A DNA stretch of 64,000 nt from Bacteroidales bacterium Bact_11 (GTDB taxonomy: Bacteria; Bacteroidota; Bacteroidia; Bacteroidales; UBA932), in contig LUZC01000023.1 of the NCBI GenBank assembly GCA_001603505.1, forward strand, positions 1 to 64,000. Reading direction: 5' to 3'. The notes beneath the pieces were generated by a model. It made no database searches. It was not told where the DNA came from and saw only the letters and a list, made by a program, of their open reading frames with translations. Shown one piece after another: positions 1 through 64,000 of this stretch. The translations under genes and the position numbers were made by a program. Numbering within the stretch: position 1 is the first letter of the stretch; each line of letters starts with the position of its first letter.

Positions 1-45
1 CGCGCCGCCGCCCTCGATCCCATCGAGGCCCTCCGAAGTTTGTGA
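1..45 (+). CDS. ABC transporter permease, C-terminal fragment (FtsX/MacB-like)
   Basis: Only the last 14 codons and the TGA stop are inside the window. They read RAAALDPIEALRSL. The LDPIEALR ending is the usual C-terminus of MacB/FtsX-type ABC transporter permeases, where it follows the last membrane helix on the cytoplasmic side. The rest of the gene lies to the left of the window, so substrate and partner ATPase are unknown. It converges on the Bat operon with a 24-base gap that holds half of a palindromic repeat. The family call rests on this short motif alone. Confidence 0.6.
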   Translation, partial: RAAALDPIEALRSL

Positions 46-48
46 TGG

Positions 49-64
49 GATGCCCGGTCAAGCC
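49..64 (+). repeat. Half copy of a palindromic REP-like repeat
   Basis: The bases gatgcccggtcaagcc closely match (one difference) one arm and loop of the palindrome at 58576-58596, in inverted orientation. The closing arm is missing here. It sits between two convergent genes, a typical place for such repeats. Confidence 0.45.
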
Positions 65-69
65 AACCC

Positions 70-2706
70 TCAGATCACTTCGAAGGTAGAGACGATTGCC
101 CAGCCTTGGCGTCCGTCGGCGATTTCGATCTTGGAGAAGTCGCCCACGTTGTCGAGGAGTCGGACCTTGGTGCCCTCGTGAAGCACGAATACCGTGTTGC
201 CACCCTGGGCCGGTGAACTCTTCACCGAGCAGACCGGCGAGGTGATGATGGCGCTGTCGTGCCGGGTGACGGCCTGCCGCTGCATTATCGAAAAGATGAA
301 TGCTACGATGGCCGCAGCCAGCACCACGCACCCCAAGATGAACGAAACCTTGCGCAGCGCGGTGGAACCGCCGTTGCGGAACAGGACGAACAGGAGACCG
401 ACCACCGCCAGCAACGCCAGCGTAATCCACGCCCAGGAATCGGCGGAAAGCCCTTGCCGTACCCCGCGGAACCAGGAAACCAGAATGAATTCGGGCACCT
501 CATCGATCTTGTCGAGCGTCATCTGCCGCACGATGGCCAGGTTGTTGGCCGCATCGACGTGCGACGGGTCGAGCTTCAGCGCCCGTTCGAAATAGAGGAT
601 GGCGTGCGCGATGTCGTCCATCTTGAAATAAGTGTTACCGATGTTGTAGTATAGATCGGCGCTCTCAAGGTTTTCGCCCTCGATCATCTGGTAGTAGTTG
701 AGCGCGTTCTGCCACTGCCCGGCCGCAAAGGCTTCGTTGCCGGCCGTCCACAGTGAGGAAACCTCCTCCTGTGCCGCTGCAGAAACCCCGGAGAGACACA
801 GCAGCAACGCTGCAATCGCGGCTCCGGCGGCCTTCTTGCCCGAGGCTTTCGCCGGATTCTTCATCTGGCTTTCGATATCGGAAATAACCCGGACGGCTTC
901 GTTGTATTCGTTCTCCATCTGCGTCTGGCCGCCGTCGGGCGCATAGCGCGCGAACTCGCAGCGGTCGATCAACGTGGCGAGCGCCTCGATGGTCGCATCG
1001 TTCACACCGCGGTCACGCAACTTTTCGCTGACCGAATCCTTCGACAGGTCGGCCGCCGGAATCAGCAGCTTGTCGGAAATATAGCCGAGCAGGGCCTTGT
1101 GCAATTCTTCGTAATAGGCGCCGCCCAGTCCTTGTTTCAGATAGGACTCCGCGTTCTTGAGACGGGTTCGGGCCAGGCGGTTGGCACGCCGGTTCTTGGA
1201 ACCGGCGACATCGGCCCGCCGCTCGTGCCTGCGGCGCACCAGATAATTGATGAGCAGGATAATCAGCGTCAGTGTAAGCATAAGTACATAGAACAGGAGT
1301 GAACCTGCGAAACAAGTGTCTTTTTTCTTGAGGTGACCGTCACTCAGGGCGATGTAACGGATGTCTTCGGCCAGGCTGCGAACGCTCTGCCGATTGCTGC
1401 CAGCCACAGCCACGCCGCCGCCTGCAATCTCTTCTCCCTTCTCCACGGAAATGGCGATGTCGCCGGTGGAGGTGGTGGCATACTTGCCGTGCGCGTTGTC
1501 GTAGTAGCCGTATTCAATCGCTGGTATCACGAACTCGCCGTGACTGCGCGGGATGAACGGGAACTCGAACGTCTTCGAGCCGCTGGTACCGCTGGCGGAA
1601 GTCTTGTCGGTGGTCTTGAGGTCATACACCTCGAAGTCGGGCGGGAAATTAACCTTGGGAGCCTCGAGCATCGAAAGGTTGCCATTGCCGGAGATGGTGA
1701 CGATAAGCGAAGCGGCTTCGTTCGACTTGATGCCGTCCTTGCTCAACTTCGCACTGATTTTGAAATCACCCACGCCGCCGGCGAAGGAAGCCGGCGCACC
1801 CGCCGGCAGGTCGCGCACCTTAACTTGGAGCGTCGGTGTGCTGATCCGTTTGCGGATGGTGGTGTACTGGTCGAAGAAATCGTCGAAGATCGAGAGCGGA
1901 CTGCCGCCGGAAGAGGAGCGTACGCGCAGCTGGCATACCATTTCCGCCGGATCGATGGACAGTGAGCCGCTCTGCTGCGGAATCAGCACCCATTGGCGTA
2001 CCAAAGCCGAGTTGTAAATCGTGCCATTTACGTTTTCCCTGTTGAATTCCAGGTTGTTGACCGTTACGGTCTCTTTGCTCCAGAAGCCGTTGAACGTGGG
2101 GAATTTGACATCCTCGAATCCGACGATGTCGGTTCGGGTGTAGAGTTTCAGCGTAGCGGTGACGGGCTCGCCCTTGACGACGTTGGTCTTGTTGAGTGTC
2201 AGGCGAAGGAAGATGTCCTGATTGGAGACGGTACCCGTGACGGTGGGATCGTTGCTGCCGGCGTTACCCTGCGATGGCTGCTGCGTATTGGACTGGGTAT
2301 TGCCATCGCCGGTGTCGCCGGCCTGCGGTTGGACCGCTGAGGCCACGACTTCGATCTGAAGCTGTCCCGATGAAACGCTTTCCTTGCCAACTGTCGCCGT
2401 GGCGGCCGCCAGCATGAAGGTGCCCGTCTTTTTGGGCTGAAGGAGATAGGTTATGGTCTCCTGGTGCGTGGACGTGCGTTTTCCGTTCACGAAACTGGTG
2501 TTGCTCATGGAGCCCCGCTGCGGCCCCCAAACCACGTCGAAATCGTCGGTGCCGGGCCAATCGAAATCGCTCATCCGGTCGTCGGCGGTAAAGACGATGC
2601 GGAAGGTCTCGTCGGCCGAAACCACCCGCGGACCCTCGACTTTGAGCGTCTGGGCCAGGCCCGTGACGGAGCTCAAAAGCATCAGCCATGTAAGAATGCG
2701 TTTCAT
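70..2706 (-). CDS. batD: BatD-BatE fusion protein (aerotolerance operon)
   Basis: The protein has about 878 residues. It starts with a signal peptide ending near GLAQ, followed by a long BatD region of beta-rich repeats (to about residue 460), a membrane helix at about 470-490 and a cytoplasmic helical part. A second hydrophobic stretch at about 624-646 looks like an embedded signal peptide ending in SAAAQ. After it come TPR repeats (about 650-730), two membrane helices (about 760-807) and an SH3-like tail, which is the BatE architecture. In Bacteroides BatD and BatE are separate proteins. I chose the ATG at 2706, 5 bases after the batBC stop; an in-frame TTG at 2718 would overlap batBC. Bat proteins are linked to oxidative stress and envelope integrity, but their mechanism is unknown. 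The domain assignment is by pattern, not by search. Confidence 0.88.
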   Translation of the reverse strand: MKRILTWLMLLSSVTGLAQTLKVEGPRVVSADETFRIVFTADDRMSDFDWPGTDDFDVVWGPQRGSMSNTSFVNGKRTSTHQETITYLLQPKKTGTFMLAAATATVGKESVSSGQLQIEVVASAVQPQAGDTGDGNTQSNTQQPSQGNAGSNDPTVTGTVSNQDIFLRLTLNKTNVVKGEPVTATLKLYTRTDIVGFEDVKFPTFNGFWSKETVTVNNLEFNRENVNGTIYNSALVRQWVLIPQQSGSLSIDPAEMVCQLRVRSSSGGSPLSIFDDFFDQYTTIRKRISTPTLQVKVRDLPAGAPASFAGGVGDFKISAKLSKDGIKSNEAASLIVTISGNGNLSMLEAPKVNFPPDFEVYDLKTTDKTSASGTSGSKTFEFPFIPRSHGEFVIPAIEYGYYDNAHGKYATTSTGDIAISVEKGEEIAGGGVAVAGSNRQSVRSLAEDIRYIALSDGHLKKKDTCFAGSLLFYVLMLTLTLIILLINYLVRRRHERRADVAGSKNRRANRLARTRLKNAESYLKQGLGGAYYEELHKALLGYISDKLLIPAADLSKDSVSEKLRDRGVNDATIEALATLIDRCEFARYAPDGGQTQMENEYNEAVRVISDIESQMKNPAKASGKKAAGAAIAALLLCLSGVSAAAQEEVSSLWTAGNEAFAAGQWQNALNYYQMIEGENLESADLYYNIGNTYFKMDDIAHAILYFERALKLDPSHVDAANNLAIVRQMTLDKIDEVPEFILVSWFRGVRQGLSADSWAWITLALLAVVGLLFVLFRNGGSTALRKVSFILGCVVLAAAIVAFIFSIMQRQAVTRHDSAIITSPVCSVKSSPAQGGNTVFVLHEGTKVRLLDNVGDFSKIEIADGRQGWAIVSTFEVI
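769..840 (-). other. Internal signal-peptide-like segment in BatD-BatE
   Basis: The segment has two lysines, then a run of Ala/Ile/Leu, then SGVSAAAQ. This is the layout of an N-terminal signal peptide with a signal peptidase I site, but it lies in the middle of the fused protein, exactly where BatE would begin. It may be a membrane anchor or a cleavage site. Confidence 0.55.
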
Positions 2707-2711
2707 TGCTT

Positions 2712-4445
2712 CTACCAATTTTTCTCTTTCTGTTTCGATTTCAGCTTCGCGGCCTTTTCCTTCTTGACCTTGTCCTGCGTCTTGTCCTCCTGGGCCTGGA
2801 TGGCCTGCAGCATCTGCTGGGCGGCCTGCGGCGTTATCTTGGACTCCTGGCCTTGGTTCTGCTGCTGGTCCTGGTTCTGATCCTGGTTCTGATCTTGATT
2901 CTGATCGGGATTCTGCTGTTGGTCCTGCTGATCGTTCTGGTCCTTATTCTGATCGTTGTTCTGATCCTGCTGCTGATCCTGATTCTGATCTTGATTCTGG
3001 TCGTTGTTGTCCCCGCCGCCACCATTTTGCGGTTCATTCTCCAGCATCTTCTGGGCATAGGCCAGATTTTCCTTTGTCTCCCTGTCGTCCGGCCGGCGAC
3101 GCAACGAGTTCTTGTAGGCATCGATGGCGCCCTGCCAATTGCGCTGCTTCAGCAGCGAATTGCCCATGTTGTGGTAAGCGTCTGCACCGTATTTTCCCTT
3201 GGCCAGCGAATCGATGCCCGCCTTGTAATAGCGGTCGGCTTCGCCGTAATTCTCCATACGGTAATAATCGTTGGCCAGGTTGTAGTCGGCCGCGATGGAG
3301 GTCGAGTCTGCTACCAACGCCTTCTTGTAGTCGATTTCCGCCTCGGCATAATGATCCTTCTTGAACTCGCGGTTGCCATGGCGTACGCTCTTGCGTTCGC
3401 TCTGCGCGAAACAAACGGTTGTACAGAGCAGCATGATCAACACGGTGAAGAGTTTCCGCCGGGCGCGGCGGCCGGGAACCAGGAATTCCAGGACCAGGAA
3501 GAAGAGGGCGATGGCAAAGAAATACATATACTGTTCGTCGAAGTCTTCGAACACCACCGATTTGAACTGCTCCTTGTCGATGGTGCGGATGTCGTCGATA
3601 ATGGGGTTGAGGCCGAATTCGCTGTTGCCGGCGCGAACATACTTACCCTGGCCGATACCGGCGATTTCCTGCAGGATGTCTTCGTCGAGCCGCGACACCA
3701 CGATTTCACCGTCTTTGTCTTTCATCAGGCCGCCGCCCTTGAGGGGAATCGGCTTGCCCTGCGGGGTGCCCACGCCGATGCAATAAATGCGAATACCCTG
3801 TTCGGCGATGGTGCGGGCTGCGTCGAGCGCTTCGCCTTCGTGGTCCTCACCGTCGGTGATCAGGATGATGGCGCGCGAGCGTTCGCTCTGCGTGCTGAAA
3901 CTGCGGGCCGATGCCATCAGTGCCGCGGCCAGGTCGGTGCCCTGGATGGGCACGCTGCCGGTGTCGATGCTCTTCAGGAAGATCTTGGCCGAAACATAGT
4001 CGGCCGTGATGGGAAGCTGTACGAACGACTCGCCGGCGAAGACCACCAGTCCGATGCGGTCGCCCTGCAGGCGGTCTACCAGCCTGGAAATAGCCAGTTT
4101 GGAACGCTCCAGCCGGTTGGGCGAATAATCTTCAGCCAGCATCGAATTGGAAACGTCGAGGGCGATCATCACTTCCACGCCCTGGCTCTCATGTTCCTTG
4201 AGGCGGGCGCCCAGCTGCGGCCGGGCCAGGCCGATCACGAAGAAAAACCAGGCAGCGGCCAGCAGGCTGATCTTGAGCCATCCCTTGCCGGTAGAGGCAT
4301 CGGGCATCAGGCGGCGGACCATCTCCGCATTGCCAAAACGCGCCAGTCGCCGGCGGCGCATGCGCAAGTACAGCGCATAGCCCACGAACAGCAGCGGAAT
4401 CAGCAGTAGGAGAAGCAGATATTGACTTTGTGTCAGATAGACCAT
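2712..4445 (-). CDS. batB: BatB-BatC fusion protein (VWA + TPR + Gln/Asn/Asp-rich tail)
   Basis: The protein has 577 residues. Membrane helices at about 8-27 and 58-78 are followed by a von Willebrand A domain with an intact MIDAS motif DVSNS (97-101), then a helix at about 307-323. This is BatB. A second hydrophobic segment at 331-348 ends in CFAQ and resembles a signal peptide. It is followed by TPR repeats (about 352-465), a tail almost entirely made of N, Q and D (about 480-535), and a Lys/Glu-rich end, which is BatC. BatB and BatC are usually separate genes. The start ATG at 4445 overlaps the batA stop as TAATG, which suggests translational coupling. VWA domains bind partners through a metal ion. 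The specific Bat partner is unknown. Confidence 0.9.
   Translation of the reverse strand: MVYLTQSQYLLLLLLIPLLFVGYALYLRMRRRRLARFGNAEMVRRLMPDASTGKGWLKISLLAAAWFFFVIGLARPQLGARLKEHESQGVEVMIALDVSNSMLAEDYSPNRLERSKLAISRLVDRLQGDRIGLVVFAGESFVQLPITADYVSAKIFLKSIDTGSVPIQGTDLAAALMASARSFSTQSERSRAIILITDGEDHEGEALDAARTIAEQGIRIYCIGVGTPQGKPIPLKGGGLMKDKDGEIVVSRLDEDILQEIAGIGQGKYVRAGNSEFGLNPIIDDIRTIDKEQFKSVVFEDFDEQYMYFFAIALFFLVLEFLVPGRRARRKLFTVLIMLLCTTVCFAQSERKSVRHGNREFKKDHYAEAEIDYKKALVADSTSIAADYNLANDYYRMENYGEADRYYKAGIDSLAKGKYGADAYHNMGNSLLKQRNWQGAIDAYKNSLRRRPDDRETKENLAYAQKMLENEPQNGGGGDNNDQNQDQNQDQQQDQNNDQNKDQNDQQDQQQNPDQNQDQNQDQNQDQQQNQGQESKITPQAAQQMLQAIQAQEDKTQDKVKKEKAAKLKSKQKEKNW
2846..3005 (-). repeat. Low-complexity coding repeat (Q/N/D-rich)
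   Basis: An imprecise repeat of about 6 bases (variants of ctgatc and ttctga on the plus strand) encodes alternating N, Q and D residues in the BatC part. It is inside an open frame and could vary in length by slippage. Confidence 0.7.
3402..3464 (-). other. Internal signal-peptide-like segment in BatB-BatC
   Basis: Arg-Arg-Lys, a hydrophobic core of about 13 residues and the ending VCFAQS lie directly after the last BatB membrane helix. The same type of segment occurs in the BatD-BatE fusion of this operon. Confidence 0.55.
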
Positions 4446-5431
4446 TACGGAATCCTCCTCAATACGATGAACCGGAAAAACAGCTCGCCCAGCAGGCAGA
4501 AGAGCGCAATCAGCGCGAAGCGCATGAACAGTTCGGAATACACCGGGAAACTGTCGACGGTGGTGCGCGTCTTTTCCATCTGGTTGATCTCGTTGTAGAT
4601 TTCCATCAACTTGGTGTTGTTGGTGGCACGGAAGTACTTGCCTCCGGTTTCCGAGGCGATCTGTCGCAGGAGATCTTCGTCGATTTCAACCTTGACGTTC
4701 TGAATCTGCACGCCCCAGGGCGTCATGAACGGGTAGGGAGCCTCGCCCATCGCACCCACGCCGATGGTGTAGACGCGGACGCCGTAGGTCTTGGCGATCT
4801 CGGTGGCCATCAGGGGCGAGACTTCGCCGCAGTTGTTCATGCCGTCGGTCAGCAGGATTACTACCTTGCTTTTTGCTTCGGAATCTTTCAGGCGCGCCAC
4901 GGCGGTGGCCAGGCCGTTGCCAATAGCGGTCCCGTCGTCGATCAGCCCGGTTTCCACTTCCTTCATCAGGTTGATGAGGGTGGCACGGTCGGTGGTCAGC
5001 GGCGCCTGTGTGTAGCTCTCGCCGGCAAACACCACGATACCCATGCGGTCGGCCGGACGGCTGGCGATGAATTCCATGGCGATATCCTTGGCGGCTCCGA
5101 TGCGGTCGGGCTTGAAGTCGCGGGCCAGCATGGAAGTGGAGACGTCCATCGTCAGCACGATGTCAATGCCTTCGGTGTCGACCTTCTCGAAGTTCTCCGA
5201 CGAACGCGGCCGGGCGATGGCCACGATGAGTGCCGCCATGGCCAGCATCCGGAGGATGAAGGGGATGTGGCGCAGCCACGTGGCGGGATGCGTCTTACCG
5301 TCATCCCATTGGGCCGTATTCGAAACAGTAAGACCCGGATCTTGGCCGCGCAACTGCCGCCACAGGTAAATCGCCAGCAGCGGAATCAGCAGCAGTTCAA
5401 GCCAGAGCAGGTTGGGGTATTCAAAAAACAT
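4445..5431 (-). CDS. batA: BatA, VWA-domain membrane protein
   Basis: The protein has 328 residues. A hydrophobic N-terminus (about 8-24), a second helix (about 56-74), a VWA domain with MIDAS motif DVSTS (96-100) and a C-terminal membrane helix match BatA of the Bacteroides aerotolerance operon. The VWA domain is expected in the periplasm or cytoplasm next to the inner membrane and probably pairs with the VWA domain of BatB encoded downstream. The start ATG at 5431 directly follows the stop of the upstream gene, and the stop overlaps batB as TAATG, so the three genes are tightly coupled. Function is known only genetically in the family (stress resistance). Confidence 0.92.
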   Translation of the reverse strand: MFFEYPNLLWLELLLIPLLAIYLWRQLRGQDPGLTVSNTAQWDDGKTHPATWLRHIPFILRMLAMAALIVAIARPRSSENFEKVDTEGIDIVLTMDVSTSMLARDFKPDRIGAAKDIAMEFIASRPADRMGIVVFAGESYTQAPLTTDRATLINLMKEVETGLIDDGTAIGNGLATAVARLKDSEAKSKVVILLTDGMNNCGEVSPLMATEIAKTYGVRVYTIGVGAMGEAPYPFMTPWGVQIQNVKVEIDEDLLRQIASETGGKYFRATNNTKLMEIYNEINQMEKTRTTVDSFPVYSELFMRFALIALFCLLGELFFRFIVLRRIP

Positions 5432-6382
5432 CTATTCTTCCTCCTCCTCTTTCACTTGTTGCATATAGGTGTCGTTGACGAACCGGATCGCCGTGGGAAT
5501 GGCGCTCTCGTTCTCCTGGTCGGTGGCGGTGTGCTTGGCGAACTTCACGAAGTCGGCGGTGGTGAACAGGTCCTTCATCTGGTCCATCAGGGCCGGCTCG
5601 ATGTCCTTGCCTTCCAGGTCGCGGAACATCTCGCCGGAGGTCTGCTCGAGGGCGGACACGTCGTAGCGCTCGGCGATGTACTGGCGCAGGGCGTCGGTTA
5701 CCTGCGTGTAGAACTGTTTCTGCTTGCCGGCCTGCCAGAGTTTTTGGGCACGTGTCTTTTCGAGGCTGCGGAGCGCAACGATGTGGGGCGGATCCTGGAC
5801 CACAGGCTTGCCAAACAGCGTACGGTTCTGTTTCCGCATCCGGATCCAGCGGATGAGCAGCCATACCAGCGCGGCGACCAGCAGCGCCAGACCGATCCAG
5901 GGCAGTGTTTCCTTGAAAGTAATAGGATAACGGATCTGGCCCTTGATGTCGTGGGGCTGGAAGGTGGCTGTGTCGATGGGGAAGGTGTCCACCGCCAGCG
6001 TCGGTCCGGCATATTCGAGCGTGTCGACGGTGCCGTCGGCGCGGGCGAGGAGGACATAGAGCGGCGGAAGAGCATAACTGCCGCTATCGAAGCTTGTGAG
6101 GGTAACGCGCCCCTGGAGATTCAGGATGCCGTTTTTGGTGGAAAGGGTGTCGAGCGCGAGTTCGCCAAGCGCTTCGACGCCGGGAACCGGCGATTCGCCG
6201 GGTTTGCTGATGCGCGCCGATTCGCCAGGTGCGAGCTGCAGGTCGAGTGTCCACTCGATCTGGTCGCCGATCAGGATGGAGTCGCGGCTGAGGCGGCTGC
6301 GCAAGGCTCCGTCGGCGTCCTGTCCGAAAAGGGGAAAGGCGGCGAGCAGCAAGGTGCAGATTCCGGATAGCATCTTCTTCAT
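5432..6382 (-). CDS. Bat-operon signal-peptide membrane protein (DUF4381-like)
   Basis: The protein has 316 residues. It has a signal peptide ending in PLFGQ, a beta-rich periplasmic part (about 25-150), one membrane helix (about 160-178) and a helical cytoplasmic domain ending in EEEEE. A protein of this layout lies between the DUF58 and batA genes in many Bacteroidota Bat operons. The cytoplasmic domain resembles the C-terminal part of BatD, so it may be a short paralogue of BatD. It abuts batA with no spacing and lies about a base after the DUF58 gene. I see no catalytic motif. It may hold the VWA proteins to the membrane, which is inference. Confidence 0.75.
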   Translation of the reverse strand: MKKMLSGICTLLLAAFPLFGQDADGALRSRLSRDSILIGDQIEWTLDLQLAPGESARISKPGESPVPGVEALGELALDTLSTKNGILNLQGRVTLTSFDSGSYALPPLYVLLARADGTVDTLEYAGPTLAVDTFPIDTATFQPHDIKGQIRYPITFKETLPWIGLALLVAALVWLLIRWIRMRKQNRTLFGKPVVQDPPHIVALRSLEKTRAQKLWQAGKQKQFYTQVTDALRQYIAERYDVSALEQTSGEMFRDLEGKDIEPALMDQMKDLFTTADFVKFAKHTATDQENESAIPTAIRFVNDTYMQQVKEEEEE

Positions 6383-6383
6383 A

Positions 6384-7268
6384 TTATGCTCTGTTTTTGA
6401 AGAATGCGATCAAATTCTTAACATAGTCCTCTCCGGTGCCGATGCGGACGTTGTCGATGCGGTAGCGGCGCAGCGTGGCGAGGGTGTTGTCGGTAGCTTC
6501 CCGCCTCCAGGTTTCATAGTTGCGCCGCACGGCGGCCGACGAGGTGTTGATCCAGCGCTCGCGGCCCGTTTCGGCATCGCGGATGTGCACCAGTCCGATA
6601 TCGGGCAGCGTAAGTTCACGCGGGTCGTAGATGTCGATGACCGAAATGTCGTGGCGGCCGGCTGCAATCTTGAGGGCGTCCTCGTAGCGGGGAAGCCGCT
6701 GGTCGTCCAGGTCGATCATGTCGGAAAGGACAAACGCTGTGCAGCGCTTCTTGATGGCGTTGGTCAGGTAGCGGAGGGCGGCGCCGATGTCGGTGCCTCT
6801 GTCTTCCGGCTCGAATTCCACCAGTTCGCGAATGATGCGGAGCAGGTGGCTCCTGCCTTTCTTGGGCGGGATGAATTTCTCCACCCTGGAACTGAAGAAC
6901 AGGGCCCCCACTTTGTCGTTGTTGATGGCGGCGGAGAAGGAAAGCACGGCGGCGATTTCGGTAATCAGGTCTTTCTTGGTCTGGCTGGTCGTTCCGAACA
7001 GGCGCGAGCCGCTCACGTCGATGAGCAGCATCACCGTAAGCTCGCGCTCTTCTTCGAAGACCTTGACATAGGGGCTGCGCAGGCGGGCGGTGACGTTCCA
7101 GTCCATGCTGCGCACGTCGTCGCCGTACTGGTACTCACGCACTTCGCTGAAGGCCATGCCGCGTCCCTTGAACGCAGAATGGTACTCTCCGGCGAAGACC
7201 TGGTGAGACAGCGCCTTCGTCTTGATTTCGATTTTCCGTACCTTCTTTAACAAGTCGTTTTCCATCAT
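6384..7268 (-). CDS. DUF58 family protein of the MoxR/Bat operon
   Basis: The protein has about 294 residues if it starts at the ATG at 7268, which overlaps the moxR stop as TAATG; a second ATG follows directly. The upstream in-frame extension to 7379 is antisense-like low-quality sequence inside moxR and is rejected. The DUF58 signature GRGMAFSEVREYQYGDDVR and the following MDWN lie near the N-terminus, followed by a VWA-like fold with DVSGS. DUF58 proteins are almost always encoded next to a MoxR ATPase and probably act as its client or adaptor. Confidence 0.9.
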   Translation of the reverse strand: MMENDLLKKVRKIEIKTKALSHQVFAGEYHSAFKGRGMAFSEVREYQYGDDVRSMDWNVTARLRSPYVKVFEEERELTVMLLIDVSGSRLFGTTSQTKKDLITEIAAVLSFSAAINNDKVGALFFSSRVEKFIPPKKGRSHLLRIIRELVEFEPEDRGTDIGAALRYLTNAIKKRCTAFVLSDMIDLDDQRLPRYEDALKIAAGRHDISVIDIYDPRELTLPDIGLVHIRDAETGRERWINTSSAAVRRNYETWRREATDNTLATLRRYRIDNVRIGTGEDYVKNLIAFFKNRA

Positions 7269-8260
7269 TAAGGAACTTCTACGGCGTTGAGCACTTCGGT
7301 AATGATTTCTTCGGAGGTGATGTTTTCGGCTTCGGCTTCGTAGGTCAGGCCGATGCGGTGACGGAGCACATCGTAGCACACGGCGCGCACGTCTTCGGGA
7401 ATCACGTAACCGCGACGCTTGATGAAAGCGTAGGCCTTGGCCGCCATGGCGAGCGAGATGCTGGCACGCGGCGATCCGCCGAAGGAGATCATGTCCTTGA
7501 GTTTGCCGAGCCCGTATTCTTCCGGCTGGCGCGTGGCGAACACGATGTCCACGATGTAGCGCTCGATTTTCTCGTCCATGTACACGTCGCGCACCACTTC
7601 GCGGGCCCGCACAATGTCCTCAGGCTTAAGTTGCGCGCTCGGGCGCGGAAACTCACCCTGGTTGTTCATCCGGATGATGAGTTTTTCCTCGTCCTTCTTC
7701 GGATAGGTGACTTTCACTTTCAGCATGAAGCGGTCGACCTGTGCTTCGGGCAGGGGATAGGTGCCTTCCTGCTCGATGGGGTTCTGCGTGGCCATTACCA
7801 GGAACGGTTCGGGCAGCTTGAAGGTGCTCTCGCCGATGGTCACCTGACGCTCCTGCATGGCTTCGAGCAGGGCCGACTGCACTTTGGCCGGGCTGCGGTT
7901 GATTTCATCGGCCAGTACGAAATTGGCGAACACGGGGCCTTTCTTGATTTGGAACTGTTCGCTTTTCTGGCTGTAGATCATCGTACCGATAAGGTCGGCC
8001 GGCAACAGGTCGGGTGTGAACTGGATGCGGTTGAATTTGGCATCCACGATCTGGGCGAGCGTGTTGATGGCCAGGGTCTTCGCCAGGCCGGGCATGCCTT
8101 CGAGCAGGATGTGTCCGTTGGCCAGTAAACCGATGAGGAGGTTGTCGACGAGCTGCTTTTGCCCCACGATCACCTTGCCCATCTCCATCTGGATGATGTC
8201 GACAAAGGCGCTCTCCTTCTCGATGCGCTCATTTAACGCTTTAATGTTTACGCTATCCAT
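7268..8260 (-). CDS. moxR: MoxR-family AAA+ ATPase
   Basis: The protein has 330 residues. It has a Walker A motif GMPGLAKT (55-62) and a Walker B motif VLADEINR (115-122) followed by the SPAKVQSALLEAM sensor segment, which is typical of MoxR. It is the first gene of the operon that continues through DUF58, a BatD-like protein, BatA, BatBC and BatDE. MoxR ATPases are thought to act as chaperones that mature or activate VWA-domain partners, here probably BatA and BatB. A TAnnTTTG promoter lies 44 bases upstream of its start. Confidence 0.95.
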   Translation of the reverse strand: MDSVNIKALNERIEKESAFVDIIQMEMGKVIVGQKQLVDNLLIGLLANGHILLEGMPGLAKTLAINTLAQIVDAKFNRIQFTPDLLPADLIGTMIYSQKSEQFQIKKGPVFANFVLADEINRSPAKVQSALLEAMQERQVTIGESTFKLPEPFLVMATQNPIEQEGTYPLPEAQVDRFMLKVKVTYPKKDEEKLIIRMNNQGEFPRPSAQLKPEDIVRAREVVRDVYMDEKIERYIVDIVFATRQPEEYGLGKLKDMISFGGSPRASISLAMAAKAYAFIKRRGYVIPEDVRAVCYDVLRHRIGLTYEAEAENITSEEIITEVLNAVEVP

Positions 8261-8280
8261 GTTTGTATTGTGTTTTTTTG

Positions 8281-8288
8281 TATTTTTG
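8281..8288 (+). promoter_or_regulatory. -7 box of the truA-umuC operon
   Basis: TATTTTTG matches the Bacteroidota -7 consensus TAnnTTTG, 36 bases before the truA ATG. Confidence 0.6.
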
Positions 8289-8304
8289 TTGTCTGATTAA
8301 ACTA

Positions 8305-8312
8305 CAAAATTA
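8305..8312 (-). promoter_or_regulatory. -7 box of the moxR-bat operon
   Basis: On the minus strand this reads TAATTTTG, matching TAnnTTTG, 44 bases upstream of the moxR ATG. It lies inside the 64-base divergent gap shared with truA. Confidence 0.6.
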
Positions 8313-8324
8313 GTAAAATTTTCC

Positions 8325-9077
8325 ATGCGGTTCTTCGTTCAGCTTTCCTACGACGGGAGTCCATTCTGCGGTTGGCAGTTCCAGCCCAATGTGCCTTCCG
8401 TCCAGGCCGAAGTGGAACGGGCACTCTCGATTGTATTTGGGGAACCTGTGACCGTGGTCGGAGCCGGGCGGACAGATACCGGCGTGAATGCGCGCCATTA
8501 CATCGCGCATTTTGACGTTTCTGTCTGGCCGGACGAAGAAACCGCCCGACTCTTGCGCAAATTAAATGCCATTCTGCCTTCCGCCATTGTGGCAGAAGCG
8601 TTCTACCGGGTGGCAGACAATGCGCATGCGCGTTTCGACGCCGTCAGCCGCACCTATCGCTACTACATCCATACCGACAAAGACCCTTTCATCCGCCACT
8701 CCTGCCGTTGCTGGTACGATTTCGACGTGGACGCCATGAACCGGGCGGCGCAGGTGCTGCTGGGCACCCATGATTTCTCGAGTTTCGAGAAGACGGGCGG
8801 CGCCAACAAGACGTCGATCTGCACGGTAACAGAGGCCCGCTGGGAGGCGACCGACGCTCACCACCTGGTGTTCACCATCACGGCCGACCGCTTCCTCCGC
8901 AACATGGTGCGGGCTACGGTCGGCACGCTTTTGGAAGTAGGTAGGGGCCGGCAGACGCCCGAATGGGTGGCCGAGGTGCTGGAAGTCCGCGACCGGTGCC
9001 AGGCAGGTCAGTCGGTCATCGGGGAAGCCCTCTTCCTGACGGAGATCCGCTACCCGTATCCATTGCTAACAATTTAA
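8325..9077 (+). CDS. truA: tRNA pseudouridine(38-40) synthase TruA
   Basis: The protein has 250 residues, the usual family length. The catalytic motif GAGRTDTGVNA with the essential aspartate at position 51 is present. TruA converts uridines 38-40 of the tRNA anticodon arm to pseudouridine. The gene is the first of a seven-gene plus-strand run with gaps of 3-13 bases, reaching exbB after 11 bases. The start ATG at 8325 is preceded by an AT-rich leader with a TAnnTTTG box. Confidence 0.96.
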   Translation: MRFFVQLSYDGSPFCGWQFQPNVPSVQAEVERALSIVFGEPVTVVGAGRTDTGVNARHYIAHFDVSVWPDEETARLLRKLNAILPSAIVAEAFYRVADNAHARFDAVSRTYRYYIHTDKDPFIRHSCRCWYDFDVDAMNRAAQVLLGTHDFSSFEKTGGANKTSICTVTEARWEATDAHHLVFTITADRFLRNMVRATVGTLLEVGRGRQTPEWVAEVLEVRDRCQAGQSVIGEALFLTEIRYPYPLLTI

Positions 9078-9088
9078 AAACGTATCAT

Positions 9089-9790
9089 ATGCTTCTTACA
9101 TTTCTCCAAGCCGCCGTCGAAGCCGTCGAGGTGGCTCCCGTTCAGGAAGAACTCTCCTTTTCGCTGATCAGCATGGCTGCCAAGGGTGGCTGGCTGATGC
9201 TGGTGCTGCTGGCGCTTTCCATCGTGGCCATCTATATCTTCGGCAAGAAGTGGTGGGCTATCAGCCAGGCCGGCAAAATCGACAAGAACTTTATCAAGGA
9301 TGTTGACAACTACCTGATGGAGGGGAAAGTGCGTTCCGCGCGCGAACTGTGCAGGCGCAGCGACACGGCTATCGCCCGAATGATCGGGAAAGGCGTCGAG
9401 CGTATCGACAAGCCGCTGGCCGACATCCGCATTGCCGTCGAAAACGTGGCCAATGTGGAAGTCGCGAAACTCGAGAAGGGCCTGCCTGCCCTGGCTACCA
9501 TCGCCGGCGGCGCGCCGATGATCGGTTTCCTTGGAACGGTGATAGGCATGGTGCAGGCCTTCTTCAACATGGCGCAGGCCGGCAACAACATCGATATCAC
9601 ACTGCTTTCAGGCGGTATCTACACAGCGATGATCACCACGGTCGGTGGTCTGATCGTGGGCATTCTGGCCTACTTCGCCTACAACTTCCTCACATCGAAA
9701 GTGACGTCGCTGGTTGCCAAGATGGAAGCCGCTTCCATTGAATTCCTCGATGCGGCGCAGGCACGCAAGGAAGCCAAAAACCAGGAGTAA
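9089..9790 (+). CDS. exbB: ExbB/TolQ/MotA-family proton channel subunit
   Basis: The protein has 233 residues. Membrane helices are at about 33-53, 137-158 and 175-197. The conserved core GGAPMIGFLGTVIGMVQAF is present. Together with ExbD it would form the proton-driven motor that energises TonB-dependent outer-membrane transport. I use the ATG at 9089, 11 bases after truA. A longer in-frame extension to 8963 overlaps truA and has no family resemblance. exbD follows after 3 bases and tonB after that, which fixes the function as a Ton system rather than a flagellar or Tol motor. Confidence 0.93.
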   Translation: MLLTFLQAAVEAVEVAPVQEELSFSLISMAAKGGWLMLVLLALSIVAIYIFGKKWWAISQAGKIDKNFIKDVDNYLMEGKVRSARELCRRSDTAIARMIGKGVERIDKPLADIRIAVENVANVEVAKLEKGLPALATIAGGAPMIGFLGTVIGMVQAFFNMAQAGNNIDITLLSGGIYTAMITTVGGLIVGILAYFAYNFLTSKVTSLVAKMEAASIEFLDAAQARKEAKNQE

Positions 9791-9793
9791 GCC

Positions 9794-10207
9794 ATGGCTA
9801 TCAAGCGAAATACGAAGGTAAATCCGGCTTTCTCGATGTCGTCGATGACCGACATCGTGTTCCTGCTGCTGATCTTCTTCCTCGTCACATCCACGCTGGT
9901 CAACCCCAACGCACTCAAGCTCCTGCTGCCCAAGAGCACAGGTCAGGTGGCGGCAAAGGCCACGGTCAGCGTGTCGGTCAAGCACTATCCCGAGGAAAAC
10001 CGTGTGACCTACCACATCAACGGCAGCCAGCGTCCCGTGGCATTCAGCCAGATTGAGCCGGAACTCCAGGAGCTCCTCCAGTTCGAGGACGATCCCACCT
10101 TCTCGATCTACGCCGACGAGACGGTGCCCGTGAAAGAAGTGGTGGCGCTGATGAACATCGCCAAGCGTAACCACTACAAAGTCATTATGGCGACATCGCC
10201 GGAATAA
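9794..10207 (+). CDS. exbD: ExbD/TolR-family biopolymer transport protein
   Basis: The protein has 137 residues. There is a short cytoplasmic N-terminus, then one membrane helix with the conserved aspartate of the motif SMTDIVFLLLIFFL (Asp20), then a periplasmic domain. The aspartate carries protons in the ExbB-ExbD motor. It starts 3 bases after exbB and is followed by a tonB-like gene after 13 bases. Confidence 0.93.
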   Translation: MAIKRNTKVNPAFSMSSMTDIVFLLLIFFLVTSTLVNPNALKLLLPKSTGQVAAKATVSVSVKHYPEENRVTYHINGSQRPVAFSQIEPELQELLQFEDDPTFSIYADETVPVKEVVALMNIAKRNHYKVIMATSPE

Positions 10208-10220
10208 TACAGGGCAGACC

Positions 10221-10955
10221 ATGCATCGCGCAGACTGGATCGGACTCGGGCTGACGGTAGTGTTTCACGCACTGCTACTGACGCTCTGTTTCTCATCCGG
10301 TCTGAAATACATCTATCCGCCGCCGCAGGAGCAGGCCATCCTGATGGAGTTCCCGGAAGAGCCCCTGCCCGAACTGGTGGAAGTGGGCACGCAGCCGCGC
10401 TCCGAGACGCCCAATCCGGAAACGGAGCCGGTGCTGGTCAAGCGTGCGGACGCTCCGGTGGAAGGACACAAGGTCAATGAGGCCCCCGAAGCCGCGGTCG
10501 GTGACGACGGCGACGTGGAAGTGGCCGAACCGAAGCACGAGATCGACCGTCGGGCGCTCTTCCCGTCGGCCGCCAACAACAAGAAAGATACGGTAGCGCC
10601 GCAAACCTCCTCGCAGCCCTCCACACGTTTCGATGAAGGCCATGCCAGCGGCAATACCCTGGCCGACGCCAGCGACGGTGAACCTTCGGCGCGGCTGGCC
10701 GGCCGTACGGTGGTAGGATCGCTGCTGCTGCCGTCCTACGGTGTCCAGAAGTCGGGCCGGGTGGTCGTGCGCATCATGGTCGACCGCGAGGGCAACGTCA
10801 CCGACGCCATCCCCGGCATCGAGGGGACTACGGTCCAGGACCGTTCGCTGTGGTCGGCCGCCAAACAGGCTGCGCTTCAGGCGCATTTCAACGCAAATCC
10901 CAAGGCGCCCGTCCTGCAGGAGGGCACCATCACCTACATTTTTAAATTGAAATAA
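10221..10955 (+). CDS. tonB: TonB-like energy transducer
   Basis: The protein has 244 residues. One N-terminal membrane helix (about 6-27) is followed by a long acidic, Pro/Glu-rich linker (about 35-150) and a C-terminal domain with VVVRIMVDREGNV and the ending ITYIFKLK, typical of TonB C-terminal domains in Bacteroidota. It would span the periplasm and transmit ExbBD energy to outer-membrane receptors. Its position directly after exbB and exbD supports this. The receptor it serves is not obvious; the barrel protein at 26128-27876 is one candidate but lies far away. Confidence 0.88.
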   Translation: MHRADWIGLGLTVVFHALLLTLCFSSGLKYIYPPPQEQAILMEFPEEPLPELVEVGTQPRSETPNPETEPVLVKRADAPVEGHKVNEAPEAAVGDDGDVEVAEPKHEIDRRALFPSAANNKKDTVAPQTSSQPSTRFDEGHASGNTLADASDGEPSARLAGRTVVGSLLLPSYGVQKSGRVVVRIMVDREGNVTDAIPGIEGTTVQDRSLWSAAKQAALQAHFNANPKAPVLQEGTITYIFKLK

Positions 10956-10959
10956 GTTC

Positions 10960-12183
10960 ATGCAGAGGGTAGTCATTACGGGAATGGGCATCTGGTCGTG
11001 CCTGGGAACCACGCTCGACGAAGTACGGGATTCATTGTATGCCGGACGGTCGGGCATCATCCTCGACCCGGTCCGAAAGGAGATGGGATTCCGCTCGGGA
11101 CTTACGTCCCTTGTGCCGCTCCCCGATCTGAAGAAGGAATTGCCGCGTTCGCAGCGCGTGTATATGCCCGAACCGGCACAGTATGCCTATTGCGCCACGC
11201 GCGACGCCCTGCAGGCGGCGGGCATCGACCAGGATTTTCTCAATACCCATGAAGTAGGCTTGCTCTACGGCAACGACAGCACCGCCGACGCCGTGTACAA
11301 GACCATCCAGAAAATCGTGGAGAAGCGCGATACGATGCTCTGCGGCAGCGGTGCCATCTTCCAGTCGATGAACTCCACGGTGACGATGAACCTGGGCGTG
11401 ATCTTCTCGCTCAAGGGCATCAACCTCACGGTTTCCGGCGCCTGCGCCAGCGGTTCCCACGCCATTGGGTTGGGTGCCCTGCTCATCCAGAACGGGCTGC
11501 AGGAGATTGTGGTGTGCGGCGGCGCCCAGGAAGTGAATCCGGCGGCGGTCGGCTCGTTCGACGGCATTTCGGCCTTTTCCACGCGGGAAGACGATCCCAC
11601 GGCGGCCAGCCGTCCGTTCGATCGCGACCGTGACGGGCTGGTGCCGGGCGGCGGCGCAGCCACCGTCATCCTCGAAAGCTACGAATCGGCCGTGCGCCGC
11701 GGTGTGCCTATCCTGGCGGAAGTGCTGGGCTATGGCTTTTCTGCCAACGGCGACCATATTTCCTCGCCCAATGTCGACGGCCCCACGCGTTCGCTGGAGA
11801 TGGCGGTCCGGCGCTCCGGACTGGACATCCGGGAGATCGGGTATATCAACGCTCACGCCACATCCACGCATGTGGGCGACGCCAACGAAGCCAAGGCGCT
11901 GCTGCGCGTGTTCGGCGACCGCACGGTTCCCGTGACTTCCACCAAATCGCAGACGGGCCACGAAATGTGGATGGCCGGCGCTTCGGAGGTCGTGTATTCG
12001 ATGCTGATGATGAAGGGCGGCTTCATCGCGGGCAACATCAATTACGAGCATCCCGACGAAGATTCGGAGCACCTGCTCATCCCGGCTACGACCATCGAGC
12101 GGCACTTCGACGTTTTCCTCTCCAATTCCTTCGGATTCGGCGGCACCAATTCTACCCTTGTCATCCGGAACTTGCCTGAATAA
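10960..12183 (+). CDS. Beta-ketoacyl-[ACP] synthase (FabB/FabF-like)
   Basis: The protein has 407 residues and a full thiolase fold. The nucleophile is Cys162 in SGACASGSHAIG, and the two histidines are His299 in NAHATSTHVGD and His334 in KSQTGHEMWMAG. This Cys-His-His set marks a condensing elongation enzyme. It starts 4 bases after tonB. There is no acyl carrier protein, reductase or dehydratase nearby, so it is an orphan copy and may supplement fatty-acid or specialised lipid elongation. Its place in a TonB operon is unexplained. Confidence 0.9.
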   Translation: MQRVVITGMGIWSCLGTTLDEVRDSLYAGRSGIILDPVRKEMGFRSGLTSLVPLPDLKKELPRSQRVYMPEPAQYAYCATRDALQAAGIDQDFLNTHEVGLLYGNDSTADAVYKTIQKIVEKRDTMLCGSGAIFQSMNSTVTMNLGVIFSLKGINLTVSGACASGSHAIGLGALLIQNGLQEIVVCGGAQEVNPAAVGSFDGISAFSTREDDPTAASRPFDRDRDGLVPGGGAATVILESYESAVRRGVPILAEVLGYGFSANGDHISSPNVDGPTRSLEMAVRRSGLDIREIGYINAHATSTHVGDANEAKALLRVFGDRTVPVTSTKSQTGHEMWMAGASEVVYSMLMMKGGFIAGNINYEHPDEDSEHLLIPATTIERHFDVFLSNSFGFGGTNSTLVIRNLPE

Positions 12184-12193
12184 TCCTCCGCGC

Positions 12194-12613
12194 ATGATTC
12201 CCCATCCTATTCCCGATACCGTGGCCCTCGAGGCCGAACTTGTCGGTGCCGTGAAGGCCGGTTTTCCTTCGCCTGCGGAAGACGCCCGTGAGAAACTCGA
12301 TCTGGTGAAGCTGTTGGTACGCCACAACGCGTCCACTTTTTTCTTCCGGATCGACGGTGTGTCGATGGTCGATGCCGACATGGACGAGGGCGACATCATC
12401 ATCGTCGACCGTTCCGTGGAGCCCTACAACGACTGCAAGGCCGTATGCTTCATCGACGGGGAATACACGGTCAAGCGGGTGGAAATCGGGGAGAACGGTG
12501 CGGTGCTGCTGCCCTGCAACGAGCACAACGACAAGTACCGGCCGATTCCCGTGGGTCCCGACAACGATTTCCTGATCTGGGGCGTGGTGACCTACGTCAT
12601 CAAGAAAGTCTAG
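12194..12613 (+). CDS. umuD: UmuD-like S24 autoprotease subunit of DNA polymerase V
   Basis: The protein has 139 residues. An Ala22-Gly23 cleavage site lies in VKAGFPSPAED, the catalytic serine is Ser57 in DGVSMVDADM and the lysine is Lys94 in YTVKRV. The spacing matches E. coli UmuD (24/25, 60, 97). RecA-stimulated self-cleavage would activate it as partner of UmuC for translesion synthesis. The start ATG at 12194 lies 10 bases after the ketoacyl synthase, and umuC follows after 12 bases. I see no promoter or operator of its own. Confidence 0.93.
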   Translation: MIPHPIPDTVALEAELVGAVKAGFPSPAEDAREKLDLVKLLVRHNASTFFFRIDGVSMVDADMDEGDIIIVDRSVEPYNDCKAVCFIDGEYTVKRVEIGENGAVLLPCNEHNDKYRPIPVGPDNDFLIWGVVTYVIKKV

Positions 12614-12625
12614 CGTCGCCTCCCG

Positions 12626-13891
12626 ATGTTCGCCTTGGCCGACTGCAACAATTTCTTCGTGTCCTGCGAACGGGTGTTCCGTCCCGATCTGGAAGGGAAG
12701 CCTGTCATCGTGCTGAGCAACAACGACGGCTGTGCCGTGGCCCGCTCCAACGAGGCCAAGGCGCTGGGCATCAAGATGGGAGAACCCTATTTTAAAATCC
12801 GGCCCATCGTGGAACAACATGGCGTAAAGGTTTTTTCGTCGAATTATGCCCTGTATGGCGACATGTCGCGGCGGGTACATGCCGTGCTGCGGGATTTTGC
12901 CCCTGCGGTGGAGCAGTATTCCATCGATGAATCGTTCCTCGACTTGCGCGGTATGATGATTGCCGATCTCGATGCGTATGCGAAAGAGATTTCCGCGTCC
13001 TGTCGGCACCTGACGGGCATTCCTGTTTCGGTGGGCATTGCGCCCACCAAGACGCTGGCCAAGATCGCCTCAAAACTCTGCAAGAAATTCCCCAGGCTCC
13101 GCGGCGGCTGCTATATGCACCGGCCGCAGGACATCGAAAAGGTGCTTTGCACCTACCCGGTGGAGGATGTATGGGGCATCGGACGGCGATCCGCTAAAAA
13201 GCTTTCCGCAATGGGAATCACCACGGCGTGGCAGTTCGCGCAACTGAAAGAATATGAGGTGTGCAAGTCGTTTGCCTTGCCGGGTTGGCGCACCTGGAAA
13301 GAATTGCACGGGGAGCCGAGCGTGGACTTTGAAGACCAGATGGAACCCCGCCAGTCGCTCTGCGTGTCACGCAGTTTCGCCCACGAACTGACCGATGTGC
13401 GGGATCTTTGCGCACAAGTGGCCACCTTTGCCGAAAGTGCGGTAAGGAAACTGCGGAAACAGGGGTCACTGGTCCTCGAAATGGCGGTGTTCGCCATGAC
13501 CAACCGTTTTCACGAAAACGATCCGCAGGCTTTCTCCAGCGAGCTGGTCGTGTTTCCCGACGGGACCGATGATCACGCAACGCTCGTGGCAGCTGCTTCG
13601 GAAGCGGTGCGAGCGTTGTTCGACAAGCGGTTTTCCTACAAGAAAGCAGGGGTGATCTTCACACGGATGGCCCAGCGCGATGGTTTCCAGCGGGCGCTGT
13701 TTCGTGATGCAGAAGCCGATGATCGACAGGAGCGGCTGTCCCGTGCGCTGGACTCCCTGGCATCGGAGTATGGTCCCGGGACGGTGCTGTTCGGCGTACA
13801 GGGCGATGGCAGGGTGTGGATGGCGCAGGAGAACCGCTCCCCGCAATACACCACACGCTGGTCCGACATTCCTACAGCCTCCGTGAAATAA
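12626..13891 (+). CDS. umuC: UmuC, Y-family DNA polymerase V catalytic subunit
   Basis: The protein has 421 residues. It begins [18 protein letters not shown] with the first metal-binding aspartate (Asp6), and carries SIDESFLDL with the second acidic pair. The finger, palm, helix-hairpin-helix ([11 protein letters not shown]) and little-finger regions are all present, so it is full length. With UmuD it would copy damaged templates at low fidelity. It is the last gene of the truA operon and ends 22 bases before the convergent carbonic anhydrase gene. Confidence 0.96.
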
Positions 13892-13913
13892 AACGGAAGG
13901 GCTGGAGGAGGAG

Positions 13914-14462
13914 TTACTCGATTTCAGTGAGGGCTCCCGTCACGGAGTCGATGATGAAGCCGCGGACGGAGAGACCGTCGGGCATCAGCGGATGTTCCCT
14001 GATGGCGGCGACGGTACGGCGGACGGAGGCTTCCGTGTCGTGGAATCCTTCCAGCCAGGCCGTCAGGTCGATTCCGCCTGCTTCGACGGCGGCGAGCGTT
14101 TCCGGGGCGATGCCCCGCTCCAGCATGGCCTCTCGCAGGTGTGCATAGCACATGTGGCAGGCGCCGCAGGCGGAATGGTGGATCACCATGACTTCTTCCA
14201 CACCCAGTTCATACACCGCCACGACCAGACTTCGCATGACCGAATCGTACGGGCCGGGGATGATGCCGCCTGCGTTCTTGATGATCTTGGCGTCGCCGTT
14301 GGCCAGGCCCAGTGCCTCCTGGAGGAGCACCGAAAGACGCGTGTCCATGCAGCTGACTACCGCCAGCTTCTTGTCGGGGTACTTGTCGGTGATGTGGGGC
14401 TCGTAGGATTTGGCGGCAACGAAGTTGCGATTGAATGCGAGAATCTGTTCTATGGAGGTCAT
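13914..14462 (-). CDS. Beta-class carbonic anhydrase
   Basis: The protein has 182 residues. The zinc ligands are visible: Cys38 in SCMDTRL (with the Asp40-Arg42 dyad), and His96 and Cys99 in HHSACGAC. It interconverts carbon dioxide and bicarbonate, feeding carboxylation in anaerobes. I use the ATG at 14462; a TTG two codons upstream lies in the poly-T of a terminator. The gene begins directly after the terminator of tRNA-Leu and has no TAnnTTTG box of its own. Confidence 0.93.
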   Translation of the reverse strand: MTSIEQILAFNRNFVAAKSYEPHITDKYPDKKLAVVSCMDTRLSVLLQEALGLANGDAKIIKNAGGIIPGPYDSVMRSLVVAVYELGVEEVMVIHHSACGACHMCYAHLREAMLERGIAPETLAAVEAGGIDLTAWLEGFHDTEASVRRTVAAIREHPLMPDGLSVRGFIIDSVTGALTEIE

Positions 14463-14466
14463 TTGC

Positions 14467-14496
14467 AAAAAAACCGCTGATTGTTCAGCGGTTTTT
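14467..14496 (-). terminator. Intrinsic terminator of tRNA-Leu
   Basis: A perfect hairpin of CCGCTGA (14474-14480) and TCAGCGG (14485-14491) with a 4-base loop is flanked by seven A and five T, so it can work on either strand. On the minus strand it follows tRNA-Leu and ends 4 bases before the carbonic anhydrase ATG. Confidence 0.75.
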
Positions 14497-14499
14497 GTG

Positions 14500-14585
14500 T
14501 GCCCAGGACAAGACTCGAACTTGCACGCCCTAAAGCGGGCACCAGCCCCTCAAGCTGGCGTGTCTACCAATTTCACCACCTGGGC
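14500..14585 (-). tRNA. tRNA-Leu (anticodon GAG)
   Basis: An 86-base cloverleaf can be drawn with acceptor stem GCCCAGG/CCTGGGC, anticodon loop TTGAGGG (anticodon GAG), a long class II variable arm and the T-loop GTTCGAGTC. The 3' CCA is not encoded. The long variable arm and anticodon agree on leucine. Confidence 0.95.
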
Positions 14586-14601
14586 AGAGTGTTTGGGACT
14601 G

Positions 14602-14609
14602 CAAATATA
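14602..14609 (-). promoter_or_regulatory. -7 box of tRNA-Leu
   Basis: The minus strand reads TATATTTG followed by CAGTCCC, 16 bases before the tRNA 5' end. The same extended sequence precedes tRNA-Val. Confidence 0.7.
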
Positions 14610-14620
14610 CATCTTTTTTC

Positions 14621-14628
14621 TAACTTTG
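14621..14628 (+). promoter_or_regulatory. -7 box of ubiE/menG
   Basis: TAACTTTG lies 8 bases before the ATG at 14637, so the mRNA should have almost no leader. Confidence 0.6.
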
Positions 14629-14636
14629 TACCGGAA

Positions 14637-15341
14637 ATGGCGAAAAAATTAGATAAGAGCGCGAAGAACATATCGGGAATGTTCGACTCGATCGCTGGCA
14701 ACTACGACCGCGTGAACCACGACATGTCGCTGGGTATCGACCGCCGCTGGCGCCGGCGTTTCGTTGGGGCGATCGCCCGTTCGCTGGACGTGGAATCGCC
14801 AGTCGTTCTGGATCTTGCCTGTGGCACCGGAGACTTGACAAAAGCCATGGCGGAACGTGGCTGGCAGGTTACGGGACTTGATATTTCAGAAGAGATGATG
14901 GCGTTGGGAAAGGCCAAGTGCGGCCACCTTCATCCACAGCCCGTTTTCGTAACGGGATCGGCCGAGCAGATTCCCTTTGCCGACGCCTCCTTCGATGCCG
15001 TAACCATCGCATTCGGCCTCCGCAATTTCGACCATCGCGCCCATTGCCTGACAGAGATCCGTCGCGTCCTCAAGCCGGGCGGCCAGCTCGCCGTACTGGA
15101 GTTCGCCGTGCCGCGCAATCGAATCTGGCGAAATATATACCTCCTTTATTTCAAGCGGTCCATGCATCTCGCCGGCCAGCTCATCGGCCGTGCCGACGCC
15201 TACGGCTACTTGGTCGATTCCGTGCTTTCGTTCCCGTGCTACGAAGCCCTCTGTGCAGAAATGATTGCCGCCGGTTTCCACAATCCCCGATACGCCGCCT
15301 ATTCCGGCGGCATCGCCGTGGGTTATTTTTCATCGATTTAA
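14637..15341 (+). CDS. ubiE: Demethylmenaquinone methyltransferase (UbiE/MenG)
   Basis: The protein has 234 residues. The SAM-binding motif DLACGTGDLT, the downstream EEMMALGKAK and the family signature SFDAVTIAFGLRN are present. It would add the ring methyl group that turns demethylmenaquinone into menaquinone, the respiratory quinone of Bacteroidota. The start ATG at 14637 follows a TAACTTTG box by 8 bases; the in-frame extension to 14481 runs antisense through the tRNA and is rejected. An aldo-keto reductase gene follows after 6 bases. Confidence 0.95.
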   Translation: MAKKLDKSAKNISGMFDSIAGNYDRVNHDMSLGIDRRWRRRFVGAIARSLDVESPVVLDLACGTGDLTKAMAERGWQVTGLDISEEMMALGKAKCGHLHPQPVFVTGSAEQIPFADASFDAVTIAFGLRNFDHRAHCLTEIRRVLKPGGQLAVLEFAVPRNRIWRNIYLLYFKRSMHLAGQLIGRADAYGYLVDSVLSFPCYEALCAEMIAAGFHNPRYAAYSGGIAVGYFSSI

Positions 15342-15347
15342 CGGGCC

Positions 15348-16532
15348 ATGCAATACAGGAAAGACAAAAACGGCAATCCCCTGTCCGTGCTCGGATACGG
15401 CTGCATGCGTTTCACGCGGAAGGGAGGTGGCATCGACATCGACAAGGCGGAGCAGGAAATCATGGCCGCCATCCGTGGCGGCGTCAACTATTTTGACACG
15501 GCGTTCATCTATCCCGGCAGCGAAGTGGCGCTTGGGGAAATCCTGGAGCGCAACGGCGTCCGCGACAAGGTCAACATCGCCACAAAACTCCCGCAATACC
15601 TTATTCAGCACGGTAGCGCCTTTGACCGCTACTTCAATGAGGAACTCAAACGCTTGCGCACGGACCACGTCGATTACTATCTGTTACACCAGATGTCCGA
15701 TTTCGCCCAGTGGGAGAAACTGCAGCGCCTTGGAATCGAGGATTGGATCGCAGAGAAAAAATATATTGGAGCCATCCGCAACATCGGCTTTTCCTACCAC
15801 GGGACTTCTGCCCATTTCCTGAAAATCCTGGCTGCTTACGACTGGGATTTCTGCCAGATCCAGTACAATTATCGCGATGAACACACCCAGGCGGGTGTCA
15901 TTGGACTCAGGGCGGCGGCCGAGCGGGGTATTCCGGTCGTAATCATGGAGCCGCTCCGGGGAGGGAAACTGGTAAATCTGCTGCCCGATGCCGCCAAGAA
16001 GGTTATTGCCGGAAATGAAAGGGGATGGATGCCGGCCGAATGGGCCTTCCGATGGCTCTACAATCAACCGGAAGTGACGGTCGTACTCTCGGGTATGAAC
16101 TCGCTCGAAATGGTGGCGGAGAACCTCCGGACCGCATCAGAAGCGCGCGTCGGCGAATTCTCCGAGAAGGATTTCGCGCTGATCCGACAGGTTAACGAAG
16201 AGATCCGGCGGAAGGAGAAAGTGGGCTGCACCGGCTGCGGCTACTGTATGCCGTGCCCGCACGGCGTGGACATCCCCACGACCTTCCGTTGCTATAACAC
16301 GATGTTTTGCGAATCGAGGCCGTCCGGAAGGTTCCAATATGCCCAGTCCGTCAGTTTTGCGCGGGAGCCCGCCTTCGCCACGCAATGCGTCGGCTGCGGC
16401 AAATGCGAGAGGTATTGTCCACAGGGAATCCCCATCCGCCAGATGCTGAAAGAAGCCGACAAGGCGCTCCGCCCCCTCCGCTACCGCATCTTCACCGCTC
16501 TCTACCGCAGGATGGTGTTCCGCCGAGGCTGA
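15348..16532 (+). CDS. Aldo/keto reductase with C-terminal ferredoxin-type domain
   Basis: The protein has 394 residues. An aldo-keto reductase barrel (about 1-280) has the active-site set YFDTAFIY, the lysine in NIATKLP and the histidine in YYLLHQM. The C-terminus adds two cysteine clusters, CTGCGYCMPC and CVGCGKCERYCPQGI, which look like [4Fe-4S] sites. Such Fe-S fusions are common in anaerobic gut bacteria but their substrates are mostly unknown. The gene lies 6 bases after ubiE and is probably co-transcribed. It ends 8 bases from the convergent guaA. Confidence 0.92.
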   Translation: MQYRKDKNGNPLSVLGYGCMRFTRKGGGIDIDKAEQEIMAAIRGGVNYFDTAFIYPGSEVALGEILERNGVRDKVNIATKLPQYLIQHGSAFDRYFNEELKRLRTDHVDYYLLHQMSDFAQWEKLQRLGIEDWIAEKKYIGAIRNIGFSYHGTSAHFLKILAAYDWDFCQIQYNYRDEHTQAGVIGLRAAAERGIPVVIMEPLRGGKLVNLLPDAAKKVIAGNERGWMPAEWAFRWLYNQPEVTVVLSGMNSLEMVAENLRTASEARVGEFSEKDFALIRQVNEEIRRKEKVGCTGCGYCMPCPHGVDIPTTFRCYNTMFCESRPSGRFQYAQSVSFAREPAFATQCVGCGKCERYCPQGIPIRQMLKEADKALRPLRYRIFTALYRRMVFRRG

Positions 16533-16540
16533 GCCCGCCA

Positions 16541-18067
16541 CTATTCCCATTCGATCGTTGCCGGGGGTTTGGAAGAGATGTCGTAAACGACGCGGTTGAT
16601 GCCGCGGACGTGGCGGATGATGTCGTTGGAGATGCGCGCCATGAAATCGTAGGGCAGCGGATACCAGTCGGCCGTCATGCCGTCGGTCGAAGTGACTGCC
16701 CTGAGGGCTGCCGTGTATTCGTAGGTACGTTCGTCGCCCATCACGCCCACGCTCTTGACCGGCAGCAGGATGGTTCCGGCCTGCCAGATCTTGTCGTAGA
16801 GCCCGTCGGCACGCAGTCCGTCGATAAAGATCTTGTCGGCGTCGCGCAGGATTTCAAGCTTCTCGAAAGTCACTTCGCCCAGCACGCGGATGGCCAGCGA
16901 CGGTCCCGGGAACGGGTGCCGGCCAATCAGGCTGGCGGGAATGCCGAGCGCCCGGCCTACGCGCCGGACTTCGTCCTTGAACAGCATCCGAAGCGGTTCC
17001 ACGATCTTGAGATTCATCTTTTCGGGCAGGCCGCCCACGTTGTGGTGGCTCTTGATCTTGGCCGCCGAGCCGCCGATGGCCGCCGACTCGATGACGTCGG
17101 GATAGATGGTGCCCTGGGCCAGCCAGCGCGCGCCTTCCACCTTGCGGGCTTCCGCTTCGAACACTTCGATGAACGTGTGGCCGATGGCCTTGCGTTTCGC
17201 TTCGGGGTCGGTGAGCCCGGCGAGCGCGTCGAGGAAACGCTCTCCGGCGTCCACGCCCGTGACGTTGAGGCCCATGCCGCGGTACGATTCCATCACTTCG
17301 TTGAATTCATTGCGCCGCAGCAGTCCGTTGTCCACGAAGATGCAATGGAGCCGGTCGCCGATGGCGCGGTTGAGGAGCACGGCCGCCACGGAGGAGTCCA
17401 CGCCGCCGCTCAGGCCGAGAATCACCGTGTCGGAGCCGATCTGGCGACGGAGCGCGTCGATGGTCGTGTCGATGAACGAGGCGGGTGTCCAGTCGCCGCG
17501 GCATCCGCAGATGCCCAGCACGAAATTCGCCAGGATCTGGGAACCGTATTCCGTGTGGTAGACTTCGGGATGGAACTGTACGGCGTAGGTCTGCTCGCCG
17601 AAGATGCGGTAGGCCGCGTTGACCACGCTGGAAGTGGAAGCCAGTACCGTGGCGTTGTCGGGCAGGGCGGTGATGGTGTCGCCGTGCGACATCCACACCT
17701 GACTCTTCGGGGGAACGCCGTCGAACAGCGGGTCGCGCTGCTTGACTTCCAGTTCGGCGCGACCGTATTCCCGCGAGCCCGCACTTTCCACGGCACCGCC
17801 GAAATGGTGTGCGAGATACTGGGCACCGTAGCAGATGCCAAGGAGGGGCAGCCGGCCCTTGATGCCGGAGAGATCCACCTGCGGCGCATCGGGTGCCGTG
17901 ACGGAACAGGGGCTGCCGCTGAGTATCACGCCCTTGACACTTTCGTCAAGCGCAGGAATCTTGTTGAACGGATGGATTTCGCAATAAACATTGAGTTCGC
18001 GGAGGCGCCGTCCGATGAGCTGGGTCACCTGGGAGCCAAAATCAAGGATGATGATCTTTTCAACCAT
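16541..18067 (-). CDS. guaA: GMP synthase (glutamine-hydrolysing)
   Basis: The protein has 508 residues. An N-terminal class I glutamine amidotransferase has its nucleophile in LLGICYGAQ. The central ATP pyrophosphatase carries the P-loop [12 protein letters not shown], and a C-terminal dimerisation domain ends in PATIEWE, the normal end of the family. It converts XMP to GMP. It is a single-gene unit: a TATTTTTG box ends 4 bases before the ATG, so the transcript is close to leaderless. Confidence 0.98.
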
Positions 18068-18071
18068 ACTA

Positions 18072-18079
18072 CAAAAATA
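18072..18079 (-). promoter_or_regulatory. -7 box of guaA
   Basis: The minus strand reads TATTTTTG, with only 4 bases to the guaA ATG at 18067. Confidence 0.6.
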
Positions 18080-18112
18080 CGAAACACTTTCTTATAATTG
18101 CGAGATTATTTC

Positions 18113-18120
18113 TACTTTTG
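18113..18120 (+). promoter_or_regulatory. -7 box of typA
   Basis: TACTTTTG, 23 bases before the typA ATG. Confidence 0.6.
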
Positions 18121-18143
18121 CGGCTTTCAGAAGCTAACGATCC

Positions 18144-19943
18144 ATGCAAGATATCAGAAACGTAGCGATCATCGCCCATGTGGACCACGGCAAGACCACC
18201 CTTGTGGACCGGATGATCTATCAGGCGAAACTGACCCGCCGGGCGGAAGACCTTGGCGAACTCATCCTCGACAGCAACGACCTGGAACGCGAACGCGGCA
18301 TCACCATCCTGGCCAAGAACGTGTCGGTGCCCTACAAGAATACCAAGATCAACATCATCGATACCCCCGGTCACGCCGACTTCGGCGGCGAGGTGGAGCG
18401 CGTGCTCAACATGGCCGACGGCGTGCTGCTGCTGGTTGATGCGTTCGAGGGAACGATGCCCCAGACGCGCTTCGTGCTGCAGAAAGCCCTCGAGATGGGC
18501 AAGAAACCCATCGTGGTCATCAATAAGGTCGACAAGCTCAACTGCCGTCCCGACGAGGTGAACGAAGAGGTGTTCGACCTGATGTTCGCGCTGGGGGCTA
18601 CCGAAGAGCAACTCGACTACCAGACCATCTACGGCAGCGCCAAGCAGGGCTGGATGTCGCGTGACTGGCGCAAGCCCGCCACCGACATCACTGCTGTTCT
18701 CGATGCCATCATCGAGGAAATCCCCGCCCCGAAAGTTGTGGAAGGTACGCCCCAGATGCTGATCTCCTCGCTGGAGTATTCCCCGTATGTGGGCCGTATC
18801 GCCGTGGGACGCGTCACGCGCGGCTCGCTCCGTTCGGGTATGCCCGTTTCGCTGTGCAAGCGTTACGATATTGTGGAGAAGCAGAAGATCAAGGAATTGA
18901 TGGTGTTTGAAGGGCTGGAGAAAAAGAAGGTCGACGAGGTCCAGTGCGGTGACATCTGCGCCCTGGTGGGACTGGATGGATTCGAGATTGGCGACACCGT
19001 GGCCGATTTCGAGAATCCGGAGGCCCTGCCGCCCATCGCCGTGGATGAACCGACCATGAGCATGGTGTTCTGCATCAACGACTCGCCGTTCTTCGGCCGG
19101 GAAGGCAAATTTGTAACCTCCCGCCATATCAAGGAGCGCCTGGAGCGCGAATTGGAAAAGAACCTGGCGCTGCGCGTCAAACCCGGCGTCAATGCCGATT
19201 CCTTCGTGGTATATGGCCGCGGTGTGCTGCACTTGTCGATCCTCATCGAGACCATGCGCCGCGAGGGGTTTGAACTGCAAGTCGGTCAGCCGCGCGTGCT
19301 CGATAAGACCATCGGAGGCAAACGCTGTGAGCCGATCGAATATCTGACTATCGACGTTCCTGAGGAATTCGTGGGACGTGCCATCGAGATGACCACCCGC
19401 CGCAAGGGCGCGCTTATCCGGATGGAGACCCGCGGCGACCGCACCCATCTCGATTTCGAGATTCCTTCGCGCGGTCTGATGGGCCTCCGCAGCAACCTGC
19501 TCACCGCCACCCAGGGTGAGGCCGTGGTGGCGCACCGTTTCAAGGATTACGAGCCGTACAAGGGTGAGATCGAGAAACGCACCAATGGTTCGCTCGTGGC
19601 CCACGAGACCGGCCTCTCCGTGGCTTACGCCATGGACAAGCTGCAGGACCGCGGACGTTTCTTCATCGATCCGGGCGAGGAAGTGTACGCCGGTCAGGTG
19701 GTTGGCGAGCACACCCGCGATTTCGACCTGGTGATCAACATCTGCAAGACCAAGAAACTCACCAACGTCCGCGCCGCCGGCACCGACGAAAAAGTGATGT
19801 TGCCGCCGCCCGTGCGTTTCAGTCTCGAAGAGGCCCTGGAGTATATCCAGGAAGATGAATTGGTGGAGATTACACCCAAGTCGATGCGCATGCGCAAGAT
19901 CATCCTCGATGAGACGGCACGAAAAAGAGCGGAAAGAAATTAA
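18144..19943 (+). CDS. typA: Ribosome-binding GTPase TypA/BipA
   Basis: The protein has 599 residues. The N-terminal GTPase has G1 [11 protein letters not shown]3 [11 protein letters not shown] and G4 NKVDK. Domain II, an EF-G-like domain III/V and the BipA-specific C-terminal domain follow. TypA helps late assembly of the 50S ribosomal subunit and stress adaptation. It is monocistronic or reads into the DUF177-rpmF pair, which has its own promoter. Length and motif order are normal for the family. Confidence 0.97.
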
Positions 19944-19960
19944 TTTTCAAAATATTTTGC

Positions 19961-19968
19961 TATATTTG
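19961..19968 (+). promoter_or_regulatory. -7 box of DUF177-rpmF
   Basis: TATATTTG followed by CAGCCC, 18 bases before the ATG at 19987. It shares the extended sequence of the tRNA promoters. Confidence 0.65.
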
Positions 19969-19986
19969 CAGCCCAATTTTTCCGAG

Positions 19987-20535
19987 ATGGACAGCGAGTA
20001 TCGTGATATCGTGATTCCGGTCAGGGGTTTACCCCTTGGAGAAAGCACATTTCGGTTTGAAATCGGGAAACCGTTCTTTCAAGCATTTGAGAACAACCAG
20101 ATCAAGGATGCCGACTGCAGCGTGAAGGTCAGCGTGATCCGGCACCAAACGTTACTCGATGTGGTCTGCGAGGTGTTCGGCTTCGTGGTGGTCGAGTGCG
20201 ACCGGTGTCTCGACGACCTCACGTTGAAAGTGGACATCGCGCCCCGGCTTACCGTAGGCTTTGGCAGTGTCGATGTCGACGAAGAGGCTCAGGGAGAAGA
20301 AGATATACTGGTGATTGACCGCTCCGAAAGCGAGTTGGATCTCGACCAGTTCGTCTATGATTATGTCTGCCTGGGGCTTCCGATGGTGAAGGTGCATCCC
20401 GAAGGGAAATGCAACCCTGAGATGCTCCGCTTCCTCACCGATCGCGAAGGCGATGAAAACGCCGCTGCGGAAGAAAACGCCCGGCCGTTCGAAGGCTTGA
20501 AAGATTTATTGAAAAAGCAAAAACAATTAAAATAA
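19987..20535 (+). CDS. YceD/DUF177 family protein
   Basis: The protein has 182 residues. The DUF177 core VVVECDRCLDDL with its CxxC pair lies at about 68-80, and there is an acidic C-terminal half. In nearly all bacteria a DUF177 gene sits directly before rpmF, as here (6 bases), and the protein is linked to 23S rRNA or ribosome maturation. I use the ATG at 19987 after a good promoter; the in-frame extension to 19855 overlaps typA and is rejected. Confidence 0.88.
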   Translation: MDSEYRDIVIPVRGLPLGESTFRFEIGKPFFQAFENNQIKDADCSVKVSVIRHQTLLDVVCEVFGFVVVECDRCLDDLTLKVDIAPRLTVGFGSVDVDEEAQGEEDILVIDRSESELDLDQFVYDYVCLGLPMVKVHPEGKCNPEMLRFLTDREGDENAAAEENARPFEGLKDLLKKQKQLK

Positions 20536-20541
20536 GTACAA

Positions 20542-20724
20542 ATGGCACATCCGAAACACAAAATCTCGAAGCAGCGCCGAGATAAAAGAAGAACCCACGA
20601 CAAGGCCCTCGTGCCTCAGCTCTCCACGTGCTCGAATTGCGGTGCTACCGTCATGTATCACCACGTCTGCCCGGAGTGCGGTTACTATCGTGGCCGTCAG
20701 ATCATCAACAAGACCGTTGCGTAA
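20542..20724 (+). CDS. rpmF: 50S ribosomal protein L32
   Basis: The protein has 60 residues. It begins MAHPKHKISKQRRDKRRTHD and has a zinc-ribbon with CSNCG and CPECG, so it is the zinc-binding form. L32 is part of the large ribosomal subunit near the peptidyl transferase region. It follows the DUF177 gene by 6 bases and is followed by a terminator. Confidence 0.98.
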   Translation: MAHPKHKISKQRRDKRRTHDKALVPQLSTCSNCGATVMYHHVCPECGYYRGRQIINKTVA

Positions 20725-20747
20725 CCGCTGTTGATGAAGAAGCAGAG

Positions 20748-20772
20748 TGCCGGGCGAGTTCCCGGCATTTTT
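20748..20772 (+). terminator. Intrinsic terminator of rpmF
   Basis: TGCCGGG (20748-20754) pairs with CCCGGCA (20761-20767) across a 6-base loop, followed by five T. It ends only 4 bases before tRNA-Arg. Confidence 0.75.
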
Positions 20773-20776
20773 GTAG

Positions 20777-20848
20777 GGCCCTGTAGTTCAACGGATAGAA
20801 TGGAGGTTTCCTAAACCTTAGATGGCGGTTCGATTCCGCCCGGGGCTA
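20777..20848 (+). tRNA. tRNA-Arg (anticodon CCT)
   Basis: A 72-base cloverleaf has acceptor stem GGCCCTG/CGGGGCT (with two G-T pairs), anticodon loop TTCCTAA (anticodon CCT) and T-arm GGCGGTTCGATTCCGCC. CCA is not encoded. It is wedged between two terminators. Confidence 0.95.
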
Positions 20849-20856
20849 CAAAAAAA

Positions 20857-20878
20857 GCAGGCTTAGCCTGCTTTTTTT
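20857..20878 (+). terminator. Intrinsic terminator of tRNA-Arg
   Basis: GCAGGC (20857-20862) and GCCTGC (20866-20871) enclose a 3-base loop and are followed by seven T. The A-rich left flank allows it to work for xerD on the minus strand too. Confidence 0.8.
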
Positions 20879-20894
20879 GTAGCCAGTCGGCGCC

Positions 20895-21800
20895 TTATCG
20901 GGCAGGATGGTACTTCAAGATGGTCTCCTGCCATTTTCTCGTGTCGATGTGGGTGTAGATCTCGGTGGTGAGGATGCTTTCGTGGCCGAGCATCTGCTGT
21001 ACGACGCGCAGGTCGGCGCCGTTTTCGACCAGGTGCGTGGCGAAGCTGTGGCGGAAGGTGTGTGGGGATATCTCCTTGGTGATGCCGGCGATGCGTGCCT
21101 GCTCCTTGACGATGTTGAAGACCGCTACGCGGGAGAGTTTACCGCCACGGTGATTGAGAAACAGAATGTCTTCGGCGGCTTTCTGTACGGGGCCGGCATC
21201 GCGCCCCTGGCGGTAGAGCCGGATGGCCTCCAGGGCGGGCTGTCCGATGGGAACGAGCCGCTGCTTGCTGCCCTTGCCGAAGACACGGATGAACTGTTCG
21301 TCCGGAAATATGTCCGATATTCTCAGGTTGACGAGTTCGCTCACGCGAAGGCCGCAGGAATACAGGATCTCCAGCATACAGCGGTTGCGGTGACCCTCGC
21401 TCTGCGAGAGGTCCACGGAATCGAGGATGCGGAGCACTTCTTCAACAGAGAGGACGGTGGGAAGATACGGGTTGATTTTGGGCGTGGTAAGCTTGTCGCA
21501 GGGATTCTGGGTCAGCTGCCCCTCGGCATCGAGGAACCGGTACAGCGCCTTGACGGAACTCACGGCCCGGGCCTGGGAACGTTTCGTGACGCCGGCATCC
21601 ATCAACTTCTGCAGATACAGCGAGATGTCGTCGATGGTGGCGTCGGCCGGCGCGATGCCGTCGTTGCGGAGCAGGTCGAAGAATTTCTTCACGTCGGCTT
21701 CATAGCCTGCGACGGTGTTGGGTGACAGCGCCCGCTCGAGCTTCAGGTGGTCTTTGAAGTCGAGGAGCGTGGTCTCGTAGATGTCAGCGTGATTGCGCAT
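20895..21800 (-). CDS. xerD: Tyrosine recombinase XerD
   Basis: The protein has 301 residues, normal for XerD. The N-terminal core-binding domain has the typical LERALSPNTVAGYEADVKKF. The catalytic set is visible: Arg in CGLRVSELVNL, His-x-x-Arg in SPHTFRHSFATHL, His in LGHESILTTEIYTH and the nucleophile Tyr in EIYTH. XerCD resolves chromosome dimers at dif. The start ATG at 21800 lies 17 bases inside nth; the in-frame extension to 21959 is antisense-like and rejected. No integrase context or att sites are nearby, so it is a housekeeping recombinase. Confidence 0.95.
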   Translation of the reverse strand: MRNHADIYETTLLDFKDHLKLERALSPNTVAGYEADVKKFFDLLRNDGIAPADATIDDISLYLQKLMDAGVTKRSQARAVSSVKALYRFLDAEGQLTQNPCDKLTTPKINPYLPTVLSVEEVLRILDSVDLSQSEGHRNRCMLEILYSCGLRVSELVNLRISDIFPDEQFIRVFGKGSKQRLVPIGQPALEAIRLYRQGRDAGPVQKAAEDILFLNHRGGKLSRVAVFNIVKEQARIAGITKEISPHTFRHSFATHLVENGADLRVVQQMLGHESILTTEIYTHIDTRKWQETILKYHPAR

Positions 21801-22440
21801 GTCGGCAGTGTGGTTGCAGGCCGCATTCGTCGCATTTCGGGTTGCGGGCGGTGCAGGTGTAGCGGCCGTGGAGGATGAGCCAGTGATGGGCCTTAGGCCG
21901 CACGGCTTCGGGAATGCCGGCCTCCAGGTCGAGTTCCACGGCGTAGGGCGTCTTGCCATCGGAGAGGCCGAGGCGGTGCGCTACGCGGAACACATGGGTA
22001 TCGACGGCGATGACCGGTTCGTCGTAGAGCACGGAAGTGACGACGTTGGCTGTCTTCCGCCCGACGCCGGGCAAGGTCATTAAGGCATCGATGTCGCGGG
22101 GCACTTCCCCGTTGAAATCCGTCATTACCTTGGCTGCCATGGCGACCAGGTGTGCCGCCTTGCTGTTGGGGTAGGAAATCGACCGGATAAGCGGATACAC
22201 CTCGTCGGGCGTGGCCTCGGCCAGGGTGGGGATGTCGGGGAAGCGTTCAAAAAAGGCAGGCGTGGTAAGGTTCACGCGCTTGTCGGTACACTGGGCCGAA
22301 AGGATCACGGCGACGATGAGCTGGTAGGGCGAAGCGAAATGCAACTCACTCGCGGCCAGCGGGCGGTTGGCTTCAAACCAGGCCAGGACCGGTCCGAACG
22401 GCGGCTCAGGCTTGCGACGCGATTTCACGGCAGATTCCAT
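21784..22440 (-). CDS. nth: Endonuclease III
   Basis: The protein has 218 residues. The helix-hairpin-helix LPGVGRKTANVV carries the catalytic lysine and VDTHVFRVAHRLGL the catalytic aspartate. A C-terminal [4Fe-4S] cluster has cysteines spaced C-x6-C-x2-C-x5-C. It removes oxidised pyrimidines from DNA and nicks the abasic site. Its 5' end overlaps ftsE by 35 bases and its 3' end overlaps xerD by 17, so the three form one operon. Confidence 0.96.
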   Translation of the reverse strand: MESAVKSRRKPEPPFGPVLAWFEANRPLAASELHFASPYQLIVAVILSAQCTDKRVNLTTPAFFERFPDIPTLAEATPDEVYPLIRSISYPNSKAAHLVAMAAKVMTDFNGEVPRDIDALMTLPGVGRKTANVVTSVLYDEPVIAVDTHVFRVAHRLGLSDGKTPYAVELDLEAGIPEAVRPKAHHWLILHGRYTCTARNPKCDECGLQPHCRHAQSR

Positions 22441-23095
22441 TTTCCAGGATAATGACGCGGGCGGGGAAGGTGCGGATGAGCGACTGGTTGTGCGTAACCA
22501 TCAGGATGGCGGTTCCCCTGCGGTTGATGTCGAAAAGAAGCCGCATGATGCCGCGGGCGGTCTCTTCATCGAGGTTTCCCGTGGGTTCGTCGGCCAGGAT
22601 GAGGGCGGGCTCGTTGAGCAGGGCCCGGGCGATGGCCGCGCGCTGCTGTTCGCCGCCGGAGAGCTGATGGGGGAGCCTGTGGGCCTTGTTGACCAGCCCC
22701 ACGGCTTCCAGCACGTCTTCGATCCGGCGCGTCATGGCACCCTTGTCGCGCCAGTCGGTGGCTTCCAGGGCAAAACGGAGATTGTCTTCGACAGAACGGT
22801 CCATCAGCAGCTGGAAATCCTGGAAAACGATGCCGAGGCTTCGTCGAAGGTACGGAATTTGTTTACTCTTAAGGTTGGCAAGATCGAACGACCCGACGCG
22901 CGCCTCTCCGGACAAGAGCGGATTTTCTCCGGTGAGGGTGCGGATGATGGAGGTCTTGCCGCTGCCGACCTTGCCCACGAGATAGACGAATTCACCCGGG
23001 CGGATGGTCAGGTCAAGCCCTTCTACGACCACCACCTCTCCGTTGGAGATGTCGGCGGCGTGAAAGACGACGATAGGTGTTGAATCCGTGTTCAT
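22406..23095 (-). CDS. ftsE: FtsE-like ABC transporter ATP-binding protein
   Basis: The protein has about 229 residues. It has a Walker A motif GKVGSGKTS, signature LSGGEQQRAAIARAL and Walker B LILADEPTGNLD. The sequence FVYLVGKVGSGKTS is characteristic of the FtsE branch in Bacteroidota. FtsE works with the membrane protein FtsX in cell division by controlling peptidoglycan hydrolases. No ftsX is adjacent. I use the ATG at 23095; a start at 23116 is possible. It heads the ftsE-nth-xerD operon. Confidence 0.85.
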   Translation of the reverse strand: MNTDSTPIVVFHAADISNGEVVVVEGLDLTIRPGEFVYLVGKVGSGKTSIIRTLTGENPLLSGEARVGSFDLANLKSKQIPYLRRSLGIVFQDFQLLMDRSVEDNLRFALEATDWRDKGAMTRRIEDVLEAVGLVNKAHRLPHQLSGGEQQRAAIARALLNEPALILADEPTGNLDEETARGIMRLLFDINRRGTAILMVTHNQSLIRTFPARVIILENGICREIASQA

Positions 23096-23113
23096 ATGGA
23101 CTGGTTTGATGCA

Positions 23114-23121
23114 CAAATTTA
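23114..23121 (-). promoter_or_regulatory. -7 box of ftsE-nth-xerD
   Basis: The minus strand reads TAAATTTG, 18 bases before the ftsE ATG. Confidence 0.55.
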
Positions 23122-23134
23122 CGATTAATTTGCG

Positions 23135-23142
23135 TATTTTTG
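23135..23142 (+). promoter_or_regulatory. -7 box of the TPR-barrel operon
   Basis: TATTTTTG lies 7 bases before the ATG at 23150, so the mRNA should be almost leaderless. Confidence 0.6.
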
Positions 23143-23149
23143 CAGAGTA

Positions 23150-26131
23150 ATGAAAAGGTTTTCCCCGATACGAATATTGTTGCCGGCACTATGGCTGCTT
23201 CTGGCAGCGCTGCCAGCATGGGGCCAGGTGAAGGACCGTCAGCATACCGACCGCCTGGAGTCGGCCCGCAAGCTTTACTACAGTGGTTCCTACTATGCGG
23301 CTGAAAAAGCTTTCACCGAGCTGGGCAAGGAGTCGTCGCAGGCCCTCGACCGGACGGAAATCGAGGCTTATAAGGTGCTGTGTGCCATTGCGCTCGACAA
23401 GGTCAATGCAGAGGGATTGGTCAACACTTTCTGCAACAAGTACCCCAATTCGCCGCAGCAGTCGCTGGTCAAGGAAGCGCTCGCCTCCCGCTTCTTCGAC
23501 ATTGGCAACTATGCCGATGCCCTTGCTATCTACAACACCATCAATCCCGACCATCTGTACCGTACCCAGCAAACGGGATTCGCTTTCAAGAAGGCTTACA
23601 GCAATCTCCGGACGGGCGGCTACGAGCGGGCGGAAGCAGGCTTCGCCGATGTGCTGGCCGCACCGCGCTCCCAATACACGTTGCCCGCCACCTACTATAA
23701 AGGCTATGTGCATTACATCCGCCAGCAGTTCGCCCAGGCGGTTTCGCTTTTCGAGCAGGTGGGCGACGGCAATCAGTTCTCCGACATGGCCCGTTATTTC
23801 GCCGTGGAGAGCAAGCTGATGCTTAAAGACTATGACTATGTAATCCGTCGTGGCGTGCCGCTTTATCATGACCTTGACGGCGAGATGAAGACCAGCCTGG
23901 CCCGGATCCTTTCGGAAGCCTACTATGAGAAAGGTGACCAGGAATCGGCCCGGTTTTACCTCGATATCTATGCGCAGAGCGGCGTGCAGCTGAGCCGGAA
24001 AGACTACTACTTTTCGGGTATCGTGTCGTACAGCCTCAAGTCTTGGCAGGCCGCCATCGACGCATTCTCCCATGTGCTGGGCACCGATGACGAGCTCGGC
24101 CAGAACGCCTGGTATTACACGGCCAACAGCCTGCTCCAGGTCAAGAATAAAGTAGCGGCCCTCGATGCCTTCCAGAAGGCGGCCGCCTGCGATTTCGATC
24201 CAGTGATCCGTGAGGATGCGTTCTTTAACTTCGCCAAGCTGTCGTTCGACGTGAACTCCGACATTTCGCAGTTCCGCAACTACATGGATGCTTATCCCGA
24301 CAGTGGGAAAGAAGATATCATCAACAACTACATGGCGACCTCGTTCCTCCTGGGCAAGGATTACCGTTCCGCCGTGGAAGCCCTGCGCGCCATCAGGAAC
24401 CATACGCCTGAGTCGGCCGACAACCTCCAGAAGGCCGCGTTTTTCCGGGGGCTCCAGCTGATTGAAGGCAAGGGCTACCGTGCGGCGGAACCGCTCATGG
24501 AGACCGCCGTGGAAACCGGCAGCAACGAGCCGCTCCGTAATCTCGCCCGCTTCTGGCAGGCCGAATGCTGCTACCGCGACGACCGCTTCTCCGAAGCCAT
24601 CGCCATCCTGGGGAACCTGCTGCTCGATCCTGATTTCCGCAGCACCTCAGACTATCCGCAGGCCCTCTACAACCAGGCATACAACTTTTTCAAGAGCGGC
24701 AACTACGTGTATGCGGAGAACAATTTCCGCAATTTCCTCAACGTATCGGGCGAGTTCCAGGAATATGAACGCGATGCGCAGACCCGCTTGGGTGACGCCT
24801 GCTTCATGCAGGGTAAATACGCCGATGCGGCCCGCTTCTACGAGCAGGTGTATGAATCGGATCCCGGTGCGGCCGACATCTATCCGGCTCTCCAGGCTGC
24901 GGTGGCCTACGGACTGATGGGAGAGGAAGGCAAGAAAATCGACCTGTTGAAGGAAGTCACGCGCTACAACAGAGCCGCGCCCCTCTATCCGCAGGCACTC
25001 TACGAACTGGGTCGCACCTACGTTCAGACCGGCAAGAACGACAATGCCACGGAATGCTTCTTCACCCTGCTTGGGATGAAAGGCAACGACTATTACGGAA
25101 AGGCGTTGCTGGAGCTTGCGCTCATCAACACCAACGCCCAGAAATACGACAAGGCGATCGAGTATTACAAGACCATCGTGAAGACCGCGCCGCAGTCGCC
25201 GGAAGCTGACGACGCCCTCGCTGGCCTGGAAAGTATCTATCAGTTGCGCAATCAGCCCGAGCGGTTCTTGACCTATCTTGATGAAATCGGCCGTTCCGAT
25301 ATCAAAACCGATACGGAAAAAGAGCAGATGATCTTCCGTTCGGCAGAGCAGGTTTATCTGTCGGGACGCTACACGGCGGCCATCAGTGACCTGCAACGCT
25401 ATCTGGCCAAGTATCCATCCGGCAGCCACGTGCCGCTGGCGGCGTATTACCTGGCCGAAAGTCTCCGGGCCACAGGCCGGCTCGAATCGGCGGCCGACAA
25501 CTATCTGAAGGCGATGAACGCCGGCCATTCGCCTGTCTTGCAGGACGCGACGGCGGCCTATGCCGACATCAACTACGATCTGCAGCACTACGACAAGGCG
25601 GTTGAGGCCTACGGAAAGTTGGCGGAACTGGCGCAAGACGATGCCATGCGGCACCGGGCCCAGGTTGGCCTGATGCGCGCGAGTTACGGTGCGAAGGATT
25701 ACACCCGTGCCATCCAGTATTCCCACTCGGTGGGTGGACGCGAAGCCCGCTTCATCCAGGCGAAATCCTATCGCACGCTCGGACAGCGCGACCATGCTAC
25801 GGCGGCATTCGACGAGCTGGCTGCCAATACATCCGACAGTTACGGAGCGGAGAGTGCCTATATCCTGATCCTCGACGCCTATGACCGGGGCAGTTTCTCG
25901 GAAGTGGAGCAGCGGGTGTATGCCTTCGCGGATTCCGGTTCCGACCAGAGCTACTGGCTGGCCAAGAGCTTCATCATCCTGGGTGATTCCTTTGCCGACC
26001 GGGGCGACAAGGCGCAGGCCGAAGCCACCTTTGTCAGCATTCTCGAGGGATATCAGCCCACCCGTGAAGATGACGACGTCCTCGGGCAGGTACACAGCCG
26101 CCTGGCCCTCCTTAAAACCATGAACAGATGA
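23150..26131 (+). CDS. Large periplasmic TPR protein
   Basis: The protein has 993 residues. A signal peptide ends at about PAWGQ. The rest is a continuous array of tetratricopeptide-type helical repeats with recurring patterns such as YPQALYELGRTYVQTGK and YDKAIEYYKTIVKTAP. No enzyme motif or membrane helix follows the signal peptide, so it should be a soluble or surface-associated periplasmic scaffold. It overlaps the next gene, an outer-membrane barrel, by 4 bases (ATGA), so the two are probably made together and may act together. Similar TPR proteins in other bacteria assist outer-membrane assembly or secretion. Its specific role is unknown. Confidence 0.85.
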   Translation: MKRFSPIRILLPALWLLLAALPAWGQVKDRQHTDRLESARKLYYSGSYYAAEKAFTELGKESSQALDRTEIEAYKVLCAIALDKVNAEGLVNTFCNKYPNSPQQSLVKEALASRFFDIGNYADALAIYNTINPDHLYRTQQTGFAFKKAYSNLRTGGYERAEAGFADVLAAPRSQYTLPATYYKGYVHYIRQQFAQAVSLFEQVGDGNQFSDMARYFAVESKLMLKDYDYVIRRGVPLYHDLDGEMKTSLARILSEAYYEKGDQESARFYLDIYAQSGVQLSRKDYYFSGIVSYSLKSWQAAIDAFSHVLGTDDELGQNAWYYTANSLLQVKNKVAALDAFQKAAACDFDPVIREDAFFNFAKLSFDVNSDISQFRNYMDAYPDSGKEDIINNYMATSFLLGKDYRSAVEALRAIRNHTPESADNLQKAAFFRGLQLIEGKGYRAAEPLMETAVETGSNEPLRNLARFWQAECCYRDDRFSEAIAILGNLLLDPDFRSTSDYPQALYNQAYNFFKSGNYVYAENNFRNFLNVSGEFQEYERDAQTRLGDACFMQGKYADAARFYEQVYESDPGAADIYPALQAAVAYGLMGEEGKKIDLLKEVTRYNRAAPLYPQALYELGRTYVQTGKNDNATECFFTLLGMKGNDYYGKALLELALINTNAQKYDKAIEYYKTIVKTAPQSPEADDALAGLESIYQLRNQPERFLTYLDEIGRSDIKTDTEKEQMIFRSAEQVYLSGRYTAAISDLQRYLAKYPSGSHVPLAAYYLAESLRATGRLESAADNYLKAMNAGHSPVLQDATAAYADINYDLQHYDKAVEAYGKLAELAQDDAMRHRAQVGLMRASYGAKDYTRAIQYSHSVGGREARFIQAKSYRTLGQRDHATAAFDELAANTSDSYGAESAYILILDAYDRGSFSEVEQRVYAFADSGSDQSYWLAKSFIILGDSFADRGDKAQAEATFVSILEGYQPTREDDDVLGQVHSRLALLKTMNR

Positions 26132-27876
26132 AACGGTTCGTAACGATACTGATGTTGCTCGCCGGAGCGGTCTCGCTCCGTGCACAGGTGGCCTCCGTGG
26201 AGGTGAGCCGCGCCTACGACGTGGGACTCGATGGCATCCTCAAGCCTGCCATCCCGATTTCGGTCGACGATTCCCTGCATCGCTTTGATGTCCGGTTCGA
26301 CTATTCCATCTTCAACCGGCCTTATGCCGACCTGTATGATTTTACCCCCTATGAGACCATCCAGCTATCGACGGTGGGGGCCAATCGGACGCCCTTCCTG
26401 TTTGCCCGTCTCGGTTCACAGTATGCCTTTGGTGAGCGTGGCGTGATGCCTGCGGGGGAACTGTATCTCCAGACCAAGCCCCGCAACGGGTTCTGCTCAG
26501 GCTTGTATGGCCGGCACAATTCCTTCTTCGGCGACCTGGGACGCGGGTTTGGCGGGAATGCCATGCTGAACACCTCCCGTATGGAGAACACGGTGGGTGG
26601 CGACATGACCTACGACTGGGCGACCGGTGAATTGATGTTTGACGTGAAATACGATTTCGACCGTTACCGGTATACGCCGACATGGAATGGGACGGCGGTG
26701 GAAAATGGCAAGACGGACATCTTCCCGACAGCCGCGCATCGGAACAACAGCCTGACCGCATCCTTCAACCTGAATTCCGCGCAGAAAGAGCAGAACACGG
26801 TGTATTACGACGTGACGTTCTCGTACCGCAATACGCAGAAAGACCTCGCCATGTCGTATCCTGCCGCGGCTCCGGATACGACGCGGATTTCGGAGGGCTT
26901 CCTCTGTGTGAACGGGTATGTGGGCGCATCCTTCGACATCCACCGCATCTATGTTGATATGAACATCGAATACGCTTCCTATGGGGGCGTGCACGATTTC
27001 CAGATTGGTGTCGTGGAGTTTTCTCCCATCTACAAACTCCAGCGCAAGCGGCTGGATGCCAAGTTTGGCGTGAAGTTCGGTACCCGTTACGGAATTGCCG
27101 GGACCATTGAGGAACCCGGCCTGGACCTGTCGGCGCGCAGCAGTATCTTCCCCGATGTGGATATACGATACAACCTGATCGACAGGACGCTCTGGGCACA
27201 CGCCATCGTAACTGGCGGTAACGACCTGAATCCGTTCTCGCGCATGGTGGACGATTGTCCCATCGTGCTTCCGACGGCCGCGATGATGTTCGGCGTCCGT
27301 CCGGTCGACGCCACATTGTCGTTGGAAGGCGTGATCGGCGGGCGGCTCGGCCTGAATCTGGAAGGCAACTACAAGGTTACGCGCAACAAGATGCTCTTCG
27401 TCCCCGTGTACGACGGCTCCGTGCTGTCCCAATTGACACCGTCCTACCGCGACGTGAACCAGTATTCGGTGCAGGGCGAGGTCTTCTGGAAATCGCAGGA
27501 CCTGACGGTCGGCGGACGCCTCCGCTATGCGCATTATTTTGATGCGGAAGACAAGTCCACGGTGACCGAGATGCCGGCCTGGACGGGCTACGGATTCGTG
27601 CGCTACAATTTCCGCGAGCGGATTATCGCCCAGGTGGAATGCAACTACCGCGGGGCAACCAGCGGAGAGATGGCCGTATTGAATGGAACCTGTCTGCGGA
27701 TGTACTACGAGGTCCCGTCGATCGTGGATGTGGATGTAAATGTCAACTATTTGATTAACAAGAATTTTTCTGTCTTTGCAAAGGTGGGGAACCTGTTGAA
27801 TCACCGCAACCAGTACATGCCGCTCTATCTGGAGCCGGGCATCAATCTGGGCGCAGGGGTCTGCTTGAATTTCTAG
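26128..27876 (+). CDS. Outer-membrane beta-barrel protein (TonB-receptor-like, no plug seen)
   Basis: The protein has 582 residues. A signal peptide ends at SLRAQ, and the remainder is a series of alternating amphipathic strands with aromatic girdles, ending VGNLLNHRNQY and then a terminal phenylalanine (CLNF). The GNLLNHRNQ end is typical of TonB-dependent receptors, but I see no N-terminal plug domain or TonB box. At 582 residues it is short for a full receptor. It is translationally coupled to the TPR gene. It may be an outer-membrane channel or a structural partner of the TPR protein. The substrate is unknown. Confidence 0.75.
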   Translation: MKRFVTILMLLAGAVSLRAQVASVEVSRAYDVGLDGILKPAIPISVDDSLHRFDVRFDYSIFNRPYADLYDFTPYETIQLSTVGANRTPFLFARLGSQYAFGERGVMPAGELYLQTKPRNGFCSGLYGRHNSFFGDLGRGFGGNAMLNTSRMENTVGGDMTYDWATGELMFDVKYDFDRYRYTPTWNGTAVENGKTDIFPTAAHRNNSLTASFNLNSAQKEQNTVYYDVTFSYRNTQKDLAMSYPAAAPDTTRISEGFLCVNGYVGASFDIHRIYVDMNIEYASYGGVHDFQIGVVEFSPIYKLQRKRLDAKFGVKFGTRYGIAGTIEEPGLDLSARSSIFPDVDIRYNLIDRTLWAHAIVTGGNDLNPFSRMVDDCPIVLPTAAMMFGVRPVDATLSLEGVIGGRLGLNLEGNYKVTRNKMLFVPVYDGSVLSQLTPSYRDVNQYSVQGEVFWKSQDLTVGGRLRYAHYFDAEDKSTVTEMPAWTGYGFVRYNFRERIIAQVECNYRGATSGEMAVLNGTCLRMYYEVPSIVDVDVNVNYLINKNFSVFAKVGNLLNHRNQYMPLYLEPGINLGAGVCLNF

Positions 27877-29907
<2,031 letters not shown>

Positions 29908-29936
29908 TTTTTAAAATAATATCGTTACTATTTACT

Positions 29937-31196
29937 ATGGATATTTTTGACAGGATAGCGAAAGATTCCGGCGGTCCGCTTGGTCAGTATCGTGATAAGG
30001 CTTTCGGTTATTTTATGTTCCCGAAACTCGAAGGCGAGTTGGGACCCCATATGAAATTCCAGGGTGAGGACGTGCTTTGCTGGAGCCTGAACAACTATCT
30101 CGGCTTGGCCAACCATCCGGAAATCCGCAAGGCAGATGCCGAGGGCGCCGCCCGCTGGGGCCTGGCTTACCCGATGGGCTCCCGCATGCTGACCGGACAT
30201 ACTTCCCTTCACGAGCACCTGGAACGCGAACTGGCCGATTTTGAGAAGAAGGAAGACGCTTTCCTGTTCAATTTTGGCTATCAGGGCATCGTCTCGACGA
30301 TCGACGCGCTGGTGAGCCGCCGCGACGTGATCGTGTATGACAACGAGTGCCACGCCTGCCTGCTCGACGGTATCCGTCTCCACATCGGCAGCAAATATAA
30401 ATATCGTCACAACAACATCGCCAATTGCGAGATGATCCTGGCGCGCGCCTGCAAGGAAGCCGAAGAGAACGGAGGCGGCGTGCTGCTGATTACCGAGGGC
30501 GTGTACGGCATGACCGGTGCATTGGGTATTCTCGACCAGATAGCCGCCCTCAAGAAGAAATACAAGTTCCGTATCCTGATCGACGATGCCCACGGTTTCG
30601 GCGTGATGGGCCCCAACGGGCGCGGTACGTCCGAGCATTTCGGGGTGATGGACGAGATAGACATTTACATTGGCGCCTATGCCAAGAGCATGGCCATCAT
30701 CGGCGGCTTCGTGGCGGGTCCTCATGTCATTATCGACTATCTGCGTTATAATCTCCGTTCCCAGATTTACGCGAAAGCACTCCCGATGCCGATCGTGGAA
30801 GGCTGCCTCAAGCGTCTGGAAATCATCCGTGGCGAAGAGGGCGACAAGCTCCGCAAGCAACTCTGGGTCATTACCCGCGCGCTGCAGGATGGCCTGCGCA
30901 AGCGTGGCTTCGACATCGGCGTGGCAGAGGCATGCGTGACGCCGGTGTTCATGAAGGGCAATCTGGCACAGGCGACCAACATCCTGATCGACCTGCGCAA
31001 GAACTATCACATCTTCTGCTCGGTGGTGACGTATCCCGTCGTTCCGGAGGGAATCCTGATGTACCGCATTATTCCGACTGCGGCGCACTCGCTTGAGGAT
31101 GTGGAATATACGCTCAATGCGTTTGCCGAGATCAAGGAGAAGCTCGCGAAAGGCCAGTACGACGCTTTCGAGATGCAGAATATGAGCATCCGCTAG
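29937..31196 (+). CDS. spt: Serine palmitoyltransferase-type alpha-oxoamine synthase
   Basis: The protein has 419 residues. It is a PLP fold type I enzyme with DNECHACLLDG, the aspartate-histidine pair in DDAHGFGVMG and the PLP lysine in GAYAKSMAIIGGF. The N-terminal sequence and length match the Bacteroidota enzymes that condense serine with a fatty acyl-CoA, the first step in sphingolipid synthesis. The closest alternative is glycine C-acetyltransferase (Kbl). The downstream short-chain reductase, one base after the stop, supports sphingolipid synthesis because the product is a 3-ketone that must be reduced. Confidence 0.88.
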   Translation: MDIFDRIAKDSGGPLGQYRDKAFGYFMFPKLEGELGPHMKFQGEDVLCWSLNNYLGLANHPEIRKADAEGAARWGLAYPMGSRMLTGHTSLHEHLERELADFEKKEDAFLFNFGYQGIVSTIDALVSRRDVIVYDNECHACLLDGIRLHIGSKYKYRHNNIANCEMILARACKEAEENGGGVLLITEGVYGMTGALGILDQIAALKKKYKFRILIDDAHGFGVMGPNGRGTSEHFGVMDEIDIYIGAYAKSMAIIGGFVAGPHVIIDYLRYNLRSQIYAKALPMPIVEGCLKRLEIIRGEEGDKLRKQLWVITRALQDGLRKRGFDIGVAEACVTPVFMKGNLAQATNILIDLRKNYHIFCSVVTYPVVPEGILMYRIIPTAAHSLEDVEYTLNAFAEIKEKLAKGQYDAFEMQNMSIR

Positions 31197-31197
31197 G

Positions 31198-32022
31198 ATG
31201 GTCACCGGAAAAGTCATCATCATTACGGGAGCAAGCTCGGGAATCGGGCTTGCTTCCGCTCGTTTGTTTGCTGCACACGGCAACAAGGTGGTGATGGCGG
31301 CCCGCTCGATCGATCGGCTGGAGGCGCTTGCTGCGGAGATGCTGTCCGATCCTGCCACGCCGGCCTCGACGGAAATTCTTTGTGTGAAGACCGATGTGTC
31401 GCTGGAAGCGGACTGCAGGACGATGGTGGAACGGACGCTGGAACGGTTTGGCGGAATCGATATTCTGGTGAACAATGCCGGCGTGTCGATGCGCGCGCTC
31501 TTCCGCGATGTCGACCTGAAGGTGCTTCGTACGTTGATGGACGTGAATTTCTGGGGGACGGTTTACTGCACGAAGTATGCGTTGCCGTCGCTGCTGGAGC
31601 GCAAGGGCTCGGTGGTTGGGGTGGTCTCAACGGCCGGGTATGCCGGGCTTGCCGCTCGGACGGGCTACAGCGCTTCGAAGTTCGCTGTCCGCGGTTTTCT
31701 CGACACGCTGCGGATCGAGCATGTGAAGGATGGGTTGCACGTCCTGGTGTTCGCGCCGGGGTTCACTACGTCGAACGTCCGCTTTGCGTCACTGACTGCT
31801 GATGGGACGCCGCAGGGCAGTTCGCCGCGCGACGAGAGCAAGATGATGAGTGCTGAAAAGGTGGCACGCAAGATGGAACGGGCCATCGAGCGCCGCCGCC
31901 GCGAGGTGATCCTCACGTTCCTGGCGCACCTTGAACTCTTCGTCCAGCGCCATATGCCCCGCCACATGGACCGCTGGGCCTACGATTACATGGCCCGCGA
32001 GCCCGATTCGCCTCTCAAGTGA
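31198..32022 (+). CDS. Short-chain dehydrogenase/reductase, possible 3-ketosphinganine reductase
   Basis: The protein has 274 residues. The nucleotide motif TGASSGIG (10-17), NNAG and the catalytic Ser144, Tyr157 and Lys161 (YSASK) are in place. A long C-terminal tail ends RHMPRHMDRWAYDYM, which is unusual and could contact the membrane. The gene starts one base after the serine palmitoyltransferase gene, so the pair is almost certainly co-translated. The obvious job is reduction of 3-ketosphinganine, but this is inferred from neighbourhood. Its stop abuts the stop of the convergent esterase. Confidence 0.8.
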   Translation: MVTGKVIIITGASSGIGLASARLFAAHGNKVVMAARSIDRLEALAAEMLSDPATPASTEILCVKTDVSLEADCRTMVERTLERFGGIDILVNNAGVSMRALFRDVDLKVLRTLMDVNFWGTVYCTKYALPSLLERKGSVVGVVSTAGYAGLAARTGYSASKFAVRGFLDTLRIEHVKDGLHVLVFAPGFTTSNVRFASLTADGTPQGSSPRDESKMMSAEKVARKMERAIERRRREVILTFLAHLELFVQRHMPRHMDRWAYDYMAREPDSPLK

Positions 32023-32871
32023 TCAATACCCAAGGTTCTCGCCGTTGAGGATGCGGGAGAAGTACCAGAGATGGAGTCGGAGGGCGTAGCCCCAGTATTT
32101 CCAAGAGTGGACGCCGGGAGAATAGACCTCGATGTAGGGGACGCCTTCTTCTTTGCAGCGCTCGCAGAAACTGCGCGATGCCCCGTACAAGATATCATCG
32201 TATCCGCAGGAAACCAGCATCAGCTTTCCGGAATCCTTCGCCCGTGCCACACGGTTGATCGCCGACTCTTCCGCGTAACGCGTGTTCTCAGGCACATACG
32301 GTCCGAGCAGCTCTCCCAGGCCGAGACGGTCTTTTTCATAGGAAAGGTCCAGCACACCGCTCATCGAACCGGCGGCGCGGAAGCGGTTCACATCGTCGAG
32401 GAACAGGTTGATCGCGCCGTGGCCGCCCATCGAAAGACCGGTGATAAACGTCTTCTCCGGACTCAGGAAATACTTCTCCATGATGGTCGGATACAATTCC
32501 TCATCGAAAAATTTGCGCCACTGCATCCCTTCGGGATTGTTGGCGTTCACATACCAGCTTTGGTAAAAGCCATCGGGGCAGATGATGATGAACCCGGTCT
32601 CGTCGGCCACCTGCTGGATGTCATATTTCCGGCTCCAGTCGTGGAAGCAGCCTGACCAGCCGTGCAGTAGGAAGAGCGCCGGCACCGGGTCGGGATCGCC
32701 CATGCAGTCGATGCAGTACTCCTCTGCATAATTGGCGGCATACTGCTGCGGGATAAACACCAGAACGGAATCGTCGGCATGGAGGTTGGGAGAGGGGAGA
32801 ACCAGCAGCTGCTGTGCACCGGCGGCCAGGGGCAGGAGGGCCAGGATGGCGGCCACGATGATTTTTTTCAT
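32023..32871 (-). CDS. Secreted alpha/beta-hydrolase esterase
   Basis: The protein has 282 residues. A signal peptide ends at AAGAQ. The nucleophile elbow GLSMGGHGA has Ser147, and a HGWSGCFHDW oxyanion region lies at about 70-79. It belongs to the esterase D/Ag85-like group, which includes acetyl- and feruloyl-esterases. It is probably periplasmic or surface exposed. It stands alone on the minus strand, converging on the reductase gene with zero bases between stop codons. The natural substrate is not evident. Confidence 0.85.
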   Translation of the reverse strand: MKKIIVAAILALLPLAAGAQQLLVLPSPNLHADDSVLVFIPQQYAANYAEEYCIDCMGDPDPVPALFLLHGWSGCFHDWSRKYDIQQVADETGFIIICPDGFYQSWYVNANNPEGMQWRKFFDEELYPTIMEKYFLSPEKTFITGLSMGGHGAINLFLDDVNRFRAAGSMSGVLDLSYEKDRLGLGELLGPYVPENTRYAEESAINRVARAKDSGKLMLVSCGYDDILYGASRSFCERCKEEGVPYIEVYSPGVHSWKYWGYALRLHLWYFSRILNGENLGY

Positions 32872-32912
32872 TTTCGGAGATTATTGTTAACTTTACTTTT
32901 TGTCCATTTGTA

Positions 32913-32920
32913 CAAAGTTA
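32913..32920 (-). promoter_or_regulatory. -7 box of the esterase gene
   Basis: The minus strand reads TAACTTTG, 41 bases before the esterase ATG. Its outer base is the first base of the divergent HD-protein ATG at 32920. Confidence 0.55.
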
Positions 32921-34950
32921 TGAAAAATTATCGGATCTACATCTGTTTTATCGTGTTGGCAGTTCTGATGCTCCTCCTGTATCCCAAGGAGGGGAAATTC
33001 CAGTATGAGTACCAGAAAGGCCGCCCGTGGGTCTATGAGACGCTGATCTCTCCCATCGATTTCCCGATCCTGAAAACGGAAGCGGAAATGCTCAAGGAGA
33101 AGGATGAACGGGCCTCGGAGATGATCGACTATTACAGCTATGATCCGACGGTTGCTCCTCGGATGCTGGAACAATTTGGCCACAAGGCCGTGGAACTGCA
33201 TCTGGACGGGGAATTGACCCGCGATATGTATGACCATCTGAGCCAGGCCTATGCACGGGGCATCGTGGCAGACTTCGGCAATGCCGACCTTTCAAGCAAG
33301 GTCATCTCCATCAAACGCGATAAACGGGTGGTCGAAACCCCCGCTACCGATATCTACGACATAGAACGGGTGTATGAGGTGCTCAAGTCGGACCTGGTAT
33401 TCGACTATCCCGGCATGGACATCGATTCGATTGCCAATCGTCTGGACGTAAAATCTTTCATTGTCCCCAATCTGCTTTACGACGAAAATACCACCCAACT
33501 GGTACATAAGGAGGCCGTGAATTATATCTCGCCGACCAAGGGCATGATCTACGCGGGCCAGCTCATCGTGTCGGAAGGAGAGATCGTCACGAGCGACATT
33601 TGCCAGATCCTGGATTCCTACAAGGAAGAATACAAAGAGAGTTACGGCTATACGGGATCCCCCGATGCCTTGCTGATCAGTCATCTCTTCTTGATCATCG
33701 TTATTCTGGGCGTCTTTTTCTTTGCCGTTTTCTTCCTCGACAAGTCGGTTTTCGCCTCGATGCCTAAACTGCTGTTCCTGATGATGCTGCTGCTGATCTC
33801 CTTTGCCGGTGTATCAATACTCTTCCAGGTAGACCAGCGCCTGCTCTATCTCTTCCCGTTTGCGGTGCTGGCCCTCTACATGAGCGCCTTCTTTCACGAC
33901 GACATGGCTTATGCCGTGTATGCTGTCACCATCCTGCCGCTGCTGATTATCCCGGAGAACGGCGTAGAGTTGTTCTTCATCAATTTGATTGGTGGCTCCG
34001 TAGCGCTGTATGCCTACGGCAAACTCAACCGTGGCTGGCTCCAGTTTGTCAATGCGCTGTTTATTTTCATAGGAATGTCGCTGGTTTGCTTCGCGTTCAA
34101 GCTTGGTACGGGGGACCTGACCTATGCGCTCAAGTCGACCAATTTCCTGTATCTGGGAATCAGCGCCATCCTGAGCGTCGTGCTCTATCCCTTTGTGTAC
34201 TTGTTTGAGAAGATTTTCGGTTTTGTGTCGTATTCCCGTCTCTGGGACCTTTCAGATACCAACAACAGACTGCTGCAGGACTTGCAGTACAAGGCCCCGG
34301 GAACGTTCCAGCATTCGCTTCAGGTGGCTAATCTGGCTGAAAAGGCGGCTCGGGAGATTGGCGCCGACGGCATGCTTGTGCGGGTTGGAGCGCTTTACCA
34401 CGATATCGGAAAGATGGAAAATCCGCAGTGCTTCATCGAGAACCAGGCGGAAGGCGTGAATTACCACGCCGGCCTGACGCCTGAAGAAAGTGCGCGGGCC
34501 ATCATCAAGCACGTGAGTGACGGCCTTGCTCTGGCCCGCAAGAGCAAATTGCCCGAAAACGTGGCGGATTTCATTGCCAGCCACCACGGCCATTCCCTGA
34601 CGCTCTATTTCTACAACAGCTATTGCAATGCGGGTGGCGATCCTGCCAACAAAGAACCATTCACTTACGATGGCAAGCTCCCCCGCACCAAGGAGCAGGT
34701 GGTGGTGATGATGGCCGACGCGGTAGAGGCGGCCTCCCGTACGCTGAAAGATTATTCCGAGGAGAGCATTTCGGATCTCGTCGAGCGCATCCTCAAAAAC
34801 AAGTTCGACGATTCTCAGTTGGCCGAGGCCGCTATCTCCATCAAGGAGATCAATACCGTGAAGGCTTCGTTCAAACAGTATCTCCAGCAGATTTACCACG
34901 CCCGGATCGCTTATCCAAAGCGGCAGCAACCCGCAAAACCAGCAGAGTAA
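32920..34950 (+). CDS. 7TM-HD phosphodiesterase (PgpH-like)
   Basis: The protein has 676 residues. An N-terminal membrane helix, a large extracytoplasmic domain (about 25-250), a cluster of about seven membrane helices (about 260-440) and a C-terminal HD domain with FQHSLQVANLAEK and LYHDIGKME are visible, which is the 7TMR-HD layout. PgpH members cleave the second messenger cyclic di-AMP. I use the ATG at 32920. A near-consensus box (TACTTTTTG, one base too long) lies at 32894-32902. Its last 80 bases overlap the 3' end of lnt on the other strand. Confidence 0.9.
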   Translation: MKNYRIYICFIVLAVLMLLLYPKEGKFQYEYQKGRPWVYETLISPIDFPILKTEAEMLKEKDERASEMIDYYSYDPTVAPRMLEQFGHKAVELHLDGELTRDMYDHLSQAYARGIVADFGNADLSSKVISIKRDKRVVETPATDIYDIERVYEVLKSDLVFDYPGMDIDSIANRLDVKSFIVPNLLYDENTTQLVHKEAVNYISPTKGMIYAGQLIVSEGEIVTSDICQILDSYKEEYKESYGYTGSPDALLISHLFLIIVILGVFFFAVFFLDKSVFASMPKLLFLMMLLLISFAGVSILFQVDQRLLYLFPFAVLALYMSAFFHDDMAYAVYAVTILPLLIIPENGVELFFINLIGGSVALYAYGKLNRGWLQFVNALFIFIGMSLVCFAFKLGTGDLTYALKSTNFLYLGISAILSVVLYPFVYLFEKIFGFVSYSRLWDLSDTNNRLLQDLQYKAPGTFQHSLQVANLAEKAAREIGADGMLVRVGALYHDIGKMENPQCFIENQAEGVNYHAGLTPEESARAIIKHVSDGLALARKSKLPENVADFIASHHGHSLTLYFYNSYCNAGGDPANKEPFTYDGKLPRTKEQVVVMMADAVEAASRTLKDYSEESISDLVERILKNKFDDSQLAEAAISIKEINTVKASFKQYLQQIYHARIAYPKRQQPAKPAE

Positions 34951-36526
34951 ACAGGAGAATCAGGAATCCCGTCGTAGAGAAGCGTCCCACCCGGTCGCCA
35001 TGGCGGACGAACGGCGTCTGCGCGTCGTTGCCGTTGACGGTACCCTTCAGGGTGGTTTCCACCCACCAGCCGGTCTTCTGCAGCACGTCGCCCCGCTGGT
35101 TGATGATACCCGAAGTGCCGGTGTTGGCAGCCTGCACGATGTCGCGCCGATTCTCGATGGCCCGCAGGCGCGCATAGTTGAAATGCTGCCGGTAGCCGGG
35201 CGTATCTCCCCACCAGCCGTCGTTGGTGATGACGGCCAGGAACCGGGCGCCCTTCTTCGTGGCCAGGCGCGACCAGTCGCCGTACACCGATTCGTAGCAT
35301 ATCATCACCCCGACTTTGTCTCCGTTGCTGTCGGGGATCACCTCCATTTCCTCTTGTGTGCCATAGCTGCTGCTTGATCCGCCGAACTTCCGAACGAGGG
35401 GGCCCAGGAAAGTCAAGACGTTTTCGTAGGGGATGATTTCGACACCCGGGACGAGTTTCGACTTGAAGTACGACCCATACACCTGCGCGCTGTCGAGCAC
35501 CATGGCGGTGTTGTAAACGTCGATCCAGTGGCCTTGTCCGCGGTCACGGGCGCTGCGAGTGGGCTTGACGGAACTCTCGAAATGCCGGTAGGTGAGGGCT
35601 CCCAGCAGCAGGTCGGTGCCCGGATGGGCAGAGAGGAACGACTGGTACAGCCGGATCGAGGCATTGGCCTCGGGGTTGTCGATATCGATGTCGTAGGTGA
35701 AGGTCTCCGGGGTAACGATGAAGCGGGTTTCCGGCGTCGCGGCATCTTCCATCAGTTCCACGAGCCGGGCGTCGAGGGCAGCCTGCGGGGACACGCCGTA
35801 TTTGTGGAACGGGTCGATGTTGGGCTGGATGACCACCACTTCCATCGGGTCGTCCGATTCCCTGTAAGTGGCGTAACGGATTTCCGAACAGAGGATCGGG
35901 ATAAGGATGAGCGCGAGGGAACACCCCCCGTACCAACGCTTGTTATTCCGGGTATCGGAAATCAGCAGCAGGTAAAGCGCTGCATTGGTCAGCAGGATCC
36001 AGGCGGAACCGCCGACCGCACCGACCGATTCATACCATTGCACCAGCCGCGTAGAAGTGGCGAAGGCGTTGCCCAGGCAGAGCCAAGGCCAGGAAATCTC
36101 CACGTCGAAGTACAAGTGTTCCCAGGCCAGCCAGGTCACAATGAAAAAGAACAGGGACAGCGCTTCGGCTTTTACCGGGTTTTTCTCGCGGCTGCGGATG
36201 ATGCGTCCGCCCCAGCGGTAGATGGCAAATACGGCCGCCATCTGAAGAGCGTTGAGCAGTAGTGCGGCGATGGCCCCTGCTGGAGAAACGAACCAAATCC
36301 AGAACGTGGTGGCGATGTTAAAGAGCAGGAAGGCCGCATAATAGTACCAGAAGGCATGCCGGACCTGATGCTCAAGCAGCATCCGGTCGAGGCAGAAGAG
36401 GGGAACAAAGGCGACCAGGGAGAGGAATCCGAGGTGTGGTACCAGGAAGGGAAGGCTGAGCAGCAGCGCAAATCCTGCAACCAGAAACCAGCGGTTTCCA
36501 CGTATGTTTTTCCGAAGGACAGTCAT
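34871..36526 (-). CDS. lnt: Apolipoprotein N-acyltransferase
   Basis: The protein has 551 residues. There are about six N-terminal membrane helices, a nitrilase-like periplasmic domain with the catalytic Glu in FIVTPETF, the Lys in KLVPGVE and the Cys in GVMICYESVYGD, and a final membrane helix. It adds the third fatty acid to lipoproteins in the inner membrane. I use the ATG at 36526, which follows a TATCTTTG box by 18 bases; the in-frame extension to 37462 is antisense of the LysE gene and is rejected. The last 80 bases overlap the HD gene in antisense. Confidence 0.93.
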   Translation of the reverse strand: MTVLRKNIRGNRWFLVAGFALLLSLPFLVPHLGFLSLVAFVPLFCLDRMLLEHQVRHAFWYYYAAFLLFNIATTFWIWFVSPAGAIAALLLNALQMAAVFAIYRWGGRIIRSREKNPVKAEALSLFFFIVTWLAWEHLYFDVEISWPWLCLGNAFATSTRLVQWYESVGAVGGSAWILLTNAALYLLLISDTRNNKRWYGGCSLALILIPILCSEIRYATYRESDDPMEVVVIQPNIDPFHKYGVSPQAALDARLVELMEDAATPETRFIVTPETFTYDIDIDNPEANASIRLYQSFLSAHPGTDLLLGALTYRHFESSVKPTRSARDRGQGHWIDVYNTAMVLDSAQVYGSYFKSKLVPGVEIIPYENVLTFLGPLVRKFGGSSSSYGTQEEMEVIPDSNGDKVGVMICYESVYGDWSRLATKKGARFLAVITNDGWWGDTPGYRQHFNYARLRAIENRRDIVQAANTGTSGIINQRGDVLQKTGWWVETTLKGTVNGNDAQTPFVRHGDRVGRFSTTGFLILLFTLLVLRVAAALDKRSGRGKSAGDTV

Positions 36527-36544
36527 ATTGTTGAGTTTGGTACA

Positions 36545-36552
36545 CAAAGATA
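36545..36552 (-). promoter_or_regulatory. -7 box of lnt
   Basis: The minus strand reads TATCTTTG, 18 bases before the lnt ATG. Confidence 0.6.
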
Positions 36553-36573
36553 GGTTTTTTGTACAAATAATGG

Positions 36574-36581
36574 TATCTTTG
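36574..36581 (+). promoter_or_regulatory. -7 box of the LysE-type gene
   Basis: TATCTTTG, 17 bases before the ATG at 36599. It mirrors the lnt box 21 bases away on the other strand. Confidence 0.6.
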
Positions 36582-36598
36582 TGTCCGGTTTGGAAAGC

Positions 36599-37252
36599 AT
36601 GGCAATCTATTTCATCAAGGCCATCCTCGTCGGGTTGACCGCCGCGATTCCTCTGGGACCGTTGGGCATCGTTTGCATACAGCGAACGCTCAACCATGGC
36701 CGTTGGTCGGGCTTTGCGGTGGGTATCGGTGCCGCCATCGGCGATACGATCTATGCTGCCATCTCGCTTTTCTCGCTGTCGTTCGTCAGCGAATTCCTCG
36801 ACCGCAACCGTGTGTGGGTGCTGCTGATCGGCGGTATCATCATCATGCTGATCGGCATCCAGATCGCCATGAAGAATCCTATCAAGGATGTGCGCCAGCC
36901 CAAGAAGAACCTCGGTTCGGGTTTGATGCAGGATGTGCTGCGCGGATTCCTGATGACGCTTTCCAATCCGGGCGCACTGGTGCTCATGCTGGGCATCTGC
37001 GCTTTCTTCGGCCTCGACATGGGCGGGGAGTACCGCTTTTATCTGATGATGATCGTCTTGGGCGGCATTTTCCTGGGCTCCGTTGGCTGGTGGTTCCTGC
37101 TGAGCGGCGGCATCAACCTGTTCCGCAAGCGGTTCCGGCTGCGGCAGCTGCTGGTGATCAACCGGATCGCAGGCACCATCATCGCACTCATCGGCCTGGC
37201 CTCGCTGGTGGAGAGCCTGGCCGAGCTGATCTTCCATCAGCCGCTGATCTAA
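36599..37252 (+). CDS. LysE-family translocator
   Basis: The protein has 217 residues with about six membrane helices. The N-terminal AAIPLGPLGIVCIQRTL and GFAVGIGAAIGDTIYA match the LysE/RhtB family signature. These proteins export amino acids or their derivatives. It starts at 36599 behind its own promoter. Its TAA overlaps the TAG of the convergent HAD gene by 4 bases (CTAA). The substrate cannot be told from sequence. Confidence 0.88.
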   Translation: MAIYFIKAILVGLTAAIPLGPLGIVCIQRTLNHGRWSGFAVGIGAAIGDTIYAAISLFSLSFVSEFLDRNRVWVLLIGGIIIMLIGIQIAMKNPIKDVRQPKKNLGSGLMQDVLRGFLMTLSNPGALVLMLGICAFFGLDMGGEYRFYLMMIVLGGIFLGSVGWWFLLSGGINLFRKRFRLRQLLVINRIAGTIIALIGLASLVESLAELIFHQPLI

Positions 37253-37908
37253 TGGTTTGAAGAGAGGATTTCGGGCAGTTCCTGGAAATCGTCGATGAGG
37301 AACTCCGCTCCGGATTGCCGCAGCGCTTCGCGGCTGGCATTGCCGTAGGTCACGGCGCAGGTGTGCGCCCCGGCGCGGCGCCCCATCTCTATGTCGACAG
37401 GCATATCGCCCACCACAAAGGTTTCTTCCGGGGAAAAGCCGAGTTCCCGCAGGGTTTTGCATACGGGTTCCGGATCGGGCTTTGCCCGTGTTACATTATC
37501 GGCTCCCAGTACGTAGGAGATGCAGTCGGCGATACCCATTTCCTGCAGGAATTCGTTGAGGGAGCGGGAACTGCGGGAGGACGCAACCGTCATGACTAGG
37601 CCCTGGTCCCGCAGAGGGAACAGCGTTTCCCGAACATGGGGAAACAGCTGCGGAACGAGGATCCTGCGGTTCTTCTCGAAGATGTCCCTGTATACTGCTG
37701 CGCAGCGTTTCCTGCCTTCGGGGGAAAGGTCCGGCAGGAGCTGCGCGAAACAGTCTTCCAGCGGAAGTCCGATGGTGGCGGCAATGGCTTCTTCCCCTGC
37801 TAAAGGGTAGTCCATCGCCGCCATCGTCTCCTGCATGGTGCGCACAATGTTGGCGCGGGTATCGCCCAGCGTCCCGTCGAAGTCGAAGATGATAAGCCGG
37901 ATCTGCAT
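37249..37908 (-). CDS. HAD-superfamily phosphatase (phosphoglycolate phosphatase-like)
   Basis: The protein has 219 residues. HAD motif I is DFDGTLGD (Asp9 and Asp11), motif II/III follow, and motif IV is VVGDMPVDIEMG. A helical cap lies after motif I. The closest known group is phosphoglycolate phosphatase/beta-phosphoglucomutase type. It is the last gene of a three-gene minus-strand set, 19 bases after the Fe-alcohol dehydrogenase. Confidence 0.85.
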   Translation of the reverse strand: MQIRLIIFDFDGTLGDTRANIVRTMQETMAAMDYPLAGEEAIAATIGLPLEDCFAQLLPDLSPEGRKRCAAVYRDIFEKNRRILVPQLFPHVRETLFPLRDQGLVMTVASSRSSRSLNEFLQEMGIADCISYVLGADNVTRAKPDPEPVCKTLRELGFSPEETFVVGDMPVDIEMGRRAGAHTCAVTYGNASREALRQSGAEFLIDDFQELPEILSSNH

Positions 37909-37927
37909 CGATGATGGCGGTGGCGCG

Positions 37928-39091
37928 TCAGAGGCTGGCGACGAGGATCTCCTTGATGGCCGGCTCGTCGAGCGGCACGTAGGCTTCCTCCAAACCTTCG
38001 TTCACGGCGATGTGGTGGGCCATCTCGTCGATGCGGCTCTCGTCAATCCCCACTTCGCGCAGGTGCATCGGGATGTCGATGCTCTCAAAGAAGGCGTAGG
38101 TCTCGTCGATGGCTTTGCGGGCAATCTCCCATTTGTCGAGCGAAGCGTCGATGCCGAACACGTTGACGCCGTATTTGACGAAGCGGTCGAGCGTGCGTTC
38201 GCTGAGGATGTGCTGCATCCAGCGCGGGGTGATAATGGCCAGGCCCCATCCGTGGGTGATGTCGTAGTAGGCGCTCAGGGCGTGCTCGATGGCATGGCAG
38301 GGCCAGCCGGAATAGGTGTTGCCCAGAGCGAGTATGCCGTTGCAACCGTAGGTGCAGCAGAGCATCATTTCGGCACGGGCGGTGTAGTCTTCCGGATTGT
38401 CCAGGCACTTGCGGCCATTGACCATCAGGCTGCGGAGCATGGATTCGCAGAAACCGTCGTTGAGCAGCGTGGTATCCTCGGTGAAGTATTGCTCAATGGT
38501 GTGGTTCATCGCGTCGGCAATGCCGGCAGCCGTCTGTTTCCTGTTGACGGAGAAGGTGTAGGTGGGGTCGAGGAATGAGCAGACCGGGAAAAGCAGCGGA
38601 TCGCCGTAGCCGATCTTGTCGTTGGTTTCCGTGCGGGAAATCACGCCGTAGATGTCGTATTCGCTACCGGTGGCAGCCAGCGTGAGGATGTCAACGATGG
38701 GCAGGGCCGCCTTGGCTTTTACCTTGCAAGTGATCAGGTCCCAGGGGTCTCCGTCGTAGCAGGCGCCCGCGGCGATGGCTTTCGAGCAGTCGAGCACGCT
38801 GCCGCCGCCTACGGCCAGGATCACGTCGATGCCATGTTCCTTGCACAGGCGGACGCCCTCCAGCACGCTGGGGTCATACTTGGGGTTGGGCTGGATCCCG
38901 GGAAGCTCCACGATCTCATAACCTGCGAGCAGTTCCAGGACTTTCTGGTAGAGGCCAATCTTCTTGATGCTTCCGCCACCGTAGGTGAGGAGGACTTTCT
39001 TTCCGAACGCCGCCATCACGTCCGGAAGTTTCCGGATAACGCCCTTTCCGAAGATCAGGCGGGTAGGGGTTTGGTAATCAAAGTTCTGCAT
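37928..39091 (-). CDS. Iron-containing alcohol dehydrogenase
   Basis: The protein has 387 residues. The NAD(P) motif VGGGSVLDCSKAIA and the metal-binding residues in ADAMNHTIEQYF and HAIEHALSAYYDITHG mark a type III Fe-dependent alcohol dehydrogenase, close to the BdhA/YqhD branch. It would interconvert an aldehyde or ketone and an alcohol in fermentation or detoxification. It follows the lipoprotein gene by 7 bases. Confidence 0.93.
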   Translation of the reverse strand: MQNFDYQTPTRLIFGKGVIRKLPDVMAAFGKKVLLTYGGGSIKKIGLYQKVLELLAGYEIVELPGIQPNPKYDPSVLEGVRLCKEHGIDVILAVGGGSVLDCSKAIAAGACYDGDPWDLITCKVKAKAALPIVDILTLAATGSEYDIYGVISRTETNDKIGYGDPLLFPVCSFLDPTYTFSVNRKQTAAGIADAMNHTIEQYFTEDTTLLNDGFCESMLRSLMVNGRKCLDNPEDYTARAEMMLCCTYGCNGILALGNTYSGWPCHAIEHALSAYYDITHGWGLAIITPRWMQHILSERTLDRFVKYGVNVFGIDASLDKWEIARKAIDETYAFFESIDIPMHLREVGIDESRIDEMAHHIAVNEGLEEAYVPLDEPAIKEILVASL

Positions 39092-39098
39092 GTCGCTG

Positions 39099-39533
39099 TC
39101 AGTTGAAGTTCAGGATAATGTCGCCATCCTTGTACGCCTGGTCGACAATCAGCATCACAAAGGGTACCATCGTGTAGGAGAGTTCCTCCGGGGTGGCGGT
39201 GACGTGGCCGCTAACCGTCAGTTGTTTCGCGCCGGTCGCCATAACCGAATCAATCACGATTTCCGTCAGATGATCGGTCTCGGGACAGACAATGGGGATG
39301 ACGAACGATTTTTCGAAATCGATGTCCGTGGGCAGGCCGTTTTCGCCCATCACGGCAGCCATGCCGAAATAATCCAGCAGTTGTTCCTGCGAGGTGATCC
39401 GGTCGGGGATTTCGGCCACTGTGACGTCGTTGCGTACGAAGTAGTTCTGGGCAAATCCAAAGGGAATCTCGTTGTCCTGCTTGCAGCCGAGCAGGCTGCA
39501 GGCCAGCAGAAGAAGGGGAAGCAAGCGTTTCAT
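39099..39533 (-). CDS. Uncharacterised lipoprotein
   Basis: The protein has 144 residues. The lipobox LLGC at about 14-17 gives a lipid-anchored cysteine. The mature part is a small beta-rich domain with no catalytic motif. Its layout (strand, charged loop, strand, final strand with IILNFN) loosely resembles PrcB-type proteins, but I would not name it so. It leads the set with the Fe-alcohol dehydrogenase and HAD phosphatase. A weak box, TATCTTCG, lies at 39555-39562 on the minus strand, one mismatch from consensus. Confidence 0.7.
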   Translation of the reverse strand: MKRLLPLLLLACSLLGCKQDNEIPFGFAQNYFVRNDVTVAEIPDRITSQEQLLDYFGMAAVMGENGLPTDIDFEKSFVIPIVCPETDHLTEIVIDSVMATGAKQLTVSGHVTATPEELSYTMVPFVMLIVDQAYKDGDIILNFN

Positions 39534-39562
39534 AAGTAGGAGGTTTGTTACGCGAAGATACG

Positions 39563-39593
39563 AAAAAACCTCTGGATTTTCCAGAGGTTTTTT
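39563..39593 (-). terminator. Intrinsic terminator of tRNA-Val
   Basis: CCTCTGG (39569-39575) pairs with CCAGAGG (39581-39587). Six A and six T flank the stem, so it can stop transcription on either strand. Confidence 0.8.
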
Positions 39594-39597
39594 CGTG

Positions 39598-39672
39598 TGG
39601 CCCTTAGCAGATTTGAACTGCTGACCTCCTGCCTGTCAAGCAGGCGCTCTAAACCAGCTGAGCTAAAGGACC
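39598..39672 (-). tRNA. tRNA-Val (anticodon GAC)
   Basis: A 75-base cloverleaf has acceptor stem GGTCCTT/AAGGGCC, anticodon loop TTGACAG giving anticodon GAC, and T-arm AGCAGTTCAAATCTGCT. GAC reads GTC/GTT codons, so valine. CCA is not encoded. Confidence 0.93.
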
Positions 39673-39697
39673 AGGTAATTCCGCCGAAACGGGACTG

Positions 39698-39705
39698 CAA
39701 ATATA
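39698..39705 (-). promoter_or_regulatory. -7 box of tRNA-Val
   Basis: The minus strand reads TATATTTG followed by CAGTCCC, identical over 15 bases with the tRNA-Leu promoter. Confidence 0.7.
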
Positions 39706-39727
39706 GACATTTTTTTGAATAATCCAT

Positions 39728-39747
39728 AAAAAACGGAAAAACTTCCG
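39728..39747 (-). terminator. Terminator at the end of patB
   Basis: On the minus strand CGGAA, a 4-base loop and TTCCG are followed by six T. The hairpin begins 1 base after the patB stop codon. Confidence 0.6.
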
Positions 39748-39748
39748 C

Positions 39749-40978
39749 TTATGGGAGATGGCGCTTCGAAAGGGCCGAGAGTCCGTTTACCAGGCGGTCG
39801 ATTCCTTCCCGCATCAGGGTGGACGGACAGGCCAGGTTGACACGGATGAACCGGTCGTCGCCGTACATCTTGCCGGCGTTGATCCATACCTGCTCGCTTT
39901 GGATCAGCTGCGCTTCAATCTCTTCCGCAGAAAGGCCGCTGGCGGAAATATCGACCCAGGCCAGATAGGTAGCTTCCAGTTCGCACACCGGGAAATCTGG
40001 CAACGCTTCGCCGAAGCGCTCCACGAGCATCTCGTAGTTGCACCAGACGGTCTGGTTGAGGCCTTCCAGCCAAAGCACGCCCTCGGGCGAGTAAGCCGCT
40101 TCGACCGACACGGCTCCGAAGGGATTGATCTCGCCGATTTCGTTGACTTCGATGACCTTGCGTATCTTCTCCCGCCAGTCGGGGCGTTCTGCTACGATGT
40201 TGGCCATGTGCAGGCCGGCCGTGTTGAAACTCTTCGACGGGGAACTGAGCGTTACGGATTCACGTCGGAACGCATTGCTCAAAGAAGCAAACGGCGTGTA
40301 TTTGGTGCCGGGGCGGGCGATTTCGCAGTGTATTTCGTCGGCGATCACGGGAACGCCGTGTTTCAGCGCGATGTCGCCGATGCGGCGGAGTTCCGCTTCC
40401 GACCAGCGTCGTCCGGCCGGGTTGTGCGGGTTGCATAGCAGCAGGAGCCGGTTGCCGGGGTCGGCACAGGCTGCTTCCAGGCCGTCGAAATCCATCTGGT
40501 AGGTAAACCGGCCGTCGGAGAGATCTTTCCGGAGCAGCGGCACGTCGGTGATGCGGCAGCCGTTCTTTTGGATCGACGAGAAGAAGCAATTGTACACGGG
40601 CGACTGGATGATCACACCTTCACCGGGGGCGCAGAATGCCTTGACGACAGCCGTGAGTTCCGGGACCACGCCGGTGGAATGGAGGAACCATTCCCGTTTC
40701 AATTCCAGATTGTGCCGTTCGCGGAACCATCGGATCACAGCCTCGTAATAGCTGTCGTGGACGATGGTGTAACCGAATACGCCATGGTCCAGCCTTTTTT
40801 GCAGGGCTTCCCGAATAAAGGGCGCCGCCACGAAATCCATATCTGCCACCCAAAGCGGAATCAAGCGTTTCCTTTGTTGCGGCGTCAGGGTAATGCCGTA
40901 GGGCAGGGGCGCGTCCCATTTCACGCAGCCGGTGCCGCGGCGGTCGACGTGGGTTTCAAAATCGAAGTGAGTCGTCAT
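39749..40978 (-). CDS. patB: PatB/MalY-type C-S lyase aminotransferase
   Basis: The protein has 409 residues. It is a PLP fold type I enzyme: the N-terminus has RRGTGCVKWD and PLWVADMDF, typical of the MalY/PatB group, and the PLP lysine is in SSPSKSFNTAGL. Such enzymes cleave cystathionine or cysteine to a keto acid, ammonia and a thiol. The start ATG at 40978 overlaps the ybaK stop as ATGA; an extension to 41260 is inside ybaK and is rejected. It is the last gene of a five-gene operon. Confidence 0.92.
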   Translation of the reverse strand: MTTHFDFETHVDRRGTGCVKWDAPLPYGITLTPQQRKRLIPLWVADMDFVAAPFIREALQKRLDHGVFGYTIVHDSYYEAVIRWFRERHNLELKREWFLHSTGVVPELTAVVKAFCAPGEGVIIQSPVYNCFFSSIQKNGCRITDVPLLRKDLSDGRFTYQMDFDGLEAACADPGNRLLLLCNPHNPAGRRWSEAELRRIGDIALKHGVPVIADEIHCEIARPGTKYTPFASLSNAFRRESVTLSSPSKSFNTAGLHMANIVAERPDWREKIRKVIEVNEIGEINPFGAVSVEAAYSPEGVLWLEGLNQTVWCNYEMLVERFGEALPDFPVCELEATYLAWVDISASGLSAEEIEAQLIQSEQVWINAGKMYGDDRFIRVNLACPSTLMREGIDRLVNGLSALSKRHLP

Positions 40979-41460
40979 AACGGATAGATGTCTGCGCCGA
41001 TGAAATCGATGAGATCCTGCGGCGCGATTTTCAACTGCAGGCCGCGGAGGCCGGCGCTCACGTAAATATAATCGTAGAGCAGCGCGCTCTCGTGGATAAA
41101 CGTGGGAAAGGGCTTTTTCATGCCGATGGGAGAACAGCCGCCGCGGATGTAGCCTGTGGTGGGCAGCAACTCCTTGACGTGCAGCATCTCGCAGTTCTTG
41201 CTGCCGGAAATCTGCGCGGCCAGCTTCAAATCGACTTCGAAATTGCCGGGGATCACGCACACGAAGAAACCCGTACGGTCGCCGCGCAGCACCAGCGTCT
41301 TGAACACCTGTTCGATGTTTTCGCCGAGTTGGGCGGCCACATGATCGGCCGCGAGGTTGTTCTCGTCCACTTCGTAGGGCACGAGTTCGTAGGCGATGTC
41401 GGCCGCGTCAAGCAGCCGGGCCGCATTGGTCTTGGCCGGTGCGTCAGATTTCTTCGCCAT
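40975..41460 (-). CDS. ybaK: Cys-tRNA(Pro)/Cys-tRNA(Cys) deacylase YbaK
   Basis: The protein has 161 residues. A YbaK/EbsC fold is evident from TLVLRGDRTGFFVCVIPG, KNCEMLHVKEL and GYIRGGCSPIGMKK. It hydrolyses cysteine wrongly loaded on tRNA-Pro. I use the ATG at 41460, which overlaps the DUF3810 gene by 17 bases. Linkage with patB, a cysteine-degrading enzyme, suggests a shared cysteine theme. Confidence 0.93.
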   Translation of the reverse strand: MAKKSDAPAKTNAARLLDAADIAYELVPYEVDENNLAADHVAAQLGENIEQVFKTLVLRGDRTGFFVCVIPGNFEVDLKLAAQISGSKNCEMLHVKELLPTTGYIRGGCSPIGMKKPFPTFIHESALLYDYIYVSAGLRGLQLKIAPQDLIDFIGADIYPL

Positions 41461-42475
41461 GGTCGTGATCGTGCCAGTCGGAGAAAGTGAGCACCAGTCG
41501 CAGCACCTCGCCGTAGTTCTTGGTGCCGTCGGCGATGCGGTTGCTGCGGAGGAAGTAATTGTAGAAACGTTTCTGCGCTTTGGCGAAGGCGTCCCAGCGG
41601 AGCGAAGCCCAGTGGTCCTGCGTGCGGTGGAGGTCTTCCAGTATCTCGGGGCGGAGCGTATCCGTCCATGCGTTGAAGGCTTCTTCGCCCAGCAGCGACT
41701 CGATATTCCGCCAGGAGTAGGTGAACAACATGTACCAGGCGCTGTAGCGGATGGCGGCATCGTCGCTGGCGCGGGTTGCTTCGAAGGCCCAGAAATTGGC
41801 CTCCGCCTCACCGCTGACGCCCAGCACGTGGGCGTATTCATGGGCGAAGACAAAAGGGTATTCGAGCGGCGTGATGTCGCGGTTGAGCTGCATCTCGTCG
41901 AAGAAGGGACCGACAAACCCCAAGACGCCTACGGCCGACTGGATACGATTGAAAGTCAGCCGCTTGGGATGCTGCCAACTGCGGGGCTTGCAAAGCCCGG
42001 CTTCCGCTGGAAGGTTCGCGTACCATGTTTTCACGTGCTGCTCCACAAGGGTGGAATCGACGGCCTCGACGGGCAGCCAACCCTCGTTGAGTTCCTCTGA
42101 GAGGACTTCCAGGAATTCCTGGAAATCGGCTTCCTCAAAGTGGGAGGGGACGGTGCCCAGACGGGTATAGATGTCGCTCCGGGAATAATTCAGTGCCCAG
42201 CCTCCGTAGAACCATACAAAGATCCAGATCAGGAGCGTTGCAATCCGCCGGATTCCCTTCCAGAAGCCCCAATGCCGCCGGAAGACCCGGACAATGAGTA
42301 CGAAGAAGAGCACGACGGCCGCCACCACGACGATTTCTGTGAGGGAAAAACGGAAGGGCGACGCCAGCCATGACAGGGCGGCTGACAGATAAGGATAGAG
42401 ATGCGTGGCATACCAGTCGGCGGCCGGCACACTATGCCGGCACCACAGCACCAGGATGAGCAGTAGGATCCCCAC
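41444..42475 (-). CDS. DUF3810 membrane protein with HExxH motif
   Basis: The protein has 343 residues. An N-terminal membrane helix, two more hydrophobic stretches (about 42-62 and 82-98) and a C-terminal domain with FAHEYAHVLGVSGEAEANF (zinc-type HExxH with a downstream glutamate) match DUF3810. The motif is that of gluzincin metalloproteases. No substrate is known for the family. It starts with GTG at 42475, which overlaps the stop of the upstream ATPase gene (TAGTG). Confidence 0.82.
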   Translation of the reverse strand: MGILLLILVLWCRHSVPAADWYATHLYPYLSAALSWLASPFRFSLTEIVVVAAVVLFFVLIVRVFRRHWGFWKGIRRIATLLIWIFVWFYGGWALNYSRSDIYTRLGTVPSHFEEADFQEFLEVLSEELNEGWLPVEAVDSTLVEQHVKTWYANLPAEAGLCKPRSWQHPKRLTFNRIQSAVGVLGFVGPFFDEMQLNRDITPLEYPFVFAHEYAHVLGVSGEAEANFWAFEATRASDDAAIRYSAWYMLFTYSWRNIESLLGEEAFNAWTDTLRPEILEDLHRTQDHWASLRWDAFAKAQKRFYNYFLRSNRIADGTKNYGEVLRLVLTFSDWHDHDHGEEI

Positions 42476-44106
42476 TATTTCAGGATGCTTTTGAGAATCT
42501 CGGTGGTGACTTTGCGTGTAGCGGAGTTGACGGCAGTCTGGGTGGCTTTCTTCAGGGTGCTGTTTGACGAAGTATTCTTCTTGGAGGAAGTCGTCTTTTT
42601 GCTGGTCGTCTTTTTCGAGCCGCTGATGCTCTTGCCGATTTGTGTGCCTGCGCTTCGGGCGAAGCTCGTGGCGGCAGCGGCAATCATGGTGCCGAGGATC
42701 GTACGGCCGATGCCGCTCTTCTTCGAACTCTTTTCCTTGGCTTTCTGCTCTTTCTCCTTGGCTTTGGCTTCTTTCTCTTTTTCAAGGGCCTGGCGCTCTT
42801 TTTCCTTCTCCTCCTCGATCTTTTGGTTGACTTCGGTCAGTACTTCGTAGGCGCTTTCACGGTCGAAGGCGCTTTCGTATTCCTTGAGTTTGCGCGGTGC
42901 GGCGGCCTGGATGTCCATACGCTGGCCCGGGGTAATGGCGCCGATCTGGCTGAGCGGGAAGAGGATCTTGGCGCGCTCCACGACGCTCGGAGCGCCTTTC
43001 TCGTCGAGGAAGGACACGAGGGCCTCGCCGGTGCCCAGGTCGAGGATGGCGTCCTCGGTCTTGAAGGCAGGATTGGTGCGGAAGGTCTGGGCGGCGGCGC
43101 GCACGGCTTTTTGATCCTGCGGGGTGTAGGCGCGAAGGGCGTGCTGGACGCGGTTGCTGAGCTGCGCGAGGACGCTGACGGGCACGTCGCTCGGCACCTG
43201 GGTGATGAAATAGATGCCGACGCCCTTGGAGCGGATGAGGCGGATGACCTGCTCGATCTTGTCGACGAGGGCCTTGGAGGTGCCGTCGAAGAGCATATGG
43301 GCTTCATCGAAGAAAAACACGAACTTGGGCAGATCGAGGTCTCCGACTTCGGGCAGCTTGGCGTAGAGCTCCGTCATGAGCCACAGCAGGTAGGTGGAGT
43401 AGAGCTTGGGGTTCATCATGAGCCGGTCGGCAGCCAACACGTTCATCACGCCGCGGCCGTTCTCGACGGCGAAGAGGTCTTCGACGTCGAATGCTGGTTC
43501 GCCGAAGAATTTGTCGCCGCCTTCGCTTTCGATCTGCAGCACGGCGCGTTGGATGGCGCCGATGCTGGCGGCGGCGATGTTGCCGTATTCCGTCGTGAAC
43601 TTGGCGGCGTTCTTGCCGACGAAGTCGAGCATCAGCTTAAGGTCTTTCAAGTCGATGAGCAGCAGGTTGTTGTCGTCAGCGATGCGGAACACGGCGTTGA
43701 GGACGCCGGCCTGGACTTCGCTGAGTTCCATCAGACGGGCGAGCAGCTGCGGGCCCATGGCCGAAATGGTGGCGCGCATGGGGAATCCCTGTTCGCCGAA
43801 TACGTCGAAAAAGCGGGTGGGGCAGCCGGCGAACATGGGGTCCTCGATGCCGAACTCGGGCATGCGTTTCTCGATGAATCCGCTGAGTCGTCCGGGCTGG
43901 CTGATGCCGCTCAGGTCGCCCTTCATGTCGGCCATGAAGCAGGGAACCCCGGCCTGGGAGAAGGTCTCGGCGAGGACCTGAAGGGTAACGGTCTTGCCGG
44001 TACCGGTGGCTCCGGCGATCAGGCCGTGGCGATTGGCCATCTTCCCGACGAGGTTGATGTTTCCGTTGTCGCTATGTGCGATGTAGAGTTGTCCGTCTTT
44101 AAGCAT
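42475..44106 (-). CDS. HerA-like ATPase (DUF853/YjgR)
   Basis: The protein has 543 residues. A Walker A motif GATGTGKTV lies in the first 40 residues, MADMKGDLSG follows, and the Walker B-like VFFFDEAHMLF is near the middle. This is the DUF853/YjgR branch of HerA/FtsK ATPases. A highly charged Lys/Glu coiled-coil and a Ser/Thr/Lys tail occupy the last 120 residues. The family is not well characterised; DNA or protein remodelling is possible. It lies 12 bases after the LD-carboxypeptidase gene. Confidence 0.9.
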   Translation of the reverse strand: MLKDGQLYIAHSDNGNINLVGKMANRHGLIAGATGTGKTVTLQVLAETFSQAGVPCFMADMKGDLSGISQPGRLSGFIEKRMPEFGIEDPMFAGCPTRFFDVFGEQGFPMRATISAMGPQLLARLMELSEVQAGVLNAVFRIADDNNLLLIDLKDLKLMLDFVGKNAAKFTTEYGNIAAASIGAIQRAVLQIESEGGDKFFGEPAFDVEDLFAVENGRGVMNVLAADRLMMNPKLYSTYLLWLMTELYAKLPEVGDLDLPKFVFFFDEAHMLFDGTSKALVDKIEQVIRLIRSKGVGIYFITQVPSDVPVSVLAQLSNRVQHALRAYTPQDQKAVRAAAQTFRTNPAFKTEDAILDLGTGEALVSFLDEKGAPSVVERAKILFPLSQIGAITPGQRMDIQAAAPRKLKEYESAFDRESAYEVLTEVNQKIEEEKEKERQALEKEKEAKAKEKEQKAKEKSSKKSGIGRTILGTMIAAAATSFARSAGTQIGKSISGSKKTTSKKTTSSKKNTSSNSTLKKATQTAVNSATRKVTTEILKSILK

Positions 44107-44118
44107 ATCGTTGTCGTT

Positions 44119-45036
44119 TTATTTCTTATATCGAAGCCATCCTCCGTCGGGCGTCACCTCGAGGGTGGCTTCTCGGCCGAGGTAAAGGCTGTAGTTGGGG
44201 TGCTCGTGGCCGCAGTCGAAGCCGAACAGCACCGGTTTGTCGAGCGGCGCCATGTATTCGTTCACCAGGTCGAGCGCCTTGCGCTGCCACTGGTCTTCGC
44301 CGCTGGTGTCGGTGAACTGTCCGACGATGACGGCCTTGGCACGGTCGAACGTACCGCCCTGCTGCAACGTGAGCAGCATCCGGTCGAGGTTGTACATCCG
44401 TTCGTCCACGTCTTCGATGAAAAGGATGCTGTTTTCGCGCAGGCGGTTCTGCCACGGCGTGCCGAGGCAGGACACGATCAGGCTCAGATTGCCGCCCACC
44501 AGCCGGCCGGTCACTTTTCCCATGTGGTTGAAGGGATGGGAGGCGGTGCGGTAGCCCTTGATCTCGCCGAAAAGCGCTTTGCGCAGCGATTCCTCGCTCA
44601 CTTTCGAATCGTCGCCCAAGGTGCTGGGCATCGCGCCCAGGATCGATTCGATGCCCATGCTCTGCAGCACGGCGTGGAAAACCGTGATGTCGCTGAATCC
44701 CACCAGCCACTTCGGATGTTCCGCGAAGAGGTTCAGGTCGAGCGCCCGGACGGTGCGCATCGAACCGTAGCCGCCCCGGAACGAGATGAGGGCCTTGACT
44801 TCGGGATCGAGCAGCGCTTCGGTGATATCGGCGGCCCGGTCTTCGTCGGCGCCGGCGAATTCCCCCGGTGCGCTGTCGTAAAGGTGCTTGCCGGGTTTTA
44901 CGCGGAGTCCCCACGATTCGAGCATCTCTTTCCAATACATCGTCTGACGGCTCTGCTCGCTGAGCGAGGAGGCCATCGCCATGACCGCGACGGTGTCGCC
45001 GGGCTTCAGATAGGCGGGTCGGAAATAGGGTTTCAT
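44119..45036 (-). CDS. LD-carboxypeptidase (S66 family)
   Basis: The protein has 305 residues. The nucleophile region SFRGGYGSMR and the catalytic Glu (LFIEDVDE) and His (CGHEHPNY) of S66 peptidases are visible. It cleaves the L-D bond between residues 3 and 4 of murein tetrapeptides during peptidoglycan recycling. There is no signal peptide, so it is cytoplasmic, as expected. The ATG at 45036 lies 18 bases from a TATCTTTG box and opens the five-gene operon. Confidence 0.93.
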   Translation of the reverse strand: MKPYFRPAYLKPGDTVAVMAMASSLSEQSRQTMYWKEMLESWGLRVKPGKHLYDSAPGEFAGADEDRAADITEALLDPEVKALISFRGGYGSMRTVRALDLNLFAEHPKWLVGFSDITVFHAVLQSMGIESILGAMPSTLGDDSKVSEESLRKALFGEIKGYRTASHPFNHMGKVTGRLVGGNLSLIVSCLGTPWQNRLRENSILFIEDVDERMYNLDRMLLTLQQGGTFDRAKAVIVGQFTDTSGEDQWQRKALDLVNEYMAPLDKPVLFGFDCGHEHPNYSLYLGREATLEVTPDGGWLRYKK

Positions 45037-45054
45037 GTTTTTCGCTTTATCATC

Positions 45055-45062
45055 CAAAGATA
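45055..45062 (-). promoter_or_regulatory. -7 box of the LD-carboxypeptidase-patB operon
   Basis: The minus strand reads TATCTTTG, 18 bases before the ATG at 45036. Confidence 0.65.
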
Positions 45063-45075
45063 GTAAAAAATCACA

Positions 45076-45083
45076 TATCTTTG
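45076..45083 (+). promoter_or_regulatory. -7 box of the ATP-grasp-nuclease-bcp operon
   Basis: TATCTTTG with only 4 bases to the ATG at 45088. The transcript should be leaderless. Confidence 0.65.
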
Positions 45084-45087
45084 TAAT

Positions 45088-45792
45088 ATGGACAAGCACA
45101 TCGTGATCGTAGAAATCCTTTCCACAGGATTCAATTATGTGGAAGACGCCCTCGCCCGCGGCTATACGCCCGTGGTGGTGGAGGCCATGTATCCGGGTAC
45201 GGATGAAGACCGGGCTCAATTTGTCGAAGCGCAGCGTACTGCCCGCGAGCGCCTTCCCGAAGGTGTTCCCTGCATCCCGCCGAGCGATGACTACGCTGCG
45301 GTGCTGGAACAGGTCCGCGCTTATGCTCCCGTGGCCATCGTGGCGGGCAGTGAATTCGGGGTGGAACTCGCCACGCACCTGGCCTCCGACCTGGGCCTTC
45401 CCGGCAACCCCTGGTCCATCATCGGCAAGATGACCCGGAAGGACGAGATGCATCAGGCACTGGCCGACCATGGCGTGCGCGCCATCCGCGGCCGCATCGT
45501 CCGCAGCGAAGCCGAGGCGGAAGCTTTCTACAAAGAGCTCGGCACAACGCATACCGTCATCAAGCGCGACCGGAGTGCCGCCACGCTGGGCGTGCATCTC
45601 TGTGAAGGATTCGACGAGATGATGGCGGCCGTGCGGGAGGAACTCGCGCTGTCGGCCGAAGACGAGAATGTGGGCGACATCCTGATGCAGGAGCGCATCA
45701 TCGGCATGGAAATCCTTCTCCACGCTAAGGGATTCCGTATCGAAGCACCGCTTGCGGGAAAAGGCAGGATGATCATCGCTTCGTGCTGCTAG
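45088..45792 (+). CDS. ATP-grasp protein, apparently truncated
   Basis: The protein has 234 residues. The N-terminal pre-ATP-grasp domain and the first ATP-binding strand are recognisable (VIKRDRSAATLGVHLCEGFDE). The frame then reads to QERIIGMEILLHAK and departs from the family pattern, ending CC and stop. Related ATP-grasp ligases are about 400 residues, and the C-terminal metal-binding Glu/Asn half is missing. It is either an inactivated remnant or a shortened protein. The nuclease gene starts at the base after its stop, as if a deletion had joined them. No remnant of the missing half is visible in another frame. Confidence 0.65.
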   Translation: MDKHIVIVEILSTGFNYVEDALARGYTPVVVEAMYPGTDEDRAQFVEAQRTARERLPEGVPCIPPSDDYAAVLEQVRAYAPVAIVAGSEFGVELATHLASDLGLPGNPWSIIGKMTRKDEMHQALADHGVRAIRGRIVRSEAEAEAFYKELGTTHTVIKRDRSAATLGVHLCEGFDEMMAAVREELALSAEDENVGDILMQERIIGMEILLHAKGFRIEAPLAGKGRMIIASCC

Positions 45793-46632
45793 ATGGGTAT
45801 GAAGAAGATATACAAGGAAATCCTCGCCTCGCTGCTCGTGGTCCTTGCCGGCGTCCTGTATTGGCTGTTCGGCTACGAAAAGTCCGAACCGAACACCGAC
45901 CCCACGGAGATCGGGACGCCTGTCCCTTCCGGTCTGGACAACCTGATGGAAATCCCCGCCCTGACGGACGGAGGGCGCGTCGTACAGCACGGTGCCTACG
46001 TTTCGTCGTACAACACGGAGACACTGATTCCCAACTGGGTAGCGTATGAACTGACCGCAGGGGAAACGGAAGGCGACAGGAAGCGTGATGGAATCGAGTT
46101 CCGCAAGGATCCCGACCTGAAAGGCGTCCCGCAGGCGATGCGGGAGGATTACTCCGGTTCGGGCTGGACGAAAGGGCACCTGATGCCCGCCGCCGACGCC
46201 GCTTTCGATGCCTCCGCCATGAGCCAGACGTTTTACTTTACCAACGTTTGCCCGCAGGACGAAACGCTCAACGCGGGCGACTGGCAATACCTGGAAAAGA
46301 AAGTCCGTCAGTGGGCCAACCGCTATGGCAGCGTCTGGGTGGTTACCGGGCCCATCGTGGGCGACAACCGCTACGGCACCATCGGCGACCGCCAGGTCGT
46401 GGTTCCCGACGCCTTCTTCAAGGCACTACTCATCCGCAAGAAAAACGGTTCATACAGCGCCATCGCCTTTGTGATGGACAACGACGACGACCGCTACTAC
46501 TTGAAAGACTGCTCGATGAGCGTTAATGAACTGGAGGCCCTTACGGGCTTCGACCTTTTCCCCGCCCTCGACGACAAGGTGGAGGAAAAGGTGGAAAGCA
46601 CGCTCCGTCTCTCCGACTGGGGCATTAAATAG
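45793..46632 (+). CDS. DNA/RNA non-specific endonuclease
   Basis: The protein has 279 residues. A membrane anchor or signal lies at about 10-26. The beta-beta-alpha metal nuclease core has SGWTKGHLMPAAD, where the family usually has DRGH, with the general-base histidine kept. The following TNVCPQDETLNAGDW contains the metal-ligand Asn. It would degrade extracellular or periplasmic nucleic acid. The start could also be the ATG two codons later. It abuts the truncated ATP-grasp gene. Confidence 0.9.
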   Translation: MGMKKIYKEILASLLVVLAGVLYWLFGYEKSEPNTDPTEIGTPVPSGLDNLMEIPALTDGGRVVQHGAYVSSYNTETLIPNWVAYELTAGETEGDRKRDGIEFRKDPDLKGVPQAMREDYSGSGWTKGHLMPAADAAFDASAMSQTFYFTNVCPQDETLNAGDWQYLEKKVRQWANRYGSVWVVTGPIVGDNRYGTIGDRQVVVPDAFFKALLIRKKNGSYSAIAFVMDNDDDRYYLKDCSMSVNELEALTGFDLFPALDDKVEEKVESTLRLSDWGIK

Positions 46633-46656
46633 ACAATCCCATCAATACCTACTGAT

Positions 46657-47112
46657 ATGCTCAAAATTGGTGATAAGATGCCGCTGTTCGAGGTCGTGGA
46701 CCAGGACGGCGTCACCGTGAAATCGGATGAATTCATCGGAAAAGGCCGCAAGACCATCATTTACTTCTATCCCAAGGACAATACTTCCGGCTGTACGGCC
46801 GAAGCCTGCTCGTTTCGCGATAATTACGCTGAGTTGACGGCTGCGGGCTACAACGTGGTGGGCGTGAGCAAGGACAGCGCCAAGTCCCATACGGGCTTCC
46901 GGGCCAAGTTCGAACTTCCGTTCCGGCTTTTGTCCGATACGACGACGAAGATGCTGCAGGATTTCGGTGCCTGGGGCGAGAAGACGATGTACGGCAAGAA
47001 AACGATGGGCACGCTCCGCCGCACGTTCATCTTCGACGAGAACGGCATCCTGGAGCGCATCATCGAGAAAGTGGATACGCAGAACGCCGCCGGGCAGATT
47101 TTGGAGGGGTAG
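46657..47112 (+). CDS. bcp: Thioredoxin-dependent peroxiredoxin (Bcp)
   Basis: The protein has 151 residues. The peroxidatic Cys46 and resolving Cys51 lie in PKDNTSGCTAEACSFRDNY, the classic Bcp/PrxQ spacing. It reduces hydrogen peroxide and organic hydroperoxides. It is in the middle of the 45088-47915 run, 24 bases after the nuclease gene. Confidence 0.95.
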   Translation: MLKIGDKMPLFEVVDQDGVTVKSDEFIGKGRKTIIYFYPKDNTSGCTAEACSFRDNYAELTAAGYNVVGVSKDSAKSHTGFRAKFELPFRLLSDTTTKMLQDFGAWGEKTMYGKKTMGTLRRTFIFDENGILERIIEKVDTQNAAGQILEG

Positions 47113-47117
47113 CGGTC

Positions 47118-47915
47118 ATGGTCATTCTGATTACGGGTGTCTCGTCGGGGTTCGGGCTGGCAATGGCGCGACAGCTGCAGGCGGACGGGCATATGGTGTA
47201 CGGAACGGTGCGGCGCGATGTGGATCCGCTGCCCGGGGTGCATTACCTGCGGGCGGATGTGCGTGACACGGCTTCGGTAGAGGCTGCTGTGTCGGATGTA
47301 TTGGCGGCGGAAGGCCGCATCGACGTGCTGATCAACAATGCGGGAATGGGTATCGGCGGGCCGGTAGAATTTGCGCCCGAGGCGGACGTGCAACTCCAGA
47401 TGGATACGAATTTCATGGGGCAGGTGCGCTTTACGCAGGCCGTGCTTCCCGCGATGCGGCGGCAGGGGAGCGGCAAGATTCTTTGCTTCAGTTCGATCGG
47501 CGGCGTGATGGGACTTCCTTTCCAGGGATTCTATTCGGCCAGTAAGTTTGCCGTCGAAGGCTTCTGCGAGGCGCTTCAGATCGAAGTGCGCAGCCACGGC
47601 ATCCAGGTAGTCCTGATTGAACCCGGCGATTTTTCGACAGGTTTTACGGCCGCCCGGATCAAACAGGTGTCCGACGAAGCCGTCGCGGCCTATCCTTCGC
47701 TGCGGCAGTCGGTGAGCAGTTTCGAGAAAGACGAGCAGACCGGTCTCAAGCCGGAATACCTGGCACGAAAGGTCGCAGGAATCATCCGCAAGCAGCATCC
47801 GAAGTTCCGCTATGTCATCGCAACTTTCGTCCAGAAGCTCTCCATCCCGCTGAAACGCATCCTTCCCGCCCGCACTTTCGTCAAGGTCCTGTCGCTCTTC
47901 TATAACGTTAAATAA
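47118..47915 (+). CDS. Short-chain dehydrogenase/reductase
   Basis: The protein has 265 residues. The cofactor motif TGVSSGFG (6-13), NNAG and the catalytic Tyr139-x3-Lys143 (YSASK) are present. It is a classical SDR oxidoreductase with unknown substrate. It starts 5 bases after bcp. A positively charged C-terminus ends LPARTFVKVLSLFYNVK. Confidence 0.88.
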   Translation: MVILITGVSSGFGLAMARQLQADGHMVYGTVRRDVDPLPGVHYLRADVRDTASVEAAVSDVLAAEGRIDVLINNAGMGIGGPVEFAPEADVQLQMDTNFMGQVRFTQAVLPAMRRQGSGKILCFSSIGGVMGLPFQGFYSASKFAVEGFCEALQIEVRSHGIQVVLIEPGDFSTGFTAARIKQVSDEAVAAYPSLRQSVSSFEKDEQTGLKPEYLARKVAGIIRKQHPKFRYVIATFVQKLSIPLKRILPARTFVKVLSLFYNVK

Positions 47916-47937
47916 ACGACGGTATTGCAATAATTTA

Positions 47938-47945
47938 TATATTTG
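47938..47945 (+). promoter_or_regulatory. -7 box of eno
   Basis: TATATTTGCAG, with a leader of about 60 bases before the enolase ATG. Confidence 0.65.
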
Positions 47946-47959
47946 CAGATTGATATGAG

Positions 47960-47980
47960 ATGCCCGTACAGGCCGGGCAT
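47960..47980 (+). promoter_or_regulatory. Hairpin in the enolase leader
   Basis: ATGCCCG (47960-47966) and CGGGCAT (47974-47980) form a perfect 7-bp stem with a 7-base loop, 33 bases before the eno ATG. No T-run follows, so it is not a terminator. It may stabilise the mRNA 5' end. Confidence 0.5.
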
Positions 47981-48001
47981 AACGGCAATAAGTTTAATTA
48001 A

Positions 48002-50400
<2,399 letters not shown>

Positions 50401-50403
50401 CGT

Positions 50404-51843
50404 TTATCCTTGTCCTTGAGAAGGGGGAGTAATGAATCCGCTTTGCGGATCCCAGGCGGTGTGTTTGAGGGTGCGTACGAAGACCTTCCCGAAGCTCCTG
50501 ACGTACAGTTGGCGGCCAGTGAAGCAGAGGGTGTCGATACGGCGGGATGGGAGCGTCAGGATGGCGCGCACGCGGCCGTTCTGGTCGCAGACCTGCACGC
50601 CGAAGGGCGTGGCCACGTAAAGGTTGCCCAGCGTGTCGAAGGCCATGTCCTTCGCGATGGCACCGTCAAGGGTATGATTGTCGGGATTATGGAGCCAGTA
50701 GAACTGCTCGGTGGCGGAACGCTGGCCATGCGGCTCCACCAACGAACACAGCAGCCAGTTTGAATGGTCTTGCGCCGAGACTTCCAGTTTACCGGAAGGA
50801 TACAGGAGCGTGGTGACGGGATGATCCAGCCGCTCGCAGACGGCTTTCGGCAGATCCTTCGACGCGATTTCCTGCCAGCCCGCTTCGCGGTCTTTCCCAG
50901 TGCCGAGCAGGGACTGCAGCATGTCGTTGCGCGACTCGCCGGTTACGACGGGCGCCGGCCAACCCTTCCAGAGCCAGCGCATCGCATCGGGGAACATCTT
51001 GGTGCCGTGCCAGATGCTGTGGCCGCCGCGGTCCCAGTGCGCGATCTCCTCGTAGCCCGCGAAATCGAGCGCCGATTCCATCAGCAGGTTCTGCTCCCAC
51101 CATTCTCCGAAAAGGGGATTCCAGGCGTCCTTCATGCCATCCTGCAAGAAGATGCGCAGGGGCTTGGGTTCGCATTTGCGGATGTAGGCCGGGTAGTCGT
51201 TGCCGCCGCGCATCGCGACATATGTTCCCACGGAACTGTACACGCGGTGGAACAGGTCGGGACGCTCCCAGGCAGCCGTGAAGGCGGCGATGCCGCTGCT
51301 GCTGGCGCCCGTGATGGCCCGGTCGTCCGGGTTGTGCGACAGGCGCACGGGGCGGCCGTCGGGCGTGACGAGTGTCTCGACCATCGGCAGGATTTCAGTC
51401 TCGAGGAAGCGGGCGAAGGTCCCGTCGGTGCGGTCGAATTCGTTGCTGCGGTTGTAGCGCAGCACGTTGCCCTCGGCGTCGTACGAGACGCCCGGCTGCA
51501 CGAATACCCCGATGGTCACGGGCATCTCGCCGCTGGCGATGAGGTTGTCCATCACGGTGGTGGCATTGAACAGGATGCCGTCGAGGCCCACGAGCAGGCA
51601 AGCCGGTGTGGTTCCGTCGTATTGCAGAGGGACATAGACCTTCCACTCACGTCGAGTCTCGGGATAGATCTTCGAGTCGCCCCATTCACCTTTGAGGATG
51701 ATCCCCTGCAGGGAATCGGCCACGGGCTTGAAGGCCGGGTCGTCCGGATACTGCGCATTGTGCCGCAGTTCCTGCGCCTCTGCGCCTGCGACGGCCAGGA
51801 GTACCGTCCATACGAAAACGATAAGTCTTTTCATGCTTCTCAT
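50404..51843 (-). CDS. Secreted esterase fused to a beta-propeller-like domain
   Basis: The protein has 479 residues. A signal peptide ends near AGAEAQ. The N-terminal part (about 60-330) is an enterochelin/feruloyl-esterase-like alpha/beta-hydrolase with nucleophile region ITGASSSG (Ser181); the usual Gly after the serine pair is Ser here. The C-terminal part (about 370-470) has strands such as DMAFDTLGNLYVATPFGVQVCDQNGRV, like SMP-30/NHL propeller blades. The ATG at 51843 overlaps the uvrA stop as ATGA; an ATG three codons on is also possible. Substrate unknown. Confidence 0.82.
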   Translation of the reverse strand: MRSMKRLIVFVWTVLLAVAGAEAQELRHNAQYPDDPAFKPVADSLQGIILKGEWGDSKIYPETRREWKVYVPLQYDGTTPACLLVGLDGILFNATTVMDNLIASGEMPVTIGVFVQPGVSYDAEGNVLRYNRSNEFDRTDGTFARFLETEILPMVETLVTPDGRPVRLSHNPDDRAITGASSSGIAAFTAAWERPDLFHRVYSSVGTYVAMRGGNDYPAYIRKCEPKPLRIFLQDGMKDAWNPLFGEWWEQNLLMESALDFAGYEEIAHWDRGGHSIWHGTKMFPDAMRWLWKGWPAPVVTGESRNDMLQSLLGTGKDREAGWQEIASKDLPKAVCERLDHPVTTLLYPSGKLEVSAQDHSNWLLCSLVEPHGQRSATEQFYWLHNPDNHTLDGAIAKDMAFDTLGNLYVATPFGVQVCDQNGRVRAILTLPSRRIDTLCFTGRQLYVRSFGKVFVRTLKHTAWDPQSGFITPPSQGQG

Positions 51844-54629
51844 TTGTTTGGGGCGCTTTCTTCGCGAAGCGCGCGCCCGGTCCAGGTGTCGGCCTTCGCC
51901 AGCTCTTCGGGTGTACCCTCGAAGACCACCTGTCCGCCTTCGGCGCCTGCGTCGGGCCCCAGGTCGATTATCCAGTCGGCGGCGCGGATCACGTCGAGGT
52001 TGTGTTCCACCACGAGGATGGAATGTCCCCGGTCGACCAGCGCTCCGAAAGCTTTCAACAGTTTTTCAATGTCGTGGAAATGCAGGCCCGTGGTGGGCTC
52101 GTCGAACACGAAGAGGATGGATCCCTTCGTGTCGAAATCCTTGCCCAGAAACGAGGCGAGCTTGATGCGCTGGCTCTCGCCGCCGCTGAGGGAACTGCTG
52201 CTTTGGCCGAGGCTGATGTAGGAAAGCCCCACGTCCATCAGCGGCTGCAGCCGTTCGGCAATGCGGCGTGCCATCGGATCGTCCTGGCTCCCAAAGAAGG
52301 CGATAGCCTCTTCCACACTCATGCCGAGCACGTCGCTGATGTTCTTTCCCTGGTATCGCACTTCCAGGATGTCGCTCTGGAAACGCTTGCCGCCGCAGGT
52401 CTCGCACACCATCTCCACGTCGGCCATGAACTGCATGGGGATGTGGATCACGCCTTCGCCCAGACACTCAGGACAACGGCCGCCATCGATGTTGAACGAA
52501 AAATGCGAGTGTCCGTAGCCATTGATCTTCGCGTAGGGCTGCTCCGAGAACAGCCGGCGGATGTCATCGTACACCTTCAGGTAGGTCACGGGATTGGAGC
52601 GGGTGCTCTTGCCGATGGGATTCTGGTCGATATATTCCACAGAGGCGATCTTGCCAAGGTCGCCCCGGAGTTCCTTGAAGATACCCGGCTTGTTGCCGAT
52701 CTGGTTGAGGTGGCGGTATAGCGCCGGATAGAGGATGTCGCCCACCAGGGAACTCTTGCCGCTGCCGCTCACGCCCGTCACCACGGTCAGGCAGCGGAGC
52801 GGGAACCGTACCGTGATGCCTTTCAGGTTGTTCTCCCGGGCGCCGACAACCTCGACGGCATATTTCCAGGAGCGTTTCTTTTTCGGCAAGGGAATCTGCC
52901 GCACTCCCGAAAGATAATCGAGGGTCAGGGAATGCGCTCCTTCCCGGAGGCCTTCCGCGATACTGCCCTGGAAAACCACTTTCCCGCCGTTCTTGCCTGC
53001 CAGCGGACCAATGTCGATGAGCTGGTCGGCCGCCTCAATGATATGGCGGTCGTGTTCCACCACGATTACGGTATTGCCCAGGTCGCGCAGGCGCAGCAAC
53101 ACGCCGATCAGGCGCTGCGTGTCGCGCTCGTGGAGGCCGATGCTGGGTTCATCGAGAATGTACATTGAACCCACCAGGTTGTTGCCCAGCGAACTGACCA
53201 GGTTGATGCGCTGGCTCTCGCCGCCGCTGAGCGTGTTGGAGGCACGGCTCAAAGTGAGGTAGGAGAGTCCTACGTCGCAGATGTATTTCAACCGGGAGCG
53301 AATCTCTCGCAGCGGACGTTCCGCAACCGTGCGGTCGTAGTCGTCGAGTTCGAGCAGGTCGAAAAAACCGGCCAGCTCGCCAATCGGCATCGTCATGAGT
53401 TCGTGGATGTTGCGGCCGCCCACCTTCACGTATAGCGCTTCCGGCCGGAGCCGGGATCCGCCGCAGGTGTGGCAGGTGGTTTTCCCGGAATAGCGGCTCA
53501 TCATATACCTGTACTGCACTTTGTAGCGCTGGCTCTCCACCCATTTGAAAAACGGGGTGATGCCGGTGAAGCACTCGTTGCCGTCCCACAACATCTTTTT
53601 CTGCGTTTCCGTCAGTTCGATGTAGGGCTTGTGGATGGGGAAGTCGCACTTGTAGGCATTGAGGACCAGTTCGTCGTTGAGCTGTTTCATCAGTTCGCCT
53701 CGCCAGCAGGCCACGGCACCCTGGTAGATGCTTAAGGTCGGATCGGGGATGACAAGGCTTTCATCGATACCGATGGTCTTGCCGTAACCGCCGCAGACCG
53801 GGCAGGCGCCCAGCGGACTGTTGTAGCTGAACAGGTGCTCCGTTGGCTTTTCAAATTGGATACCGTCGGCTTCGAAAAGACTGGAAAAGCTGCGCGCTCC
53901 CGCCTTTTCATTCCAGATGCACAAACAACCGCTGCCTGTGGCGAAAGCCGTCTGCACGGAGTCGAGTGCGCGGCTCACGGTGTCTTCGTCGTCATCGACG
54001 GTAAGCCGGTCCACCAGCAGCAGCCACTCTTCGGAAAACTCCTCGATGTGCTGCAGCGCCGCTTCCATCTTGGCGATGCGCCCGTCGCGGGTGGCCAGGC
54101 GCGTAAAGCCTTCTTCCTTGAGATTCAGGAGTTTTTCGACCTTCCCGTCGTCGCTCCAGTGGATGTCGGCCAGCACCAGTGCCGTGGTGCCTTTTTCCAG
54201 CGACACCAGATAGTCCACCACGTTCTTGGCCGTGTCGCAGCGGACTTCTTGGCCCGAGACGGGGGAATAGGTCTTGCCGATGCGGGCAAACAGCAATCGC
54301 AGGTGGTCGTAGATTTCGGTGGTGGTGCCGACCGTGGAGCGGGGATTGCGGGTGTTGACCTTCTGCTGGATGGCGATGGCAGGCGGGATACCGGAAATAA
54401 AATCGACGTCGGGCTTGCTCATCCGTCCAAGGAACTGGCGTGCGAAAGCCGAGAGGCTCTCCGCAAACCGCCGTTGCCCTTCGGCGAACAGTGTGTCGAA
54501 AGCGAGCGAACTCTTTCCGCTGCCGGAAATGCCGGTAATCACCACCAGTTTCCCGAGCGGAATGTCCAGGTCGATGTTCTGCAGATTGTTAACCCTGGCG
54601 CCTCTTATGTGGATCTGTTTTTTCTCCAT
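51840..54629 (-). CDS. uvrA: Excinuclease ABC subunit A
   Basis: The protein has 929 residues. Two ABC ATPase modules have Walker A motifs (GISGSGKSS and GVSGSGKSS) and signatures LSGGESQRI. Zinc-binding cysteine pairs are seen in CPVCGGYGK, CHTCGGSRL and CPECLGEG with CETCGGKRF. It recognises DNA damage and loads UvrB. I use the ATG at 54629, which overlaps the rel gene by 41 bases; an extension to 54659 is possible but lacks family sequence. Confidence 0.97.
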   Translation of the reverse strand: MEKKQIHIRGARVNNLQNIDLDIPLGKLVVITGISGSGKSSLAFDTLFAEGQRRFAESLSAFARQFLGRMSKPDVDFISGIPPAIAIQQKVNTRNPRSTVGTTTEIYDHLRLLFARIGKTYSPVSGQEVRCDTAKNVVDYLVSLEKGTTALVLADIHWSDDGKVEKLLNLKEEGFTRLATRDGRIAKMEAALQHIEEFSEEWLLLVDRLTVDDDEDTVSRALDSVQTAFATGSGCLCIWNEKAGARSFSSLFEADGIQFEKPTEHLFSYNSPLGACPVCGGYGKTIGIDESLVIPDPTLSIYQGAVACWRGELMKQLNDELVLNAYKCDFPIHKPYIELTETQKKMLWDGNECFTGITPFFKWVESQRYKVQYRYMMSRYSGKTTCHTCGGSRLRPEALYVKVGGRNIHELMTMPIGELAGFFDLLELDDYDRTVAERPLREIRSRLKYICDVGLSYLTLSRASNTLSGGESQRINLVSSLGNNLVGSMYILDEPSIGLHERDTQRLIGVLLRLRDLGNTVIVVEHDRHIIEAADQLIDIGPLAGKNGGKVVFQGSIAEGLREGAHSLTLDYLSGVRQIPLPKKKRSWKYAVEVVGARENNLKGITVRFPLRCLTVVTGVSGSGKSSLVGDILYPALYRHLNQIGNKPGIFKELRGDLGKIASVEYIDQNPIGKSTRSNPVTYLKVYDDIRRLFSEQPYAKINGYGHSHFSFNIDGGRCPECLGEGVIHIPMQFMADVEMVCETCGGKRFQSDILEVRYQGKNISDVLGMSVEEAIAFFGSQDDPMARRIAERLQPLMDVGLSYISLGQSSSSLSGGESQRIKLASFLGKDFDTKGSILFVFDEPTTGLHFHDIEKLLKAFGALVDRGHSILVVEHNLDVIRAADWIIDLGPDAGAEGGQVVFEGTPEELAKADTWTGRALREESAPNK

Positions 54630-56559
54630 CTTTCTGTCGGGGTTTCCAGCGAACTTCAATCACCCGGTAGGGATAGTTTCCGCGCAGTCGTGCGGCGTTG
54701 GGACAATTTTCACGGTGTATCTTGATGCCGTCGCGGATGGTCACGAATCCGAAGATATCGTCGCCATACGCGGGCGTGCAGCACTTGGCGGGTTTGAGGT
54801 CCACGCCCTGCAGCTTGCGGTCGATGATGAAAACGCCGCTCGCCACGTCGTTGGACACCCGTTCGGGATGATCGGTCGGTCGGGTTTCCGCCGCCGGCTC
54901 TTCCTCCATCTTGCGCAACAGGTACTCCTTGATGGCCGCCACGTCGAACTGTCCGTTCCCGATGGCGCCGAAGAATTCGTTGAGATTGCTGAATTTGTTG
55001 CGCTTGGCCAGGCCGAACAATTCAGAATCGGTAATGACAAGTTTCCAGTTCTTCAGCCGTCGGGCCAGCAGTTCCTTGCCGACCTTCGCCCGGGCATGTT
55101 CCTCTTCCTTGAGTTTCTGTTTGATTTTGCTGCGGGCTTTCGACGACACCACGAAGTTCAGCCAGTCGGCCGTGGGCTTCTGGTTCTTGCTGCTGATGAT
55201 TTCCACCACGTCGCCGGTATGGAGTTTCTCACGGATGGAGCACATCTTGCCGTTGACGCGGGCCCCGGTGCAGCGCAGGCCCAGGTTCGAATGGATCTCG
55301 AACGCGAAGTCGAGCACGGTACTGCCGGCGTGTAACTGGCGCAGGTCTCCGGTCGGTGTATAAACCAGCAGTTCTTCCAGCGCGATGGAGGCGTGCTCAT
55401 ATTTCTCCTCCTCGTCGCTCTGCATCAGGCCTCGGACCTTGTTGAGCCAGTCGGTAAGGTGGTCGCTGCCTCCCTTGATGCCTTTGTACGACCAATGGGC
55501 CGCGCCGCCCTGTTCCGCCACGTAGTCCATCCGAGTGGTACGGATCTGCACTTCCACGGGGATGCCTTCCTTGGTCTGTACGGTGGTGTGGAGTGATTCG
55601 TAGCCGTTGTCCCTGGGCTTGGAGATCCAATCGCGCAGGCGTTTGGTGTCCGGCTCATATTCTTCGGTCACCAGCGAATAGACTTTCCAGCAGAGCGCCT
55701 CTTCGGCGGCGTGGTCGCCGTCGCACTCGATGATGAAGCGCATGGCGAACAGGTCGTACACCTTGTCGAAACCGATGTGCTGGACCTGCATCTTCTTCCA
55801 GATGGAGTAAGGGCTCTTGGTCCGGGCCTTGAGCGTATAGCGGATGCCTTCGCGGTCGAGCTTGTCCTTGAGGGGATTGACGAAATTCCGTACGAGCGCT
55901 TCCCGCTGCGGCTCGGTGTCCTTGATCTTCCGGACGATCTCCTTGTATCGTTCCGGTTCGGTGTATTTCAGGAAGATGTCTTCCAGCTCGCTCTTGATAT
56001 GGTACAGGCCGAGCTGATGGGCAAGCGGAATGTAGAGCATCATGGTCTCCATCAGCTTCTTGGTGCGTTTGGCCGGCGACATGATGTTGATGCTGCGCAT
56101 CACTTCCAGCCGGTCGGCGAGCTTGATGAGGATCACGCGCGGATCGGTGGAGTAGGAGATGATGAGCTTGCGGTAGCGCTCCTCGTCAAGGTTGGCGTCC
56201 TGCAGCTGGATGGTGGAAATATTGTTGAGGCCTTCCACGATCTCGAGGATGTCCTTGGGGTATTCGGCGCGGAACGATTCAAGCAGCGGCGTCTTGTTGA
56301 GGTCCGCCTCGCGGCTGCATTGGAAGCGGTTGGCTTCGTGGAGCAGGATGGCCGTGGCAGCATCGGCGCGCAGGCCGACCTCCTTGCAGACGATATGGGC
56401 TACAGCGACGGGATGCTCGATGAAAGGATGGCTGTTGCTGCGCATCTTCCCGTCAAGGGCTTCCCGGGCGGCTTCGTAGGCCGAGAGTACCATCTTTTTC
56501 TCACTGTCGTGAAAGTCGGACAGGATTTCCTGGAGTTTCTTGGGCATCGTCGGTTTCAT
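54589..56559 (-). CDS. RelA/SpoT-family (p)ppGpp synthetase with degenerate HD motif
   Basis: The protein has 656 residues. An N-terminal HD domain (about 25-190), a synthetase domain (about 230-350, with TKSPYSIWKKMQ and the catalytic Glu in VEVQIRT), a TGS domain (about 395-455) and a Cys/His-rich segment (CCTPAYGDDIFGF, about 593-620) are present, with no C-terminal ACT domain. In the HD motif the aspartate is Glu: LLHEANRF instead of the usual HDxxED. So hydrolysis may be lost and the protein may be only a synthetase. It lies between uvrB (4-base gap) and uvrA (overlap). Confidence 0.9.
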   Translation of the reverse strand: MKPTMPKKLQEILSDFHDSEKKMVLSAYEAAREALDGKMRSNSHPFIEHPVAVAHIVCKEVGLRADAATAILLHEANRFQCSREADLNKTPLLESFRAEYPKDILEIVEGLNNISTIQLQDANLDEERYRKLIISYSTDPRVILIKLADRLEVMRSINIMSPAKRTKKLMETMMLYIPLAHQLGLYHIKSELEDIFLKYTEPERYKEIVRKIKDTEPQREALVRNFVNPLKDKLDREGIRYTLKARTKSPYSIWKKMQVQHIGFDKVYDLFAMRFIIECDGDHAAEEALCWKVYSLVTEEYEPDTKRLRDWISKPRDNGYESLHTTVQTKEGIPVEVQIRTTRMDYVAEQGGAAHWSYKGIKGGSDHLTDWLNKVRGLMQSDEEEKYEHASIALEELLVYTPTGDLRQLHAGSTVLDFAFEIHSNLGLRCTGARVNGKMCSIREKLHTGDVVEIISSKNQKPTADWLNFVVSSKARSKIKQKLKEEEHARAKVGKELLARRLKNWKLVITDSELFGLAKRNKFSNLNEFFGAIGNGQFDVAAIKEYLLRKMEEEPAAETRPTDHPERVSNDVASGVFIIDRKLQGVDLKPAKCCTPAYGDDIFGFVTIRDGIKIHRENCPNAARLRGNYPYRVIEVRWKPRQKDGEKTDPHKRRQG

Positions 56560-56563
56560 GGCG

Positions 56564-58564
56564 TTATCTCCTTCCAGCTAGGGTTTCGAGGGCTTTCATT
56601 TCGTCGCGCCAGCGGGCGGCGGCGGGGAAGTCGAGCCGGGCGGCGGCTTCTTCCATCTGTTTCCGCGCCGACTCGATGGATGCCTTCAGTTCGGCGGGCG
56701 ACATCCGGGCGACAATGGGGTCTTCTTTCAGATAGCGTACCTTGGTGTCGATCGTTTCGCTGTAGGCGCGCGGTGCCTTCATGGCGCTGCGGGCTGCGGA
56801 ACCCACCTGCCTGGGCACGATACCGTGTTCTTTGTTGTAGGCCATCTGCTTGGCCCGGCGGCGGTTGGTGCCGTCGATGGTGGCCTGCATTGATTCGGTG
56901 ATCTTGTCGGCATACATGATAACGCGGCCGTTGACGTTGCGGGCGGCGCGACCGGCCGTCTGGGTGAGGCTGCGGTCGGAGCGCAGGAAGCCTTCCTTGT
57001 CGGCGTCGAGGATGGCCACGAGCGACACGGTGGGCAGGTCGAGCCCCTCGCGCAACAGGTTCACACCGACCAGCACGTCGAAGCGCCCCGCCTTGAAATC
57101 GTCGAGAATCTCCACGCGTTCGAGTGTGTCCACGTCGGAGTGGATATAGCGCGTGCGGACGTCCATCCGCGAGAGGTATTTCTCCAGTTCCTCGGCCATC
57201 CGCTTGGTGAGCGTGGTAACGAGCACCCGTTCGTCTTTCTCGGCCCGAACCTGGATTTCTTCCAACAGGTCGTCGATCTGGTTTTCGATGGGACGCACCT
57301 CAATGGGCGGATCGAGCAGGCCCGTGGGCCGTACCACCTGTTCCACGACCACGCCGCCGCACTGCTCCAGTTCGTAATCGCCCGGAGTGGCACTCACGAA
57401 GAGGCGCTGGCCCACCAGTGCCTCGAATTCGTCGAAGCGCAGCGGCCGGTTATCGGCGGCCGCCGGCAGCCGGAATCCGTATTCAATCAAAGTCTGTTTG
57501 CGGCTGCGGTCGCCGCCCGACATGGCCCGGATCTGCGGCACGGTGACATGGCTCTCGTCGATGAAGGTCAAGAAGTCGTCGGGGAAGTAGTCGAGCAGGC
57601 AGAAGGGCCGCATGCCCGCACTGCGTCCGTCGAAGTAGCGCGAGTAGTTCTCGATGCCTGGGCAGTAACCTACTTCCTTGATCATCTCCAGATCGTATTC
57701 CACGCGGGCCTTGAGCCGTTTGGCTTCCAGGTGCTTGCCGATCTCTTCAAAGTAGGCGCACTGGGCCATCATGTCGTCCTGGATGGTGGCGATGGCGCTG
57801 CGGGTGCGTTCCTTGCTGGTAACGAAGTTGTTGGCCGGGTAGATGGCGATTTCACTGAGGAATTCCAGCGTGGCACCGCTCACGGGGTCGATCATTTCGA
57901 TGGTTTCGACTTCGTCGCCGAAAAAGACAACGCGGCAGCCGTAGTCACCGTAGGCCAGGTGGATGTCGATGCTGTCGCCCTTTACGCGGAAGGTGCCGCG
58001 TTTGAATTCGGCTTCGTTGCGGGAGTAGAGGGCATCGACCAGGCTGTAGAGGAATTTCTGCCGGCTGAGTTTCTGGCCGGTGGCCACGTGGACGGTGGTT
58101 TCGTGGAAGTCGTCGGGGTTGCCGATGCCGTAGAGGCACGACACCGAAGAGACGACGATGATGTCGCGGCGGCCGGAGAGGAGTGCCGATGAAGCACTGA
58201 GGCGCAGTTTTTCGATTTCGTCGTTGATGCTGAGGTCTTTCTCGATGTAGGTGTCGGTGGTCGGCAGGTAGGCCTCGGGCTGGTAGTAGTCGTAGTACGA
58301 CACGAAGTATTCGACGAGGTTCTTGGGGAAGAAGCTCTTGAATTCGCTGTAGAGTTGGGCCGCGAGGGTTTTGTTGTGGCTGAGTATGAGCGTAGGACGG
58401 TTGAGCTGGGCGATGACGCCGGCCATGGTGAAGGTTTTCCCCGAGCCGGTCACGCCCATGAGCGTGGTGGCGGGGTTGCCTTCCCGGATGGAGGCCACGA
58501 TCTGCCGGATGGCTTCCGGCTGGTCTCCCGTGGGCTGGTACGGCGCTGTCAGTTCAAAGTCCAT
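56564..58564 (-). CDS. uvrB: Excinuclease ABC subunit B
   Basis: The protein has 666 residues. Helicase motif I GVTGSGKTFT, the beta-hairpin region YYQPEAYLP, the helicase C motifs (QTAGRAARN) and the C-terminal UVR domain are complete. UvrB verifies damage and forms the incision complex with UvrC. A TAnnTTTG box lies 65 bases upstream, after which the leader has two inverted repeats. It opens the uvrB-rel-uvrA operon. Confidence 0.98.
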   Translation of the reverse strand: MDFELTAPYQPTGDQPEAIRQIVASIREGNPATTLMGVTGSGKTFTMAGVIAQLNRPTLILSHNKTLAAQLYSEFKSFFPKNLVEYFVSYYDYYQPEAYLPTTDTYIEKDLSINDEIEKLRLSASSALLSGRRDIIVVSSVSCLYGIGNPDDFHETTVHVATGQKLSRQKFLYSLVDALYSRNEAEFKRGTFRVKGDSIDIHLAYGDYGCRVVFFGDEVETIEMIDPVSGATLEFLSEIAIYPANNFVTSKERTRSAIATIQDDMMAQCAYFEEIGKHLEAKRLKARVEYDLEMIKEVGYCPGIENYSRYFDGRSAGMRPFCLLDYFPDDFLTFIDESHVTVPQIRAMSGGDRSRKQTLIEYGFRLPAAADNRPLRFDEFEALVGQRLFVSATPGDYELEQCGGVVVEQVVRPTGLLDPPIEVRPIENQIDDLLEEIQVRAEKDERVLVTTLTKRMAEELEKYLSRMDVRTRYIHSDVDTLERVEILDDFKAGRFDVLVGVNLLREGLDLPTVSLVAILDADKEGFLRSDRSLTQTAGRAARNVNGRVIMYADKITESMQATIDGTNRRRAKQMAYNKEHGIVPRQVGSAARSAMKAPRAYSETIDTKVRYLKEDPIVARMSPAELKASIESARKQMEEAAARLDFPAAARWRDEMKALETLAGRR

Positions 58565-58570
58565 GTCATT

Positions 58571-58628
58571 CCGTCATGCCCGGCTTGACCGGGTATCTCG
58601 CTTGTGCTTTGCGCAGTATCGCACAAGC
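58571..58628. repeat. Palindromic REP-like element before uvrB
   Basis: Two stems lie side by side: ATGCCCGG/CCGGGTAT (58576-58596, one G-T pair) and GCTTGTGC/GCACAAGC (58600-58628). The first resembles a widespread class of intergenic repeats around the sequence GTCATGCCCGGCTTGACC. A half copy lies at 49-64. Confidence 0.6.
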
Positions 58629-58629
58629 T

Positions 58630-58637
58630 CAAAACTA
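58630..58637 (-). promoter_or_regulatory. Likely -7 box of uvrB-rel-uvrA
   Basis: The minus strand reads TAGTTTTG, between the amidase stop and the palindromes, 65 bases before the uvrB ATG. Confidence 0.5.
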
Positions 58638-58641
58638 TCGT

Positions 58642-60126
58642 TTATTTCTTCTTCTTACTATTCGTTTTTACCCCGTTCGCGTCGGCGACCTTCTGGAGAT
58701 AGTCTTCAAGGCCGGCGACGATCTTTTCAGCAATCTTCTTATGGTTGGCCGGGTCGGCGAGCATTTCTTCGTCGGGGAGGCTGCTCATGAAGAGGCATTC
58801 GACCAGCGCGTTGGGATACTCGGTCGGCATGTTCAGCGAGAAGTTGAAATTGCCCGTCAGACCATAGCAGGGTACGTCGAGTTCGAGCATGTGTTTCAAC
58901 AGCGTTGCCGCCAGTTCGCGGTTGACGATATGCTTGTAGTAGGTGCTGGTTCCCATCGGCACGAGGGGTGAGCCGCCGGCATTGTTGTGGATCGACAGCA
59001 TCAGGTCGATGTCGGCCTCGCGGAAAATCTTCTTGCGCTCGGTCATCGTCATCGCTGAATCGTCGGTGCGGCTGATCACCACCGTAGCCCCTTTCTTCAG
59101 CAGCAGTTTCTCCAGTTCCCTGACGATGCTCAGGTTCACATCCTTTTCGTTGAGCCCCGTCGTGCTGACGGCGCCCAGCGCGCTGCCGCCGTGCCCGGCA
59201 TCAAGGCCGATCTTCAGACCTTTGAGCGAAAGGTTCTTCGGGCTGTGGCGCACCTCGATAATGAGGTTGTTGCCCTCGTAGTTCACGCGGTAGCCCCACG
59301 CGTATTTCTCCTTGAGCTTGATGACGAGGCGGAATACGTCGCTGTCCACCTGCTGCAGGTCCACGTAGTCCACCATCTCCGTTTCGTTGTATTGCGTCAC
59401 CCAGTTGCTGTTGTTCATCGCACCGAACACGTCCACGTTGATGGTGGTCGGGTCGAGTGCCGTCCAGGAGGCATAGGGGAGCTTCTCGGGGAGGGAGAGG
59501 CGGATGCGGTCGCAGTCGCCCTGGTTGGAGATGCCCATGTTGTTGGTATTCACCACGCGGCTGCTGCGGGGCGTCATCTCCACGTCCTCGGCGTGGATGT
59601 ACGCGAAGCGGCTGGCCGAGAGCTGCACCTTATAGAGTTCGCCCACCTGTCCCACGACCTTCAGCACGATGCCGGGATCGAGGAAACCCATTTTCGATCC
59701 GCCAAGGCGGTCGGAGCCCGAGCCGTACTGCAGGTAGGCGAGTTCCTTGGTCACTACGTAAAAGAGCCGGTCTTCCAACTGCGGTTCCGGCTGGGCAGCG
59801 GACGTGCTTTTGCGGTGGGTGTCGTAGTAGATGCTGAATTGCTTCGTTACGACGTCGGTGCCCTTGAAGATGGTCACGTCCACCGGGTTGTCGCCGGGCT
59901 GCAACTTGAGTTCGCGCCCGAACGTGCCGGTCTTGTAGACCTTCACCTGCACGCCGTTGATGGCGGCCAGGTTGCCCGGGTCGGTGATGCAGACTGCGTA
60001 GAACTTGCTGTTGTAGACAGTGTCTTGGCTGTAGTAGGGGGCGCGCTGGAACTTGATCTGGGCCTGGGCCTCGGTGAGCGAGAGCAGCAGCAGAACGGCG
60101 CTGAAAAGGATGCGGAGCGTTTTCAT
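58642..60126 (-). CDS. N-acetylmuramoyl-L-alanine amidase (Amidase_3)
   Basis: The protein has 494 residues. A signal peptide ends at EAQAQ. The first 290 residues form an SH3-like and AMIN-like targeting region. The Amidase_3 domain has zinc ligands in GLDAGHGG (His), LNEKDVNL (Glu) and SIHNNAGG (His), with a downstream Glu in ALVECLF. It cleaves the amide bond between MurNAc and the stem peptide during cell separation. I use the ATG at 60126; an extension to 60159 starts in a leader region. Confidence 0.93.
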   Translation of the reverse strand: MKTLRILFSAVLLLLSLTEAQAQIKFQRAPYYSQDTVYNSKFYAVCITDPGNLAAINGVQVKVYKTGTFGRELKLQPGDNPVDVTIFKGTDVVTKQFSIYYDTHRKSTSAAQPEPQLEDRLFYVVTKELAYLQYGSGSDRLGGSKMGFLDPGIVLKVVGQVGELYKVQLSASRFAYIHAEDVEMTPRSSRVVNTNNMGISNQGDCDRIRLSLPEKLPYASWTALDPTTINVDVFGAMNNSNWVTQYNETEMVDYVDLQQVDSDVFRLVIKLKEKYAWGYRVNYEGNNLIIEVRHSPKNLSLKGLKIGLDAGHGGSALGAVSTTGLNEKDVNLSIVRELEKLLLKKGATVVISRTDDSAMTMTERKKIFREADIDLMLSIHNNAGGSPLVPMGTSTYYKHIVNRELAATLLKHMLELDVPCYGLTGNFNFSLNMPTEYPNALVECLFMSSLPDEEMLADPANHKKIAEKIVAGLEDYLQKVADANGVKTNSKKKK

Positions 60127-60180
60127 ATCGTGGTAGTTATCTCGTCCGCGCTCACGCACGCGCGCTGATACGCGAACTTA

Positions 60181-60188
60181 CAAAGATA
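60181..60188 (-). promoter_or_regulatory. -7 box of the amidase gene
   Basis: The minus strand reads TATCTTTG, 54 bases before the amidase ATG. Confidence 0.6.
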
Positions 60189-60225
60189 CGAAAATATTTG
60201 ATTCTTTGGTTTGGCGAAAAATTCC

Positions 60226-60233
60226 TAACTTTG
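60226..60233 (+). promoter_or_regulatory. -7 box of the PIG-L/msrA pair
   Basis: TAACTTTG, 21 bases before the ATG at 60255. Confidence 0.6.
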
Positions 60234-60254
60234 AACTGTTGACCGAGACGTGAC

Positions 60255-61013
60255 ATGAACAGAAGATCGATGCTCAAGGCGGCCGGAAGTGCCGCTGCGC
60301 TGACCATTTTGGGCGGCATCCCACTAGATGCCGCGGAGGCCGGGATGACGCCGGCCGGCAAACGGAAAAACCGGAAAAAGATTCTCGTGATCGGGGCGCA
60401 TCCCGACGATCCCGAGACCGCCGCGGGCGGCACCATCTGCCTGCTTACGGACGCCGGACACGAGGTGGTGTGCGTGTATCTCACGCGGGGCGAAGCGGGC
60501 ATTCCCGGCAAGAGTCACGAAGAAGCCGCCGCCATCCGCGAAAAGGAGGCCCGCGCCGCCTGCGCCGCTACGGGTGCCAGGCCGCTGTTCATGGACCAGA
60601 TCGATGGCAATACCGAGGTGAATCTTATCCGCTACCGCGAGATGCGCGACATGATCGACCGGGAAAACCCCGATGTGGTCATCACGCACTGGCCCGTCGA
60701 CGGGCATCGTGACCACGCCATCTGCGGCATTCTGGTGCTGGACGCCTGGCGCCGGCTCGAGCGCCGTTTCGAACTCTACTATTTCGAGGTGATGAGCGGG
60801 ACGCAGACGCAGATGTTCCATCCTTCGGATTGGGTGGACATCACCACGACGCACGATCGCAAGTACAAGGCTTGTTTCTGCCACGAGAGCCAGCAGCTGG
60901 AAGACCTGATGAAAGAGTGGCACGATCCGATGGAGCGTTTCCGCGGCCTCGAGTGCCGTACAACCTTCGCCGAGGCCTTCCTCCACCACGTTGAACCCGT
61001 TGCTTTGGTATGA
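60255..61013 (+). CDS. PIG-L family deacetylase
   Basis: The protein has 252 residues. The N-terminus NRRSMLKAAGSAA is a twin-arginine-like export signal or lipid-poor anchor. The metal motif AHPDDPE (His49, Asp51, Asp52) and HRDH (His151, His154) are typical of PIG-L/LmbE zinc N-acetylglucosaminyl deacetylases. Its substrate is unknown. It overlaps msrA by 4 bases (ATGA). Confidence 0.9.
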   Translation: MNRRSMLKAAGSAAALTILGGIPLDAAEAGMTPAGKRKNRKKILVIGAHPDDPETAAGGTICLLTDAGHEVVCVYLTRGEAGIPGKSHEEAAAIREKEARAACAATGARPLFMDQIDGNTEVNLIRYREMRDMIDRENPDVVITHWPVDGHRDHAICGILVLDAWRRLERRFELYYFEVMSGTQTQMFHPSDWVDITTTHDRKYKACFCHESQQLEDLMKEWHDPMERFRGLECRTTFAEAFLHHVEPVALV

Positions 61014-61531
61014 GTATGGTCAAGGATATCTATCTGGCGGGGGGATGCTTCTGGGGAGCCGAGCATTTCTTTCAGCAAATGGAAGGCGTGGTACGAACCG
61101 AGGTCGGCTTTGCCAACGGGCATACGCCCGACCCGACCTACAAGGAGGTCTATACCGATACTACCGGCTATGCCGAAACGGTGCACGTGCAATACGATAC
61201 GGACCGCGTGGGGCTGAAGTTCCTGCTGCGCATGTTCTTCAAGGCCATCGATCCTACTTCGCTCAATAAGCAGGGAGAGGATGAGGGCACGCGCTACCGC
61301 ACGGGCATCTATTACACCGATCCGGAGGACTTGCCGAAGATCCGCGCCATTTACGAAGATGAGCAGCGGAAAACCGCCGCTCCCTTTGTCGTAGAGGTCA
61401 AGCCTCTGGAGAATTTCTTCCGCGCCGAAGACTATCATCAGAATTATCTGGACAAGAATCCCGACGGCTACTGCCACCTGCCGCTCGAACTCTTCCGTTT
61501 CGCCCGCGAAGCCAGGCCGGAACGCGACTGA
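61010..61531 (+). CDS. msrA: Peptide methionine sulfoxide reductase MsrA
   Basis: The protein has 173 residues. The catalytic motif AGGCFWGAEHFF carries the nucleophilic cysteine, and the following SVEVGFANG-type region (VVRTEVGFANG) is typical. It reduces methionine S-sulfoxide in damaged proteins. An ATG two codons on (61016) is also possible. Its stop abuts that of the convergent barrel gene (TGATCA). Confidence 0.95.
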   Translation: MSMVKDIYLAGGCFWGAEHFFQQMEGVVRTEVGFANGHTPDPTYKEVYTDTTGYAETVHVQYDTDRVGLKFLLRMFFKAIDPTSLNKQGEDEGTRYRTGIYYTDPEDLPKIRAIYEDEQRKTAAPFVVEVKPLENFFRAEDYHQNYLDKNPDGYCHLPLELFRFAREARPERD

Positions 61532-62032
61532 TCAGAACGCGTAACGCAGGCCGACGCCGAGGCAGGCATCGAAGTGCCCATACAAAAACCAGTTGTATGT
61601 AGGACGGACGTCTATCGACAGTTGGAGCGGACCGTCGAACTGCCAGTCGAATCCGGTCTGCGCCCCGAGTCCCGGGCCGTAATCGGGCCTTCCGAACTGT
61701 ACGGCGGGACCGGCATAAAAACCGGCTCTGCGTCCCACGGGCCACCGCCATTGGAAACTGGCCGCAACCATCGCGTCTAAATGGACCTTGTTCTGGCCGG
61801 GGTAGTAGTCGTGGATCCTTGCTCCGAAATCTACTTCGATTCGTGTCTTCGGACCGACGAAACGCTGGTAGGAAAGTTCCGCGCCGGCCCCCGGGAAGTC
61901 GATGGCCGCATTCATGTTCCCCGTGAGCCGGATGCCCAACGCGTTGGCGGGCTGCGCTGCCGTCCTGGCCGGAAACCCGGCCAGGACGAGCAGCATCATA
62001 CCAACGGGGAGAAGAACGCGGAGACGCCTCAT
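61532..62032 (-). CDS. Small outer-membrane beta-barrel protein
   Basis: The protein has 166 residues. A signal peptide ends at RTAAQ. The mature part has about eight amphipathic strands and ends GVGLRYAF, an aromatic C-terminus that suits the BAM insertion signal. It resembles small OmpA/OmpW-type barrels in layout, but I cannot name the family. It overlaps the glycosidase stop by 4 bases and so is made after it. Confidence 0.72.
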   Translation of the reverse strand: MRRLRVLLPVGMMLLVLAGFPARTAAQPANALGIRLTGNMNAAIDFPGAGAELSYQRFVGPKTRIEVDFGARIHDYYPGQNKVHLDAMVAASFQWRWPVGRRAGFYAGPAVQFGRPDYGPGLGAQTGFDWQFDGPLQLSIDVRPTYNWFLYGHFDACLGVGLRYAF

Positions 62033-64000
62033 TTCTCCAGGTTGAAGCCGCTTATGTCGATGCGGCCGAACGGGGTGTCGTCGTTGTTCAGGGTGTAGGT
62101 CAGCGTGCGGGTTTCGCCGGGCATCAAGTGGATGTAGTTGTCCGACCAGAAGGTGGGGAGGATGCGTGTGCCGTCGGGCTCGCGGGCGATCAGGTGCAGC
62201 ATCAGGGCTGGCACGTCGGAGGTGTTGGTCAGCGTGACGGTCCCGGGCCAGCCGTCCTGGACTTTGACGCGTACCTTTGCGTCGGGCAGCGTGTTGAGGG
62301 CCTGCAGGTTGTCGGTCTCGCGGCCGAGGACGTAGTCGTTCTGCGACAGGAGTTCATCTCCGTCGTACAGTCGCAGGCGGAGGATGCTGACCTCGGGCCT
62401 CGCTTCGGGGGCAGGGATGACGGGCGTGTCGAGGCAGGGCACGGTGCTGTCTTCCGGGGAATCGACCAGGCAGGAATGGATGGAGAGCAGGTTGCCGTTG
62501 AAATCGGAATACTGCACGTCGATGCGCAGATTGCTCCTGTCTCCTGCGCTATAGTTGACTACCTCCACGCATTCTCCCACCGGATTCCACTGGATGTGCA
62601 GCGGTTCGCAGGCCTTGCGGCAGGCGTAGTAGGAGGCGGTGCAGTCGAAGTACCAGTCGTAGGTGCAGAAGGCCATCGACGGCCAGGCCGGGTGGCTCAT
62701 CCAGAGCAGCAGGCCGCGGCGCTGCTTGCTGCGGCTTTCGAAGATCGACCGGTAGGCATCGTAGTTCACCCACTGGGCGCGGGCGGCGAAGGTCTCAGCG
62801 TCGGGCGACGGGCCGAAATACGAATTGACCGCGTCGATGAACGTCTGTCCCCGCTGGGCGCTCTGCAGCGCGAAATCGTGGATGCCCCACATCCGGGACG
62901 GAGGCCAGGCCTGGCTTGCGGGCATCATCTTGAGCAGGCTTTCGATGTTCGGGAAGTTGGGCAGGCCTCTTTCGCTGTGGAACTGCACGGTTTCATACGT
63001 GAATCCGGGAACCGTGTCGAGCAGCCAGTAGTCTTTCGAAGGCAGCCGGTAATACGGGCCGTGGCCCGATACGACGTCGTCGGCCGAGGAGGAGATGTAG
63101 ATACTTTCGGGATTGTCGCGCTTGACCAGTTCCCGCAGCGCGCGGTCGAGCGTTGCCGGGGGATAGCCCTCGTTGCGGCCGCACCAGAGGAGCAGGCACG
63201 GATGGTTGCGGATGCGCAGCATCATGTTCTCGGCGTTGTCCATGAACATGGCCTCGTCGTCGGGATCCGGGCCGTCGGCCGGGTTGGCCAGCCAGAAATC
63301 CTGCCACACGAGGATGCCGAAATGGTCTGCCATTGCATAGAAGCTTTCGTCGCCGATCATGCCCACCCAATTGCGCACCAGGTTGAAGTTCTCGTGACGG
63401 TGGAGCTGCATTGCCGCCCAAAAGTCTGTGGGGTAACGGAGGTTGCTGTCGCTGAAGCCCCAGTTGCCGCCGCGGCCCACCAGCCGCCGCCCGTTGACCC
63501 AGATGCGGAGGTTGTCGCGGGACAGGTCGTAGGTGAACTGCCGTACACCGGACCAGAAACGGATGTCGTGGCTGTCGCCCGCCCGCATGGTCACGTCGTA
63601 AAGATACGGTTCGCCGTAGCCGTTCGGCCACCAGAGCTTCGGGTTTTCCAGCGCCAGCTGCGTGCTGACTTCTTTCGATTCGCCTGCTGCCAGTGACACG
63701 GTCTGGCTGAACGGCACTTCGCCGAAGTTTCCTTCCCACACCGTTTCTACGGGCTGCGCGGATTCGTTGACCAGCGTGGCGCTCAGCGTGATGAGGGCCT
63801 GCGTCGTGTCGAGCTGCGGCGGCAGGGTTTCCTGTGCAGGGAAGCGGCTTACGGCATTGGGATGCAGGATGCGCACCGGCCCGTGGCGTTCGAGCCATAC
63901 TTTGTTCCAAATGCCCATATTGCGTCCGCGGATGGTCGGGATCCAGTCCCAGCCGATGGAGGCGTGGAAGGTGGGGTTGTCGGCGCCGAGGATGCCGCCG
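62029..64000 (-). CDS. GH2-family glycoside hydrolase, 5' end outside the window
   Basis: At least 657 residues are visible; the frame stays open to the right edge, where the sequence DWIPTIRGRNMGIWN continues family sequence, so the ATG at 63918 is internal. The acid/base Glu is in WCGRNEG (63169-63171) and the nucleophile Glu in FHSERG (62971-62973). The match is to exo-beta-glucosaminidase/mannosidase-type GH2. It is probably secreted, but the start is not seen. It precedes the small barrel gene by an ATGA overlap. Confidence 0.92.
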   Translation of the reverse strand, partial: GGILGADNPTFHASIGWDWIPTIRGRNMGIWNKVWLERHGPVRILHPNAVSRFPAQETLPPQLDTTQALITLSATLVNESAQPVETVWEGNFGEVPFSQTVSLAAGESKEVSTQLALENPKLWWPNGYGEPYLYDVTMRAGDSHDIRFWSGVRQFTYDLSRDNLRIWVNGRRLVGRGGNWGFSDSNLRYPTDFWAAMQLHRHENFNLVRNWVGMIGDESFYAMADHFGILVWQDFWLANPADGPDPDDEAMFMDNAENMMLRIRNHPCLLLWCGRNEGYPPATLDRALRELVKRDNPESIYISSSADDVVSGHGPYYRLPSKDYWLLDTVPGFTYETVQFHSERGLPNFPNIESLLKMMPASQAWPPSRMWGIHDFALQSAQRGQTFIDAVNSYFGPSPDAETFAARAQWVNYDAYRSIFESRSKQRRGLLLWMSHPAWPSMAFCTYDWYFDCTASYYACRKACEPLHIQWNPVGECVEVVNYSAGDRSNLRIDVQYSDFNGNLLSIHSCLVDSPEDSTVPCLDTPVIPAPEARPEVSILRLRLYDGDELLSQNDYVLGRETDNLQALNTLPDAKVRVKVQDGWPGTVTLTNTSDVPALMLHLIAREPDGTRILPTFWSDNYIHLMPGETRTLTYTLNNDDTPFGRIDISGFNLEK

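Follow-up and report, generated by a model that had tools for sequence, protein, structure and literature searches.

A clean internal deletion in an accessory ATP-grasp ligase gene next to a nuclease gene of a rumen-type Bacteroidales genome

The 64,000-nucleotide stretch of Bacteroidales bacterium Bact_11 analysed here (contig LUZC01000023.1; the window) contains an ATP-grasp reading frame of only 234 codons whose stop abuts a nuclease gene. The question raised by this locus is whether the short frame is a gene cut off at its junction with the nuclease, as had been proposed in a reading of the sequence alone, a functional small protein, or the remnant of something longer. The features concerned are as follows.

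44119..45036, minus strand: LD-carboxypeptidase (peptidase S66) gene, the divergent upstream neighbour, assigned with Pfam and conserved at the locus
45076..45083, plus strand: TATCTTTG, a -7-like element of the Bacteroidota type immediately preceding the ATP-grasp ATG; a pattern match, not significant alone
45088-45792, plus strand: retained ATP-grasp ORF, 234 amino acids, stop TAG at 45790-45792
45088..45706, plus strand: retained 5' part, residues 1-206, comprising the N-terminal domain and the first ATP-grasp lobe (A subdomain)
45702..45711, plus strand: deletion junction CGGCATGGAA, located by comparing junction sequences with intact relatives
45707..45792, plus strand: retained 3' end, the last 27-28 residues and the stop, 96% identical to residues 532-558 of the G008 protein
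45799..46632, plus strand: intact DNA/RNA non-specific endonuclease gene (Pfam Endonuclease_NS, E=2e-53), with its first in-frame ATG at 45793

Forty genomes of the genus were searched for relatives of the window protein. Close relatives were present in two others, G008 and G033, at 82% identity over residues 1-212 and each within a 576-codon open frame; the full-length proteins (loci L010 and L008, respectively) are 560-561 amino acids long. In both genomes the gene order is S66, ATP-grasp, nuclease, as in the window, with a HerA-like ATPase and the S66 peptidase flanking one side and the same nuclease the other; an SDR gene and an enolase gene lie beyond the nuclease in G033. Both genomes thus supply what a pseudogene call looks for, an intact orthologue at the same locus in a close relative, and the intact gene that the sequence-only reading had proposed to seek by alignment and locus comparison was found in them. 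The weak matches seen in G009 and G029, at 23-29% identity, belong to other ATP-grasp proteins, and 35 of the 40 genomes contained no match whatsoever to the window protein. After the window nuclease there is a peroxiredoxin (AhpC/TSA) gene at 46657-47112, for which neither L008 nor L010 gave a match; in L008 the corresponding position is occupied by a short unrelated ORF.

When the full-length G008 protein was compared with the window's assembly, only two matches were obtained, and these are adjacent: residues 1-208 at 45088-45711 and residues 532-558 at 45703-45783. Residues 1-206 of the window protein are 84% identical to residues 1-208 of its G008 counterpart, and the final 27-28 residues (MEILLHAKGFRIEAPLAGKGRMIIASCC) align as the genuine C-terminus of the full-length protein, with 89-96% identity to the relatives. 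A C-terminal truncation is ruled out by this retained end. The sequence-only reading was close in placing the loss of family sequence at about residue 210 (it occurs after residue ~206 of 234), but the gene is not truncated at the nuclease junction: the true C-terminus and stop are present, the lesion is internal, and the junction is untouched. The difference between the G008 and window genes (1683 bp less 705 bp) is 978 bp, or 326 codons, a multiple of three. As judged from these alignments, the lesion is one internal in-frame deletion, ~85 bp upstream of the stop.

At the deletion edges, the intact relatives have CGGCAAGGAA at the left site and (C)GGCATGGA(A) at the right; in wider context, their left edge ATCATCGGCAAGGAATAC and right edge GCCACCGGCATGGAAAT correspond to ATCATCGGCATGGAAATCC in the window. 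The breakpoint is ambiguous within a shared 5-bp CGGCA (about 45702-45706), and over the 10 bases around the junction the two edges match at nine of ten, with one mismatch. A repeat scan of the region revealed equally good chance pairs, the 10-bp imperfect repeat being no better than these, and found no long repeat, ruling out recombination driven by one. Because the junction repeat is within chance, it does no more than agree with slippage or illegitimate recombination. A single event of either kind would have removed the 978 bp in frame, probably between short, imperfect repeats (CGGCAAGGAA / CGGCATGGAA).

The window genome is a draft of 1.88 Mb in 105 contigs, ~81% complete, and the deletion may not be fixed in the population. 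The short gene could also be an artefact of metagenome assembly or of mixed strains, with the full-length gene present in the living population. This would be in keeping with a draft, multi-contig genome, and another metagenome-assembled genome, RUG14585, contains two family copies (L013, L017) that are both gapped near residues 328-341 and 437-455. However, the five exact shared bases are far below the overlap that the usual assemblers need for a misjoin, the join keeps the frame and is precise to the base, only one copy of the gene is present in the genome, and a search with the G008 protein located the missing segment (~residues 207-532) nowhere else in the assembly, stray contigs included. 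We regard an artefact as improbable. As to the paralogues in RUG14585, one gap is in frame and the other breaks the frame; they may reflect assembly artefacts or parallel decay.

What was lost is the second ATP-grasp lobe and most of the C-terminal extension, ~residues 207-532. The lost part includes a block, GEYMVDEKGPVLIEVNCRPMG, that shows little or no variation among ten full-length relatives and contains the predicted Mg/ATP residues E276, E288, N290, and R292, none of which is present in the window gene or elsewhere in the assembly. In ATP-grasp enzymes, this block carries the Mg ligands and the triphosphate-binding Arg. The sequence-only reading was thus right that the metal-binding half is gone. 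Of the parts that define L-amino acid ligases, the window protein has the N-terminal domain and A subdomain, with the VIKR motif (nucleotide-binding Lys) kept, and lacks the B subdomain with its two acidic Mg ligands, Asn (E..ExN), and Arg. The only significant ATP-grasp match of the 234-residue protein is to GARS_A (Pfam), at residues 118-213. Since the second lobe with its predicted Mg/ATP residues and most of the extension were lost, ligase activity of the window protein is very unlikely. Very probably, an accessory carboxylate-amine ligase of the ATP-grasp superfamily (L-amino acid ligase or PRK07206-like) was inactivated here, and the window gene is its remnant. The consequence for annotation is that the 234-residue ORF should be named neither an ATP-grasp enzyme nor a nuclease partner; beyond annotation, its importance is small.

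The nuclease ATG at 45793 does directly follow the TAG at 45790-45792, as the sequence-only reading had it, though the start conserved in nearly all relatives corresponds to the second ATG (45799), residue 3 of the window ORF; orthologues in 15 other genus genomes are 70-80% identical and start at query residue 3-5. In G033 the stop TAA of the intact ATP-grasp gene overlaps the nuclease ATG (TAATG), and in G008 the gap is short. Tight stop/start packing therefore predates the deletion, and the deletion is ruled out as the origin of the abutment, which is ancestral in G033. There is no room for a separate promoter before the window nuclease, and TATCTTTG, found identically at the corresponding place in G008 and G033, is the nearest upstream promoter-like site. 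In 13 genomes of the genus that lack the ATP-grasp gene, the short gap between S66 and the nuclease contains a separate TAnnTTTG-like element for the nuclease, mostly TAAATTTG. Because the stop and the nuclease start nearly touch and the deletion is in frame, nuclease expression was plausibly left undisturbed at both transcription and translation. The window nuclease has the motif WTKGH, and W(T/S)KGH is conserved in nearly all genus orthologues; many members of this nuclease family have DRGH at that place.

The two ideas offered by the sequence-only reading, a deletion scar in which nuclease transcription was preserved and a functional shortened binding protein, fared differently. The former, although it put the lesion in the wrong place, is supported as the better of the two by the comparative evidence, because comparison with intact same-locus orthologues reveals a single deletion of 978 bp, and the nuclease was retained along with the promoter-like element, the gene start, and the stop. 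The latter gained no positive support, although the retained part is free of stops and frameshifts. An old pseudogene would not show such an absence of decay, and this counts against our preferred explanation. Over codons 1-206, the window branch, measured from the point that it shares with G008 and G033, has accumulated a dS of 0.32 and a dN of 0.018; the resulting dN/dS is 0.06 (bootstrap 0.02-0.14), versus 0.19-0.23 on the G008 and G033 branches. Any unconstrained phase can thus have occupied only a small part of the branch, roughly a tenth or less, so the deletion would be recent or the fragment still constrained.

Constraint on the fragment would mean that the N-terminal domain and first lobe were kept by selection, e.g., in a binding or regulatory role and expressed together with the nuclease, and the intact frame, the strong conservation and low dN/dS of the retained part, and the promoter-like element and gene start in place all agree with this. 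However, the low dN/dS can have built up entirely during the full-length phase, and clamping of ATP requires the second lobe, which is missing. Structure prediction for the short form gave a partly confident N-terminal part, an overall pTM of 0.50, and a disordered tail (residues 205-234, pLDDT ~30). Nor was there a further short form in the 40 genus genomes or in 14 wider loci, so the refuting evidence named by the sequence-only reading, relatives with the same short form under purifying selection, did not turn up. A functional short protein is accordingly quite improbable, and there is but a slim chance that it is a maintained ATP-grasp N-terminal half that does without ATP clamping and is translated in tandem with a secreted or membrane-anchored nuclease. 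The event is apparently a recent gene loss.

In 16 genomes of the genus, the S66 gene has either the nuclease or the ATP-grasp gene as its neighbour; in 13 relatives it lies directly beside the nuclease and the ATP-grasp gene is absent, and the latter is therefore dispensable in the genus. Loss of a dispensable gene would be tolerated. In the nuclease and S66 tree, the three carriers are interleaved with non-carriers, and their joint grouping is rejected (AU p=0.004), ruling out a single inherited gain in one clade. Because the carriers are not a clade, the history of gain and loss is more complex; close relatives have an empty S66-nuclease gap. The sequence upstream of the gene (45037-45087; L008, L010) is common to the carriers, and most non-carriers (L025-L039) share a different promoter region. 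These observations suggest that one gene was repeatedly transferred to (gained at) or lost from the same site. In the tree of the ATP-grasp N-terminal part, the window, G008, and G033 form a group with L014, whose context differs, and the support for it is only moderate (80/91). The locus illustrates, on a modest scale, gene turnover in rumen Bacteroidales, in which an accessory ligase comes and goes between two conserved genes: the ligase gene is accessory and patchily distributed, with one clean internal deletion, and this is ordinary gene loss.

By profile and by fold, the full-length orthologues match the L-amino acid/dipeptide ligases (30vh, BL00235 3vot, BacD/YwfE 3vmm/3wnz, RizA 4wd3, DdaF, and PRK07206). 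The profile search matched 30vh over residues 64-411 (E=1.7e-35), and the NCBIfam matches were PRK07206 (E=2e-63) and DdaF (E=4e-32), both under the curated cut-offs. The full-length model is of moderate confidence (mean pLDDT 64.6), and its best PDB fold matches are L-amino acid ligases: 3vot (E=1e-13), 3vmm (E=3e-12), 3wnz, and 4wd3. DdaF is dapdiamide A synthase, which acts in dapdiamide synthesis as an amide ligase of the ATP-grasp type (PMC12568646); the literature yielded nothing specific about the present family or about a remnant of this sort in Bacteroidota. Unlike the known ligases, the full-length family, at 560 residues, has ~130 extra C-terminal residues past the ligase fold (L010:6260-6680), which gave no Pfam match at E<=0.1, and the window copy, without residues ~207-532, cannot form the active site. 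For the deletion itself, the comparison is with E. coli K12, for which one report (PMC5426353) describes RecA-independent, in-frame internal deletions between short direct repeats. The window repeat, with only five exact bases and within chance for its region, differs from the repeats described there, but in both cases one continuous segment was lost between short similar sequences and one copy was kept.
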